Source: Sedimenticola thiotaurini (GTDB lineage: Bacteria; Pseudomonadota; Gammaproteobacteria; Chromatiales; Chromatiaceae). Taken from it: 50,770 nt of DNA. Every line of letters starts with the position of its first letter. Position 1 is the stretch's first letter. The DNA lies in the NCBI GenBank assembly GCA_007713595.1, contig VMRY01000066.1:1-50770 (forward strand), written 5' to 3'. Shown here piece after piece: positions 1 to 50,770 of the stretch. Below the pieces are notes generated by a model. The model saw nothing but the letters and a program-made list of their open reading frames with translations. It did not search any database and was not told the DNA's origin. Position numbers and translations under genes: made by a program.

Positions 1-626
1 CGGCGGGTCTCTATCCGAGTCCGGTGCAGATCGCCGATGTGACCACCACCACGACCCATAAGACCCTGCGTGGTCCACGGGGTGGTCTGATCCTGGCCAA
101 ATCCAACCCTGAGATTGAGAAGAAACTGAACTCAGTGGTCTTTCCTGGAATTCAGGGGGGTCCGTTGATGCATGTTATTGCCGCCAAGGCGGTGGCGTTC
201 AAAGAGGCGATGGAACCAGCCTTCAAGGCCTATCAGGCCCAGGTGATCGAAAATGCCCAGGCGATGGCGCGGGTGTTTATAGAGCGCGGTTACGATGTGG
301 TCTCTGGCGGTACGGATGATCATCTGTTCCTGGTCAGTTTTATTGAGGCTGGCCTTACGGGTAAGGATGTGGATGCTTGGCTGGGTGCAGCCAATATCAC
401 CGTGAATATGAATGCCGTCCCCAACGACCCCCAGTCACCCTTTATCACGAGTGGTATACGGGTTGGTACTCCGGCGCTGACCACCCGTGGTGTAGGTGTT
501 GATGAGGCGAAGGCGCTGGCTGGCTGGATGTGCGATGTGATTGATGCCCGTGGTGATCAGGCAGCCATTGATCGTGTGAAAGCACTGGCACTGGATCTCT
601 GCAAGCGTCATCCTGTCTATAGCTGA
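1..626 (+). CDS. glyA: Serine hydroxymethyltransferase, C-terminal part (partial at window start)
   Basis: Interconverts serine plus tetrahydrofolate and glycine plus methylene-tetrahydrofolate; a cytosolic PLP enzyme. The frame is open from base 3 and lacks the N-terminal half of the protein, which lies outside the window. The PLP-lysine motif [15 protein letters not shown] begins about 13 residues in; the C-terminal SHMT domain follows, including the [11 protein letters not shown] stretch, and the gene ends with RHPVYS and TGA. It lies just upstream of nrdR, an order common in gammaproteobacteria. Sure of the identity; only the 5' end is missing. Confidence 0.97.
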
Positions 627-637
627 TCCTTTGGAGT

Positions 638-655
638 GCCGGGCTTCGGCCCGGC
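638..655 (+). terminator. Short GC-rich hairpin between glyA and nrdR
   Basis: A perfect 7-bp stem (GCCGGGC/GCCCGGC) closed by a TTCG tetraloop starts 12 bases after the glyA stop. There is no T-run after it, so it is not a classical intrinsic terminator. It may attenuate transcription or protect the glyA 3' end. Called from the inverted repeat only. Confidence 0.35.
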
Positions 656-677
656 CCTGATACCCAGGTCCCGAATC

Positions 678-1187
678 ATGCGTTGTCCTTTCTGCGGTGC
701 CCAAGATACCAAGGTAGTGGATTCCCGTCTGTTCGGTGAGGGTGATCAGGTCCGTCGTCGACGCGAATGTGCCATCTGTAAAGAACGTTACACCACCTAC
801 GAAACCGCCGAGCTGAATCTGCCCATGCTGATCAAACAGGATGGCAGCCGGGTTCCCTTTGATGGACGGAAACTGGCATCCGGCATGTCCCGTGCGCTGG
901 AGAAACGTCCTGTGAGTGCCGAGCAAGTGGATGATGCCATCAGCCATATTCGTCGCAAACTGTTGGCCTTTGGTGAACGCGAGGTACCCTCCCGGCAGAT
1001 TGGTGAGTGGGTAATGGAGGAGTTGCGGGCACTCGATCAGGTAGCCTATGTACGCTTCGCTTCGGTCTATCGCAGCTTTGAGGATGTGAATGCCTTCCGT
1101 GAAGAGATTGAACGACTGGAAAAGCAGCTGCCACCGGATGTGCGCCGTCATCAGCTCGATCTGCTCAATGGCGATAAAGACGAATGA
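678..1187 (+). CDS. nrdR: NrdR, ATP-cone repressor of ribonucleotide reductase genes
   Basis: Zinc-ribbon/ATP-cone transcriptional repressor that senses ATP/dATP and controls nrd operons. The N-terminus has the paired-cysteine zinc ribbon (MRCPFC, then [12 protein letters not shown]), and the ATP-cone follows from about residue 48 ([15 protein letters not shown]). The start at 678 gives the canonical MRCPFC N-terminus; a longer frame from 636 adds 14 residues without family support. An AGGT ribosome site lies 8 bases upstream. The stop overlaps the ribD start by 4 bases (ATGA), so the two are translationally coupled, the usual nrdR-ribD arrangement. Confidence 0.96.
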
Positions 1188-2320
1188 GTTCGGATGATTT
1201 TCGCTATATGGCGCGAGCTATCCGGTTGGCTGATCTTGGGCGCTATACCACCCATCCCAATCCCCGCGTCGGTTGTGTACTGGTTAAAGATAAACGGGTG
1301 GTGGGCGAAGGCATTCATCGGCGTGCGGGTGAACCCCATGCGGAGCGGAATGCACTAGCGGTCGCTGGTGATCAGGCTCGCGGTGCTACTGCCTATGTAA
1401 CTCTTGAACCCTGCTGTCACCACGGCCGGACACCACCTTGTAGTGATGGGTTAATTGAGGCCGGGGTGAGTCGCGTCGTGGTAGCGATGCAAGATCCTAA
1501 TCCCAAGGTAGCGGGCGAGGGCATTGCGCAACTGCAGCGGGCCGGTATCCAGGTGGACCTGGGGGTGATGACCGCAGAGGCGATGGCGCTCAATCCTGGT
1601 TTTATCAAGCGCATGACCGATGGTGTTCCTTTTGTGCGCTGTAAATTGGCAATGAGTATGGATGGCCGCACGGCGATGGCCAACGGTGAGAGTAAATGGA
1701 TCACCGGCGAGGCGGCCCGGCTGGATGTGCAGCGGCTGCGCGCCCGCAGTGATGCCATTATCACCGGGATTGGCACTGTATTGGCGGATGATCCCTCCAT
1801 GAATGTGCGGGTGAGTGCCGCAGAACTTCCCGGTGTGGGATCTGACGACTACCTGTTGCAACCATTGCGTGTTGTACTGGATCCGGAGCTACAGATGTCG
1901 GCAGAAGCGCGCATGCTTAAGCTGACTGGCAAGACTCTGATTGTAACTGCCAGCGAAGATGAAAAGCGCCAATACGCGCTGGAGAGCGCCGGTGCTGAGG
2001 TAGTTGTGTTGCCACACCAGAACGGTTGCGCGGATCTGCCCCATCTGCTGCTGGAGTTGGCAAATCGTGGCATCAATGAGGTCCTGATTGAGTCCGGGCC
2101 GACACTGGCGGGCGCCGCTGTTGCAGCAGGAGTGGTCGATGAGCTGGTACTCTATGCTGCACCACTGTTGATGGGGAGTGACGCAAGGGGCCTGCTGAAT
2201 ATACCGGCACTGGTGGGGATGAAGGATTGTATTGAACTGGAGATTCATGATCTCCGAATGGTCGGCCGGGACATGCGCATGACGTTGCATCCTGTTTCCA
2301 ATTCAATCACGGGTAGCTGA
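1184..2320 (+). CDS. ribD: Bifunctional riboflavin deaminase/reductase RibD
   Basis: Carries out the second and third steps of riboflavin synthesis: deamination of the pyrimidine, then NADPH-dependent reduction of the ribosyl side chain. The N-terminal deaminase domain (about residues 1-145) shows the zinc motif HAE and [11 protein letters not shown]. The C-terminal reductase domain (about 147-370) begins [15 protein letters not shown] and contains the ESGPTLAGA segment. Its 378-residue length is normal. It overlaps nrdR by 4 bases and ends one base before ribE, so nrdR-ribD-ribE looks like one transcript. Confidence 0.97.
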
Positions 2321-2321
2321 G

Positions 2322-2987
2322 ATGTTCACAGGTATTATTCAGGCGATTGGTACAGTTGCTGGAAAAGAGCAGCGCGGGGGCGATCTGCGGCTGGTGATCC
2401 GTAGTCGAGGGCTTGCCATGGATGATGTTCATCTGGGTGACAGTATTGCCACCAATGGGGTCTGCCTTACTGTTGTTGAGCTGACGGGTGATGGTTATGT
2501 GGCCGATGTTTCCCAGGAGACCCTGGTATACAGTACCCTGTCAGGTCTCTCTGTCGGTACCAATGTCAATCTGGAGAAGGCGCTTACACTCAGTACACCT
2601 CTTGGCGGGCATCTGGTAAGTGGTCATGTGGATGGCGTCGGTACCATTCTGGAACGCCGGGAAGAGGCGCGTTCGATCAGGTTTCTGGTCGAGGCACCAA
2701 AAGAGCTGGCGCGCTATATTGCCCATAAGGGCTCAATCTGCGTGGATGGCGCCAGTCTTACCGTGAATTCAGTAGACGGAAATCGTTTTGATCTGAATAT
2801 CGTTCCCCATACTCAGCAGGAAACCATTATTGAAGGGTATCGTCCGGGTAGTCGGGTGAATCTGGAAGTGGACGTAGTAGCACGCTATCTGGAACGCCTG
2901 CTGCTGGGCGATAAAGCGGCAGAATCCACAAAAGCCGCCTCTGGCGTCAGTATGGCGCTGCTGGCTGAGCGGGGATTTCTGCGCTGA
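2322..2987 (+). CDS. ribE: Riboflavin synthase, alpha chain
   Basis: Dismutates two 6,7-dimethyl-8-ribityllumazine molecules to riboflavin plus a pyrimidine. It has the canonical N-terminus MFTGIIQAIGTV and the two internally similar lumazine-binding repeats: about residues 1-97 (DSIATNGVCLTV) and 98-200 (SICVDGASLTVN). At 221 residues it has the usual length. The start is one base after the ribD stop. The gene is named ribE or ribC depending on the nomenclature; the enzyme identity is certain. Confidence 0.96.
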   Translation: MFTGIIQAIGTVAGKEQRGGDLRLVIRSRGLAMDDVHLGDSIATNGVCLTVVELTGDGYVADVSQETLVYSTLSGLSVGTNVNLEKALTLSTPLGGHLVSGHVDGVGTILERREEARSIRFLVEAPKELARYIAHKGSICVDGASLTVNSVDGNRFDLNIVPHTQQETIIEGYRPGSRVNLEVDVVARYLERLLLGDKAAESTKAASGVSMALLAERGFLR

Positions 2988-3044
2988 TCGGGGTGCCGTG
3001 GGGTTCCAAAAACCAGGGAATATCAGCCTGAGCTGTTTAATCTC

Positions 3045-3073
3045 TTGGGAGTTGCCCCGGGCTTTGTTACACT
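3045..3073 (+). promoter_or_regulatory. Candidate sigma-70 promoter before the ribB-type gene
   Basis: TTGGGA (3045-3050), a 17-base spacer and TACACT (3068-3073) sit 41 bases before the ATG at 3114. Each hexamer matches 4 of 6 consensus positions. The 126-base gap from ribE suggests a separate transcription start for this gene. No FMN riboswitch signature is present here. Confidence 0.4.
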
Positions 3074-3113
3074 TTTCTGCTGTTTTTTGGTGCTTTGAGG
3101 CACAGTAGTCGTT

Positions 3114-4226
3114 ATGGCATTTAATACAACTGAAGAAATAATCGAAGATATCCGTCAGGGCAAGATGGTTATCATCATGGATGATGAGGATCGTGAGAAC
3201 GAAGGTGACCTGCTGATGGCCGCTGAGGCGGTCACCCCTGAGGCGATCAATTTCATGGCCCGTTTTGGACGTGGCCTGATCTGCCTTACCCTGACCAAGG
3301 AGCGTTGTCAGCAGCTACGGCTGCCCCTGATGGTGGGTGTCAATGAGTCTCAGCATGCGACCAACTTTACGGTTTCCATCGAGGCGGCTGAGGGCGTGAC
3401 CACTGGTATCTCGGCCTCTGACCGCGCTACGACAGTACTGGCGGCAGTAAAAGAGGATGCGATGCCCCAGGATCTGGTTCAGCCGGGACACATCTTCCCG
3501 CTGATGGCTCAGCCCGGTGGCGTGCTGGTACGTGCGGGACATACCGAGGCCGGTTGTGACCTGGCCCGACTGGCGGGCTTTAGCCCAGCCTCTGCGATTG
3601 TCGAGATCCTTAATGAGGATGGCACTATGGCCAGACGCCCGGATCTGGAAAAGTTTGCTAAGGAGCACAATCTGAAGATAGGCACCATTGCTGATCTGAT
3701 CCACTATCGTGTCAGCAATGAGAAGACGATCGAGCGGGTCAGTGAATGTAATCTGCCAACTGAGTTTGGTGATTTTCGTCTGGTGGCATTCCAGGACTGT
3801 GTTGATCCGGAGCTTCATCTGGCACTGGTTTGTGGTGAAGTGGATGCTAGCAAGCCGACACTGGTTCGGGTGCACATGCAAAACACCCTGTGTGACCTGT
3901 TTGCCACCAATCATGCGGGTTGCAGCTGGCCACTGCGTAATGCAATGAAACAGATTGCCAAGGAGGGGGCGGGTATCATCGTGGTGCTGAGAAACCATGA
4001 TACAACCCGCGACATGATTCAACGGATGCGTGATTTCCAGTTCCATGACAGGGATCAGGCCGTTCCGCCAAGAGACCCCAAGAGACATCTGCGGACCTAT
4101 GGGATCGGCGCTCAGATTTTGTGTGATCTGGGTGTGCAGAAGATGCGGGTCTTGAGTGCGCCAAAAAGTCTACATGCAATTTCTGGATTTGATCTGGAGA
4201 TTGTGGAGTATGTGCCCTGCGAGTAG
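3114..4226 (+). CDS. ribB: 3,4-dihydroxy-2-butanone-4-phosphate synthase with degenerate GTP cyclohydrolase II-like domain (RibBX type)
   Basis: The N-terminal domain (about residues 1-200) is a complete RibB: the acidic metal motif [11 protein letters not shown] and the [13 protein letters not shown] segment are present, so ribulose 5-phosphate to dihydroxybutanone phosphate is the confident activity. The C-terminal domain (about 205-368) aligns with RibA, but where RibA carries the zinc cysteines (C-x10-C-x-C after RVHSE) this protein reads [12 protein letters not shown] and then HAGCSW. The motif for substrate ring opening is also lost ([10 protein letters not shown] instead of the HRQEGRNIG type). 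This is the known RibBX class, in which the second domain has no cyclohydrolase activity. A separate ribA must lie outside the window. Confidence 0.93.
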
Positions 4227-4288
4227 GGGCTGGCTCAATTGAATTATCCAATCGGGATTAATCCCGCACTATAAGGTTGTAACAAGAG

Positions 4289-4759
4289 ATGGCAATTAAA
4301 ACTATAGAGGGTTCACTGACTATACAGAATGCGCGTTTCTGTCTGGTGGTGGCGCGCTTTAACAGTTTCGTGGTGGAGAGTCTGCTGGATGGCGCGATTG
4401 ATGCCCTGAAGCGACATGGTGCCACCGATGCGGATATCACTATTGTCCGTGTTCCGGGCGCTTTTGAAATGCCACTGGTGCTGGAGAAATTGGCGGCGAA
4501 GGGTGGTTATGATGCCATCGTTGCGCTGGGTGCCGTAATCCGCGGTGGAACGCCACACTTTGATTTCGTTGCAGGTGAATGTGTTAAAGGGATGGCTCAG
4601 GTCACCCTCAAGCATGGTTTACCGATTGCGTTTGGTGTTCTGACAGTGGATACGATTGAGCAAGCGATTGAACGGGCCGGGACCAAGGCTGGAAACAAAG
4701 GAGCGGAGGCGGCCATGTCCGCTGTCGAGATGGTTAACATTCTGCGTCAGATCGACTGA
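4289..4759 (+). CDS. ribH: 6,7-dimethyl-8-ribityllumazine synthase
   Basis: Condenses the dihydroxybutanone phosphate made by RibB with the pyrimidine made by RibD to give lumazine. Family landmarks: ARFN near residue 22, [20 protein letters not shown] with the catalytic His, and [12 protein letters not shown]. The 156-residue length is typical of icosahedral or pentameric bacterial enzymes. A CGGGATTAATCCCG palindrome lies at 4253-4266 in the short gap from ribB. The stop abuts nusB directly, the conserved ribH-nusB pairing. Confidence 0.97.
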
Positions 4760-5179
4760 ATGAGTAACAAACGAAGCCAATCAAGACATCTGGCCGTTCA
4801 GGCTATCTATCAATGGCAGGTGGCTGGGCAGGATATCAAGGATATTCGAAATCAGTTTGTTGCAGATCAGAAGGCCAATAGCTTTGAGCTGGCCTACTTT
4901 GAAGCCCTGCTGCATGGTGTGCCGGCTCATCTGAGTCAACTGGATGAACTGCTGGGACCTTTCCTGGATCGCTCGATTGAGAGCGTCGATCCAGTTGAAC
5001 GGGCAATACTTCGTCTTGGTGCATTCGAACTGCAGTATCAGCTGGAAGTGCCCTACAAGGTGATCATCAATGAGTCGATTGAACTCTCCAAGGTATTTGG
5101 TGCAGAGCAGGGCCACAAGTACGTCAATGGGGTGCTTGATAAGCTGGCGCATAAGCTGCGCAAGTCGGAGATAAAATAA
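4760..5179 (+). CDS. nusB: Transcription antitermination factor NusB
   Basis: All-helical RNA-binding protein that, with NusE/S10, binds boxA in rRNA leaders. The N-terminus SQSRHLAVQAIYQWQ and the C-terminal YKVIINESIELSKVFG and KYVNGVLDKLA segments are typical, as is the length of 139 residues. The ATG begins immediately after the ribH TGA, so it is cotranscribed with ribH. A palindrome 21 bases downstream may end this transcript. Confidence 0.96.
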   Translation: MSNKRSQSRHLAVQAIYQWQVAGQDIKDIRNQFVADQKANSFELAYFEALLHGVPAHLSQLDELLGPFLDRSIESVDPVERAILRLGAFELQYQLEVPYKVIINESIELSKVFGAEQGHKYVNGVLDKLAHKLRKSEIK

Positions 5180-5200
5180 GCTTCTGTACTCGTTGCATCT

Positions 5201-5236
5201 GGTGTCGGAGTCGACCAACAGATCGATTCCGACACC
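5201..5236. repeat. Palindromic element containing TCGGAGTC, copy 1
   Basis: Two 14-base arms (5201-5214 and 5223-5236) are inverted copies with a single G-T wobble, around an 8-base loop. The core TCGGAGTC with GATTCCGA is shared with the palindrome at 7493-7527. It lies between nusB and thiL and could act as a terminator, but no T-run follows on the plus strand. The sequence style resembles REP-like palindromes that many gammaproteobacteria carry in many copies; that identity is inferred. Confidence 0.55.
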
Positions 5237-5314
5237 TGAAAATACAAAAACCGCTCGAAATGTTCTCAGAACGGAGTGCTGGAAAACGCCACTAAGGATC
5301 ATCTCCGATACGTT

Positions 5315-6286
5315 ATGTCTGGCTCCGAATTTCAACTGATCAATCACTACTTTTCCCGTCTTGGGGTTGACCGCACGGATGTTCTCCTCGGGGTGGGTGA
5401 TGATTGTGCCCTGTTACAGGTTCCAGAAGGCCAAGTCCTTGCCGTCAGCATTGATACGCTGGTGGAAGGCGTGCATTTTTTCCCCGGTGTAGATCCTGAA
5501 TCACTTGGCCACAAGGCGCTGGCGGTCAATTTGAGTGATCTGGCAGCAATGGGTGCCGATCCGGCCTGGATTACCCTTGCGCTCACGCTGCCCAGAGTGG
5601 ATGAGCAGTGGTTGGCGGCCTTCTCTAGTGGATTCGCTGCACTGGCAAAACGTTTTCAACTGCAGTTGGTCGGTGGTGATACCACCCGGGGGCCACTGAC
5701 CATTTCAGTACAGGTACATGGCTTTGTTGCGTCAGGCAAGGCGCTTCGACGTGACCGCGCTAAACCCGGTGATCTGATCTACGTGAGCGGTACTCTGGGT
5801 GATGCCGGGCTGGCGCTGCTGGCACAAAAGGGAGCCTATGACCCGGGTGCGGATCTGGCGGCCCTGCAGATACGGCTGGATCGACCTGAGCCTCGAATTG
5901 GCACCTCACAATCGGTGCGAGATCTGGCGACAGGCGCCATTGATATCTCGGATGGACTATTGGCTGATCTGGGGCATATCTGTGAACAGAGCCGTGTGGG
6001 TGCTGTTATCAACCTCTCGAATATACCTCTCTCCGATCCAGTCAGGGTCTATGTTGAAAAGCAGCAGGATTGGACGATACCGCTAAGTGCCGGGGATGAT
6101 TATGAGCTTTGTCTGATTGTTCCTGCCAGACATCAGGCCGAAATTGAGGCGAGGGCGCAAGGTTTGGATGTGGGATTGAGCCTGATTGGGCAGATTGAGG
6201 TCGGGGAGACTATCCGTTGTCTGGATGAGAATGGCACACAGATCCAGATTGGATCAGGAGGGTATGACCATTTCCCCTCCAGCTAA
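5315..6286 (+). CDS. thiL: Thiamine-monophosphate kinase
   Basis: ATP-dependent phosphorylation of thiamine monophosphate to the coenzyme thiamine diphosphate. Seen in the sequence: LGVGDDCALL metal/nucleotide motif, the SIDTLVEGVHF segment, NLSDLAAMGADPAW, VGGDTTRGPL, and the C-terminal DISDGLLADL and SAGDDYELC motifs. The start at 5315 (MSGSEFQLINHYF) fits the family; a GTG at 5276 would add 13 unsupported residues. Its 3' end overlaps pgpA by 23 bases, as in the common nusB-thiL-pgpA cluster. Confidence 0.95.
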   Translation: MSGSEFQLINHYFSRLGVDRTDVLLGVGDDCALLQVPEGQVLAVSIDTLVEGVHFFPGVDPESLGHKALAVNLSDLAAMGADPAWITLALTLPRVDEQWLAAFSSGFAALAKRFQLQLVGGDTTRGPLTISVQVHGFVASGKALRRDRAKPGDLIYVSGTLGDAGLALLAQKGAYDPGADLAALQIRLDRPEPRIGTSQSVRDLATGAIDISDGLLADLGHICEQSRVGAVINLSNIPLSDPVRVYVEKQQDWTIPLSAGDDYELCLIVPARHQAEIEARAQGLDVGLSLIGQIEVGETIRCLDENGTQIQIGSGGYDHFPSS

Positions 6287-6752
6287 GCCTTCACTCAACT
6301 GGAAAAATCCCATTCACCTGCTCGCCTTCGGTCTTGGGTCGGGGGCTGCCCCCGTGGCACCAGGGACTTTTGGCACACTGGCGGCTGTGCCGCTTTATCT
6401 GCTGGTCCAGCCGCTCAATACGCTGAACTATCTGCTCTTGGTTGTGGCCCTGTTTGTAGTGGGTATCTGGCTATGTGATCAGACCTCTAGGGATCTCGGG
6501 GTGCATGATCACGGCGGTATTGTCTGGGATGAGTGGGTTGGCTTTCTTTTCACAATGTGGATGGCACCCCAGGGTTGGTATTGGTTACTCGCGGGTTTTA
6601 TCCTGTTTCGTCTTTTCGATATCCTCAAGCCCTGGCCGATAGGTTGGCTGGATCGGCAGGTATCCGGAGGAATGGGTATTATGCTGGATGATCTGTTGGC
6701 TGGTCTGTTTGGTTTTGTGCTGCTGCAAGCGGCTGCATATCTGCTAGGCTAG
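6264..6752 (+). CDS. pgpA: Phosphatidylglycerophosphatase A
   Basis: Inner-membrane phosphatase that converts phosphatidylglycerol phosphate to phosphatidylglycerol. It begins inside the end of thiL at an ATG preceded by a strong AGGAGGG ribosome site. Family motifs are GSGAAPVAPGTFGTL, DEWVG, KPWPIGWLD and GIMLDDLLAG, with three to four hydrophobic segments over 162 residues. The overlap with thiL implies coupled translation. Confidence 0.94.
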   Translation: MTISPPAKPSLNWKNPIHLLAFGLGSGAAPVAPGTFGTLAAVPLYLLVQPLNTLNYLLLVVALFVVGIWLCDQTSRDLGVHDHGGIVWDEWVGFLFTMWMAPQGWYWLLAGFILFRLFDILKPWPIGWLDRQVSGGMGIMLDDLLAGLFGFVLLQAAAYLLG

Positions 6753-6805
6753 AATCCAGGCATTACGATCAAGGTGACGGATACGCCTTGTATGGAAGGT
6801 ATTCA

Positions 6806-7474
6806 ATGACTCGACATTCTCTGCAATCAAAATCGATATTTGCGCTCTTTATGCTGATTGCTATTGTGGCAAGCAGTCCTCTCCTGGCGGTAGATAAGAT
6901 TCGAGTCATGGCCCTGTTCCATGATAAGGCAATGGTGCAGATTGATGGCAAGCAGCGCCTGCTTAAAGCAGGAGAGAAGAGCCCGGAAGGGGTGCTGCTG
7001 GTCTCTGCGAATGCGAATGAGGCGATCCTGGAGATCAACGGTGAGCGCGGCAGCTATGGCTTGGGTTCCCAGGTTGGTGGCCACTTTGCTGTGCGGGAAA
7101 TGGTGGAGGTACGAATTCAGGGTGATGAGCGGGGCTCTTACAATACTACGGGTAGTATCAATGGGCGCATGACCGATATGCTGGTAGATACAGGGGCTAC
7201 GATTGTCGCGATGAGCCAAGTGGAAGCCAAGCGACTCGGCATTGCTTATCGTATTGAGGGCGAGAAGAGTTTTGTGCGTACTGCCTCAGGAACGGCTCGC
7301 GCCTATTCTGTAGTGCTGGACCGGGTTCAGGTCGGTGGATTGTCCTTAAATCAGGTGGATGCCGTTGTGATTGAAGGAAACAGCCCACACAAAGTGCTAC
7401 TTGGGATGAGTTTTCTCGGTCGGGTTAATATGGAACAGCGGGGTACACTGATGGTGCTGCAGCAGAAGTTTTAA
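6806..7474 (+). CDS. Membrane-anchored retropepsin-like clan AA aspartic protease (TIGR02281 type)
   Basis: A 222-residue protein with an N-terminal hydrophobic signal/anchor (about residues 8-28), then a roughly 70-residue region and a C-terminal single-lobe aspartic protease domain. The active-site motif is MLVDTGATIVAMS, with the downstream hydrophobic-Gly pair VLLGMSFLGRV that closes a retropepsin fold. Such proteins work as dimers. The start was chosen at the ATG following GGAAGGT; an upstream TTG at 6788 is less likely. The substrate is unknown. It faces folE2 convergently across a strong palindrome. Confidence 0.85.
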   Translation: MTRHSLQSKSIFALFMLIAIVASSPLLAVDKIRVMALFHDKAMVQIDGKQRLLKAGEKSPEGVLLVSANANEAILEINGERGSYGLGSQVGGHFAVREMVEVRIQGDERGSYNTTGSINGRMTDMLVDTGATIVAMSQVEAKRLGIAYRIEGEKSFVRTASGTARAYSVVLDRVQVGGLSLNQVDAVVIEGNSPHKVLLGMSFLGRVNMEQRGTLMVLQQKF

Positions 7475-7492
7475 CCTATCAAAATTGCACAA

Positions 7493-7527
7493 GGGATCGG
7501 AGTCAATATGAAATTGACTCCGATCCC
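7493..7527. repeat. Perfect palindrome with TCGGAGTC core, copy 2; likely convergent terminator
   Basis: A perfect 15-bp inverted repeat (7493-7507 and 7513-7527) with loop ATGAA lies 18 bases after the protease stop and 17 bases from the end of folE2. It shares its core with the palindrome at 5201-5236. The position between convergent genes and the high stability suit bidirectional termination. The minus-strand exit is modestly T-rich; the plus-strand exit is not. Confidence 0.6.
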
Positions 7528-7543
7528 CTGATTCTTACAAAAG

Positions 7544-8341
7544 TTACTCCGCTTCCTTGTCCCGCTCAATCAGCGCATAGGCTGAGTGGTTGTGAATCGA
7601 CTCAAAGTTCTCGGATTCAACGACATAGGCGCAGTAGCGATCATCTGCATCCAGTTTGCCGGCCACATCACGCACCATGTCTTCGACGAATTTAGGGTTG
7701 TCGTAGGCGCGTTCGGTGACAAACTTCTCATCTGGCCGTTTCAGCAGGCCATAGAGTTCGCAAGAGGCCTGACTCTCAACCAGATCAATAATCTCCTCGA
7801 TCCAGACAAAGCCACAGGTTCTGACCTGAACGGTGACGTGGGAGCGCTGATTGTGGGCACCACGGTCGGATATCTTTTTTGAGCAGGGGCAGAGACTGGT
7901 GACGGGGACCAGGACCTTGATATAGGTAGTGGGTTTCCCGTCGTGGACCTCACCGATGAAGGTGACATCGTAATCCAGCAGGCTCTGTACACCGGAAACC
8001 GGTGCCGTCTTGTTGATGAAATAGGGGAAGTTCATCTCAATATGGCCTGACTTGGCTTCAAGCTTCTCGGCCATTTCCGCCAGCATCACCTTGAAGTTGG
8101 AGATGCTGATCTCTTTTTCGTGCGAGTTCAGGATCTCGACAAAGCGAGACATGTGGGTGCCCTTGAAGTTGTGGGGCAGATTTACGTACATATTAAAGTT
8201 TGCGATGGTGTGCTGTTCACCATCACTGCGATCCTTTACCCGAACGGGGTGACGGATATCTTTAATGCCCACCTTGTTGATGGCGATCTGCCGGGTGTCG
8301 ATGCTGTTCTGTACGTCAGCAATCTCGGTAGTGGTCGTCAC
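7544..8341 (-). CDS. folE2: GTP cyclohydrolase FolE2 (type IB)
   Basis: Converts GTP to 7,8-dihydroneopterin triphosphate, the first step of folate synthesis and, in bacteria, of queuosine synthesis; queE and queC are in this window. The conserved metal-site region [23 protein letters not shown] carries the catalytic Cys and His residues. The 265-residue length is normal for FolE2, which is unrelated in sequence to FolE. The type IB enzyme accepts several metals and often replaces zinc-dependent FolE when zinc is scarce; no Zur site was identified here. The start is an ATG at 8341, divergent from the hup operon. Confidence 0.95.
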
Positions 8342-8633
8342 TGTCTTAAGTCCTCTGCTACAACGGCGCGCACACGATCCGGCCTACGCAACCAACGAAT
8401 ATATACCATCTGCAATCTACCCTGTTTCAGCTTGGGCGAACACCGGTCATTTACCGGGTTTTCCATTAGCGCCAGGTAATATAAGCAGTCAGGGAGACGG
8501 GATTATGATCGCTGGCCTAGCTCTACGCAAGGTTGGCGTCGTTTTTTGTCATATCAAACGATCCTAAATGCCCTATTAATCAGCTTGTTAGCGTTATTGT
8601 TCTGATTTATTGCAGCTGAGATGCTGGATAAGG

Positions 8634-8656
8634 CATCTCCCCACTCTGGGGAGATG
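8634..8656. repeat. Perfect hairpin in the folE2-hupS control region
   Basis: A 10-bp perfect inverted repeat (CATCTCCCCA, loop CTC, TGGGGAGATG). It lies about 293 bases upstream of folE2 and 262 bases upstream of hupS, with no T-run on either side. It could be a transcription block between the divergent promoters or a regulator site. Function unknown. Confidence 0.45.
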
Positions 8657-8799
8657 GTTGCTATTGCTACCACTTAGCCAAAATCTTCTCGATTACCTTT
8701 AGTCGCTTATGGAATTGAGCTTTCCAATAGGCCGATCAATTCCGTTGGTTATCTAACCATATGTTGCCGTTGATAAAAAATCTTGAACTTCGCAACAAT

Positions 8800-8813
8800 T
8801 TGATATTTATCAG
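8800..8813 (+). promoter_or_regulatory. FNR-type binding site upstream of hupS
   Basis: TTGAT-ATTT-ATCAG matches the FNR consensus TTGAT-N4-ATCAA at 9 of 10 positions. Its centre lies about 44 bases before the predicted sigma-54 transcription start and only 10 bases upstream of the -24 element. A second half-site (TTGAT at 8770-8774) lies 30 bases upstream. The cognate regulator could be the FNR protein encoded at 48854-49597. Binding is inferred from the match. Confidence 0.55.
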
Positions 8814-8823
8814 AAAAAATCCA

Positions 8824-8840
8824 TTGGCATGGCCATTGCA
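8824..8840 (+). promoter_or_regulatory. Sigma-54 (-24/-12) promoter of the hup operon
   Basis: TTGGCATG-GCCA-TTGCA has the invariant GG (8826-8827) and GC (8838-8839) at the required 12-base offset and differs from the TTGGCACG-N4-TTGC consensus at only one position. Transcription would start near 8851, leaving a leader of about 67 bases before the hupS ATG. Sigma-54 control of hupSL by NtrC-family activators (HoxA, HupR, NifA) is established in several proteobacteria; no such activator gene is in this window. The region 8342-8917 holds no convincing gene. Confidence 0.75.
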
Positions 8841-8917
8841 AATCCGGCCTTCAGGATGCGGCGATAACAGAGCAAGAGCCATCGCATCAATCACTGCTGA
8901 ACTGGAGGAGTCGGGTA

Positions 8918-9997
8918 ATGACAGAGACCTTTTATGAAGTAATGCGACGTCAGGGGATCACGCGCCGTAGTTTTTTGAAGTATTGCAGCCTGACGGCATC
9001 AGCCCTGGGACTGGGGCCGGCCTTTGCGCCAACAATAGCGGAGGCGATGGAGACTAAACCACGCATTCCCGTGCTCTGGTTGCACGGTCTGGAGTGTACC
9101 TGCTGTTCGGAGTCCTTTATCCGCTCTGCCCATCCTTTAGCCAAGGATGTGGTGCTGTCGATGATCTCACTGGATTATGACGACACCATTATGGCCGCTG
9201 CCGGTCATGAGGCGGAGGCGATTATTGAAGAGATCATCGAAAAATATGATGGCAACTACATCCTGGCTGTTGAGGGTAATCCGCCGCTGGATGAGGATGG
9301 CATGTACTGCATCATTGGTGGCAAGCCGTTTGTAGAACAGCTGAAAAAGGCCGCAGAACATTGCAAGGCAATCATCTCCTGGGGTTCCTGTGCCTCCTGG
9401 GGTTGCGTGCAGGCGGCCCGTCCAAATCCCACCCGTGCCACGCCGATTCATAAAGTACCCGGGCTGGCGAAGAAGCCGATCATCAAGGTACCGGGTTGTC
9501 CGCCCATCGCTGAGGTGATGACGGCAGTGATCACCTACATCCTCACGTTTGATCGTTTTCCTCAGCTGGATCGACAGGGACGTCCACTGATGTTTTACAG
9601 CCAGCGGATTCACGACAAGTGTTATCGACGCCCCCATTTCGATGCGGGTCAATTTGTTGAGCATTGGGATGATGAGGCGGCGCGTAAGGGTTATTGCCTC
9701 TACAAGATGGGTTGCAAGGGACCCACGACGTACAACGCCTGTTCGACTGTGCGTTGGAACGGGGGACTCTCTTTCCCGATTCAGGCGGGGCATGGCTGTA
9801 TCGGCTGTTCCGAAGACGGTTTCTGGGACAAGGGGAGTTTCTATGACCGGGTAACCGATACCCATCAGTTTGGCATAGAGGCGAATGCGGATGAGGTGGG
9901 CTTGGTAGCCGCTGGCACGGTGGGTGCAGCGGCAGCGGCCCATCTGGCGGTAACAGCAATCAAGCAGGCCCAGAACAAAGGAGAGCAGGATCAATGA
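8918..9997 (+). CDS. hupS: [NiFe]-hydrogenase small subunit, O2-tolerant group 1d type
   Basis: Electron-transfer subunit of the membrane-bound uptake hydrogenase, carrying three Fe-S clusters. The N-terminus has a Tat signal ([10 protein letters not shown], then a hydrophobic stretch ending near AEA), so the folded dimer is exported. The mature part begins with [12 protein letters not shown] and later has WGSCASWGC. The extra cysteines in CTCC and in GSCASWGC are the pair that forms the [4Fe-3S] proximal cluster of O2-tolerant enzymes such as E. coli Hyd-1. A C-terminal membrane anchor (about residues 325-347) follows the distal cluster region. AGGAG lies 10 bases before the ATG. It overlaps hupL by 4 bases. 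Confidence 0.97.
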
Positions 9998-11790
9998 GCA
10001 TGATACAGACGCCAAATGGCTTTTCGCTGGATGATTCAGGTAAACGTGTGGTGGTCGATCCGGTAACCCGAATTGAAGGACACATGCGCTGTGAAGTGAA
10101 TGTGGATGAGAACAACATCATCCGTAACGCGGTTTCAACAGGCACGATGTGGCGGGGACTGGAGGTGATTCTTAGGGGTCGCGATCCCCGTGACGCCTGG
10201 GCCTTCACCCAACGTATCTGTGGTGTCTGTACTGGCACTCATGCATTGACTTCGGTTCGTGCCGTTGAAGATGCGCTGAACATTCAGATTCCGGAGAATG
10301 CCAACTCGATCCGTAACATTATGCAGCTTGCCCTGCAGGCCCACGATCATCTGGTTCACTTCTATCACCTGCATGCCCTGGACTGAGTCAATCCAGTCAA
10401 TGCCCTTAAGGCTGACCCCAAGGCGACATCGGAGCTACAGCAGAAGGTTTCACCCCATCATCCGCTCTCATCCCCCGGCTATTTTCGGGATATTCAGAAT
10501 CGGTTGAAGAAGTTTGTGGAGTCGGGACAGCTGGGCCCATTCAAGAATGGCTACTGGACTAATCCTGCTTATCTATTGCCACCCGAGGCCGATCTGATGG
10601 CGGTGACCCACTATCTGGAGGCGCTCGATTTTCAGAAAGAGATCTCCAAGATCCGGGCAATATTTGGTGGTAAGGATCCCCACCCCAACTGGCTGGTGGG
10701 CGGTGTGCCCTGCGCTATTAATCTGGATGGAATTGGTTCTGTTGGCGGTCTGAATATGGTCAACCTGAATCAGGTCTCCGCCATTATCGATCAGGTTTGT
10801 GACTTCGTGAATAACGTCTATGTACCGGACCTCTTGGCCATTGCGGGTTTCTATAAAGGGTGGACCTATGGGGGCGGGCTCTCCAGCATGAACGTGCTGG
10901 CCTATGGCGATATCCCGGATCGTGCCAATGACTACTCGACAGAGAATCTGATGATGCCCCGCGGTGCAATTATCAACGGTAATCTGAAAGAGGTGCATGA
11001 GGTGGATCTGCGAGATCCAGAGGAGATCCAGGAGTTTGTTCCGCACTCCTGGTACAAGTACCCGGATGAGTCAAAGGGGTTGCACCCCTGGGATGGCATT
11101 ACGGAGGCCAATTTCCAGTTGGGTGAAAATACCAAGGGTACAAAGACCAATATTCGGGAGATCGATGAATCCGCCAAATACTCCTGGATCAAGGCCCCAC
11201 GCTGGCGTGGACATGCCATGGAGGTAGGCCCGCTGTCGCGCTACATCATCGGCTATGCAAAAGGGGATAAGGAGATTACCGAGCAGATCAACTTTGTACT
11301 CAAGACCCTGGATGTCCCGATCACGGCCCTCTTCTCGACGTTAGGGCGTACAGCCGCGCGGGGTTTGGAGGCGCAGTGGGCGGCAGACAAGATGCGCTAT
11401 TTCATGGACAAGATGATGGCCAATATCAAGGCGGGCGACAGCGCCACGGCCAATGTGGATAGCTGGGATCCTGAGACCTGGCCCGCCGAAACCAAGGGTG
11501 TTGGCTTTACCGAGGCACCGCGAGGTGCATTGGGCCACTGGATCCGCATCAAGGATACCCGTATCGCCAACTACCAGTGTGTGGTTCCGACTACCTGGAA
11601 CGGTTCACCGCGGGACCAACAGGGCAATATCGGCGCTTTTGAGGCCTCGCTGATGAATACCAAGGTGGAGCGTCCGGAAGAGCCGGTTGAGATCCTGCGA
11701 ACCCTGCACAGCTTTGATCCCTGTCTCGCCTGCTCGACTCATGTGATGAGTGAGGATGGTCAGGAGCTTGCCAAGGTGAAGGTCCGCTAA
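9994..11790 (+). pseudogene. hupL: [NiFe]-hydrogenase large subunit, interrupted by an in-frame UGA at codon 131
   Basis: Catalytic NiFe subunit that oxidises H2. The frame runs 599 codons from the ATG overlapping hupS to the TAA at 11788, but codon 131 (10384-10386) is TGA. The reading continues in the same frame on both sides: the residues before it end HLHALD, and those after it read [12 protein letters not shown]. coli HyaB has Trp at this point (HALDWVD). Every other landmark is intact: [10 protein letters not shown] near residue 70, and DPCLACSTH followed by a 15-residue tail that the HupD protease removes. Without readthrough only a 130-residue fragment is made; a TTG restart at 10504 would lack the first CxxC pair. 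The cause may be a recent nonsense mutation or a sequence error. Confidence 0.93.
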
Positions 11791-11821
11791 ACGGTCAGGG
11801 TATCTCTAGAGGAGCAATACT

Positions 11822-12505
11822 ATGCAGAGAGAAATCAATTCAGGCGCGGTTTATGTGTATGAAGCCCCGGTCAGGATCTGGCACTGGGTGAATGCGCTTT
11901 CAATAACCCTGCTGGCGATAACCGGTTATCTGGTAGCCAGTCCGTTGCCCAGCATGTCGGGTGAAGCGAGCGATCATTTTCTGATGGGTTATATCCGCTT
12001 TGTTCATTTTGCCGCAGCCTATATTTTTGCGGTTGGCTTTCTGGGTCGAATCTATTGGGCCCTGGTTGGAAATGAACATGCCAGGCAGCTGTTTAAGCTG
12101 CCTGTACATCGGTTGAAGTTCTGGCGGGAGCTGCTGCACGAGGTGCGCTGGTATGCCTTTCTGGAAAAGGAGCCAAAAAAATATGTAGGGCACAACCCAC
12201 TGGCACACCTCTTTATGGTGGTGATTATTACTGTGGGTGGTTTCTGCATGTTGCTGACGGGCTTTGCTCTGTATGCCGAGCAGGTCGGTCAGGGGAGTTG
12301 GCAGGACACGCTGTTTGGCTGGCTGATTCCATTGGTTGGACAGAGTCAGGATGTGCGTCTGTGGCACCACTGGGGTATGTGGGTGATTGTTGTGTTTGTC
12401 ATGCTGCATGTTTATGTGGCGATACGGGAAGACATTGTCTCTCGCCAAAGCATCATCAGCACCATGGTCAGTGGTTGGCGCACCTTTAAGGATGATCGGC
12501 CATGA
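11822..12505 (+). CDS. hupC: Ni/Fe-hydrogenase b-type cytochrome subunit
   Basis: Di-heme membrane cytochrome b that anchors HupSL and passes electrons to the quinone pool. The 227-residue protein has four membrane helices and the expected histidines: RIWHWVN near the N-terminus, RFVHFAAAY, and LWHHWGMW followed by MLHVYVA. An AGAGGAGC ribosome site precedes the ATG. It lies 31 bases after hupL and overlaps hupD by 4 bases. Confidence 0.96.
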   Translation: MQREINSGAVYVYEAPVRIWHWVNALSITLLAITGYLVASPLPSMSGEASDHFLMGYIRFVHFAAAYIFAVGFLGRIYWALVGNEHARQLFKLPVHRLKFWRELLHEVRWYAFLEKEPKKYVGHNPLAHLFMVVIITVGGFCMLLTGFALYAEQVGQGSWQDTLFGWLIPLVGQSQDVRLWHHWGMWVIVVFVMLHVYVAIREDIVSRQSIISTMVSGWRTFKDDRP

Positions 12506-13251
12506 GCAGCAATCGATCTTCAGTTAATGATGTGAACAGGCCTCAACCGAATGTGCTGATCCTGGGCATCGGTAATCTGCTCTGGGCTGATGAAGGGTTT
12601 GGGGTGAGGGCAGTTGAGACCCTCCAGCAGTGGTATCGCTATCCAGAGCATGTGCGGGCTATGGATGGGGGAACCCAGGGTGTCTATCTGGTGCAGGAGG
12701 TGCGCGAGTCTGATCTGTTGATTGTCTTTGATGCCATTGATTATGGCCTACCTCCCGGTACCTTGAAACTGATCGAAGGGGAAGCGGTTCCCAAGTACCT
12801 CGGTGTGAAGAAGGTCAGCCTGCATCAGACAGGTTTTCAGGAGGTGTTGGCGTTGGCTGAGATGCTGGGTGACTACCCGGAAAAGATTTTATTAATCGGC
12901 GTGCAACCCGTTGAGATAGAAGACTTCGGTGGCAGTCTGCGCAGTGAAGTGAAGGCTCAGATTGAGCCGGCTATTGAACAGGCTATCGCCTTTTTGTCTG
13001 CTCATGGTATCTCCGTCAGTCGGAGAACCAGGCCACTGTTGGCGGATCGCCTCAGCTCAGCTATCAGTGACATGACAAGATATGAGCATGAAAGACCCGG
13101 GCCGGAACAGGTCTGTCGATTGGGCGATGAACGGGTGCTCTTATCGGGTGAATATCAGATCGAACATCGTCCGGCTGCGCTGGATGGTTCAGCCATGAGT
13201 GTCGGACTTGATCAGCATCTGAATAAATACCGCACCGATACTCGTGGCTAA
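12502..13251 (+). CDS. hupD: Hydrogenase maturation endopeptidase with long C-terminal tail
   Basis: Nickel-checking protease that removes the C-terminal peptide of HupL once the active site is built. The HyaD/HybD fold is clear: LGIGNLLWADEGFGVRA with the first nickel ligand Glu, VFDAIDYG with Asp and LHQTGFQEVLA with His. The core ends near residue 175; about 70 further residues (RRTRPLLADRL to the stop) have no motif I recognise and make this 249-residue protein longer than the usual 195-210. The start overlaps hupC by ATGA. Confidence 0.94.
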   Translation: MSSNRSSVNDVNRPQPNVLILGIGNLLWADEGFGVRAVETLQQWYRYPEHVRAMDGGTQGVYLVQEVRESDLLIVFDAIDYGLPPGTLKLIEGEAVPKYLGVKKVSLHQTGFQEVLALAEMLGDYPEKILLIGVQPVEIEDFGGSLRSEVKAQIEPAIEQAIAFLSAHGISVSRRTRPLLADRLSSAISDMTRYEHERPGPEQVCRLGDERVLLSGEYQIEHRPAALDGSAMSVGLDQHLNKYRTDTRG

Positions 13252-13283
13252 ACGCAATTGATCGATCGAATTGAAGGAGTGAA

Positions 13284-13715
13284 ATGATGTCCTCAGAACT
13301 GATCAGACAGATGATCGAGCAAAACAGTTATCCGGTATTGACTGAGTCAACGCTCGAAGCTTTTCTTAAACTAAATGAGCATTCCGTACTGTTTTTTACC
13401 GAAGATCCAAAACAGTATCCGGAGAGCAATGATGTGGCCGTTATCCTGCCTGAATTGGCTACCTATTTTAAAGGCCGGTTTCAGGTGGCGGTGATTGATC
13501 GTGAGGTGGAGCATCGGCTGCACCGACGTTTTCCTTTTGATAGTTGGCCTGCGCTGGTTTTTATGCAGCGAGGAAACTATCTGGGTGCAATTACACGTGT
13601 TCAGGATTGGGTCGACTATCTGCGGGAGATTGAGCGATTGCTGAATGCTGCTCCGTTGCATATACGGGATGTGGGTTTTCCTATTGTCCCAAGTTTAGCT
13701 GCTGCTCCCCAGTAG
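13284..13715 (+). CDS. hupG: HyaE/HupG-type hydrogenase accessory protein (thioredoxin-like)
   Basis: Thioredoxin-fold protein without the CxxC redox motif, known as a chaperone that holds the Tat-bearing small subunit until it is mature. The fold shows in SVLFFTEDPKQYPE, a beta-alpha block ending VAVIDREVEHRLHRRF, and SWPALVFMQRGNYLG with the cis-Pro position. Two adjacent ATGs (13284, 13287) follow GAAGGAGTG; the second has the better spacing. Confidence 0.88.
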   Translation: MMSSELIRQMIEQNSYPVLTESTLEAFLKLNEHSVLFFTEDPKQYPESNDVAVILPELATYFKGRFQVAVIDREVEHRLHRRFPFDSWPALVFMQRGNYLGAITRVQDWVDYLREIERLLNAAPLHIRDVGFPIVPSLAAAPQ

Positions 13716-13745
13716 TTCATCAGAAAAATCGCCAGGAGGTGCGCA

Positions 13746-14606
13746 ATGAACTTCTATGAAATACCCGCCAAAACAGTAGGTGCAGGAACCCAGCCCACAG
13801 AGGCAGATGGGGCCGTATTGGATTATCAGGAGATGCCGGATGAGATGACCACATTTACCATGCCCATCATTCCAGAACCTGAAGCAGTAGAGGGGTTGGA
13901 TATGGCGATCTCCTTGTTAGCGCGGGTGCAGAGTGCGATCGCGAACTACCAGCAGGGTGCGCAGGAGGAAGTTTTTGACCTCACCTTTATGGATGGCGCT
14001 AATCTTGCGCTAATCGACCAGATTCTTGGTGAGGGTGAGGTGAGTGTGGTGTTCAGTCGCACACTGCAGGCCAGGATTCAGGAATCGGTTATGGCAGGGA
14101 TCTGGCGGGTGCGTTATCAGGATGGGATAGGCAGGACATATAAAGACACATTAGAGGTTGGCGAGATGCCCGGCCTGATCAAAGATGCGACATTTGTCGG
14201 GGCCGTTGAAGCCATAGATTTGCCGGATTCACCACTGCCGGAAGGTGTGTTAAACGCACCACCATTAATTGCTGAGCTGAACGAGAAGTCGCAGGCCTAT
14301 GCGTCAGGTATTCCAGCCCATGTAATCAATCTGACGCTACTGCCGCAGACGGAGCAGGATCTGGAATTTTTAGATCAGCTGTTGGGCAAGGGGGCAGTGA
14401 CCATATTGTCTCGCGGCTATGGTAATTGCCGCATCACCAGCACAGGGATGCAAAATGTTTGGTGGGTACAGTATTTCAACTCACAGGATATGAATATCCT
14501 CAATACCTTGGAAGTGACCGATGTGCCGGCCGTTGCCTGTGCTGCCCCGGAAGACCTCAAGGACAGTGCTGATCGTCTGAAAGAGATCCTGGAAGTGTAC
14601 CAGTGA
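13746..14606 (+). CDS. hupH: HyaF/HupH hydrogenase expression/maturation protein
   Basis: HupH family protein needed for uptake hydrogenase maturation, probably for small-subunit assembly. The 286-residue sequence contains two similar halves. The first has FMDGANLALIDQILGEGEVSVVFS and the second FLDQLLGKGAVTILSRGYGNC, each followed by a W-x-V-x-Y block (WRVRYQD and WWVQYFNS), which is the internal duplication of this family. A strong AGGAGG lies just before the ATG. It overlaps the rubredoxin gene by 4 bases. Confidence 0.93.
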   Translation: MNFYEIPAKTVGAGTQPTEADGAVLDYQEMPDEMTTFTMPIIPEPEAVEGLDMAISLLARVQSAIANYQQGAQEEVFDLTFMDGANLALIDQILGEGEVSVVFSRTLQARIQESVMAGIWRVRYQDGIGRTYKDTLEVGEMPGLIKDATFVGAVEAIDLPDSPLPEGVLNAPPLIAELNEKSQAYASGIPAHVINLTLLPQTEQDLEFLDQLLGKGAVTILSRGYGNCRITSTGMQNVWWVQYFNSQDMNILNTLEVTDVPAVACAAPEDLKDSADRLKEILEVYQ

Positions 14607-14818
14607 GCAGCGCGTTTTTTTCGGGTTCGTATGGTGGCAGTGCAGATAAGCTGACGGATGATGCTCGGCTTGAATGCAAGATCTGCTGGCACGTTTATGA
14701 CCCGGCAGAGGGTGATTCCTACTGGCAGATACCACCCGGTACACCGTTCTCTAAACTGCCGGATAATTGGAGTTGCCCCAATTGCGATGGCCGTAAGAAT
14801 GATTTTATGGTGTTGTGA
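14603..14818 (+). CDS. hupI: Rubredoxin of the hydrogenase cluster
   Basis: Small Fe(Cys)4 electron carrier, 71 residues. Both iron-binding knuckles are present: ECKICWHVYDP and SCPNCDGRK. The aromatic core (WHVYDP, YWQIPPGTPF, LPDNWSCP) is typical. In aerobic uptake hydrogenase operons this rubredoxin is linked to protecting or maturing HupS in the presence of O2. The start is a GTG within the hupH stop (GTGA overlap), which supports coupled translation. Confidence 0.93.
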   Translation: MSSAFFSGSYGGSADKLTDDARLECKICWHVYDPAEGDSYWQIPPGTPFSKLPDNWSCPNCDGRKNDFMVL

Positions 14819-15417
14819 TGAATCAATCTGACCTGAAAAAAGTAGTCGATGATCTGGAAGCGGTATTCAGTTTGATCGAGCAGCAACGCATGGTGGATGT
14901 GCCCATATTAAACAGTGCACTTCGGGTAAAGGCAGTGGGTTTCATAGCCTGGGATAATGGTTTCCTGGGGGTGCTGATTACCCCCTGGTTTATGAACCTG
15001 ATGTTTCTGGGTCTGTTAAATGAAGGGGAAAGTGACGCCCGGTTGCCAGGTGAGAAGGTGATGCGAGTTTTTCCATCAGGTGCCTATGAGTTTATCGTGG
15101 GAGAAGAGCCGGGGATCGGTTGTTACCAAGCCTGCTCGCTGTTTTCACCGATGCAGCAATTTCATTCACAAGCACTTGCAGAGGAGACGGCTGAAGCGAT
15201 CATGCAGGGGCTTATGCAAGCCGAGAATCGCTCAGAGATCACTACCCACAGTCGTGAGATTGAACAAGCCTGGTATGGCGAGACAGATGAGGCTCAGGAT
15301 AAAACGGCAGAGCGGGATGAGTCGGATAAGGATTTGCCTTCACTGTCGGAACGTCTGGACACGCCACTGAGTCGCCGTGAACTGCTGACAGGTCTGTTTG
15401 CAGAAAAGAGAGAATAA
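14818..15417 (+). CDS. hupJ: HupJ / HybE-family hydrogenase assembly chaperone
   Basis: [NiFe]-hydrogenase assembly chaperone of the HybE family. The recognisable core spans residues 18-125: NSALRVKAVGFIAWDNGFLGVLITPWFMNLM, then PSGAYEFIVGEEPGIGCYQACSLFSPM. The C-terminal 70 residues are acidic and end with LSRRELLTGLF, a short motif of unknown role. The ATG shares one base with the rubredoxin stop. It is the last gene of the operon, ending 1 base before the convergent ispA stop. hupE, hupF and hupK homologues are not present in this cluster. Confidence 0.88.
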   Translation: MNQSDLKKVVDDLEAVFSLIEQQRMVDVPILNSALRVKAVGFIAWDNGFLGVLITPWFMNLMFLGLLNEGESDARLPGEKVMRVFPSGAYEFIVGEEPGIGCYQACSLFSPMQQFHSQALAEETAEAIMQGLMQAENRSEITTHSREIEQAWYGETDEAQDKTAERDESDKDLPSLSERLDTPLSRRELLTGLFAEKRE

Positions 15418-15418
15418 T

Positions 15419-16321
15419 TCAGGCTTTCCGGTCGACAATATAGTCTGCCAGCCAACGTAGGGGATCAGCTCTTTCATCCAGTTCTGCCAGACTATTGAGT
15501 GCATCCTGACGAAGATTCTGCGCCATCTCTTTTGCAGCTTTCATGCCAATGAGTGAGGGGTAGGTTGGTTTGCCGTTGGCTTCGTCTTTGCCCTGGGTCT
15601 TGCCCAGTGTTTCTGTATCACCCTCCACATCCAGGATATCGTCATGTACCTGGAAGGCCAAGCCAATGCAGTTGGCATAGTGTTCCAGTTGATGCACGTG
15701 CTGTGGATCGGCGTCTACGGCGGCCAGACAGCCCAGTTTCACGCTGGCGTGTATCAGGGCGCCCGTCTTATGGATGTGCATATTCTCCAGCTGGGTCATG
15801 TCGAGTTGCTCTCCTACGGCTGCCAGATCCAGCGCCTGACCACCCGCCATACCGCGGGAGCCACTGGCATGGGCCAGGGCATCTATCATCTGTAATCGCG
15901 TTTCCGCACTGTAGGGGTAGGGTTCATCTCGGCATAACACCTTGAATGCGAGTGTCTGCAGCGCGTCTCCTGCAAGGATGGCGGTGGCCTCATCGAATGC
16001 CTTGTGGCAGGTGGGGCGTCCACGGCGCAGATCATCATCATCCATCGCTGGCAGGTCGTCATGGATTAAAGAATAGGCGTGAATAAGCTCCACTGCACAG
16101 GCCGGTCCATCCAGTTGATCGGCCGGTAAACCCAGGGCGGCACCTGCAGCATAAACCAGCATGGGACGCACGCGCTTTCCTCCATTCAGGGTGGCGTAAC
16201 GCATGGCCACATGGAGTCTTTGTGGCTGGATGGTTGCTGCGGGTAATTGCAGTTCGAGGGCACTGTTGACCTGGGTTTGACAGCGCTCTAGATACTGCTT
16301 CAGTGATGATTTATTTGTCAC
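15419..16321 (-). CDS. ispA: (2E,6E)-farnesyl diphosphate synthase
   Basis: Prenyl transferase that makes farnesyl diphosphate for quinone, undecaprenyl and hopanoid-type products. Both aspartate-rich motifs are present: [15 protein letters not shown] and DDILDVEGD. Other marks are GGKRVRPML near the N-terminus and [12 protein letters not shown]. Start choice: GTG at 16321 gives a normal N-terminus of about 300 residues, while TTG at 16348 adds nine residues. Both overlap the end of xseB, so xseB-ispA are coupled. dxs, the usual next gene, does not follow; hupJ lies convergently instead. Confidence 0.95.
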
Positions 16322-16550
16322 GCTGGAAGGGTTCCGGTTCAGCGTCAACCCGTTGATCAGAGAGTATCTGGATCTTTTGCTCGGCCTGTTTCAAGGCCAT
16401 CTGGCAGGTACGGGTCAGGGAGACGCCTCGTTCAAACGATTTAAGGGAGTCTTCGAGTGAGAGATCACCCTGTTCCAGGGTCTCGACCAGTGACTCCAGC
16501 TCGTTGAGGGCCTCTTCAAAACTAGGCGCTTTAGGTTCCTTTTTTGGCAC
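16311..16550 (-). CDS. xseB: Exodeoxyribonuclease VII small subunit
   Basis: Small helical subunit of the ExoVII single-strand exonuclease. The GTG start at 16550 gives 79 residues, the size of E. coli XseB, with [26 protein letters not shown] and [12 protein letters not shown]. The longer open frame to 16715 has no family support upstream of this point. It sits just upstream of ispA as in many gammaproteobacteria, divergent from parE. Confidence 0.9.
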
Positions 16551-16748
16551 GACAGCACTCTTTGTAGTGGTAAATAGGTGAACCTTACCGAGTGGATCGG
16601 TGGCGGTCAATTGGCACTCTGCATAGAAAGTGTCTGTGGGGTGGACCGCTGTCTCAGTGATTGTCTGTGTCATCACTCGCATAGCATGGTGGGGGCGTGT
16701 AAACTTTGCTCCCATCGTGTGTCATCAATAAGACAGGTTTTTGAATTC

Positions 16749-18638
16749 ATGAGCAGCAGTTCATACGACGCTTCAGCCATTGAAGTGCTCAGCGGTCTGG
16801 AGCCGGTGCGCAAGCGTCCCGGCATGTATACCGATACCACTCGACCCAATCATCTGGCCCAGGAGGTGATTGATAACAGTGTTGACGAGGCTGTTGCCGG
16901 TCACGCGACAACGATTGAAGTTATTCTGTTCAAGGATGGTTCTCTGCAGGTAAAGGATGATGGTCGCGGGATGCCGGTTGATATCCATCCGCAACAAGGG
17001 CTGCCGGGAGTCGAGGTAATCCTCACCAAGCTGCATGCCGGTGGAAAGTTCTCCAATAAGAATTACCAGTTCTCTGGTGGCCTGCATGGTGTGGGTGTCT
17101 CTGTGGTAAATGCTTTGTCGAAGCACCTGGAGATCTGGGTCAAGCGGGATGGGGCTGAATATAACATGGCCTTCGCCGGGGGAGACAAGGCATCCGATCT
17201 GGAAGAGGTGGGGCGTGTTGGCAAGAATAACACCGGCACCCGGCTGCGCTTTTGGCCCGACCCCAAGTATTTTGACTCGGGCAAATTTTCGGTGCGGCAG
17301 CTATTGCATGTGCTACGAGCCAAGGCCGTACTCTGTCCCGGTTTGAAAGTCCTGTTCCATGATGAGAACAGTGGTGACAACTATGAGTGGTTCTATGAGG
17401 ATGGACTGCAGGATTATCTGCTGGATGCCCTGCAAGGCCTTGAGCTATTGCCTGAGCCGCCCTTTGTTGGCTCGATGTCAGGTAACTCCGAGGCGGCGGA
17501 TTGGGCCGTGGTCTGGCTACCGGAAGGCGGTGAGGCGGTCACAGAGAGTTATGTCAACCTGATTCCCACCGCACAGGGGGGCACTCATGTGAACGGGCTG
17601 CGTTCTGGCCTGACCGATGCGGTAAGGGAGTTTTGCGAGTTCCGAAACCTGTTACCCCGGGGTGTAAAGCTGGCGCCTGAGGATGTCTGGAACCGATGCA
17701 GTTATATTCTTTCCGTGAAGTTGGCTGATCCCCAGTTCTCGGGACAGACCAAGGAGCGCCTCTCCTCCCGCGAATGTGCCGCCTTTGTCTCGGGTGTGGT
17801 AAAAGATGCCTTGAGTCTCTGGCTTAATCAGCATACCGATGCCGGTGAACGTATTGCCGATCTGGCCATTAATGCCGCGCAATCCCGGTTACGTGCCGGG
17901 CGAAAGGTATTGCGTAAAAAGGTAACCCAGGGGCCGGCCCTACCGGGAAAGCTGGCTGATTGCAGTACCTCGGATACTACCCGAAGTGAACTGTTTCTGG
18001 TGGAGGGTGACTCTGCCGGTGGCTCTGCCAAGCAAGCGCGGGACAGGGAGTTTCAGGCAATCATGCCGTTGCGCGGTAAGATTCTGAATACCTGGGAAGT
18101 GGACTCTTCCGAAGTGTTGGCCTCCCAGGAGGTGCATGATATCTCGGTGGCGATCGGTGTAGAGCCCGGGTCTGACGACCTCAGTAAGCTTCGGTTTGGT
18201 AAGGTCTGCATCCTGGCGGATGCCGATTCCGATGGTGCCCATATTGCCACGTTGCTCTGTGCGTTATTTCTGCGACACTTCAGGAAACTGGTGCAGGAGG
18301 GGCATGTCTATGTGGCGATGCCGCCACTCTATCGTATTGATGTGGGAAAGCAGGTTTTCTATGCTTTAGATGATTCTGAGCGTCAGGGCGTGCTGGATCG
18401 TATCGCGGCTGAGAAACTGACCGGGAAAGTGAGTGTCCAACGTTTCAAGGGTCTAGGTGAAATGAATCCTCTGCAATTGCGGGAGACCACGATTGATCCT
18501 GATACCCGACGGCTGGTGCAATTGACCATCGACGCCGGAGATGACACTAACAGCATGATGGATATGTTGCTGGCGAAAAAACGGGCGTCTGATCGTAAGA
18601 GTTGGTTGCAGGAAAAGGGTGACTTGGCGGAGATTTAG
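16749..18638 (+). CDS. parE: DNA topoisomerase IV subunit B
   Basis: ATPase subunit of topoisomerase IV, which decatenates daughter chromosomes. GHKL ATPase motifs: VIDNSVDEAVAG, DDGRGMPVD, GGLHGVGVSVVNALS. The TOPRIM region has the EGDSAGGSAKQARDR and DADSDGAHI motifs, and PLQLRETTIDP lies near the end. At 629 residues it matches ParE rather than GyrB (about 800). The ATG at 16749 gives MSSSSYDASAIEVL; the open frame reaching back to 16578 is not used. Its partner parC is 3 kb downstream, with two unrelated genes and hlyIII between. Confidence 0.97.
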   Translation: MSSSSYDASAIEVLSGLEPVRKRPGMYTDTTRPNHLAQEVIDNSVDEAVAGHATTIEVILFKDGSLQVKDDGRGMPVDIHPQQGLPGVEVILTKLHAGGKFSNKNYQFSGGLHGVGVSVVNALSKHLEIWVKRDGAEYNMAFAGGDKASDLEEVGRVGKNNTGTRLRFWPDPKYFDSGKFSVRQLLHVLRAKAVLCPGLKVLFHDENSGDNYEWFYEDGLQDYLLDALQGLELLPEPPFVGSMSGNSEAADWAVVWLPEGGEAVTESYVNLIPTAQGGTHVNGLRSGLTDAVREFCEFRNLLPRGVKLAPEDVWNRCSYILSVKLADPQFSGQTKERLSSRECAAFVSGVVKDALSLWLNQHTDAGERIADLAINAAQSRLRAGRKVLRKKVTQGPALPGKLADCSTSDTTRSELFLVEGDSAGGSAKQARDREFQAIMPLRGKILNTWEVDSSEVLASQEVHDISVAIGVEPGSDDLSKLRFGKVCILADADSDGAHIATLLCALFLRHFRKLVQEGHVYVAMPPLYRIDVGKQVFYALDDSERQGVLDRIAAEKLTGKVSVQRFKGLGEMNPLQLRETTIDPDTRRLVQLTIDAGDDTNSMMDMLLAKKRASDRKSWLQEKGDLAEI

Positions 18639-18677
18639 CTCCTGCCTGAAACTGGTAAGTAATATTTAGGTACTTTT

Positions 18678-19271
18678 ATGAAGTTATTGAAGATGATCCG
18701 TCTTGCACCGCTCCTTTTTGTTGGATTAAGTGCCTTCTGTTTTGCCGATAACAACGATCCCCTTAATGCAAAAAAGGGCGATAGCAATTTTTATAGTCCG
18801 CATGGCACAACCAATCCCAATGTGGAGGACTATGTATGGGAGGAGCAAAACACAGAGATTCCCCCTTTTCCAGAAGATGAGAGCCTAATAGAGTTTCAGG
18901 TCACCCGCCCAAACGTAGCCTTTAGTTATTTTATTGACGCCAATTCGCTGAGCTATACCAAGGAAGATGGCATTGTGCGTTATACCATAGTGGTTAAATC
19001 AAAAACGGGCGCTAAAAATGTCGCCTTTGAAGGGATGCGCTGTTCTACGAAAGAGTTTAAGACTTATGCCTATGGTAATGGCAAAGGCCAATTGGTAAAA
19101 CCACGGAAATTCGGATGGAAACCCATAAGCGCCAATGGTTATACCCGCTATCGTAAAGACTTATCGGAGTTTTATTTCTGTAATATCCACGTATTGGATC
19201 TTACAGTTGAGAAAATAATAGCTGAGCTAAAATATGGTAAGGCAGGTGGTAGGGAGATGGGTTTGAGGTAA
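18678..19271 (+). CDS. CNP1-like secreted protein
   Basis: A 197-residue protein with a cleavable signal peptide (hydrophobic from about residue 8, ending near CFA-DN). The mature part, with VEDYVWEEQNTEIPPFP early, FSYFIDANSLSY in the middle and EGMRCSTKEFKTYAYG later, resembles the CNP1-like family of periplasmic proteins; the function is not known. The two cysteines could form a disulfide. It starts 39 bases after parE with no clear terminator between. Confidence 0.7.
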   Translation: MKLLKMIRLAPLLFVGLSAFCFADNNDPLNAKKGDSNFYSPHGTTNPNVEDYVWEEQNTEIPPFPEDESLIEFQVTRPNVAFSYFIDANSLSYTKEDGIVRYTIVVKSKTGAKNVAFEGMRCSTKEFKTYAYGNGKGQLVKPRKFGWKPISANGYTRYRKDLSEFYFCNIHVLDLTVEKIIAELKYGKAGGREMGLR

Positions 19272-19287
19272 GTAGAAGTCATTACTC

Positions 19288-20586
19288 TTAGTTGTACAGT
19301 TCATAAAATTGCATAACAACAGTTGCACACCCCATCATCACCAGAGCAAAACGGGCGTTCAGTTTTACCAGCGTAAAGGAACGGATGTTATAGCGCCCCT
19401 GTATCATCAGGTGCAGACCTGAGAGGGGTGTGGTAGAGACGCCAATCGCCCAGGTCATCAGAAAGGTGATGCCCAGTAAATTGGGGTCAACTCCCAAGGG
19501 CGATAATATGCCTCCGGCGGTGGCGATGCTAATAACCGGATGAATCCCCAGGACCGAGACAGCGACCATTACTGCTAATAGCAGACTCGCCTCATTAGCA
19601 CCAAACTTCTCTATCTCCAAGCTTATATGACCGGCCATGATTGCTGTCGAAATACCCGTTGCAAGCACCCCAGCTGAGAGAAACAGCATCAGCTCACCAG
19701 ACATCCTGGGGAGTCCTATTACGATATGCTGTCGAAAGGCCACGAACCCCTGGCCGCCATGCCGTACTAATAGCAGCACCAGTGTTACAGTAAGCGCCAG
19801 GAGTGAGATCAGGGTCAATATGGGGATCTCCGGCCAGATGTGGTTCAGAAGCATGAGCAGAGTCGCCAGCAAACCAGGTATCCAGAGTGCGGTAAATTGC
19901 ATCGGATAGCCGTGAAACTGATCGGCCCTCCCATTGCGGGTCAGTTCCCAGCCGGTTAACAGCAGGGCAAACATCGCAAGAGGAAAGCCGATCAATGAGA
20001 GTGTGACCAGCTCTGATCCGGGGGCATTGGAGAGGGCAATACCCATTGCGGCAAAAAATGGCGACCAGCAGGCAGCCATGGCAAACCCACGGGAGAGTAC
20101 ACAGGCCTGCAATGGGGTCATGGGGCGGTTAGCCGAGAGACGATCCCCTATGATGATAATGGATGACATGTTGATGACAGAGCCGAACAGGTGGACTCCA
20201 AACAGGGTGCGCCAGAGGGGCTTGTTTCCCATAGGCAGTGTTTCATTGCAGCTAGCGGGTTGGGTTACCAGGCGCAGGAAACTGACTGCTGCCAGCATGG
20301 AGAGCATGGCCTGATTGGTGCTGATGGCACTTTCTATGGTAATTCCTGCACCCGAAAGATAGCCCCAGAGCAGACCGCTGATGCCGATGAGCAGCATTGC
20401 CCCAGCCTGTGCCCGTTGGATGGTGTTGATTGTGTGCAATACAGTTAATGCGGCCAGCCAGCCACATAATCCAGATGGGTAGCGCGGGAACCCAGGCAGC
20501 AGCCCATGCAGGATGGAAAAAAGTATCATGGCCAACAAAATCGGACCGGTTGTCCGGGTTATCAACCACTGCTTGAATTGGGCCAA
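19288..20586 (-). CDS. Polytopic membrane permease, ion-transporter superfamily-like
   Basis: A 432-residue integral membrane protein with about eleven or twelve hydrophobic segments. The repeated pattern of a helix pair followed by a polar re-entrant stretch (CVLSRGFAMAACWSPFFAAMG in the first half and GIHPVISIATAGGILSP, then TWAIGVSTTPLSG, in the second) resembles ArsB/NhaD/CitM-type ion transporters. The substrate cannot be read from the sequence. It stands alone on the minus strand, convergent with the CNP1-like gene. Confidence 0.65.
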   Translation of the reverse strand: MAQFKQWLITRTTGPILLAMILFSILHGLLPGFPRYPSGLCGWLAALTVLHTINTIQRAQAGAMLLIGISGLLWGYLSGAGITIESAISTNQAMLSMLAAVSFLRLVTQPASCNETLPMGNKPLWRTLFGVHLFGSVINMSSIIIIGDRLSANRPMTPLQACVLSRGFAMAACWSPFFAAMGIALSNAPGSELVTLSLIGFPLAMFALLLTGWELTRNGRADQFHGYPMQFTALWIPGLLATLLMLLNHIWPEIPILTLISLLALTVTLVLLLVRHGGQGFVAFRQHIVIGLPRMSGELMLFLSAGVLATGISTAIMAGHISLEIEKFGANEASLLLAVMVAVSVLGIHPVISIATAGGILSPLGVDPNLLGITFLMTWAIGVSTTPLSGLHLMIQGRYNIRSFTLVKLNARFALVMMGCATVVMQFYELYN

Positions 20587-20747
20587 AAGTTCACGCTCCT
20601 ATGGGCTGTTCTGGCACGGGATAACGGTTCAAACCAGCAAATAAGGGGGGTGCCTTTTGCTGTAATGCTGGGGCGCTGTAGTCTATCCGCGAGTAGAAAA
20701 TCCAACCCGACGCCCTACTTTCCCAAAAAAATCACCCCGGCTCAAAC

Positions 20748-20776
20748 TTGACAACTTAATCTGTCAGTACCATGCT
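20748..20776 (+). promoter_or_regulatory. Candidate sigma-70 promoter of hlyIII
   Basis: A perfect TTGACA -35 (20748-20753), a 17-base spacer and CATGCT (20771-20776; 3 of 6) lie 31 bases before the hlyIII ATG. The -35 is strong and the -10 weak. Confidence 0.4.
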
Positions 20777-20807
20777 CATTTAAACGTTCGTTTTATTGGG
20801 TGATAGC

Positions 20808-21467
20808 ATGTCCGAAGTAGAATATATTGCTGAGTACACTCTTGGGGAAGAGATTGCCCACGCGGTCACGCATGGCATTGGCATCCCACTCAGCATCGCT
20901 GGTCTGGTGGTCCTGGTAACCTTTTCGGCGCTTTACGGGACTGCCTGGCATATCGCCAGTACCAGTATCTACGGGGCCACCCTAATTCTCTGCTATACCG
21001 CTTCAACCCTTTATCACAGTATTCCTCATCCCAAGGCGAAACGGGTACTCCAGCAGATCGATCATGCCACAATTTTTCTATTAATAGCGGGCACCTATAC
21101 GCCTTTTACCCTGGTCAATATGCGGGAGGGTTGGGGTTGGTGGCTGTTTGGAACTGTCTGGAGTATCGCCATCTTTGGGATGATCTTTGAGCTGTTCACC
21201 CAGCAGCGCTATAAAAAAGTCTCTCTTGGTCTCTACTTGGGGCTGGGGTGGCTTGCCCTAGTGGCGATCAAACCGATGCTGGAGACGGTGGGTGCCGGCG
21301 GTTTGAGCCTGCTGGTGCTGGGTGGTCTTTTCTATTCCCTGGGGGTGATCTTCTACGTCTGGGAACGGCTTGCCTACAATCATGCTGTCTGGCATCTGTT
21401 TGTTCTTGCCGGTAGCATTTTTCATTTCTTCTCGATTCTCTTCTATGTGGTGCCAGACGCCAGCTGA
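20808..21467 (+). CDS. Hemolysin III family (PAQR-like) membrane protein
   Basis: Seven-helix membrane protein of the hemolysin III/YqfA (PAQR) family. The metal-site motifs are in place: EEIAHAVTHGIG in the first helix region, STLYHSIPHPKAK with the Ser-x3-His, and AYNHAVWHLFVLAGSIFHFF near the end. At 219 residues it has a normal length. The start at 20808 (MSEVEYIAEYTLG) was preferred over the TTG at 20796. Cytolytic activity is not implied; most homologues act in membrane lipid homeostasis. Confidence 0.93.
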   Translation: MSEVEYIAEYTLGEEIAHAVTHGIGIPLSIAGLVVLVTFSALYGTAWHIASTSIYGATLILCYTASTLYHSIPHPKAKRVLQQIDHATIFLLIAGTYTPFTLVNMREGWGWWLFGTVWSIAIFGMIFELFTQQRYKKVSLGLYLGLGWLALVAIKPMLETVGAGGLSLLVLGGLFYSLGVIFYVWERLAYNHAVWHLFVLAGSIFHFFSILFYVVPDAS

Positions 21468-21538
21468 TAGCTAGATTTATCAATGCTGGATGCCTGGACC
21501 GAACTGTGAAGCGGTTTTTCATATAACGCACTCTTCCT

Positions 21539-21567
21539 GTGACATCTGCTGATGCATTTCGTATGAT
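21539..21567 (+). promoter_or_regulatory. Sigma-70 promoter of parC
   Basis: GTGACA (21539-21544; 5 of 6), a 17-base spacer and TATGAT (21562-21567; 5 of 6) lie 43 bases before the parC ATG, in the gap after hlyIII. A good match with ideal spacing. Confidence 0.6.
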
Positions 21568-21610
21568 CCTCCTCCGTGTGTGATTACAAACAACTGGGTT
21601 ATCGGGTTAT

Positions 21611-23863
21611 ATGGGTAGCGGAATGGATCTGAATCTGGAAGGCATCGAACAGATGCCCCTTAAAGAGTTCACCGAGAAGGCGTATCTGGATTACTCCATG
21701 TACGTCATTCTTGATCGGGCACTGCCTTTTATTGGCGATGGTTTGAAACCGGTCCAGCGGCGCATTATCTACGCCATGTCAGAGCTGGGGCTTTCTGCCG
21801 GTTCCAAGCATAAGAAATCTGCTCGCACCGTGGGTGATGTGCTCGGTAAGTTCCATCCCCATGGCGATTCCGCCTGCTATGAAGCGATGGTGTTGATGGC
21901 CCAATCGTTCTCCTATCGCTATCCATTGGTGGATGGTCAGGGGAACTGGGGCTCCCCGGATGATCCCAAATCATTTGCCGCCATGCGTTACACTGAGGCG
22001 CGTCTCACCCCCTATGCCCAGGTATTGCTGTCTGAACTAGGCAAGGGGACCGTGGATTGGAATCCTAATTTCGACGGTACTATGAAAGAGCCGGCCATGC
22101 TGCCGGCCCGCTTACCCAATCTGCTGCTGAATGGTACTACTGGGATAGCCGTAGGTATGGCTACAGATGTTCCGCCGCATAATCTGCGGGAGGTGGCAAG
22201 TGCCTGTATCCGACTTCTGGAGAGCCCCAAATCAACCCTGGATGAGCTGTTGGAGCACATCAAAGGGCCAGATTACCCCACTGAATCTGAGATCATCACA
22301 CCCCGGGATGAGCTGCTGAAGATTTATCAAACGGGTGGTGGCAGTATTCGTATGCGGGCGCGCTTTGAGATGGAGCAGGGCGACGTGGTCATTACAGCGC
22401 TGCCACATCAGGTCTCTGGGGCAAAGATTCTTGAGCAGATTGCACAGCAGATGCAAAACAAGAAGTTGCCGATGGTGGAAGATCTACGGGATGAGTCTGA
22501 CCATGAGAACCCGACTCGACTAGTAATTGTGCCACGATCGAATCGGGTCGATGTAAAGCGTCTGATGTCGCATCTGTTTGCCACAACTGATCTGGAACGC
22601 ACCTACCGTGTAAATATGAATGTAATTGGCCTGGACGGACGGCCACAGGTGAAAAATCTGCTGGAGATGCTGAAGGAGTGGCTTGAGTTCCGCTTTGAGA
22701 CCGTCCGTCGCCGGCTTGATTATCGCCTGGGTAAAGTGCGAGATCGGCTGCACCTGCTGGACGGCCTGCTGGTGGCTTTTCTCAACCTGGATGAAGTGAT
22801 CCGTATTATCCGCAGTGAGGATGAACCCAGGGCCGTGCTGATGCAGCGTTTTGATCTTACTGAGCTGCAAGCGGACTACATTCTGGATACCAAGTTGCGG
22901 CAGCTGGCACGGTTGGAAGAGATGAAGATCCGCTCCGAGCAGGATGAGCTGGCCAGTGAGCAGGAGTGGCTGGAGAAGACACTGGGATCAAAGCAACGCA
23001 TGACCACCTTGATCCGTAAGGAGATCCAGGAGGATGCGGAGAAGTACGGCGATGATCGTCGCTCGCCAATCGTTCAGCGGGATGCGGCTGAGGCGCTGGC
23101 AGAGACTGATCTGACTCCCAGTGAACCGGTTACAGTGATCCTGTCAGATAAGGGCTGGGTGCGTGCGGCCAAGGGTCATGATATCGATCCTAACAGCCTC
23201 AACTATAAGGCCGGGGACAGTTATCTTGATTCAGCCCATCTGCGCAGTAATCAGGCCGCGGTGTTTATCGATTCTACCGGCAGGAGTTACTCGGTACCGG
23301 CCCATACCTTGCCTTCAGCGAGAAGTCAGGGTGAGCCACTCACCGGCAAATTGTCACCCGTGAGCGGCGCGACATTCGGTGTGGTACTGGGTGGTGATCC
23401 AGATCAGTGGTATCTGGTTGCTTCGGATGCGGGCTATGGCTTCCTGGTACAGCTTAAAGAGCTGCATGCAAAGAACAAGGCCGGTAAGGCGCTACTGACC
23501 TTGCCAAAAGGGGCCAAGGTGCTGCATCCGGTTCCGGTGCAGGATAGTCAAAAGGATAAGGTGGTGGCGATTACCAATGAAGGTCGAATGCTCACCTTCC
23601 CGGTCAATGAGTTGCCCGCGCTGAGTCGCGGTAAGGGCAACAAGATTATCGGTATTCCAGGTAAGCGGGTGGAGAACCGGGAAGAGTTTGTGGTGGCCGT
23701 GGCCTGTGTTCCGGAAGGGGGGCGACTGACGGCCTATTCTGGGAAGCGATTTATTACCCTCAAGGCGAGTGATCTGGAACACTATCAGGGTGAGCGAGGA
23801 CGGCGGGGTAGCAAGTTGCCGCGAGGTTTCCAGCGCGTCGATCGGGTTGAAACCGAAGTGTGA
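21611..23863 (+). CDS. parC: DNA topoisomerase IV subunit A
   Basis: Breakage-reunion subunit of topoisomerase IV. The catalytic tyrosine lies in [10 protein letters not shown]. The quinolone-resistance region reads [14 protein letters not shown], with the wild-type Ser and Glu at the usual resistance positions. The long coiled-coil and the short C-terminal beta-pinwheel (about residues 495-745), without the GyrA box, identify ParC rather than GyrA; 750 residues fits. A second ATG four codons downstream is a possible start. Confidence 0.97.
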
Positions 23864-23893
23864 TGGAGTACCTTGCAGCGGTTTCCCTTAGGC

Positions 23894-24313
23894 TCAGGGA
23901 TTACTGTTATCCGGCGCATCGACCCTATGTGGCGTTTCAGACAAGGCCTGGAGCTTCTGCTCCAGGGCCTCATTGAGTGACTCTTTGAGTGTTGCGGCCA
24001 GTTCAGACCGAAACTGCTCAGCGATGGAGTCGCTGGTCTGTTCAATAACGGTCAGCATCTCTTGCCGTATCTCCTCAATCAGCTCAGTGCGGATCAGCGC
24101 CGGATCAATCTGTTCCGGTTTCCCTACGTCCGTTTGCGTGTTCTCGGCAAACAGTAGATCTTGCTGTAGATCGTCATCATCCGGCTCAGATTGAAGTCTT
24201 TCTGGATCTATAACCTCATTCAGAATCGGTATGCCGTGTCGATCCAGCGAGAGGGTTCTCTCCTCTGGTTCCTGATCTGATCTGAAAGTGGTTGTGTGCC
24301 AGTCGTCAATCAT
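23894..24313 (-). CDS. Hypothetical acidic helical protein, third gene of the pepA-holC operon
   Basis: I do not recognise this 139-residue protein. The N-terminal half is acidic and disordered-looking (RLQSEPDDDDLQQDL), and the C-terminal half (about residues 70-128) is a predicted amphipathic coiled coil beginning IRTELIEEIRQEMLTVIEQ. It has no cysteine and no membrane segment. Its start overlaps the holC stop by 4 bases (ATGA), which strongly supports that it is translated, and it occupies the place where valS often follows pepA-holC. A structural or DNA-metabolism role would be a guess. Confidence 0.7.
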   Translation of the reverse strand: MIDDWHTTTFRSDQEPEERTLSLDRHGIPILNEVIDPERLQSEPDDDDLQQDLLFAENTQTDVGKPEQIDPALIRTELIEEIRQEMLTVIEQTSDSIAEQFRSELAATLKESLNEALEQKLQALSETPHRVDAPDNSNP

Positions 24314-24741
24314 CGGTCGATAGTGTGCGTGTTGAGCGTGTAGCCCCGGTCACGATAAGTCTTGTATCGAGCCCGTCCCTGATGGCGCAGAGCTGGATCT
24401 TTATCGATCAGTTCAGCCACCCGGGTGAAGCGGCTAAAGAAGGGTGGCACAGTGGTAGCCAGGTTAATCAGGACGTCATGCTCCTCCCCCGCCTGTTCGG
24501 CGTGTCCAATCAGGATAGGGGTCAGCGTACTTTCACTTTCACCTAGCAGGCCATGAGGGATGAAGCTCTCTTCGCGATGTGTCCAGAGCAGTTTGTCCAT
24601 ATGCCGTGACTCGCTATCAGAGTTGGTATGGAGATAAATCCGGTGGCCTTGCTGCCACGCCTTGTCAGCAATACGGCAGGCGAGCTGAAACCGATCCCCT
24701 TGCGCCTGTTCACCGAGGATATAGAAGTCGACCTGAGTCAT
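24310..24741 (-). CDS. holC: DNA polymerase III subunit chi
   Basis: Clamp-loader accessory protein that links polymerase III holoenzyme to SSB. The family signature is clear: MTQVDFYILGEQAQGDRFQ, ACRIADKAWQQGHRIYLHT, MDKLLWTHREESFIPHGL, and the RVAELIDKD segment near the C-terminus. At 143 residues it is normal. It overlaps pepA by 4 bases upstream and the hypothetical gene by 4 bases downstream. Confidence 0.94.
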   Translation of the reverse strand: MTQVDFYILGEQAQGDRFQLACRIADKAWQQGHRIYLHTNSDSESRHMDKLLWTHREESFIPHGLLGESESTLTPILIGHAEQAGEEHDVLINLATTVPPFFSRFTRVAELIDKDPALRHQGRARYKTYRDRGYTLNTHTIDR

Positions 24742-26237
24742 TTTACCAGGCCAGCGCGTTTCAGAAGAAACTGGGACAGCAGTGATACAGGACGGCCAGT
24801 GGCGCCTTTCTGGTCACCGCTCCGCCAAGCGGTGCCGGCTATATCCAGATGAGCCCATTTGTACTTGTCGGCGTAACGAGAGAGGAAGCAGGCCGCGGTG
24901 ATGGTGCCTGCGCCTTTGCCGCCGATATTGGCCATGTCAGCGAAATTGCTTTTCAATTGCTCCTGATAATCATCCCACAGGGGCAGTTGCCAGGCCCGGT
25001 CTGTTGCCCTGTTGCCTGCTTCCAGTAGCTCAGCCGCAAGTTTGTCATCATTGCTCAGCAGACCCGAGGCGTGAGCACCAAGTGCGATGATGCAGGCACC
25101 GGTCAGAGTGGCAACATCCACTACGGCCGCCGGTTTAAAGCGTTCTGCATAAGTGAGGGCGTCACACAGAATGAGCCGGCCCTCGGCATCTGTATTGAGT
25201 ATTTCGATGGTCTGACCCGACATGCTGGTGACGATATCACCGGGTTTGTTGGCAGCGCCATCCGGCAGGTTCTCCGAGGAGGGGACAATAACCACCAGAT
25301 TGATCGGCAACGCCAGCTTCACACAGGCGGCCATGGCACCGATGACACTGGCACCGCCACACATGTCGTATTTCATCTCATCCATCGCTGCTGCGGGTTT
25401 GAGTGATATACCGCCCGCATCGAAGGTGAGTCCCTTGCCGATCAGTACAACCGGTTTGGCCTTAGGTTTGCCGCCGCTGTACTCCATGACAATCAGCTTG
25501 GCGGGTTCCCTGCTTCCGCGGGATACTGATAACAGTGAGCCCATGCCAAGCGCCTTCATCTGTTTCTCTTCCAGTACCGAGACCTTCAGTTGCGAGGAGG
25601 CTTTACCCAGCTGTTTTGCCTGTTCAGCCAAGTAGCTTGGTGTACAGATATTTCCTGGCAAGTTGGCCAGATCCTTTGCCAGTTTGATGCCGTTGGCAAT
25701 GGCTTCCCCTTCTGATACGGAACGAACCACTGCCACTGTTTTTTTCTGCTCACCAATAAACAGGCTGAGTTTTTTTAGCGGCCGCTTTGGTGGCGTTGCC
25801 TTGCTTTTGCACTGGTCAAATCGATACAACTGCTCTTCGGCGGTAATGACCGATTCCCGAAGTTGTTGCGGCAGTTCGATACTCGTTAACGGGATTGCAC
25901 TGAGGGCGTTGGTCGCCTCGATAACGCTACTCTCATTCAGCTGTTTTACTGCACTGCCCCACGCTGTCAGATAGCCCTTCAGGTTAAACGCTTTCTCTTC
26001 GCCAAGGCCTATCAGCAATACCCTTTCTGCCTGGATGCCGGAGACGTGGTAAAGCATCAGGCTCTGACCTGTTTCGCCATCCATATCGCCTTTCTTTAAA
26101 ATGTCACTGAGTTGACCGTCAGTGGCCAGATCAACCGCCGCTGCTGGATCGCTCAGCCGGCGTTTGGTAAAAACACCCAGAACAAGACATGCCGTGCGTT
26201 GGCTGCTTAGATCGCCTGATTTCAGATGGTATTCCAT
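24738..26237 (-). CDS. pepA: Leucyl aminopeptidase PepA
   Basis: M17 dinuclear-metal aminopeptidase of 499 residues. Metal and active-site motifs: VLIGKGLTFDAGGISLKP, MKYDMCGGASV and the M17 signature NTDAEGRLILCDAL. The N-terminal macro-like domain covers about residues 1-170. In E. coli PepA also acts as a DNA-binding protein in Xer recombination. It heads a three-gene operon and is divergent from lptF; the 267-base gap between them must hold both promoters, but I could not place either with confidence. Confidence 0.96.
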   Translation of the reverse strand: MEYHLKSGDLSSQRTACLVLGVFTKRRLSDPAAAVDLATDGQLSDILKKGDMDGETGQSLMLYHVSGIQAERVLLIGLGEEKAFNLKGYLTAWGSAVKQLNESSVIEATNALSAIPLTSIELPQQLRESVITAEEQLYRFDQCKSKATPPKRPLKKLSLFIGEQKKTVAVVRSVSEGEAIANGIKLAKDLANLPGNICTPSYLAEQAKQLGKASSQLKVSVLEEKQMKALGMGSLLSVSRGSREPAKLIVMEYSGGKPKAKPVVLIGKGLTFDAGGISLKPAAAMDEMKYDMCGGASVIGAMAACVKLALPINLVVIVPSSENLPDGAANKPGDIVTSMSGQTIEILNTDAEGRLILCDALTYAERFKPAAVVDVATLTGACIIALGAHASGLLSNDDKLAAELLEAGNRATDRAWQLPLWDDYQEQLKSNFADMANIGGKGAGTITAACFLSRYADKYKWAHLDIAGTAWRSGDQKGATGRPVSLLSQFLLKRAGLVK

Positions 26238-26504
26238 AGCTTTCCCTGAACGTTTCGGTTCATTTTAGTTAATCGTAACAGACGGTTTGCTGACTGTATT
26301 GGTTTGCCCGTAGCACTGTCAGGATGTACTATCCCTCGCGACCCCTGTTGAGGTTTTTGCGGCAGTGAACCGGTAAATAAAGTCACCGCATCCGATACAG
26401 GTTAATATATTTAGGGTAGTAGTCTACAAGAATTGTGGCTGTTTACCACTGATGCCGATTGGGGTTGTTGCTCCACTTGGCTATTAATTATTAGAACGCA
26501 ATCT

Positions 26505-27614
26505 ATGCTGCCCATAATTGATCGCTATATTCTTCGGGAAGTGAGCAAATCCTTTTTCGCCGTCATGACAGTTTTGATGCTGATTGTGGTGAGCCAAAGC
26601 TATATTCGGATTCTTCAAGATGCGGTTTCTGGTGCAATCACCAATGAGGTGATGACCCGTTTGCTCGGGCTGGAAGTGTTGCAGGTGCTTGGTCCAGTAA
26701 CCCCGCCGACCTTTTTCTTCGCCATTCTCTATACCCTTGGGCGAATGTACAGGGATAGTGAAATGACGGCTTTGGCAGCCGGTGGTGTGGGTTTGAAACG
26801 GATCTATCGGGCCTTTGCATTGGCAGCGATCCCGGTTGCCCTGCTTGTCGCCTGGTTTACCCTCGGTCTGGTTCCCTGGGTCAATGCCAATAAGGCAGAG
26901 ATTATGAACCAGCAGAAAGATGAGTCGGCTGAGCTCGGTATGGCGGTTGCTGGACGCTTCAATGAGTTCAGTAAAGGTGGACTGGTCTTTTATGTTGAAA
27001 AGATGAGTGACGACAAGCGGCGGATGCGCAATATCTTTGTGCAGAATCGCCAGCATGGCAAGCTTGGCCTGATTACTGCGGCAGAAGGTCATCAATATAT
27101 CGAGCCGGATACGGGCGATCAGTATCTGGTGTTGAGTCGGGGGCATCGCTATGAGGGAACGCCGGGAAACAATGAGTATGCCGTAGGGGATTTTGCCAAG
27201 TATGCCATCCTGATAGATAAAGGTGACCAGCAGGCCGGTGTGATTCCGTCAAAGGCCATTCCTACGCGTGATTTGATCGGGTCAGATGATCTGCATCTAC
27301 AGGCCGAACTGGAGTTGCGCCTTATGTTCCCTGTGGCTGTTCTGGTCTTTACCATTCTGAGTGTGCCGCTCAGTAAATCAATGCCGCGTGAGGGTATCTA
27401 TGGGCGTCTTATGCTGGCACTGCTGTTCTATGTGCTGTTCCTGAATTTGCAGGCCGTATCCGGGAACTGGATGACCTCTGGTGCAACACCCGCTTGGCTG
27501 GGGCGCTGGTGGGTACACCCTTTCATGCTGTTATTGGGTGCTGCCGTAATGTTGTATAAATCTCCCCGTATGTCCCGGGTGCTCCAGGCGCGTCTGCGGA
27601 GAAAACTCTCATGA
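26505..27614 (+). CDS. lptF: LPS export permease LptF
   Basis: Membrane component of the LptB2FG ABC transporter, which extracts LPS from the inner membrane. It begins MLPIIDRYILREVSKSFFAVM, with three N-terminal helices, a periplasmic beta-jellyroll (about residues 130-250) and three C-terminal helices including VLVFTILSVPLSKS. The start at 26505 is chosen over an upstream GTG/ATG extension at 26433 because it gives the canonical N-terminus. It overlaps lptG by ATGA. Confidence 0.95.
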   Translation: MLPIIDRYILREVSKSFFAVMTVLMLIVVSQSYIRILQDAVSGAITNEVMTRLLGLEVLQVLGPVTPPTFFFAILYTLGRMYRDSEMTALAAGGVGLKRIYRAFALAAIPVALLVAWFTLGLVPWVNANKAEIMNQQKDESAELGMAVAGRFNEFSKGGLVFYVEKMSDDKRRMRNIFVQNRQHGKLGLITAAEGHQYIEPDTGDQYLVLSRGHRYEGTPGNNEYAVGDFAKYAILIDKGDQQAGVIPSKAIPTRDLIGSDDLHLQAELELRLMFPVAVLVFTILSVPLSKSMPREGIYGRLMLALLFYVLFLNLQAVSGNWMTSGATPAWLGRWWVHPFMLLLGAAVMLYKSPRMSRVLQARLRRKLS

Positions 27615-28675
27615 GGGTGCTGGATCGGTATATCGGCATCAGTGTGATTCTGAGTATTCTCATTACTCTGGTGATTCTGGTGGTGTTGGTGGGTTTTGTG
27701 ACCCTGATGGATGAGCTTGGTGCGGTTGGGTCGGGTGACTATTCCACGGGAGATGCCTTCTACTATGTACTTCTGATTTTGCCCCGTCGTGCCTATGAGG
27801 TGTTTCCGATGGCGGTGCTGCTTGGGAGCCTGGTGGGTTTGGGAGGCTTGGCAAATCATTCGGAACTGATTGCAATGCGGGCAGCCGGTGTCTCGCTTGC
27901 CCGTATCATTGGCTCAGTGCTGAAGTCGGGTATGGTGGCGATGCTTGTGGTATTGCTGATCGGTGAGGCGATTGCGCCCAATACCGAGCAGTATGCTGAA
28001 CGTATGCGGGCCAGCAAGATGAGTCAGCAGATCACGCTGAAATCTGAATACGGTTTTTGGGCTCGGGATGGCGCATCATTCGTCAATATCCGCCAGATTT
28101 TGCCGGGATCCCAGTTGAAAGATATCTATATTTATGAGTTTTCTGAAGAGCGGGAACTCCTGGTATCGAGTCATGCAGCGTTTGCTCAGTATCAGGATGA
28201 AAAGTGGTCTTTGCGTGATATTGAGCAGACCCGTTTTTTAGCTGACCGGGTAGAGAGCCGGCATCTGGATGAGGCGACCTGGGACTCCCTGCTTAATCCC
28301 AATATTCTGAATGTGGTGGTGGTACGTCCGACGATGCTACCGGTCTGGGGGCTTTATCAGTACATTGATTTCATGCATGAAAATGGCCAGGAGGCGACCA
28401 CCTACGAAGTGGCCTTCTGGAGCAAAGTGATTATGCCTCTGGTGACACTGGTGATGGTCTTCCTTGCAGTGCCGTTTGTCTTTGGAGTGCTGCGATCAGT
28501 GGGTATTGGGCAGCGGATATTTGCCGGATCTTTACTGGGACTCGCGTTCTTTCTGCTCAATAAAGTGTTGGGCCACATGGCGGTGGTCTATTCACTTAAT
28601 CCACTTTTTGCGGCGGCGGTGCCTGGGTTAGTTTTCTTGGCTATCGGGTTCTGGTTTGTACGGAGAATCCACTGA
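27611..28675 (+). CDS. lptG: LPS export permease LptG
   Basis: Partner of LptF in the LPS export transporter. The N-terminus MRVLDRYIGISVILSIL is typical, followed by PRRAYEVFPMAVLLGSLVGLG and, after the periplasmic domain, six-helix closure ending LLNKVLGHMAVVYSLNP. Length is 354 residues. It ends 8 bases from the stop of the convergent RDD gene. Confidence 0.95.
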   Translation: MRVLDRYIGISVILSILITLVILVVLVGFVTLMDELGAVGSGDYSTGDAFYYVLLILPRRAYEVFPMAVLLGSLVGLGGLANHSELIAMRAAGVSLARIIGSVLKSGMVAMLVVLLIGEAIAPNTEQYAERMRASKMSQQITLKSEYGFWARDGASFVNIRQILPGSQLKDIYIYEFSEERELLVSSHAAFAQYQDEKWSLRDIEQTRFLADRVESRHLDEATWDSLLNPNILNVVVVRPTMLPVWGLYQYIDFMHENGQEATTYEVAFWSKVIMPLVTLVMVFLAVPFVFGVLRSVGIGQRIFAGSLLGLAFFLLNKVLGHMAVVYSLNPLFAAAVPGLVFLAIGFWFVRRIH

Positions 28676-28683
28676 ACGACAGA

Positions 28684-29151
28684 TCAGTTCTTCGCTAACA
28701 TGATAAGCCGTGTACCAGACAGTCGATCATGCCAGGTGAGGTTGTCGCGATCGAAGAGTATCCAGAAATATCCCAGTCCCAATGGTAGCCAGGATATGAG
28801 TGCGAAGCAGAACCTTTTCAGCGCATCCGTCCATCCCAGGGGAGTGCCGTCAGCTCGGATTACTCTCAGGCGCCATGACCTCATTCCCAGTGTTTGACCC
28901 CCTTTCATCCAGAACAGCAGGAAGAAGGCTGGCGGGACAATGGCGAGCCAGATTTTAAATAATGGATTGCTGGCCAGGGCGTTTGAGGCGGCTTCGCCGG
29001 CAAATATTCCGACGGGCAGGGTAATGACCATCGAGGCGAGCAGTAACAGCCCGAAAACCAGCAAGGTGTCATACAGTATGGCAGCTAATCGCCTGGCTAG
29101 TCCTGGCGTAACTGCTTGAGAAATATCAATAAAATTCTTGTTAGTCATCAA
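28684..29151 (-). CDS. RDD family membrane protein
   Basis: A 155-residue protein with the RDD signature: an N-terminal ARRLAAILYDTLLVFG with Arg and Asp in the first helix and a later Asp in the loop DALKRF. It has three or four membrane helices (about residues 27-47, 68-84 and 118-136) and MKGGQTLGMRSWRLRV between the second and third. The family is of uncertain function; some members are linked to ion transport. Convergent with lptG and divergent from the PilZ gene. Confidence 0.88.
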   Translation of the reverse strand: MMTNKNFIDISQAVTPGLARRLAAILYDTLLVFGLLLLASMVITLPVGIFAGEAASNALASNPLFKIWLAIVPPAFFLLFWMKGGQTLGMRSWRLRVIRADGTPLGWTDALKRFCFALISWLPLGLGYFWILFDRDNLTWHDRLSGTRLIMLAKN

Positions 29152-29307
29152 TTAAACGCAAGGATAATGCACAAAAGAAGTAAACCGCCGCTTTTTGTTG
29201 TCTGTCACAATGGTGTAGAGGATATGGTCTATAGTATGTAAAAGTCATCATGATGCCTATCGGTATTGGCAACAGGGTGTCTTTAATCTTCTGGAGGCAT
29301 TCAAGCT

Positions 29308-29661
29308 GTGGACCATCGAAACTCTCCACGCAGGCCGGTGACCCTGTATACCATGCTCAACTACCCCAGCCTGGGGCTGGTGAGGGGCTGCATTCGTGAT
29401 GTGGGTATGGGAGGGATGTTCGTTGACATTGGCCGTATTCAATTGCCGGTTAATGCCACCCTGGAGGTCTCCCTGATGTTTGGTCCATCTACACTCAAGA
29501 CGCCCATGCTGATTGAGGCCATAGTGGTACGTTGTGCCGAAAAGGGTGTGGGCTTGATGTTTGATGAGCTCGATAGTGAGATCCGCTATGCTCTGAGTCA
29601 TCTTGTGTTTGGAGCTGCCGGCATTAACGAGAGCGATGGTTGTTCCGAGTTTCTGCACTGA
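29308..29661 (+). CDS. PilZ domain protein
   Basis: A single PilZ domain of 117 residues. The N-terminal RxxxR-type motif is represented by NSPRRPV. The second motif, normally D/N-x-S-x-x-G, reads RDVGMGGMFVD, with Gly in place of Ser. That change may weaken c-di-GMP binding, so a structural or partner-binding role is also possible. The GTG start follows GGAGG at 29291-29295, spaced a little long. Confidence 0.8.
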   Translation: MDHRNSPRRPVTLYTMLNYPSLGLVRGCIRDVGMGGMFVDIGRIQLPVNATLEVSLMFGPSTLKTPMLIEAIVVRCAEKGVGLMFDELDSEIRYALSHLVFGAAGINESDGCSEFLH

Positions 29662-29871
29662 GACCGCTTTCCCTGCGCTATCTTATCCATGTTTTCAGCA
29701 GCGTGAAGTTAACCGCTGCTCTGATCTGCAGGCATTGTATTAGTCAGATATCACGGCATAATGGATTATCGATCCTGATCCGTTCATTGGCTTGCCTTGC
29801 AGCTTTGGGTGAGTGAGTGTGGGAATAGGCAGGCGGGAAGCTTGACCTAGAGTGTCTGAATCCATCAAATC

Positions 29872-32430
29872 ATGCCGTTACCTCTGAAGCGACCACAAAA
29901 GCTCTCCCTGCCACGGCGCATCCCAATGCCGTTGATGTCTATCATGATCGGTCTGTTCTGCGGTCTGGTGGTATGGGCGGTGCTTGATCAGGTGCAGCCT
30001 CAGGCATTGCGAAGTATATTTCTGGAAGAGCTTAAGACTCGCCTCAATCAACAGGCACGGGAAACCCTGATCCGGTTCGATAATTATGTATTGGCACATA
30101 CCTCAACCGCCAGGCTGCTGGCAAATCATCGCCAGCTCGCCAACTACCTTGAGCCTATCTACTGGTACAAAGGGGATAAAGATCAACCGAAGTTTTACCG
30201 CTCAACCCCCCCCTGGTTACCCAGTTCTTCACTCTGGCAATCACTGGTAAGACCCAGTCATATCCTATTGCTGGATAGTGATCAGCGCACGCGGGAGATC
30301 TATCAGCTTGGTGAGAGAAATCTACCGGCTGAGTTGGCCGGTACCAATGAACTACTACTGAGCGAACGGCGGGTGCAGGCAAGCCTGACTACGCTGGGTG
30401 ATCGACCCTACCTGCTGATTTCCGAGACCGCTGAAGATGCTACGGGCACGGAGATGGGGTCTTTGATGCTGGTGGCACCAATAGATGAACAATTTCTTGC
30501 TGCCTCCCAGCAGGGCATCTCTTCAAATGGAGTGTTGGTGGGTATTCTTGATGCGGATGAACAGCGTTTTCTGGCCAGTAGTGACCAGTCCCGGTTAAGC
30601 CCACATAAGTATCTGTCAGAAGTAGAGGATGACTTTTCGGTGACGGCCCAGTCCTTCTCTGAATATGACGGTTCCACCCTCAATCTCCAATTTGCCACCC
30701 TGGTGCCCCATTCTGTTGTAGAGGCGATGCAGGAACGAGTTGCCGGGCTGGAGCGACGCCAACGTTTGGTAGCTGCCTTTACCTTTGTTAGCGTATTTAC
30801 CCTGGTCTTTTTTCTACTCTCTGAACGCCTGAATCGAATACTGCAACGTGTCTCGCGATTTTCTCAACGCGCACTGGGCTCCAAACAGCCGATCATTGAA
30901 CGGGGTAATCAGCTGTTTGTACTTGAGGACTGGATACACCAGTTCATTCAGCTGGTAAGAGAAACAAGGGAAGAGATGCGCCAGCAGCATGAGACCGAGA
31001 TGCATGAATCGGAAATGCTCAAACAGGCGATAATGGAGACAGCGCTGGACTCTATTATCACGATTGACCGTCGGGGCGTGATTATCGAGTTTAACCCGAC
31101 AGCGGAACAGACCTTTGGGCACAGTCGTGAGCAGGCCCTTGGGCAGGTTTTTGTGAAGCTGATTTTTAATGCAGCGAACCAGCCAAGGTTTCTTCGTCTT
31201 TTGGATGATGTGCTGAGTTCCCGTGATCAGAACCCGGATGAGGTGCGCCATGAGTTGACGGCATTGAAGCGTGGCGGTGCCGCCTTTCCGGTGGAACTGG
31301 CGATAAAGCCGATAAGGCTTAAGAACAGACTGGCCTTTACTATCTATATGCACGACATCTCCAATCGCCGGCGCATCGAGCTGGAGATTCGCAGTCTCGC
31401 AAAGTTTGCCTCTGAGAGTCCCAACCCTATCCTGCGGGTCAATCAGCGTGGCGTTATCATCTATGCGAACATTGCGAGTGAGCATTTGCTCAGTTATTGG
31501 GGTTGTGAACGAGCCCAGACTTTACCGCTCTATTGGCGTAATCGCGTGAGTGAGATTTTGAGTAGCGGCCGGGACTGGCAGACCCATGTGACCAGTGCAG
31601 AGCTGGTCTATTCCCTGCTACTGACACCCGTAGTGGATCTGGGTTATGTCAATATCTATGGGCGTGATATCACCGGTGAGCTGGAGGCAGAACGGCAGGC
31701 TCGAGAGCATCAGCAGGAGCTGATTCATGTCTCTCGCCTGAGTACCATGGGTGAAATGGCGACGGGACTGGCTCATGAACTGAACCAGCCGCTCTCCGCA
31801 ATTGCCAATTATGCCAATGGGTCGGTGCGGCGTCTTCAGGCAAGCGGGCGGGAATCAGATGATATCCTGTTTGCCCTGGGTCAAATCAGTGCCCAGGCAG
31901 ATCGGGCCGGCGAGATTATCAAGCGGCTGCGTGCGCTGGTCGGGAAACAAGCCCCCGTCCGACGGGTCGTTGATATTAATGATGTTGTGAGAGAGGTCTG
32001 CACGTTTGTCGAGTTTGAGGCGCGTAAAACCGGTGTAGAGATTGAGCAGCAGCTCTGTCTTAGTCCCTTAACAACAAAAATTGACTTGGTTCAGATTGAG
32101 CAAGTCTTACTGAATCTGGTACGAAATGCACTTGATGCGCTGTTGGAGATGCCGGAAGATGAACGGAGTCTGGTCATCCAGACCCAATGCAATAAGGCCG
32201 GACAGGTGTTGATCCAGGTTTTGGACTCGGGGCCTGGTATAAAAAAGAAAGATCAGGGACGGCTGTTTGAGCCTTTCTTTACCACCAAAGAGAGCGGTAT
32301 GGGCATGGGGCTGGTAATCAGTCGCACGATCATTGAGGATCACAAAGGAACGATAACAGCACAACAACGGGATGAGGGTGGAACTTGCTTTACCGTCGTG
32401 TTGCCATGTGACAGGAAAAATGATGAATAA
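29872..32430 (+). CDS. Membrane PAS sensor histidine kinase (FixL/DctB-like)
   Basis: A large 852-residue sensor. Order: membrane helix (about 17-37), periplasmic sensing domain (about 40-297), second helix (about 300-320), a linker, PAS domain (about 381-500), a second weaker PAS-like region (about 508-600), a HisKA domain with phospho-acceptor His near 635 in GLAHELNQPLSAIANY, and a HATPase domain with NLVRNALDAL, DSGPGIKKK and FTTKESGMGMGL. The HELNQPL form is typical of FixL, DctB and TodS-type kinases. The PAS lacks the heme histidine of FixL, so O2 sensing by heme is unlikely. It overlaps its response regulator gene. The ligand is unknown. Confidence 0.92.
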   Translation: MPLPLKRPQKLSLPRRIPMPLMSIMIGLFCGLVVWAVLDQVQPQALRSIFLEELKTRLNQQARETLIRFDNYVLAHTSTARLLANHRQLANYLEPIYWYKGDKDQPKFYRSTPPWLPSSSLWQSLVRPSHILLLDSDQRTREIYQLGERNLPAELAGTNELLLSERRVQASLTTLGDRPYLLISETAEDATGTEMGSLMLVAPIDEQFLAASQQGISSNGVLVGILDADEQRFLASSDQSRLSPHKYLSEVEDDFSVTAQSFSEYDGSTLNLQFATLVPHSVVEAMQERVAGLERRQRLVAAFTFVSVFTLVFFLLSERLNRILQRVSRFSQRALGSKQPIIERGNQLFVLEDWIHQFIQLVRETREEMRQQHETEMHESEMLKQAIMETALDSIITIDRRGVIIEFNPTAEQTFGHSREQALGQVFVKLIFNAANQPRFLRLLDDVLSSRDQNPDEVRHELTALKRGGAAFPVELAIKPIRLKNRLAFTIYMHDISNRRRIELEIRSLAKFASESPNPILRVNQRGVIIYANIASEHLLSYWGCERAQTLPLYWRNRVSEILSSGRDWQTHVTSAELVYSLLLTPVVDLGYVNIYGRDITGELEAERQAREHQQELIHVSRLSTMGEMATGLAHELNQPLSAIANYANGSVRRLQASGRESDDILFALGQISAQADRAGEIIKRLRALVGKQAPVRRVVDINDVVREVCTFVEFEARKTGVEIEQQLCLSPLTTKIDLVQIEQVLLNLVRNALDALLEMPEDERSLVIQTQCNKAGQVLIQVLDSGPGIKKKDQGRLFEPFFTTKESGMGMGLVISRTIIEDHKGTITAQQRDEGGTCFTVVLPCDRKNDE

Positions 32431-33043
32431 TAATGCCACTGTATTTGTAGTTGATGACGACCTGGCGATGCGTAATTCGCTGAAATGGCTCATAGAGACA
32501 GTAGGGATAAAAGTCGAAACCTTTGCCTCGGCAGAGGAATTTATCAAGTCCTATTACCCGGGGCGGGCGGGCTGCTTGCTACTTGATGTCCGTATGCCGG
32601 GTATGAGTGGGCTTGAATTGCAGGAGTATTTTAACGAGCAAAATATCAAGATACCGATCATCATTATTACCGGTCATGGTGATGTGCCAATGTCGGTGCG
32701 AGCAATGAAGGCCGGTGCAGTGGATTTTATTGAAAAGCCATTCAATGATGAGTTACTGCTAGAGAGCATCCGTAATGCGTTGGATATGGATCAGGATCAG
32801 CGCCTGCTCCAGGCCGAACGGGCCGAGATTGCGGCACGGCTGGCGCAGCTGACTCCACGTGAGCATGAGGTGATGGAGATGGTCACCAACGGCAAGGCGA
32901 ATAAAGAGATAGCCAGCGCCCTGGGTGTCAGCGCCAAGACGGTCGAGGCGCATCGAGCCCGGGTGATGGAGAAGATGGAAGCCAATTCACTGGCCGGCCT
33001 GGTGAAGATGGTGATTGCAGCCAATCTCTACAGTGACCACTGA
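32420..33043 (+). CDS. FixJ-type LuxR-family response regulator
   Basis: Receiver domain (about residues 1-120) with the acidic pocket VVDDD, phospho-acceptor Asp in LLLDVRMPGMSG, conserved Thr in IITGHGDVPMSV and Lys in IEKPF, followed by a LuxR helix-turn-helix (LTPREHEVMEMVTNGKANKEIA to AHRARVMEKMEA). ATG codons at 32420 and 32423 both lie inside the end of the kinase gene, after AGGA. It is certainly the partner of the upstream kinase. Target genes cannot be read from the sequence. Confidence 0.94.
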   Translation: MMNNNATVFVVDDDLAMRNSLKWLIETVGIKVETFASAEEFIKSYYPGRAGCLLLDVRMPGMSGLELQEYFNEQNIKIPIIIITGHGDVPMSVRAMKAGAVDFIEKPFNDELLLESIRNALDMDQDQRLLQAERAEIAARLAQLTPREHEVMEMVTNGKANKEIASALGVSAKTVEAHRARVMEKMEANSLAGLVKMVIAANLYSDH

Positions 33044-33060
33044 CCGGCATAAACTGAAAA

Positions 33061-33705
33061 TTACTTTTTAGTCGGCGCGTTAGGCGAAGTGGGTATCAGT
33101 GCCACTTCATCCCCATCATCAATACGGGTAAAGGGTTCAGAAAACTGTTTGTTTACGGTTACCTGGAAACTCCCCTCCTGGAACAGGTGGGCATGATCGG
33201 AATTGCGCCGCCGTAGCCACTCGATCAGGCTGGTTACATCCTTGACAGATGCGGGGATGGTGACTTTTTCGGTATCTTTCTGTAACTGCTTGACCAGATA
33301 GGTGAAGTAGAGCAGCGTGATCTGACGATTTGCCAATGCCTCTGGCTGATCGCCCTGTTTGTAACCCATCGCCTTCAGCTTAGCCTGGTAGCCTGTCCAG
33401 TTCTTTTCTTGATTAACACCCAGATCGTAAAGCGTATCCCAGGAGTAGATGCTGGAGTCGTGCCCGTCATCAAAGGTGAGACGAACTGCGTACTGACCCT
33501 GTGGCTCAATCTGGGTGATATTTACCGACTCCTTGCCCATGACCGGGCTCTCCATCGTGCGCACCTCCTTTGCTTTGGCAAAAACCCGCAGGTATTCACA
33601 GGGAAGCTGGAAGATCATGCCATCGGAGAATTCAATCGCCAGCAGGCGGGATTTGCTGTGCAGATTGATTGAGGTAGGGCTTCGGGTTGGTTTTTTATCA
33701 TTCAT
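33061..33705 (-). CDS. DUF971 - MoaD/ThiS-like fusion protein
   Basis: A 214-residue protein in two parts. Residues about 10-115 form a DUF971 domain (the gamma-butyrobetaine hydroxylase N-terminal-like fold): LLAIEFSDGMIFQLPCEYLRV, and later YAVRLTFDDGHDSSIYSWDTLYDLG. Residues about 127-210 form a beta-grasp domain of the MoaD/ThiS type: TLLYFTYLVKQLQ, VTSLIEWLRRR, VTVNKQF and IDDGDEVALIP. The last domain ends PTKK and lacks the terminal Gly-Gly needed for adenylation and sulfur loading, so it is unlikely to be a standard sulfur carrier. DUF971 is also the C-terminal domain of the Fe-S scaffold HCF101 in plants, so a cofactor or Fe-S role is possible. The next gene on this strand, upstream of its start, is outside any operon; the radical SAM gene lies further upstream. 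Confidence 0.82.
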   Translation of the reverse strand: MNDKKPTRSPTSINLHSKSRLLAIEFSDGMIFQLPCEYLRVFAKAKEVRTMESPVMGKESVNITQIEPQGQYAVRLTFDDGHDSSIYSWDTLYDLGVNQEKNWTGYQAKLKAMGYKQGDQPEALANRQITLLYFTYLVKQLQKDTEKVTIPASVKDVTSLIEWLRRRNSDHAHLFQEGSFQVTVNKQFSEPFTRIDDGDEVALIPTSPNAPTKK

Positions 33706-33761
33706 GGTACTGCTCGTGATCAGTGTCTGGTTCGGTCGATGCGCTGGTGGCTATCTGTTGG

Positions 33762-34364
33762 TCAACCGACGATATCGAGGACTCGACGTCTGAATTTTAC
33801 GCCACGTGCCTCTGCAATTTTACGACAGGCTTCTATATCCACGCCTTCCAGACCATCAATGGCGCTTGCGGTGACGTCCTTGATATATTTCGGGGCCTCG
33901 GCGACAAATTCGAGCATCTGGTCATATGACCCGGCAAGTGCTGGCTGACAATGCTTGTCATACACCTCGGCATTTTGCGCATTAAGTGAAATGGACAGGG
34001 CGTCTACACACTCGGCCATCTCTGGCAGTACATTTCGTTTGTTCGCCAGATTAGCCAATCCATCTGTATTGACACGAACCCGCCCGCCGTTTGCCTTGAT
34101 ATATTTCGCGACCTCCAATAGCACTTTCAGGCGCAAGGTCGGTTCGCCATAGCCACAGAACACCACCTCCTTATATTTGGCAGGGTCGTCAATGGCAGCG
34201 ATGATCTCGCTGCTGGAGGGGCGGTGATCGAGCGTCAGATCATACTCATGCACTTGCAGAATGCCCTGAGTCTTGGGGCAGAATGCGCACTCCAGAGTGC
34301 AGCGATCGGTAATATTCAAGTAAAGGCTGTCGCCAATTACATAACTGAGCTGTTGATTGGTCAC
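33762..34364 (-). CDS. TatD-linked-type radical SAM protein
   Basis: A compact radical SAM enzyme of 200 residues. The [4Fe-4S] motif is CTLECAFC in LYLNITDRCTLECAFCPKT, preceded by the beta-strand usual for the fold; VVFCGYGEPTLR is the GGE-like SAM motif, and RVRVNTDGLAN follows. Its size and motif spacing match the radical SAM family named for its link to TatD nucleases; no tatD is in the window. The start is GTG at 34364. It is transcribed toward the DUF971-MoaD gene with a 56-base gap, so the two may form a pair. Substrate unknown. Confidence 0.85.
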   Translation of the reverse strand: MTNQQLSYVIGDSLYLNITDRCTLECAFCPKTQGILQVHEYDLTLDHRPSSSEIIAAIDDPAKYKEVVFCGYGEPTLRLKVLLEVAKYIKANGGRVRVNTDGLANLANKRNVLPEMAECVDALSISLNAQNAEVYDKHCQPALAGSYDQMLEFVAEAPKYIKDVTASAIDGLEGVDIEACRKIAEARGVKFRRRVLDIVG

Positions 34365-34443
34365 GGATATTCGACTGTCGCAAAAAATAGGGATTCTACA
34401 CTACCCCTCTTTGGGTAAGAAGGGACACGCTATTTTTAGACCG

Positions 34444-35988
34444 TCATTTTTGCCCGAGTTCATTGCAAAGTCTTTGTGTCAGGCTTTTGAATTGGCTAAA
34501 TCCATGTTTATCAAGGAATTCCGGATCCGATCTGTCAGCATAAAGCAGGCCCATCGGAAGGTTATTGATAAACAGGGAACTCATGTAGAAACCACGGGTG
34601 TCCAGGGCAGCACGGGTCTGCTCACTCATTAAGGGGGAGAGTTTCCCCTGGTTTTCCCGATTAAGCCAGATTCTCTGAGGCTTTTTCATCATCAGTGTAA
34701 GCAGGTGCCGTTCACCCACTGGATGCTTGAATTGCCTTAAGGACGAGCTCGTTGCTGTGCTGACTGTATATTTGGCCTGCAGTTGGGCTCCATCCGCGGA
34801 TAACATGGCAAACATGATGCGATCTACCCCGGTACTTTCACGCAGATCTCGAAACAGTCGGCCCAGGCGCTCCTGTAGCAGGTTGGCTGTAGGGCTGGAG
34901 ATGGTGTTGCTATCTGGTTTAACGCTCTGTTTGGGGTTCACAGGAACCGTATCAGCGTCCATTTTTTCATCTATTTCCGTTTTTTTCCGTATGGCTGCTA
35001 TCCCCGATGCCGGGGTTTGCTGCGTTTCTTCTGTTGCGGTGACCACGATTTTCTGTTGTTCAACTTTTACCGTCGGGAGTGATCTGGGTTGAAGCAAGGC
35101 CAGTGCCGTTAATGGAACTGGCAGTCCGTTGAGGTTTCTGGCCGCGCCGGCCGCCAGTGAATGCATTTCGGCACGGCCTTGATCGAGTCCAGTGCCGTTT
35201 AATTCAGCCGACAGCTCTATCAGCTCCTGCATCTCTTCAGAGCACCAGTTATAGCCACTCTCTTTTGCCATGGCAGCGGCCAGCATCACTGCCAGGGAGC
35301 GTGTCTGAAATGCACCCGACGGGTTAAGGGCGTCGATCAGCAATGCCGGTAACTTCCACCTTTCGGCCAGTTGTAGACTTAAATCATTGAGTTCAAAACC
35401 CAGGATGGTCTGCTCAGCTACGCTCCTGCGCATTCCGCGTCTTTCCAGTGCGATAATCTGCGTCATCTCTTGTTCAGCATGAGACCAGAGCATCATCTCA
35501 CCCAACTCACTGAGAAGGGCGGCCACCGCCATCTCTTCCGGGTTATTGAGGTGTAACTGTTGTCCCCAGTTTAATGCATACCAAGCGGCATGCCCGGCAC
35601 GCGAGTAGCAGTCAAGCAGGGCGGTTCGTGCTGTGCCTTTTAGGAAAAGATTGAGTACTGGAAGCTGATCGCAGGCCTTCGTCATTGGCTCTATACCCAA
35701 TAGTGCGATGGCATGGGCAATATTGGTAATGGGCTCTTTGGGTGGATGAGGTAATGTGCTGAACGCACGGTATATAGCGAGAGAAAAGCCGGGATCTCTG
35801 GATATGATGCGTTGCAGATCGGCATTGTTGCTGTTGGGACTGTCAAGCAGTTGTGGCACTCTTTTACGTGTGAGGGCCATCGCGGGTAGTGATTTAGTGC
35901 TCAGGCGATCTATCCAGCTGCGAATTGCGTGGGCCATGCCTACTGCTTCCTTCCTCTGCTCTGTACTGTGTGGGATATCAGTCGTCAC
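34444..35988 (-). CDS. HDOD domain signalling protein with C-terminal GAF-like region
   Basis: A 514-residue cytosolic protein. The HDOD domain spans about residues 30-235 (LPAMALTRKRVPQLLDSP, ISRDPGFSLAIYRAFS, AIALLGIEPMTKA), a phosphohydrolase-like fold that has lost the catalytic HD. A polar linker (about 315-375) leads to a region (about 378-510) with a GAF-like look: LFRDLRESTGVDRIMFAMLS, and SLFINNLPMGLLYADRSD near the end. Such proteins usually take part in c-di-GMP or two-component signalling. Monocistronic, divergent from the hydrolase gene. Confidence 0.85.
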   Translation of the reverse strand: MTTDIPHSTEQRKEAVGMAHAIRSWIDRLSTKSLPAMALTRKRVPQLLDSPNSNNADLQRIISRDPGFSLAIYRAFSTLPHPPKEPITNIAHAIALLGIEPMTKACDQLPVLNLFLKGTARTALLDCYSRAGHAAWYALNWGQQLHLNNPEEMAVAALLSELGEMMLWSHAEQEMTQIIALERRGMRRSVAEQTILGFELNDLSLQLAERWKLPALLIDALNPSGAFQTRSLAVMLAAAMAKESGYNWCSEEMQELIELSAELNGTGLDQGRAEMHSLAAGAARNLNGLPVPLTALALLQPRSLPTVKVEQQKIVVTATEETQQTPASGIAAIRKKTEIDEKMDADTVPVNPKQSVKPDSNTISSPTANLLQERLGRLFRDLRESTGVDRIMFAMLSADGAQLQAKYTVSTATSSSLRQFKHPVGERHLLTLMMKKPQRIWLNRENQGKLSPLMSEQTRAALDTRGFYMSSLFINNLPMGLLYADRSDPEFLDKHGFSQFKSLTQRLCNELGQK

Positions 35989-36085
35989 TTCTGAATCGGC
36001 TAACAGGTCGGTTTCTTAAGGGGCGTTCGAGTACTCTATTGATAATAGGCGCAGGACTTGGTTAGAAATGTGAGGAGTGTCTTGA

Positions 36086-36742
36086 ATGAGCAGATTTGAT
36101 CGTGACGATGCATGTAGCAGGGTTCTATTGTTGCACGGGATCTGGATGACTGGAGTTGAGATGAGTCAACTCAAATCTCGGTTGTCTGATCATGGTTTTG
36201 AGGTCGATACGTTCAGGTACTCTTCTGTTTCTCTGACCCCGATCGAAAATGCCCAGAAACTTGAGCAGTATATTCGACAGCGTGACTACGCTTGTCTGCA
36301 TATGGTGGCACATAGCCTGGGAGGTATTCTGCTGCTTAATCTGTTTGATCTTTATCCCGATCAACCGCCTGGCAGGGTGGTTCTTCTGGGTTCACCTGTC
36401 CAAGGGAGTGAAGTGGCGCGACGACTGGCTGCTCGTCCATGGAGCCGCTGGCTGATTGGCCAGGCAGGTATCCGAGGATTGGTGGAGGGGGCTCCCCAGT
36501 GGAGAGGGAACAGAGACCTTGGTGTGATTGCAGGGACAAGCGGTATGGGGATCGGTCGCTTATTGGGCGGCCTCTCGGGGGAGAGTGATGGTACAGTGAT
36601 GGCCAGCGAGACCAATCTTGGTCCCGATGTGATGTCACGCACACATCATACCGGGCATATGGGTCTGTTGTTTTCTGCCAAGGTGGTGACGGATGTGGTT
36701 GGTTTTCTTCGTGAAGGTCGTTTCCCCGATGCACAAGCTTGA
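36086..36742 (+). CDS. Alpha/beta hydrolase (PGAP1/lipase-like)
   Basis: A 218-residue alpha/beta hydrolase without signal peptide. The oxyanion strand is VLLLHGIWMTG, the nucleophile elbow AHSLGG, and the acid and base are placed in SGESDGTVM and HTGHMGLLFS. It resembles small lipase/PGAP1-like esterases found in proteobacteria. The substrate is unknown. It stands alone before yebC. The gap after it has an 8-bp inverted repeat (36761-36768 and 36800-36807). Confidence 0.85.
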   Translation: MSRFDRDDACSRVLLLHGIWMTGVEMSQLKSRLSDHGFEVDTFRYSSVSLTPIENAQKLEQYIRQRDYACLHMVAHSLGGILLLNLFDLYPDQPPGRVVLLGSPVQGSEVARRLAARPWSRWLIGQAGIRGLVEGAPQWRGNRDLGVIAGTSGMGIGRLLGGLSGESDGTVMASETNLGPDVMSRTHHTGHMGLLFSAKVVTDVVGFLREGRFPDAQA

Positions 36743-36851
36743 GCGACCAGTAACGAAGCGGGCCTCAGCGGGGAGAAAAGTGACCCTCGTTATTTCTGCC
36801 TGAGGCCAGGAATGGTAGACTTCCGCCTGATTCTAGTGTGAGAGGAATACT

Positions 36852-37598
36852 ATGGCTGGACACAGTAAATGGGCCAATATTAAACATAAGAAAGCGGCCA
36901 ATGATAAGAAACGGGGTAAGATCTGGACCAAGTTGCTACGCGAGGTTACGGTTGCAGCAAAGGCCGGTGGCGGTGAAATAGAAACCAACCCGCGACTGCG
37001 GTTGGCGGTAGATAAGGCGAACGGTGCCAATGTCCCCCGTGATACAATCGAACGCGCTGTAAAACGTGGCGCTGGGGGCGAGGATACGGATAACTACGAT
37101 GAGTTGCGCTATGAGGGTTATGGCCCAGGTGGTGCAGCGGTTATTGTCGATTGTATGACTGACAATCGTAACCGCACCGCATCTGAAGTTCGTCACGCCT
37201 TCACGAAGCACGGCGGAAATCTGGGAACGGATGGTTCGGTAGCCTACATGTTCAGTAAGCAGGGGATTATCAGTTTCGCCCCTGGCGCTGACGAAGATGC
37301 GATTATCGAAGCGGCCTTGGAAGCGGGTGCCGAAGATGTGGTGACGAATGACGATGGCTCGATTGATATTACCACGGCACCTGAAGATTTCTCCGATGTG
37401 AATGCAGCGATTCTGGCTGCGGGACTCTCCCCTGATAATGCCGAAGTGACCTTCAGCGCATCGACCAGGGCTGAACTGGATCGGGAATCAGCTGAGACCA
37501 TGCTTAAAATGATCGATCTACTGGAAGATCTGGATGACGTGCAAGATGTCTACACGAATGCAGATATCTCGGATGAGATCATGGATGCCATTGGCTGA
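36852..37598 (+). CDS. yebC: YebC/PmpR family transcription/translation regulator
   Basis: TACO1/YebC family protein of 248 residues with the invariant N-terminus [18 protein letters not shown], then [21 protein letters not shown] and [10 protein letters not shown]. The family is described both as a DNA-binding regulator and, more recently, as helping ribosomes through proline-rich stretches. It is the usual gene before ruvC. A small AGGCG/CGCCT hairpin followed by TTTT lies at 37607-37622 between the two. Confidence 0.96.
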
Positions 37599-37636
37599 AA
37601 TGGCCTAGGCGTAGCGCCTTTTACCAAACAGGATCA

Positions 37637-38200
37637 ATTATCAACGCCACGAATCATAAGCTCACCAAGTCAGGAAGCCATCATACCCAAAGGCGTATTC
37701 TGGGAATTGACCCTGGGTCTCGTATTACCGGGTATGGCATTATCGATAGTGATGGCAGTCGAAGCAGTCATATAGCTAGTGGCTGCATTCGTATTGCGGA
37801 TGAAGCCTTTCCCCAGCGTCTGGGTGAGATCTTTAGCCAGCTTACCGTGCTGGTTAACGAGTACCAGCCGACCGAGATGGCGATTGAGCAGGTTTTCATG
37901 GCAAAAAATCCCGCTTCGGCCCTGAAGTTAGGGCAAGCGCGGGGGGCTGCTATTTGTGCCTGTGTCGTGGCTGGATTGCCGGTATTTGAGTATGCACCCA
38001 GAGCAATCAAGCAGGCCGTGGTCGGGACGGGTAGTGCCGATAAGGATCAGGTGCAACATATGATTAAGCATATTCTGCAACTGGAAGAGCGGTTGTCACC
38101 CGATCAGTCCGATGCACTGGCAGTGGCTATCAGTCACGCCCATGCCAACAGCATATTGCAGTTACTTTCCCGCTCTAACAAGGGGGGGTGGGGACGATGA
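37637..38200 (+). CDS. ruvC: Crossover junction endodeoxyribonuclease RuvC (start codon non-canonical)
   Basis: Holliday-junction resolvase. The catalytic residues are present: Asp in ILGIDPGSRITGYG, Glu in MAIEQVFMAKN, and the two Asp in SPDQSDALAVAISH. The frame is open from the stop at 37574, but has no ATG, GTG or TTG before GTG 37847, which would remove the first catalytic Asp. An AGGA at 37630-37633 stands in front of ATT (37637) and ATC (37640); a second AAAGG stands in front of ATT 37697, right at the conserved region. I placed the start at ATT 37637, giving 187 residues. The gene overlaps ruvA by 4 bases. Confidence 0.88.
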   Translation: MINATNHKLTKSGSHHTQRRILGIDPGSRITGYGIIDSDGSRSSHIASGCIRIADEAFPQRLGEIFSQLTVLVNEYQPTEMAIEQVFMAKNPASALKLGQARGAAICACVVAGLPVFEYAPRAIKQAVVGTGSADKDQVQHMIKHILQLEERLSPDQSDALAVAISHAHANSILQLLSRSNKGGWGR

Positions 38201-38805
38201 TCGGACGCCTGAGTGGAGAACTTGTCTATAAGCGCCCGCCATTCCTCATGGTCGATGTACATGGGGTCGGCTATGAGCTGGAAGCACCCATGTCGACCTT
38301 CTATGATCTCCCTCTTCAGGGCGGTCAGGTAACGCTATTTACCCACCTGGCTATACGTGATGACGCCCATGTGCTGTATGGTTTCGCCAGCGACTCTGAG
38401 CGAGCCCTGTTCCGCATGCTGCTGAAAGTCAGTGGTGTGGGTGCCAAAATGGCCCTGGCCATTTTATCGGGTATGAGTGCTGATGAATTTTCCCTTTGTA
38501 TACAACGTGATGATACGGCTGCACTGGTGCGTCTGCCGGGTATTGGGAAGAAAACGGCGGAGCGACTGGTGATAGAGATGCGCGATCGACTGGATAAACT
38601 GGAACCGACCTCCGGAGTGTCGCTCCCGAGGGAGAGATCCGCCGGTCTGTCTGCAGAGACGCCTCAATCAGACGCGATTGGCGCCCTGATTGCCCTTGGT
38701 TATAAACCCAATGATGCCAGTCGTATGGTGCGCTCAGTTGAGTGTGAAGGTCTCTCCAGTGAAGAGATCATACGATTGGCATTACGCGCTGTGGTGATGA
38801 AATAG
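38197..38805 (+). CDS. ruvA: Holliday junction DNA helicase subunit RuvA
   Basis: Tetrameric junction-binding protein that targets RuvB. Domain I begins [29 protein letters not shown]; domain II has the helix-hairpin-helix segments [15 protein letters not shown] and [16 protein letters not shown]; domain III (about residues 153-202), which touches RuvB, has [13 protein letters not shown]. At 202 residues it is normal. The start at 38197 overlaps the ruvC stop by ATGA; a GTG three codons upstream is not needed. Confidence 0.96.
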
Positions 38806-38807
38806 CA

Positions 38808-39848
38808 ATGAGTGATAACGCCCGAATTATCAGCCCAGAATCGGAAGCGGACGATGTGGCACTGGATCGAGCGATTCGTCCCCGTTATCTTGCTGACTAT
38901 GTAGGGCAGCCTGTAGTGCGGGAGCAGATGGAGATCTTTATCCCTGCAGCGAAGGCCCGAAATGAGGCGCTGGATCATGTGCTGATCTTTGGGCCTCCGG
39001 GACTGGGCAAGACCACACTGGCCCATATTATCGCCAATGAGATGGGTGTTAATCTGCGCCAGACATCCGGACCCGTGTTAGAGAAGCCGGGAGATCTGGC
39101 TGCACTGCTGACCAATCTTGAACCCCATGATGTGCTGTTTGTGGATGAGATACACCGGCTCAGCCCCGTGGTGGAAGAGGTTCTTTATCCCGCCATGGAG
39201 GATTACCAGCTTGATATTATGATTGGTGAGGGCCCAGCTGCCCGGTCAATCAAGCTTGATCTGCCGCCATTTACCCTGGTCGGGGCGACCACACGCGCCG
39301 GCTTGTTGACCTCACCGTTACGGGATCGGTTTGGAATTGTGCAGCGCCTGGAGTTTTATTCTGATGCCGACCTGACGCATATTGTTAAACGATCGGCGGG
39401 TATCCTGAACATAGAGACAGATCTTGCCGGTGCGGCAGAGATAGCCTGTCGTTCCAGAGGTACACCACGTATCGCCAATCGTCTGCTGCGCCGGGTCAGG
39501 GATTTTGCCCAGGTGAAGGCTGCTGGGCAGGTAACTGTAGAGGTAGCTGATAGCGCCTTGAGAATGCTGAAGGTGGATGGCAGTGGTTTTGATATCATGG
39601 ATCGCAAACTGTTAAGTGCCATCATCAATAAGTTTGATGGAGGGCCGGTGGGCGTGGACAGTCTGGCGGCAGCGATTGGTGAAGAGCGGGGAACCATTGA
39701 AGATGTTCTGGAGCCTTACCTGATCCAGCAGGGGTTCATGATGCGTACGCCACGGGGAAGGGTAGCGACCAATGCGGCCTACCTGCATTTTGGATTGACG
39801 CCAAAAAATGAGACGACAAACGAGGCTGATGCGGGCAGTCTGTTTTAA
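38808..39848 (+). CDS. ruvB: Holliday junction DNA helicase subunit RuvB
   Basis: AAA+ branch-migration motor. Walker A is [13 protein letters not shown], Walker B is [11 protein letters not shown], and the arginine-finger and sensor segments are [18 protein letters not shown] and [12 protein letters not shown]. The C-terminal winged helix ends with [17 protein letters not shown]. Length 346 residues. It starts 2 bases after the ruvA stop, completing ruvCAB. Confidence 0.97.
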
Positions 39849-39946
39849 ACCAACACGCTGCAAGAAAATATTTTATCAACGGTATTTTTTTGATTATTTC
39901 TTGCAAACCATAAGAACAACTGTTTTTTTATTGAATTGTGACACTC

Positions 39947-40357
39947 ATGAAGGAATTTCTCTGGCCAGTCAGGGTCTACTACGAAGACACGGATTCTGGT
40001 GGTGTTGTCTACTACGCCAACTATCTCAAATATATGGAACGGGCACGTACGGAATGGCTCAGAAGTCTCGGCTTTGAACAGGATGAACTTCGTGAAAAAG
40101 AGGGGATCCTATTTGCCGTTCGTAAGGTGGAGGTCGATTTTAGATCACCTGCCCGATTCAATGATGCGTTACACGTGAGTGCTCGAATTGTTTCAAGGGG
40201 AAAAGCCAGTTTGATTTTTCAGCAGGAAATTACATTAGACGCAGATAGAGGCGTCTTGTGCAGTGGTACTGTGAAAATTGCCTGCATCGCTGCAGAGAGC
40301 TTTCGCCCCACCCCTATTCCCCATGCTCTTTTCTCGGTGATTACTGATGGCGTCTGA
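39947..40357 (+). CDS. ybgC: Tol-Pal-associated acyl-CoA thioesterase YbgC
   Basis: Hot-dog fold thioesterase, the standard first gene of the tol-pal cluster. The catalytic Asp motif YYEDTDSGGVVYYANYLKYMERART is almost textbook. At 136 residues it is of normal size. The ATG at 39947 is preferred to the one at 39938. It overlaps tolQ by 11 bases. The AT-rich 98-base gap after ruvB probably holds the operon promoter. Confidence 0.95.
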   Translation: MKEFLWPVRVYYEDTDSGGVVYYANYLKYMERARTEWLRSLGFEQDELREKEGILFAVRKVEVDFRSPARFNDALHVSARIVSRGKASLIFQQEITLDADRGVLCSGTVKIACIAAESFRPTPIPHALFSVITDGV

Positions 40358-41021
40358 TCTCTCGTTTATTTCACTGGTCATGGCGGCCAGTCCGCTGGTT
40401 CAGTTGGTGATGGCGGCCTTGATGCTGGCATCGGTTATCTCCTGGACCATGATTTTTGATCGCGCCAGGGTGTTGAAACGCGCACGCCAGGCCGCCGATC
40501 AATTTGAAAAACGTTTCTGGTCCGGTGGTGATCTGGGTGAACTCTATCGTTCGGTCGATAATGAAAACGGCCAGGCGACCGGAATGGCGAATATCTTTCA
40601 TGCCGGTTTCCGAGAGTTTGCCCGCTTAAAGAAGAATCCCGAGATTGAGCCGATGGCGGTAGTCGAGGGTGCGCGACGCACCATGCACGTTGCGATGAAC
40701 CGGGAGATGGATGGGCTGGAAAATAACCTTACATTCCTGGCGACGGTAGGTTCCACCAGCCCCTATGTGGGCCTGTTTGGTACGGTCTGGGGCATCATGA
40801 ACTCGTTTCATGCCCTGGGTAATGTAAAGCAGGCGACCCTGTCGCTGGTGGCACCCGGCATTGCCGAGGCGTTGATTGCGACAGCGATGGGTCTGTTTGC
40901 CGCGATCCCTGCGGTTGTCGCCTACAACCGATACTCTAATGAAGTCGAACGATTGAACGGTCGTTATGAAGACTTTCTGGATGAATTTACCACCATTCTT
41001 CAACGGCAGGCCCATGTCTAA
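40347..41021 (+). CDS. tolQ: Tol-Pal system proton channel subunit TolQ
   Basis: Inner-membrane proton channel subunit of the ExbB/MotA/TolQ family. Three membrane helices: about residues 17-37, 130-152 and 170-190. The family region ATVGSTSPYVGLFGTVWGIMNSFHAL lies in the second helix and VAPGIAEALIATAMGLFAAIPAVVAYN in the third. It powers TolA with TolR. The 224-residue length is normal. Confidence 0.96.
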   Translation: MASDLSFISLVMAASPLVQLVMAALMLASVISWTMIFDRARVLKRARQAADQFEKRFWSGGDLGELYRSVDNENGQATGMANIFHAGFREFARLKKNPEIEPMAVVEGARRTMHVAMNREMDGLENNLTFLATVGSTSPYVGLFGTVWGIMNSFHALGNVKQATLSLVAPGIAEALIATAMGLFAAIPAVVAYNRYSNEVERLNGRYEDFLDEFTTILQRQAHV

Positions 41022-41048
41022 TCGTACCGGCTGTCAGGGCGCCTTGAT

Positions 41049-41474
41049 ATGAGTCGACAGAAGAAAAGCCGCCGTCCAATGGCAGAGATCAACGTGGTCC
41101 CCTACATCGATGTGATGCTGGTGCTACTGGTGATCTTTATGATTACTGCACCCTTGCTGACTCAGGGGGTCAAGGTGGATCTTCCCCAGGCGGATTCCGA
41201 GCCTTTGCCGGCTGAGGTCGATGACCCCGTAGTGGTTTCAGTAAATGTGGCAGGAGAGCTGTTTATCGATGTCGGCGAGGGAAAAGATACCCCTGTTGAT
41301 GCGGAGACACTGGTTACGCGTATAGCGGCTGTGCTGGCGTACAAGCCGAAGACACCGATCATGGTAAAGGGTGACCGGAACGTGGATTATGGCCGGGTTA
41401 TACAGGCGATGGTGCTGATACAGCAGGCGGGTGCGCCTAATGTTGGACTGATTACCGAGACACCAGAGCGTTAG
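41049..41474 (+). CDS. tolR: Tol-Pal system subunit TolR
   Basis: Single-helix partner of TolQ. The N-terminal cytoplasmic tail (RQKKSRRPMAEINVVPYIDVMLVLLVIFMI as a whole region) leads into the helix carrying the proton-path Asp in YIDVML. The periplasmic domain ends with VMVKGDRNVDYG-type strands (here IMVKGDRNVDYGRVIQ). It lies 27 bases after tolQ and 7 bases before tolA. Confidence 0.95.
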   Translation: MSRQKKSRRPMAEINVVPYIDVMLVLLVIFMITAPLLTQGVKVDLPQADSEPLPAEVDDPVVVSVNVAGELFIDVGEGKDTPVDAETLVTRIAAVLAYKPKTPIMVKGDRNVDYGRVIQAMVLIQQAGAPNVGLITETPER

Positions 41475-41481
41475 ACAGAAG

Positions 41482-42468
41482 ATGTTGCAGATTCTCAAGC
41501 GTAATCCAATGGCCGCGCTCATCGCCGTGGTGATGCACCTGCTCATTATATTGTTTATGGTGGTTGGTGTTGATTGGCTGGAAAAACCCAAACAACCTAA
41601 ATCAAACGTTGAAGTGGTACAGGCTCGCGTGGTCAATGAAGCGAAGGTCCGAGAGCAGGTCCAGAAGCTGAAAGAGGAAGATAAACGTAAGCAGGATGAG
41701 CAGCTGTCGGCGCGTAAAAAAGAGGAGCAGCGGCTCGCTGAGCTGAAAGAGCAGCAGCAGGCAGAAAAGCAGCGGCTTGCCGAACTGGAAAAGCAGCGTA
41801 AGAACGAAGAGGATAAGCGCCAGGAAGCCAAAAAACAGCGTCTTGCAGAGGAGTCGCGTAGGCAAAAGGCAGAGCAGCAGCGTAAAGAGGCAGAAAAGAA
41901 ACAGCAGATAGAAGAGCAACAGCGTAAAGAGAAAGAAGCCAAACGCGTTGCTGAGGAGAAGGCGCAAAAAGAAGCAGAAGCAAAAAAAATCGCTGAAGAG
42001 AAAAAGCGCCAGCAGGAGGAAGCCAAGAAAGCGGCTGCGGAGAAGAAGCGCAAGGCTGAGGCTGAAAAGAAACGTCAGGCCGAGCTTGAAAGAAAACGTA
42101 AACTGGCAGAACAGAAACGCTTGGAAGAAGAGGCGCAGAAGGCTCGGGAAGCCGATTTAATGGCGGCTGCGGAGGCAGAACACAATGCCCGGGAAGTGGA
42201 TCGCTATATCATTCAGATATCCCAGAAGGTGGTGCGCTCCTGGCTCCGGCCCGCAGGCATCAGTGATGGCTTGAAATGTACCCTGCGCGTGCGATTGGCA
42301 CCAGGTGGGACCGTGTTGGCGGTCAGCGTTACCAACAGCAGCGGGAATGGAGCCTTCGACCGTTCTGCCACGGCGGCTGTCTACAAGGCGGAGCCACTAC
42401 CTGTTCCGACGGGTACGCTATTTGACCAATTCCGCGATATCAATTTCGAATTTGACCCAAACAGATAA
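41482..42468 (+). CDS. tolA: Tol-Pal system envelope-spanning protein TolA
   Basis: Connects the TolQR motor with TolB and Pal during outer-membrane constriction. Domain I: short cytoplasmic N-terminus and one membrane helix (about residues 12-31). Domain II: an extremely Lys/Glu/Gln/Ala-rich helix (about 45-230) with repeating units such as [19 protein letters not shown]. Domain III (about 238-328): a TonB-like globular domain with [19 protein letters not shown]. The low complexity of domain II creates a long antisense open frame that should be ignored. Confidence 0.94.
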
Positions 42469-43790
42469 TGAACATGATGAAACGAATTATAGGTACGATG
42501 CTGCTGCTCTGGGCCGTTCAGCTCAACGCAGCAACGCTCACAATTGAGATCACCGAGGGCGCAGAAGGAGCGCTCCCTATTGCTGTGGTGCCGTTTGGCT
42601 GGGCGGGTCCTGGCGCATCCGATATCGGCACAGAGATTTCCGAGATCGTTCGCAGTGATCTGCAGCGCAGCGGACGGTTTGCCGCCCTGCCGGTCAAGGA
42701 TATGCTGGCGCGTCCGCAGTCCGACGCCGATGTGGAATTTCGCGATTGGAAGGTGCTCGGGATGGATAATCTGGTGGTAGGCCAGGTTCGTCCAAACGGG
42801 CAAGGTGGTTTTCTGGTGCGGTTTCAGCTCTTTGATGTGTTCAAAGGGGAGCAGTTGACTGGCTATAACTTCCCTACAACAGACCGTGACCTGCGCTCTA
42901 CAGCACATAAAATAGCCGATCTCATCTATGAGAAGTTGACTGGCCAGCCTGGCGCATTTGATACCCGCATCGCCTATGTGGTGTCGACCAACAAGGCCGA
43001 TGGCAGCCAGGAGGTCTCACTCAAGGTGGCAGACGCAGATGGCTTCGATCCGCAGACCATTGTCACATCGTCAGAACCCCTGATGTCACCCTCCTGGTCA
43101 CCTGATGGTCGCAAGCTTGCCTATGTGTCATTCGAGCGGAAAAAGGCCTCCATCTACATACAGGAGGTTTTTACTGGCCGGCGCCAGAAAGTGGCCTCAT
43201 TCAAGGGTATTAATGGTGCTCCGGCCTGGTCACCGGATGGTCGTAAGCTGGCGCTCACCCTGTCGAAAGATGGAAACCCGGAAATCTATGTCCTCGATAT
43301 CAATAAAAACAGCCTGAGTCGATTGACCAATCATTACGCTATTGACACAGAACCTGCCTGGTCGCCGGATGGCCGCTATGTGATGTTTACCTCTGATCGG
43401 GGTGGTAAACCCCAGATCTATCGGGTGCCTGCATTTGGCGGTAAGGTAACGCGCGTGACTTTTGAAGGGAGCTATAATGCCCGTGCCTCCTATGCGCCAG
43501 ATGGTGAATCACTCACCCTGGTGACGCGACAAGGGGGTGATTTCCGTGTTGCTGTGTTGAATCTATCCAATAATGCCTTGCTGGTGCTGAGTGATGGTCG
43601 TCTGGATGAATCTCCCAGTTTCGCCCCCAACGGCAGCATGATAATTTACGCAACCAAGATTAATGGCAAAGGTGAATTGGCGGCAGTCTCGGTAGACGGT
43701 CGTATCCGGCAACGCTTGGCCCTTCAGGATGGCGACGTGAGAGAGCCGGTCTGGTCACCTTATACTAAAACCAACAGGAGAAACCAATGA
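42468..43790 (+). CDS. tolB: Tol-Pal system periplasmic beta-propeller TolB
   Basis: Periplasmic protein with a signal peptide (about residues 1-22, ending LNAATL), an N-terminal alpha/beta domain that contacts TolA, and a six-blade propeller. The propeller repeats carry [42 protein letters not shown] and [13 protein letters not shown]. Its ATG shares one base with the tolA stop, and its own stop overlaps pal by 4 bases. Confidence 0.96.
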
Positions 43791-44332
43791 AACTGAGTAC
43801 GCTGAAGTTTGCCCCGGTGCTGGCCTTGTCACTGCTGCTTGCAGGCTGTGCTGGAATGCCCGGGATGTCAGGAAGCGATACCAATGAAGGAGCCCCTGTT
43901 GCTGATGCCGCTGCAGGTGACGGTTCAACTGACGGTGCTCAGACATCGGGGTTGTCAGAAGGTGGCGCCTGGACGGGGAGCCCGCTGGAAAATCCGAATA
44001 GCCTGCTCTATACCAAGGTAATCTATTTTGATTACGACAGCGATGAAGTCCGTGCAGATTATCGCGATGCCGTGCTGGCTCATGGTGAGTATCTGGCTGC
44101 CAACCCTGCGGTTACGACAACCATCGAAGGACATGCCGATGAGCGTGGTTCGCGCGAATACAATATCGCCTTGGGCGAACGCCGTGCGAATGGTATTAAA
44201 CGACTCTTGATGGCACAGGGTGCAGCAGAAAATCAGATCATTACCATCAGCTACGGTGAAGAGCGTCCAGCTGCGATGGGTTCTGGCGAGACATCCTGGG
44301 AGCTTAATCGACGCGCTGAATTTGTCTATTAA
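43787..44332 (+). CDS. pal: Peptidoglycan-associated lipoprotein Pal
   Basis: Outer-membrane lipoprotein with the lipobox LLLAGC (lipidated Cys near residue 21). A low-complexity Gly/Ala/Asp/Thr linker follows, then the OmpA-like peptidoglycan-binding domain: [38 protein letters not shown] and [11 protein letters not shown]. Length 181 residues. The ATG follows AGGAGAAACC inside the end of tolB. Confidence 0.96.
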
Positions 44333-44388
44333 TATCGCTTTGATTCTGACTGTGAGTAACGCTCAGGATTAATTATCCGGGAGAGGCA

Positions 44389-45252
44389 ATGAATTCCAAA
44401 TATCTGCCGGGCGTGTTGGTCGCCCTGTTTCTGATGGCTCCTCTGAATACGCTGCTGGCTCAGCAGCGGACAGTGAAACTGACGCCAGAGCAGGAGCAGT
44501 CACGGAAGATCGAACTGCTTGAGCGAAAAGTATCCGCCATGTCTGATCTGGTATTGCAGGTTGATGCCTTGCAGCGGGAAGTGCAGCAGCTGCGTGGAGA
44601 GATAGAGGTACAAAATCACGCCATGGATGCACTCAAAAAGCGACAGCGTGATCTCTATCTTGATGTGGATCAGCGGCTTAATCAGCTGTCTCATGGGAGT
44701 GCCGCTGCCCCATCGTCGGTTTCAGGATCATCTGTCTCAGGTGAAGAGCCTGCCCCGGTTGCTGACAGTAATCCAGCGACAGCAGCAGAGAGTGTCCCGG
44801 AGGATGTAAACCCGGAGTTGGCTCCATCTACTGGGCAACCTGCGATGGCAGCTCCTATAGATACAGCTGCTGAAGAAGCCGCCTACAAGCAGGCCTTTGG
44901 ACTCCTAATGCAGCGCCGTTATGGGGAGGCGCATCAGGCGTTTGAGGATTTTCTGACACACTACAAGGCTGGCAGCTATACTGATAACGCCCAATATTGG
45001 TTGGCAGAAGCTAGTTATGTAACACGGGATTTTGATCGTGCACTGGCGGATTTCCAGACAGTTATCAATGAGTATCCGAATAGCAGCAAGGTTCCGGATG
45101 CGATGCTGAAGAGTAGTTTTATCCACTATGAGAAAAAACAGTGGACCGAATCGCGTGAACTGCTGCAGCGTCTGGTCACGCTATATCCAAGTTCTACCGC
45201 CAGTCGGCTGGCGACGAAACGCCTGGATCGAATGCAGGCAGAAGGCCACTAG
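44389..45252 (+). CDS. cpoB: Cell division coordinator CpoB (YbgF)
   Basis: Periplasmic TPR protein that coordinates Tol activity with PBP1B. A signal peptide (about residues 1-25, ending LLA-QQ) is followed by a coiled coil (about 42-100, SDLVLQVDALQREVQQLRGE), a Pro/Ser/Ala linker (about 100-160), and TPR repeats (about 163-285; YKQAFGLLMQRRYGEAHQAFEDFL, AQYWLAEASYVTRDFDRALADF). Length 287 residues. It is the last gene of the tol-pal unit. Confidence 0.94.
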   Translation: MNSKYLPGVLVALFLMAPLNTLLAQQRTVKLTPEQEQSRKIELLERKVSAMSDLVLQVDALQREVQQLRGEIEVQNHAMDALKKRQRDLYLDVDQRLNQLSHGSAAAPSSVSGSSVSGEEPAPVADSNPATAAESVPEDVNPELAPSTGQPAMAAPIDTAAEEAAYKQAFGLLMQRRYGEAHQAFEDFLTHYKAGSYTDNAQYWLAEASYVTRDFDRALADFQTVINEYPNSSKVPDAMLKSSFIHYEKKQWTESRELLQRLVTLYPSSTASRLATKRLDRMQAEGH

Positions 45253-45261
45253 GCAGTTTAT

Positions 45262-45292
45262 ACTACCTGATTACAATTTGGATCCAGGTAGT
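45262..45292 (+). promoter_or_regulatory. Inverted repeat that covers the queE ribosome site
   Basis: ACTACCTG (45262-45269) and CAGGTAGT (45285-45292) form a perfect 8-bp stem with a 15-base loop. The right arm contains the only purine-rich site (AGGT) in front of the queE ATG at 45298, so the fold would hide it. It could be a weak terminator for the tol-pal unit or a translational control element; no preQ1 riboswitch motif was recognised. Confidence 0.35.
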
Positions 45293-45297
45293 CTGTC

Positions 45298-45939
45298 ATG
45301 GCGCAGTTGCGCATAACCGAAATTTTTTACTCGTTGCAGGGTGAGTCAAACAGTGTGGGCTTGCCCACGGTATTTGTGCGCCTGACCGGGTGTCCGTTGC
45401 GTTGCGGGTACTGTGATACGACTTACGCCTTTAAAGGCGGAGCGTGGCTGGATATGCAGGATGTGATGGCCCAAGTGGCCGCCTACCGTCCTAAATATGT
45501 GACCGTAACTGGAGGTGAGCCTTTAGCTCAAGAAGCCTGCCTAACGTTGCTGACGGCACTCTGCGATGCCGGTTATAAGGTTTCCCTGGAAACCAGTGGG
45601 GCGATCTCAATTGCCCAGGTTGATCCCCGGGTGGTGAATGTCATGGACCTGAAAACACCGGGATCGGGCGAGATGGGAAAAAATCTCTGGGATAATATTG
45701 AACTATTAAAGCCTACTGATCAGGTAAAGTTTGTCCTATGTGATGAGTCAGATTATCGCTGGGCCTGTGAACAAGTGGATAAGTGGGGCATGATTGATCG
45801 TTGTGAAGTGCTCTTTTCGCCTGCCCTAGGCCTGCAGGATGCCACCGAACTGGCGGAGTGGATCTTGCGTGACCGGCTTCAGGTCAGGTTTCAGATCCAA
45901 CTGCACAAATACCTATGGGGCGATGTCTCAGGTAAATGA
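45298..45939 (+). CDS. queE: 7-carboxy-7-deazaguanine synthase QueE
   Basis: Radical SAM enzyme of queuosine/preQ0 synthesis. The cluster motif CPLRCGYCDTTYAF is present and TVTGGEPLAQ is the SAM motif. At 213 residues it is normal. The product is used by QueC next door. FolE2, upstream in the pathway, is also in the window. Confidence 0.96.
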   Translation: MAQLRITEIFYSLQGESNSVGLPTVFVRLTGCPLRCGYCDTTYAFKGGAWLDMQDVMAQVAAYRPKYVTVTGGEPLAQEACLTLLTALCDAGYKVSLETSGAISIAQVDPRVVNVMDLKTPGSGEMGKNLWDNIELLKPTDQVKFVLCDESDYRWACEQVDKWGMIDRCEVLFSPALGLQDATELAEWILRDRLQVRFQIQLHKYLWGDVSGK

Positions 45940-45973
45940 GTTTCCAATCAGATAGATAGTTGATAGATTTCGA

Positions 45974-46642
45974 ATGAAAAAAGCGGTCATACTTCTCTCC
46001 GGTGGCCTTGATTCTGCGACCGTTCTGGCGATTGCCCGTGATCAGGGTTTCGAGTGTTACGCATTGAGCCTGGCCTATGGGCAGCGACATGCGGTTGAAT
46101 TGGAAGCCGCTTGTCGAATTGCAACACAAAACCGTGTGGCAGCGCATAAGGTCATTCCTCTCTCATTGGATGCGTTCGGTGGGTCAGCGCTCACGGATAG
46201 TACGATTGCCATTCCAGAGACGTTGGGAGAGGGGATTCCAGTGACCTATGTCCCAGCCCGCAATACAGTGTTTCTCTCGCTGGCACTCGGCTGGGCCGAG
46301 GTGCTGGGCGCACGGGATCTGTTTCTTGGGGTCAATGCCGTTGACTATTCGGGTTATCCAGATTGCCGTCCTGAATTTATCAAGGCATTTGAGGTGTTGG
46401 CCAATCTGGCTACCAAGGCGGGCGTTGAAGGTGAACATTTCAAGATCCACGCTCCATTGATCCATCTGTCCAAGGCGGAGATCATCCAGCAGGGCAAGGC
46501 GCTGGGTGTCGATTATAGTCAGACAATATCCTGCTATCAGGCCGATCCAACGGGGGCTGCTTGCGGAATCTGTGACTCCTGCAGACTTCGTGCGGAGGGA
46601 TTTCGTGCGGCTGGTATTCCAGATCCTACCCGTTACCGCTAA
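45974..46642 (+). CDS. queC: 7-cyano-7-deazaguanine synthase QueC
   Basis: ATP-dependent synthesis of preQ0 from carboxydeazaguanine. The PP-loop motif is [27 protein letters not shown] follows; the C-terminal zinc knuckle is [10 protein letters not shown] with an earlier Cys in ISCYQADP. Length 222 residues. It starts 34 bases after queE with no obvious Shine-Dalgarno sequence. Confidence 0.96.
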
Positions 46643-46795
46643 AAAGCCCCAACCCTCTTCATGCCACATCGTTTTTTCGCTTACAGCGATTACTGTTTTC
46701 CAGTATGGATGCTGTATCAGGCATGTGATAGTCTCTCCTCGCTTATAATCATTTAATAATAATCAAATGCGGCATGTGAGAGGCGGGAGGCGCTT

Positions 46796-48004
46796 ATGAA
46801 TCTTGAAATCACCACTCAGGTGATGCTGTGGGGCGGTGGACTGGCTTTTATCCTGGGTGCCGTCGCTAATAAAACCAATTTTTGTACCATGGGTGCTGTC
46901 TCTGACTGGGTCAATATGGGTGACACTGGCAGGATGCGTGCCTGGTTTCTGGCCGTGGCGGTTGCGATAATCGGTGTCTCTCTATTTGAGGTGATGTCCG
47001 TTCTTGATACCTCAACCTCCCGCGTACCCTATCGTAGCAGTGTCTTCTTTTGGCCCCGCTATCTGCTGGGTGGAGTGATGTTCGGTGTTGGTATGACCCT
47101 GGCATCCGGCTGTGGAAATAAAAATCTTATTCGCATCGGGGGTGGAAATCTGAAGTCCATCTTTGTGGTGCTGGTCGCGGGTGCCATGGCCTACGTCATG
47201 ACGCGCACAGATTTCTACGGTGTGGTCTTTCATAGCTGGATGTTGCCCATCAGTCCTAATCTGGCAGCGATCAATATCCCTGATCAGTCGATTGGGAGCC
47301 TGGTAGGTGCACTCGTTGGTGCGGAGTCCCCGGCTTCCCTGAATCTCTATTTCGGACTTGGATTATCGATCTTGCTGCTGGTGGTGATTTTTCGCTCCAA
47401 GGATTTCCGGACCAGCCTGGATCTGGTAATGGGTGGTCTGGTAGTAGGCTTGGTAGTGCTGGGTGGTTGGTATATCACCGGTGGTCCCATGGGAGTTGCC
47501 TGGATGGAAGCGGTAGAGTTTATGGATACCCCCCCGCCGAGCACAGGTACCCAGTCTTACACCTTTATTAACCCAATGGGCGAGGCGTTAACCTATCTCG
47601 CCAGCCCAGGGAAGTTCAGCCTGATAACTTTTGGTGTGGCTGCTCTGTTTGGCGTAATACTTGGATCGTTTACTTATGCATTGGTGAGTCGCAGTTTCAG
47701 AATAGAGTGGTTTGTTAATCTGTCCGATTTTATCAGGCACATGATTGGCGCAGTACTGATGGGCATCGGTGGTGTATTGGCGATGGGTTGTACCATTGGC
47801 CAGGGCGTAACGGGTGTTTCGACCTTGGCAGTAGGTTCTTTCATGGCGATGGGCGCAATAATTCTGGGTAGCGCGTTGACCATGAAGGTACAGTACTACA
47901 AGCTTGTCTATGAGGAGGAGGCCAGCTTCAGTAAGGCGCTACTCACAGGTCTGGTGGATCTCAAGTTGCTCCCGGAGAGTTTAAGAAAACTGGAAGCTGT
48001 ATGA
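46796..48004 (+). CDS. YeeE/YedE family (TsuA-like) sulfur-compound transporter
   Basis: A polytopic membrane protein of 402 residues with about nine to ten hydrophobic segments. It has the family's cysteine motifs: NKTNFCTMGAVSDW near residue 28, TLASGCGNKNL near 103 and AMGCTIGQGVTG near 325. Characterised TsuA imports thiosulfate through relays between such cysteines. The role here (thiosulfate or related sulfur uptake) follows from the family. A GGGAGG site precedes the ATG, and a TATAAT lies at 46744-46749 without a clear -35. Confidence 0.88.
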   Translation: MNLEITTQVMLWGGGLAFILGAVANKTNFCTMGAVSDWVNMGDTGRMRAWFLAVAVAIIGVSLFEVMSVLDTSTSRVPYRSSVFFWPRYLLGGVMFGVGMTLASGCGNKNLIRIGGGNLKSIFVVLVAGAMAYVMTRTDFYGVVFHSWMLPISPNLAAINIPDQSIGSLVGALVGAESPASLNLYFGLGLSILLLVVIFRSKDFRTSLDLVMGGLVVGLVVLGGWYITGGPMGVAWMEAVEFMDTPPPSTGTQSYTFINPMGEALTYLASPGKFSLITFGVAALFGVILGSFTYALVSRSFRIEWFVNLSDFIRHMIGAVLMGIGGVLAMGCTIGQGVTGVSTLAVGSFMAMGAIILGSALTMKVQYYKLVYEEEASFSKALLTGLVDLKLLPESLRKLEAV

Positions 48005-48019
48005 ACGTGGGATTACCCG

Positions 48020-48047
48020 TTGACTGAGCCATCGGGTAATGTATAAT
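48020..48047 (+). promoter_or_regulatory. Strong sigma-70 promoter of tRNA-Lys
   Basis: TTGACT (48020-48025; 5 of 6), a 16-base spacer and a perfect TATAAT (48042-48047). The discriminator TCCGCGC is GC-rich, as in stringently controlled stable-RNA promoters. The start would be near 48054, 8 bases before the tRNA. An ATTACCCG/CGGGTAAT inverted repeat overlaps it and may also end the transporter transcript. Confidence 0.75.
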
Positions 48048-48061
48048 TCCGCGCTTCTTTA

Positions 48062-48137
48062 GGGCCGTTAGCTCAGTTGGTAGAGCAGTGGATTTTTAAT
48101 CCATTGGTCGGGCGTTCGAGTCGCCCACGGCCCACCA
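48062..48137 (+). tRNA. tRNA-Lys (anticodon UUU)
   Basis: A complete 76-base cloverleaf. The acceptor arms GGGCCGT and ACGGCCC pair fully; D arm GCTC/GAGC; anticodon arm GTGGA/TCCAT with loop TTTTTAA and anticodon TTT; T arm GGGCG/CGCCC with loop TTCGAGT; the discriminator A and CCA are encoded. It lies alone, followed at once by a strong terminator. Confidence 0.97.
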
Positions 48138-48145
48138 TTGATACT

Positions 48146-48186
48146 AAGGGTTAGCAGGTAACTATCTGCTAACCCTTCTTTATTTT
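48146..48186 (+). terminator. Intrinsic terminator of tRNA-Lys
   Basis: A perfect 12-bp stem (48146-48157 and 48166-48177) with an 8-base loop, followed by CTTTATTTT. It begins 8 bases after the tRNA CCA. One of the clearest terminators in the window. Confidence 0.88.
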
Positions 48187-48751
48187 GGTGCCATTAGTGG
48201 CGCATTCAAGGGTAAATAAACCCCATACAAACGCACGATTTGAGCGTCGCATCTCCCAATTAGCTTTATTTGGATTTCATCCTCACTATCAATGTATTTA
48301 AAAGATAGATAAAGGGAGTGATGACGAACCTGTAGTGTTGTAGCCCTCTTTTTTATTGGGTATTGGACTAATCCGATATATCCAGAGTTTGCCGTTCCCG
48401 GGTAATCCGATTTTAGCTCTGTTCTCTCCCGTATTGATGCCAAGCCAGAATATTAAGGCTGCTTGTAACTGGATTCATTGATATTTCCGCTACTAAATGC
48501 GGAATTGAGTGACCCTGTTTAGAGATCTGCTTAAGGCCAAGGAGCGACAGGATAAAATCACATAATAGGAAAAGCTGTTTGAATGCTTGCCCCACTGATC
48601 TACTAACCGGGGTATTTAATGGATAGTATTTATCTGATATCGCGTCGAGCGAATTAAGGAAGCAGAACGAAATGGAACGCTGTTCAGCTAATAGTGCTGT
48701 TTTTTTTGACTCCTGTAAAAAAATCCATGGGGGTTTACAGTTATCAGACAC
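48180..48751 (-). pseudogene. Possible frameshifted hypothetical gene between tRNA-Lys and fnr
   Basis: Two overlapping minus-strand frames cover this AT-rich stretch: an upstream one (48751 to 48413, 112 residues, starting MSDNCKPPWIFLQ) and a downstream one (48443 to 48180, 87 residues, starting at a TTG). Joining them at the overlap, for example near ILA/SIRERTEL, would give one protein of about 190 residues. I recognise no domain in either. The pair may be a decayed gene or chance. 48138-48853 otherwise holds only the tRNA terminator. Confidence 0.25.
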
Positions 48752-48853
48752 CTTGAACAGTGAAGGTCAGATTCTTAAGAAATAAATATTTGGGTAATTA
48801 AAGCAGGCAGGAACAGAGCTTCAGAAGCCGATTGGTTTTCTTATTGGCGTCCA

Positions 48854-49597
48854 CTATATCCAAAGGCAGGAGAAAGCATCCTGTGTCTCTCCTAGAATCT
48901 GTATCTCTCTGGCACGATTACGAATAACACCCTCTTCCTGTAATTTTGAGAGTGCCCGGCTCAAGGATTCTGGACGTAAGCCGAGATGGATGGCAATGTC
49001 GCCTTTCGTCATGGGTAGCATCACAACTCTATCGCCATTCGCGTTGATTTTACCTTTTCTTTGATAGAGGTCGTTTAAAAAGAGCAGGAAGCGCTTGTCT
49101 GCACTCAGATAACGACCTCGCACAATAGTGCTGTTGGTGTAGCGAATACGCTTTCCCAGTAATTCCAGTATTTCATGTTGCAGTTTAGGGATCTCGATGC
49201 AGAGGGATTCGACCTGATCGAACGGTAACTCACATATCCACGTGGTTTCCAGGGCCACGGCATCATTTTGGTAACGTGTATCGCCGATGGCCTCAATGCC
49301 AATGAGTTCACAATCGAAGTAGAAGCCATGTATTAGGGGGGTGCCATCATCGAGTGATGACTCGAGCTTTACGGAGCCTGATTGAATTGCAAAAATCGAT
49401 TTAAAAGGATCTTCCATGCGGAAAATGTTCTCGCCTGCCTGGAAGGGGCCACGACTTTTAATTAACTTGGAGATGCTCTCCGATTGGTCTTTGTCGAGTC
49501 CATCGCCGATACATTTCTTGGGTAGATCGCATGCGTCACAGTTACGATCAGTGTTGACCAGATGCAGACTACAATTACTGCTTTTCCGTTGCGCCAT
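48854..49597 (-). CDS. fnr: FNR-type oxygen-sensing transcriptional regulator (CRP/FNR family)
   Basis: CRP/FNR regulator of 247 residues. With the ATG at 49597 the cluster cysteines fall at 20, 23, 29 and 122 (NCDACDLPKKC and TTWICELPF), the same positions as in E. coli FNR; a TTG at 49633 would shift them. The cyclic-nucleotide-like beta-roll covers about residues 50-150, then the dimer helix and a helix-turn-helix. The recognition helix PESLSRALSKLQ keeps the Glu, Ser and Arg that read TTGAT-N4-ATCAA. It should therefore bind as a dimer under low O2. A likely target in this window is the hup promoter site at 8800-8813. Confidence 0.94.
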   Translation of the reverse strand: MAQRKSSNCSLHLVNTDRNCDACDLPKKCIGDGLDKDQSESISKLIKSRGPFQAGENIFRMEDPFKSIFAIQSGSVKLESSLDDGTPLIHGFYFDCELIGIEAIGDTRYQNDAVALETTWICELPFDQVESLCIEIPKLQHEILELLGKRIRYTNSTIVRGRYLSADKRFLLFLNDLYQRKGKINANGDRVVMLPMTKGDIAIHLGLRPESLSRALSKLQEEGVIRNRAREIQILGETQDAFSCLWI

Positions 49598-49810
49598 CTC
49601 TACACCCTGCCACTGATAATTGTGATTATTCAATTTTCACATCTGGGAGTAATCATAGCGAATAGCAGCTTTATTACATCCTTTTTATTCGCAGGGTAAT
49701 TATATTCGATGGTTCTATCATGCTACCTGATTCAGAAGTTTATTCAGCCTGGGTAGCTCTCATTGTTAACCCCCCTTATTTGGAGAAACAAAAACTGTTT
49801 CTTCCTGCTG

Positions 49811-50275
49811 CTAACGCGATGCCAGGAGGTTCTTCTGGAGGTATTGTTGTTTTGCAATCGGATCGTATTTAAGTGAATCGAGTTGGCTGCGAACGTAGTC
49901 CAGGTTTTTTTGTGCAGTCACGGATTTCTGTTTCTTGAAAGCGGCGTAGATCAATCCACCGGGAAGGGCGGCGATAATTACCGCATCGGATGCAGAAAAT
50001 TTGTTATCACTAATGAATTTGTTCAACTCTTCCTGGCGCTGTTGTAACTGATGGCTCAACTCTTTAACTTCTGACTGTAATGCTGTTTGGTCAATTTCAG
50101 GAAGTGAGTAGATGAGACCGTTTGAAGCGGATTCGAGTGTTCTGGTATTTTTCCAGTTTTGACTGGTTGCCTCTATCTCCCGTCCCATAACGGCTGATGA
50201 GAGGGAGAGCAGGATCAGAGAAAAGGCTATCTGAAAACGAATGCTGGTTAGAATGTCGAAGTAGTTTGTAATCAT
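49811..50275 (-). CDS. Hypothetical protein with signal/anchor, coiled coil and membrane segment
   Basis: Not recognised. The 154-residue protein has an N-terminal hydrophobic segment (about residues 14-31, ending near VMG), a coiled coil (about 60-90, LQSEVKELSHQLQQRQEELNK), a second hydrophobic segment (about 96-112, AVIIAALPGGLIYAAF) and a basic helical tail. An AAGAGGG ribosome site lies 8 bases before the ATG. A weak AGAAACA/TGTTTCT hairpin follows the stop at 49784-49802. Upstream of fnr on the same strand, 214 bases away. Confidence 0.65.
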   Translation of the reverse strand: MITNYFDILTSIRFQIAFSLILLSLSSAVMGREIEATSQNWKNTRTLESASNGLIYSLPEIDQTALQSEVKELSHQLQQRQEELNKFISDNKFSASDAVIIAALPGGLIYAAFKKQKSVTAQKNLDYVRSQLDSLKYDPIAKQQYLQKNLLASR

Positions 50276-50506
50276 CGTAAAAACCCTCTTGTGCGAACAC
50301 TGTTAGTGTATCTGCGGGTAAATTGACGTCTCCAATGGATGGCAATCTGTTCTGTTGGAATCCACTCTAGGGCTAAATAGGGGATGGTTACGTGAACTGC
50401 GTCAATCTGGACTGGAGTAATTACCAAACTGTGACAGCTAAAGAAGGTTTGCAGTGCGCTATGTCTGTTTCTGTTGTGATGGGGCAGCCAGTTGGCCGGG
50501 TACCAC

Positions 50507-50533
50507 ATCACATCAATCAGCGATTGATGTGAT
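50507..50533. repeat. Perfect 12-bp inverted repeat containing ATCAA/TTGAT
   Basis: ATCACATCAATC (50507-50518), loop AGC, GATTGATGTGAT (50522-50533). It lies 27 bases downstream of the small minus-strand gene at 50560-50700 and has no T-run. It contains ATCAA and TTGAT in the orientation opposite to an FNR site. It may be an operator for the gene at 49811-50275 or a terminator for the small gene. Confidence 0.5.
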
Positions 50534-50559
50534 TGGGTGTTATACCTGTGATCGTATAA

Positions 50560-50700
50560 TCAACGATCCGAAGATTTTTTTGTGCCGGTACCGAGGGGTT
50601 GTCCCTCTTTGCAGCGAGGACGGTTCTTGGTGCTGATGAGAAAAACAGTAATGAGTACAAAAATACCCATGGCAGCCAGTGTAAGATTGTCGAAAATCAT
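50560..50700 (-). CDS. Small single-span membrane protein
   Basis: A 46-residue frame starting MIFDNLTLAAMGIFVLITVF: a short polar N-terminus, one membrane helix (about residues 7-23) and a basic, Gly/Pro-containing tail with one Cys (RPRCKEGQPLGTGTKKSSDR). A good ribosome site (AACGAGG) stands 9 bases before the ATG. No family recognised. The topology and ribosome site make it more than a chance frame. Confidence 0.5.
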   Translation of the reverse strand: MIFDNLTLAAMGIFVLITVFLISTKNRPRCKEGQPLGTGTKKSSDR

Positions 50701-50770
50701 AATTTAATACCTCGTTCCTACTGCTTAAGAGGTTGGTGTAGTACTAATATAGTAGACGACTAAATTAGCA

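Follow-up and report, generated by a model that had tools for sequence, protein, structure and literature searches.

The group 1d membrane-bound hydrogenases (MBH), such as E. coli Hyd-1, the R. eutropha MBH and the Hydrogenovibrio MBH, are encoded in a row of genes for a large and a small subunit, a b-type cytochrome, a protease and accessory proteins. Two extra proximal-cluster cysteines of the small subunit are the mark of the O2-tolerant enzymes, and the NiFe centre is held by four cysteines that lie in the motifs RICGVC and DPCLAC of the large subunit. In another type of hydrogenase, the NiFeSe selenoproteins, a UGA codon lies within the large-subunit frame itself, and selenocysteine takes the place of the C-terminal metal-ligand cysteine.

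In this work, we describe a hup operon whose large-subunit frame is likewise interrupted by a UGA codon. The operon lies in a stretch of 50,770 nucleotides from the marine bacterium Sedimenticola thiotaurini, the whole of which is called the window below. The relevant features are as follows:

8918..9997, forward strand: hupS, the small subunit with a Tat signal and two motifs shared with R. eutropha HoxK, ECTCCSES and GSCASWGC
9994..11790, forward strand: hupL, the NiFe hydrogenase large subunit (HyaB/HupL/HoxG type), with one interruption; identified by PF00374, PRK10170 and solved relatives
9994..10386, forward strand: first open piece of hupL, 130 amino acids, with the N-terminal motif RICGVC (10213-10230)
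10384..10386, forward strand: in-frame TGA, codon 131, where relatives have TGG (Trp); identified by reading of the frame and comparison of relatives
10387..11790, forward strand: second open piece of hupL, 467 codons, with the C-terminal motif DPCLAC (11716-11733) followed by CSTH
10597..10599, forward strand: codon 202, the first in-frame ATG past the stop, with GAGG a few bases upstream
11822..12505, forward strand: hupC, the b-type cytochrome subunit, open
12502..13251, forward strand: hupD, the maturation endopeptidase, open
13284..13715, forward strand: HyaE-like operon protein, open; its score of 45 bits falls short of the HyaE cut-off (210)
13746..14606, forward strand: HupH-type expression protein, open
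14815..15417, forward strand: HybE-type assembly chaperone, open

This gene row is the same as in the enzymes named above, and we take the layout to be that of group 1d, the O2-tolerant membrane-bound hydrogenases. The small subunit has the cysteine pattern of HoxK: in a residue-by-residue alignment of the two proteins, both hupS motifs agree and the two extra proximal-cluster cysteines are present. When the hupL stop is read through, both RICGVC and DPCLAC of the HyaB/HoxG-type large subunit are found. The other hup genes had been described as intact in an earlier reading made from the DNA alone (the sequence-only reading), and hupC, hupD and the genes for the HyaE-like, HupH-type and HybE-type proteins are indeed all open. 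The locus differs from the group 1d operons in one respect: the large-subunit frame is uninterrupted there, whereas here it contains a stop at codon 131.

The interrupted hupL frame and its relatives

The TGA at 10384-10386 on the forward strand is codon 131 of the hupL frame (9994-11790), which is otherwise open to the TAA at 11788-11790 and comprises 598 positions and the final stop. A scan of the whole frame detected no second lesion. The claim that an in-frame TGA splits an otherwise intact hupL of 599 codons is therefore borne out. The read-through protein matches PF00374 above the cut-off from residue 54 to 583. Its best NCBIfam model is PRK10170 (HyaB type), which covers residues 3-598 with 907.6 bits, a score that falls under the equivalog cut-off of 1101. 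Together, the two pieces of hupL cover positions 1-77 and 79-508 of the 508 positions of PF00374, so the sole absent position is that of the stop itself. A single stop separates two open pieces, of 130 and 467 codons, that show homology over their full length, and such an arrangement is not due to chance. The closest solved relatives of HupL are the large subunits of Hyd-1/MBH enzymes, and the two solved relatives for which alignments were printed, 4c3o and 3ayx, both have Trp at this site in a like context.

The nearest relative is Sedimenticola selenatireducens BK-1 (97% identity in HupL), followed by two S. hydrogenitrophicus strains (93%), S. selenatireducens DSM 17993 (92%) and Thiodiazotropha symbionts (88%). 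Codon 131 is TGG in all five full-length congeneric orthologues and in one orthologue from another genus of the same family. The C-terminal part of HupL is also 97% identical in a further congener (G008), whose assembly is without the N-terminal part of hupL and does not cover codon 131. In the wider set, 113 loci were searched and all gave a match, and all except L037 span codon 131. The resulting 112 rows comprise both orthologues and paralogues, including two paralogues from the window's own genome, and some rows depend on each other (L043 and L102, for example, come from one contig). Of the 112 rows, 111 have TGG, and the remaining one, a distant paralogue with 31% identity (L035), has TTT (Phe).

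This comparison with related genomes had been asked for in the sequence-only reading as a check, and its outcome agrees with what was proposed there: the flanks of codon 131 align without a gap, HyaB-type proteins have Trp at the site, and a single change from a Trp codon to a stop (G to A) accounts for the difference. A search of genome_contigs for a stop at this site, using one restricted degenerate pattern and possibly excluding the genome itself, gave no match. As far as can be seen from these sequences, the stop at codon 131 appears to be private to the genome of the window.

Single nonsense codons do occur elsewhere in hupL, in 3 of 80 loci of other genomes. The frame is otherwise full-length in each case: the Solemya velesiana gill symbiont (L096) has TAG at codon 290, L103 has TAA at 163, and L149 has TAG at 160. 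In L149 the hupS match is flagged too, and two of the three records carry a MAG label. In the same screen of the neighbouring genes, the numbers of flagged loci among those with a match were 1/80 for hupS, 0/76 for hupC, 1/63 for hupD, 0/52 for the HyaE-like gene, 0/49 for HupH and 0/47 for the HybE-type gene. The three nonsense loci suggest that this isoenzyme may occasionally disappear. Note that the counts are too small to show an excess in hupL or to surpass what is expected from sequence errors.

Age of the stop and quality of the assembly

In comparison with the nearest congener, hupL has a dN of 0.018 and a dS of 0.86, and the resulting dN/dS of 0.021 rules out an old pseudogene. When the amino-acid changes are polarised by a third species, 7 fall on the branch of the window's genome, 8 on the sister branch, and 3 are unassigned. 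Given such strong selection and the lack of excess change on the branch, any loss must be very recent, as the sequence-only reading had supposed. If all 7 changes are assumed to have occurred after inactivation, they correspond to ~0.005 changes per non-synonymous site (taking a rough figure of ~1361 such sites), compared with some 0.43 synonymous changes per site over the whole branch. Inactivation would then be confined to approximately the final 1% of the branch. This bound is rough, given the high dS and the assumption that half of it belongs to the branch.

The genome consists of 3.86 Mb in 162 contigs, the window being contig 53, and has a listed completeness of 99.98% and a contamination of 0.72%. 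Open reading frames (ORFs) were compared with those of the nearest congener over ~440 kb in total, consisting of the window from about 7.5 kb onward, which is the part spanned by the congener contig, and 400 kb of another contig as a control. In the window, 41 ORFs were matched, of which 38 are intact, 2 flagged and 1 partial; the two flags concern hupL itself and hupC, the latter through an over-extended 5' end. In the control, 290 of the 349 ORFs were matched (at least 65%), and these were classified as intact (260), stop-flagged (17), frameshift-like (1) or partial but unflagged (12). Inspection of the 17 flags revealed 15 over-extended 5' ends, one ORF opposite a conserved frame (n224), and one short ORF whose coding nature is doubtful (n306). 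The frameshift-like case is a 5' extension; ten of the partial matches lack only an N-terminal stretch, and the other two are short N-terminal matches only. In the reverse direction, 290 ORFs were matched, with 271 intact, 10 flagged, 2 frameshift-like and 7 partial. Nine of these ten flags are over-extended starts, and the tenth is again of doubtful coding nature (n309); of the frameshift-like cases, one is a 5' extension and the other (n144) was matched only over its C-terminal part and has possibly decayed in the congener. In another comparison, many short or antisense ORFs of five relatives were also listed with stops. Among the 41 matched ORFs of the window and the 290 of the control, there is no clear mid-gene stop other than that of hupL.

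Since hupL has the sole clear mid-gene stop over ~440 kb, a generally poor assembly is unlikely, and we rejected it as an explanation. The genic error rate looks low on the same grounds, and that hupL stands out among otherwise clean genes favours a real mutation. A single wrong base or a strain mixture is still compatible with these data. In that case, the stop would be a consensus error, or a minority variant if the assembly is metagenomic, and the living strain would have an intact hupL. Several observations fit such an error: the stop is known from one assembly in many contigs, with one genome per species; it was found in that genome only, the restricted pattern search included; and hupL has not decayed further, which would look the same after a single base error or in a strain mixture. 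The high listed completeness, the low contamination and the absence of any clear stop or frameshift among the control ORFs or the other ORFs of the window speak against it. On balance, we consider an erroneous base unlikely, although the idea keeps appreciable weight.

Decoding of UGA

The genome contains release factor RF2 above the cut-off, and TGA ends five other genes of the window, namely glyA, nrdR, ribH, hupS and hupC (the names glyA and nrdR come from reading of the translations and from the sequence-only reading rather than from a family search). It had been stated that glyA, nrdR and nusB use UGA as an ordinary stop; this is correct for the first two, but nusB (4760-5179) ends with TAA. 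The exclusion of a code change stands in any case, since UGA is a normal stop in the window and RF2 is present. The RF2 search also gave two weaker matches with an internal stop. Both end naturally: one is RF1, whose frame is open throughout, and the other is short, RF-like and, by our own reading of the sequence, presumably ArfB-like.

SelB reaches 97.6 bits in this genome, below the cut-off of 242, and none of the nine genomes of the genus has a SelB above the cut-off. ARAGORN readings of all 48 tRNA places (RF00005 matches) gave a single tRNA-Trp (CCA) and no UCA anticodon. The nearest congener and two other genomes have the same tRNA-Trp, with no difference over 76 bases. As read by eye from the sequence, it retains G24 and a 5-bp anticodon stem; the changes linked to UGA reading in PMC13092985 are G24A, A9C and a 4-bp anticodon stem. 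No unusual RNA fold was detected 3' of the stop (z-scores of -0.29, 1.45 and 0.18), the single Rfam match within 8500-14700 (E 4.8) is under the gathering score, and neither the fold nor the Rfam scans found a SECIS-like stem-loop directly after the UGA. With RF2 present, SelB below the cut-off, no UCA anticodon, a tRNA-Trp identical to that of the congener, and ordinary folds, neither selenocysteine, nor a code change, nor a tRNA suppressor is supported. A suppressor of the UCA-anticodon or G24A type was rejected on the tRNA evidence, and a code change on that of RF2 and of the genes terminated by UGA.

Insertion of selenocysteine deserves mention because NiFeSe hydrogenases exist and occur among the distant solved relatives of HupL. 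The UGA of those selenoproteins is at the C-terminal metal ligand, whereas the UGA of hupL is at a site where relatives have Trp, not Cys, and lacks both a SECIS-like fold and a SelB above the cut-off. Selenocysteine was therefore rejected, and we regard it, together with a change of the genetic code, as scarcely credible. Useful readthrough, in which the ordinary tRNA-Trp would decode UGA as Trp and provide low but sufficient amounts of full-length HupL, appears improbable. It would be in keeping with the background UGA readthrough by the endogenous tRNA-Trp(CCA) of E. coli, as described in PMC13092985, with the Trp of the relatives at codon 131, and with the conservation of the remaining gene. 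The leaky UGA context, however, is +4C according to PMC5289835, and the base after the hupL UGA is G. The unaltered tRNA-Trp and the ordinary downstream fold also count against readthrough, and the absence of the stop from all relatives gives no hint that it has been selected. Even less probable is a UGA kept as a leaky switch for low expression, where Trp would be restored at a low rate to give little HupL while H2 would mainly be oxidised via other hydrogenases. Of the two escapes named in the sequence-only reading, suppression of the stop and a wrong base, the former has lost ground, as has the latter in the form of a poor assembly; a single wrong base has not.

Two other genes of the window were also noted. 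In ruvC (37574-38200, forward strand), the conserved N-terminus RRILGIDPG is preceded by an in-frame stop (37574), and the codons in between include none of ATG, GTG and TTG; a candidate start lies at 37640-37642. Among nine Sedimenticola genomes, five have no canonical start for ruvC; in three the only one is a TTG located four codons upstream, and in one an ATG stands just before. All nine have ATC exactly 17 codons upstream, and this ATC could be a non-canonical start. A canonical start is present near or upstream in all of the 21 other genomes compared, and our literature search found no report of a ruvC with an AUU start codon. The other gene (46796-48004) encodes a YeeE/YedE-type membrane protein that resembles the thiosulfate transporter TsuA and the selenium-linked YedE, and that reaches the cut-off of none of the four models listed.

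Proposed loss of HupL and comparison with known systems

The explanation that we prefer, with a probability of roughly 0.7, is a very recent nonsense mutation that would have converted a Trp codon of hupL into UGA and produced a near-null allele of a dispensable isoenzyme. In doing so, we infer a correct base, loss of the protein and compensation by other enzymes. After such a mutation in this Sedimenticola strain, translation of HupL would stop after 130 residues. The N-terminal piece has one metal-binding cysteine pair (RICGVC, residues 74-79, before the stop) and the part after the stop has the other (DPCLAC, residues 575-580). Since the pairs are split across the stop, neither piece alone could hold the NiFe centre. 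A restart, if used, would most likely begin at the ATG of codon 202, and its product would be without RICGVC. The product of hupL would be null or nearly null, save for a low natural misreading of UGA that would restore Trp; misreading of this kind by ordinary tRNA-Trp is not known to exceed a few per cent.

Oxidation of H2 could be carried on by the other hydrogenases of the genome. An open Hyb-type operon is found on contig 44, and contig 136 contains another open large subunit; as no more than 352 bases of the contig precede this gene, its small subunit is not visible. HypD is open as well, and with these genes H2 oxidation by other enzymes remains possible. In practice, annotation of the O2-tolerant hydrogenase in this genome should record the interruption, and the presence of the operon is no ground for inferring H2 uptake under air. 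In the literature, we found no report joining an in-frame stop codon with a hydrogenase large subunit, nor one joining uptake hydrogenase, pseudogene and nonsense mutation.

Basically, the hupL stop looks like an ordinary, very recent inactivation or, with lower probability, a sequence error, and not like a novel reading of the genetic code. A recent pseudogene is marked by a stop that is absent from the orthologues of sister species and by little further decay or relaxation of selection, and both are observed in hupL. When compared with recent bacterial pseudogenes that have a single nonsense codon, the locus shares with them the one stop, the conserved frame, the open neighbouring genes and the intact copies in sister species, and it differs from them in no notable respect.
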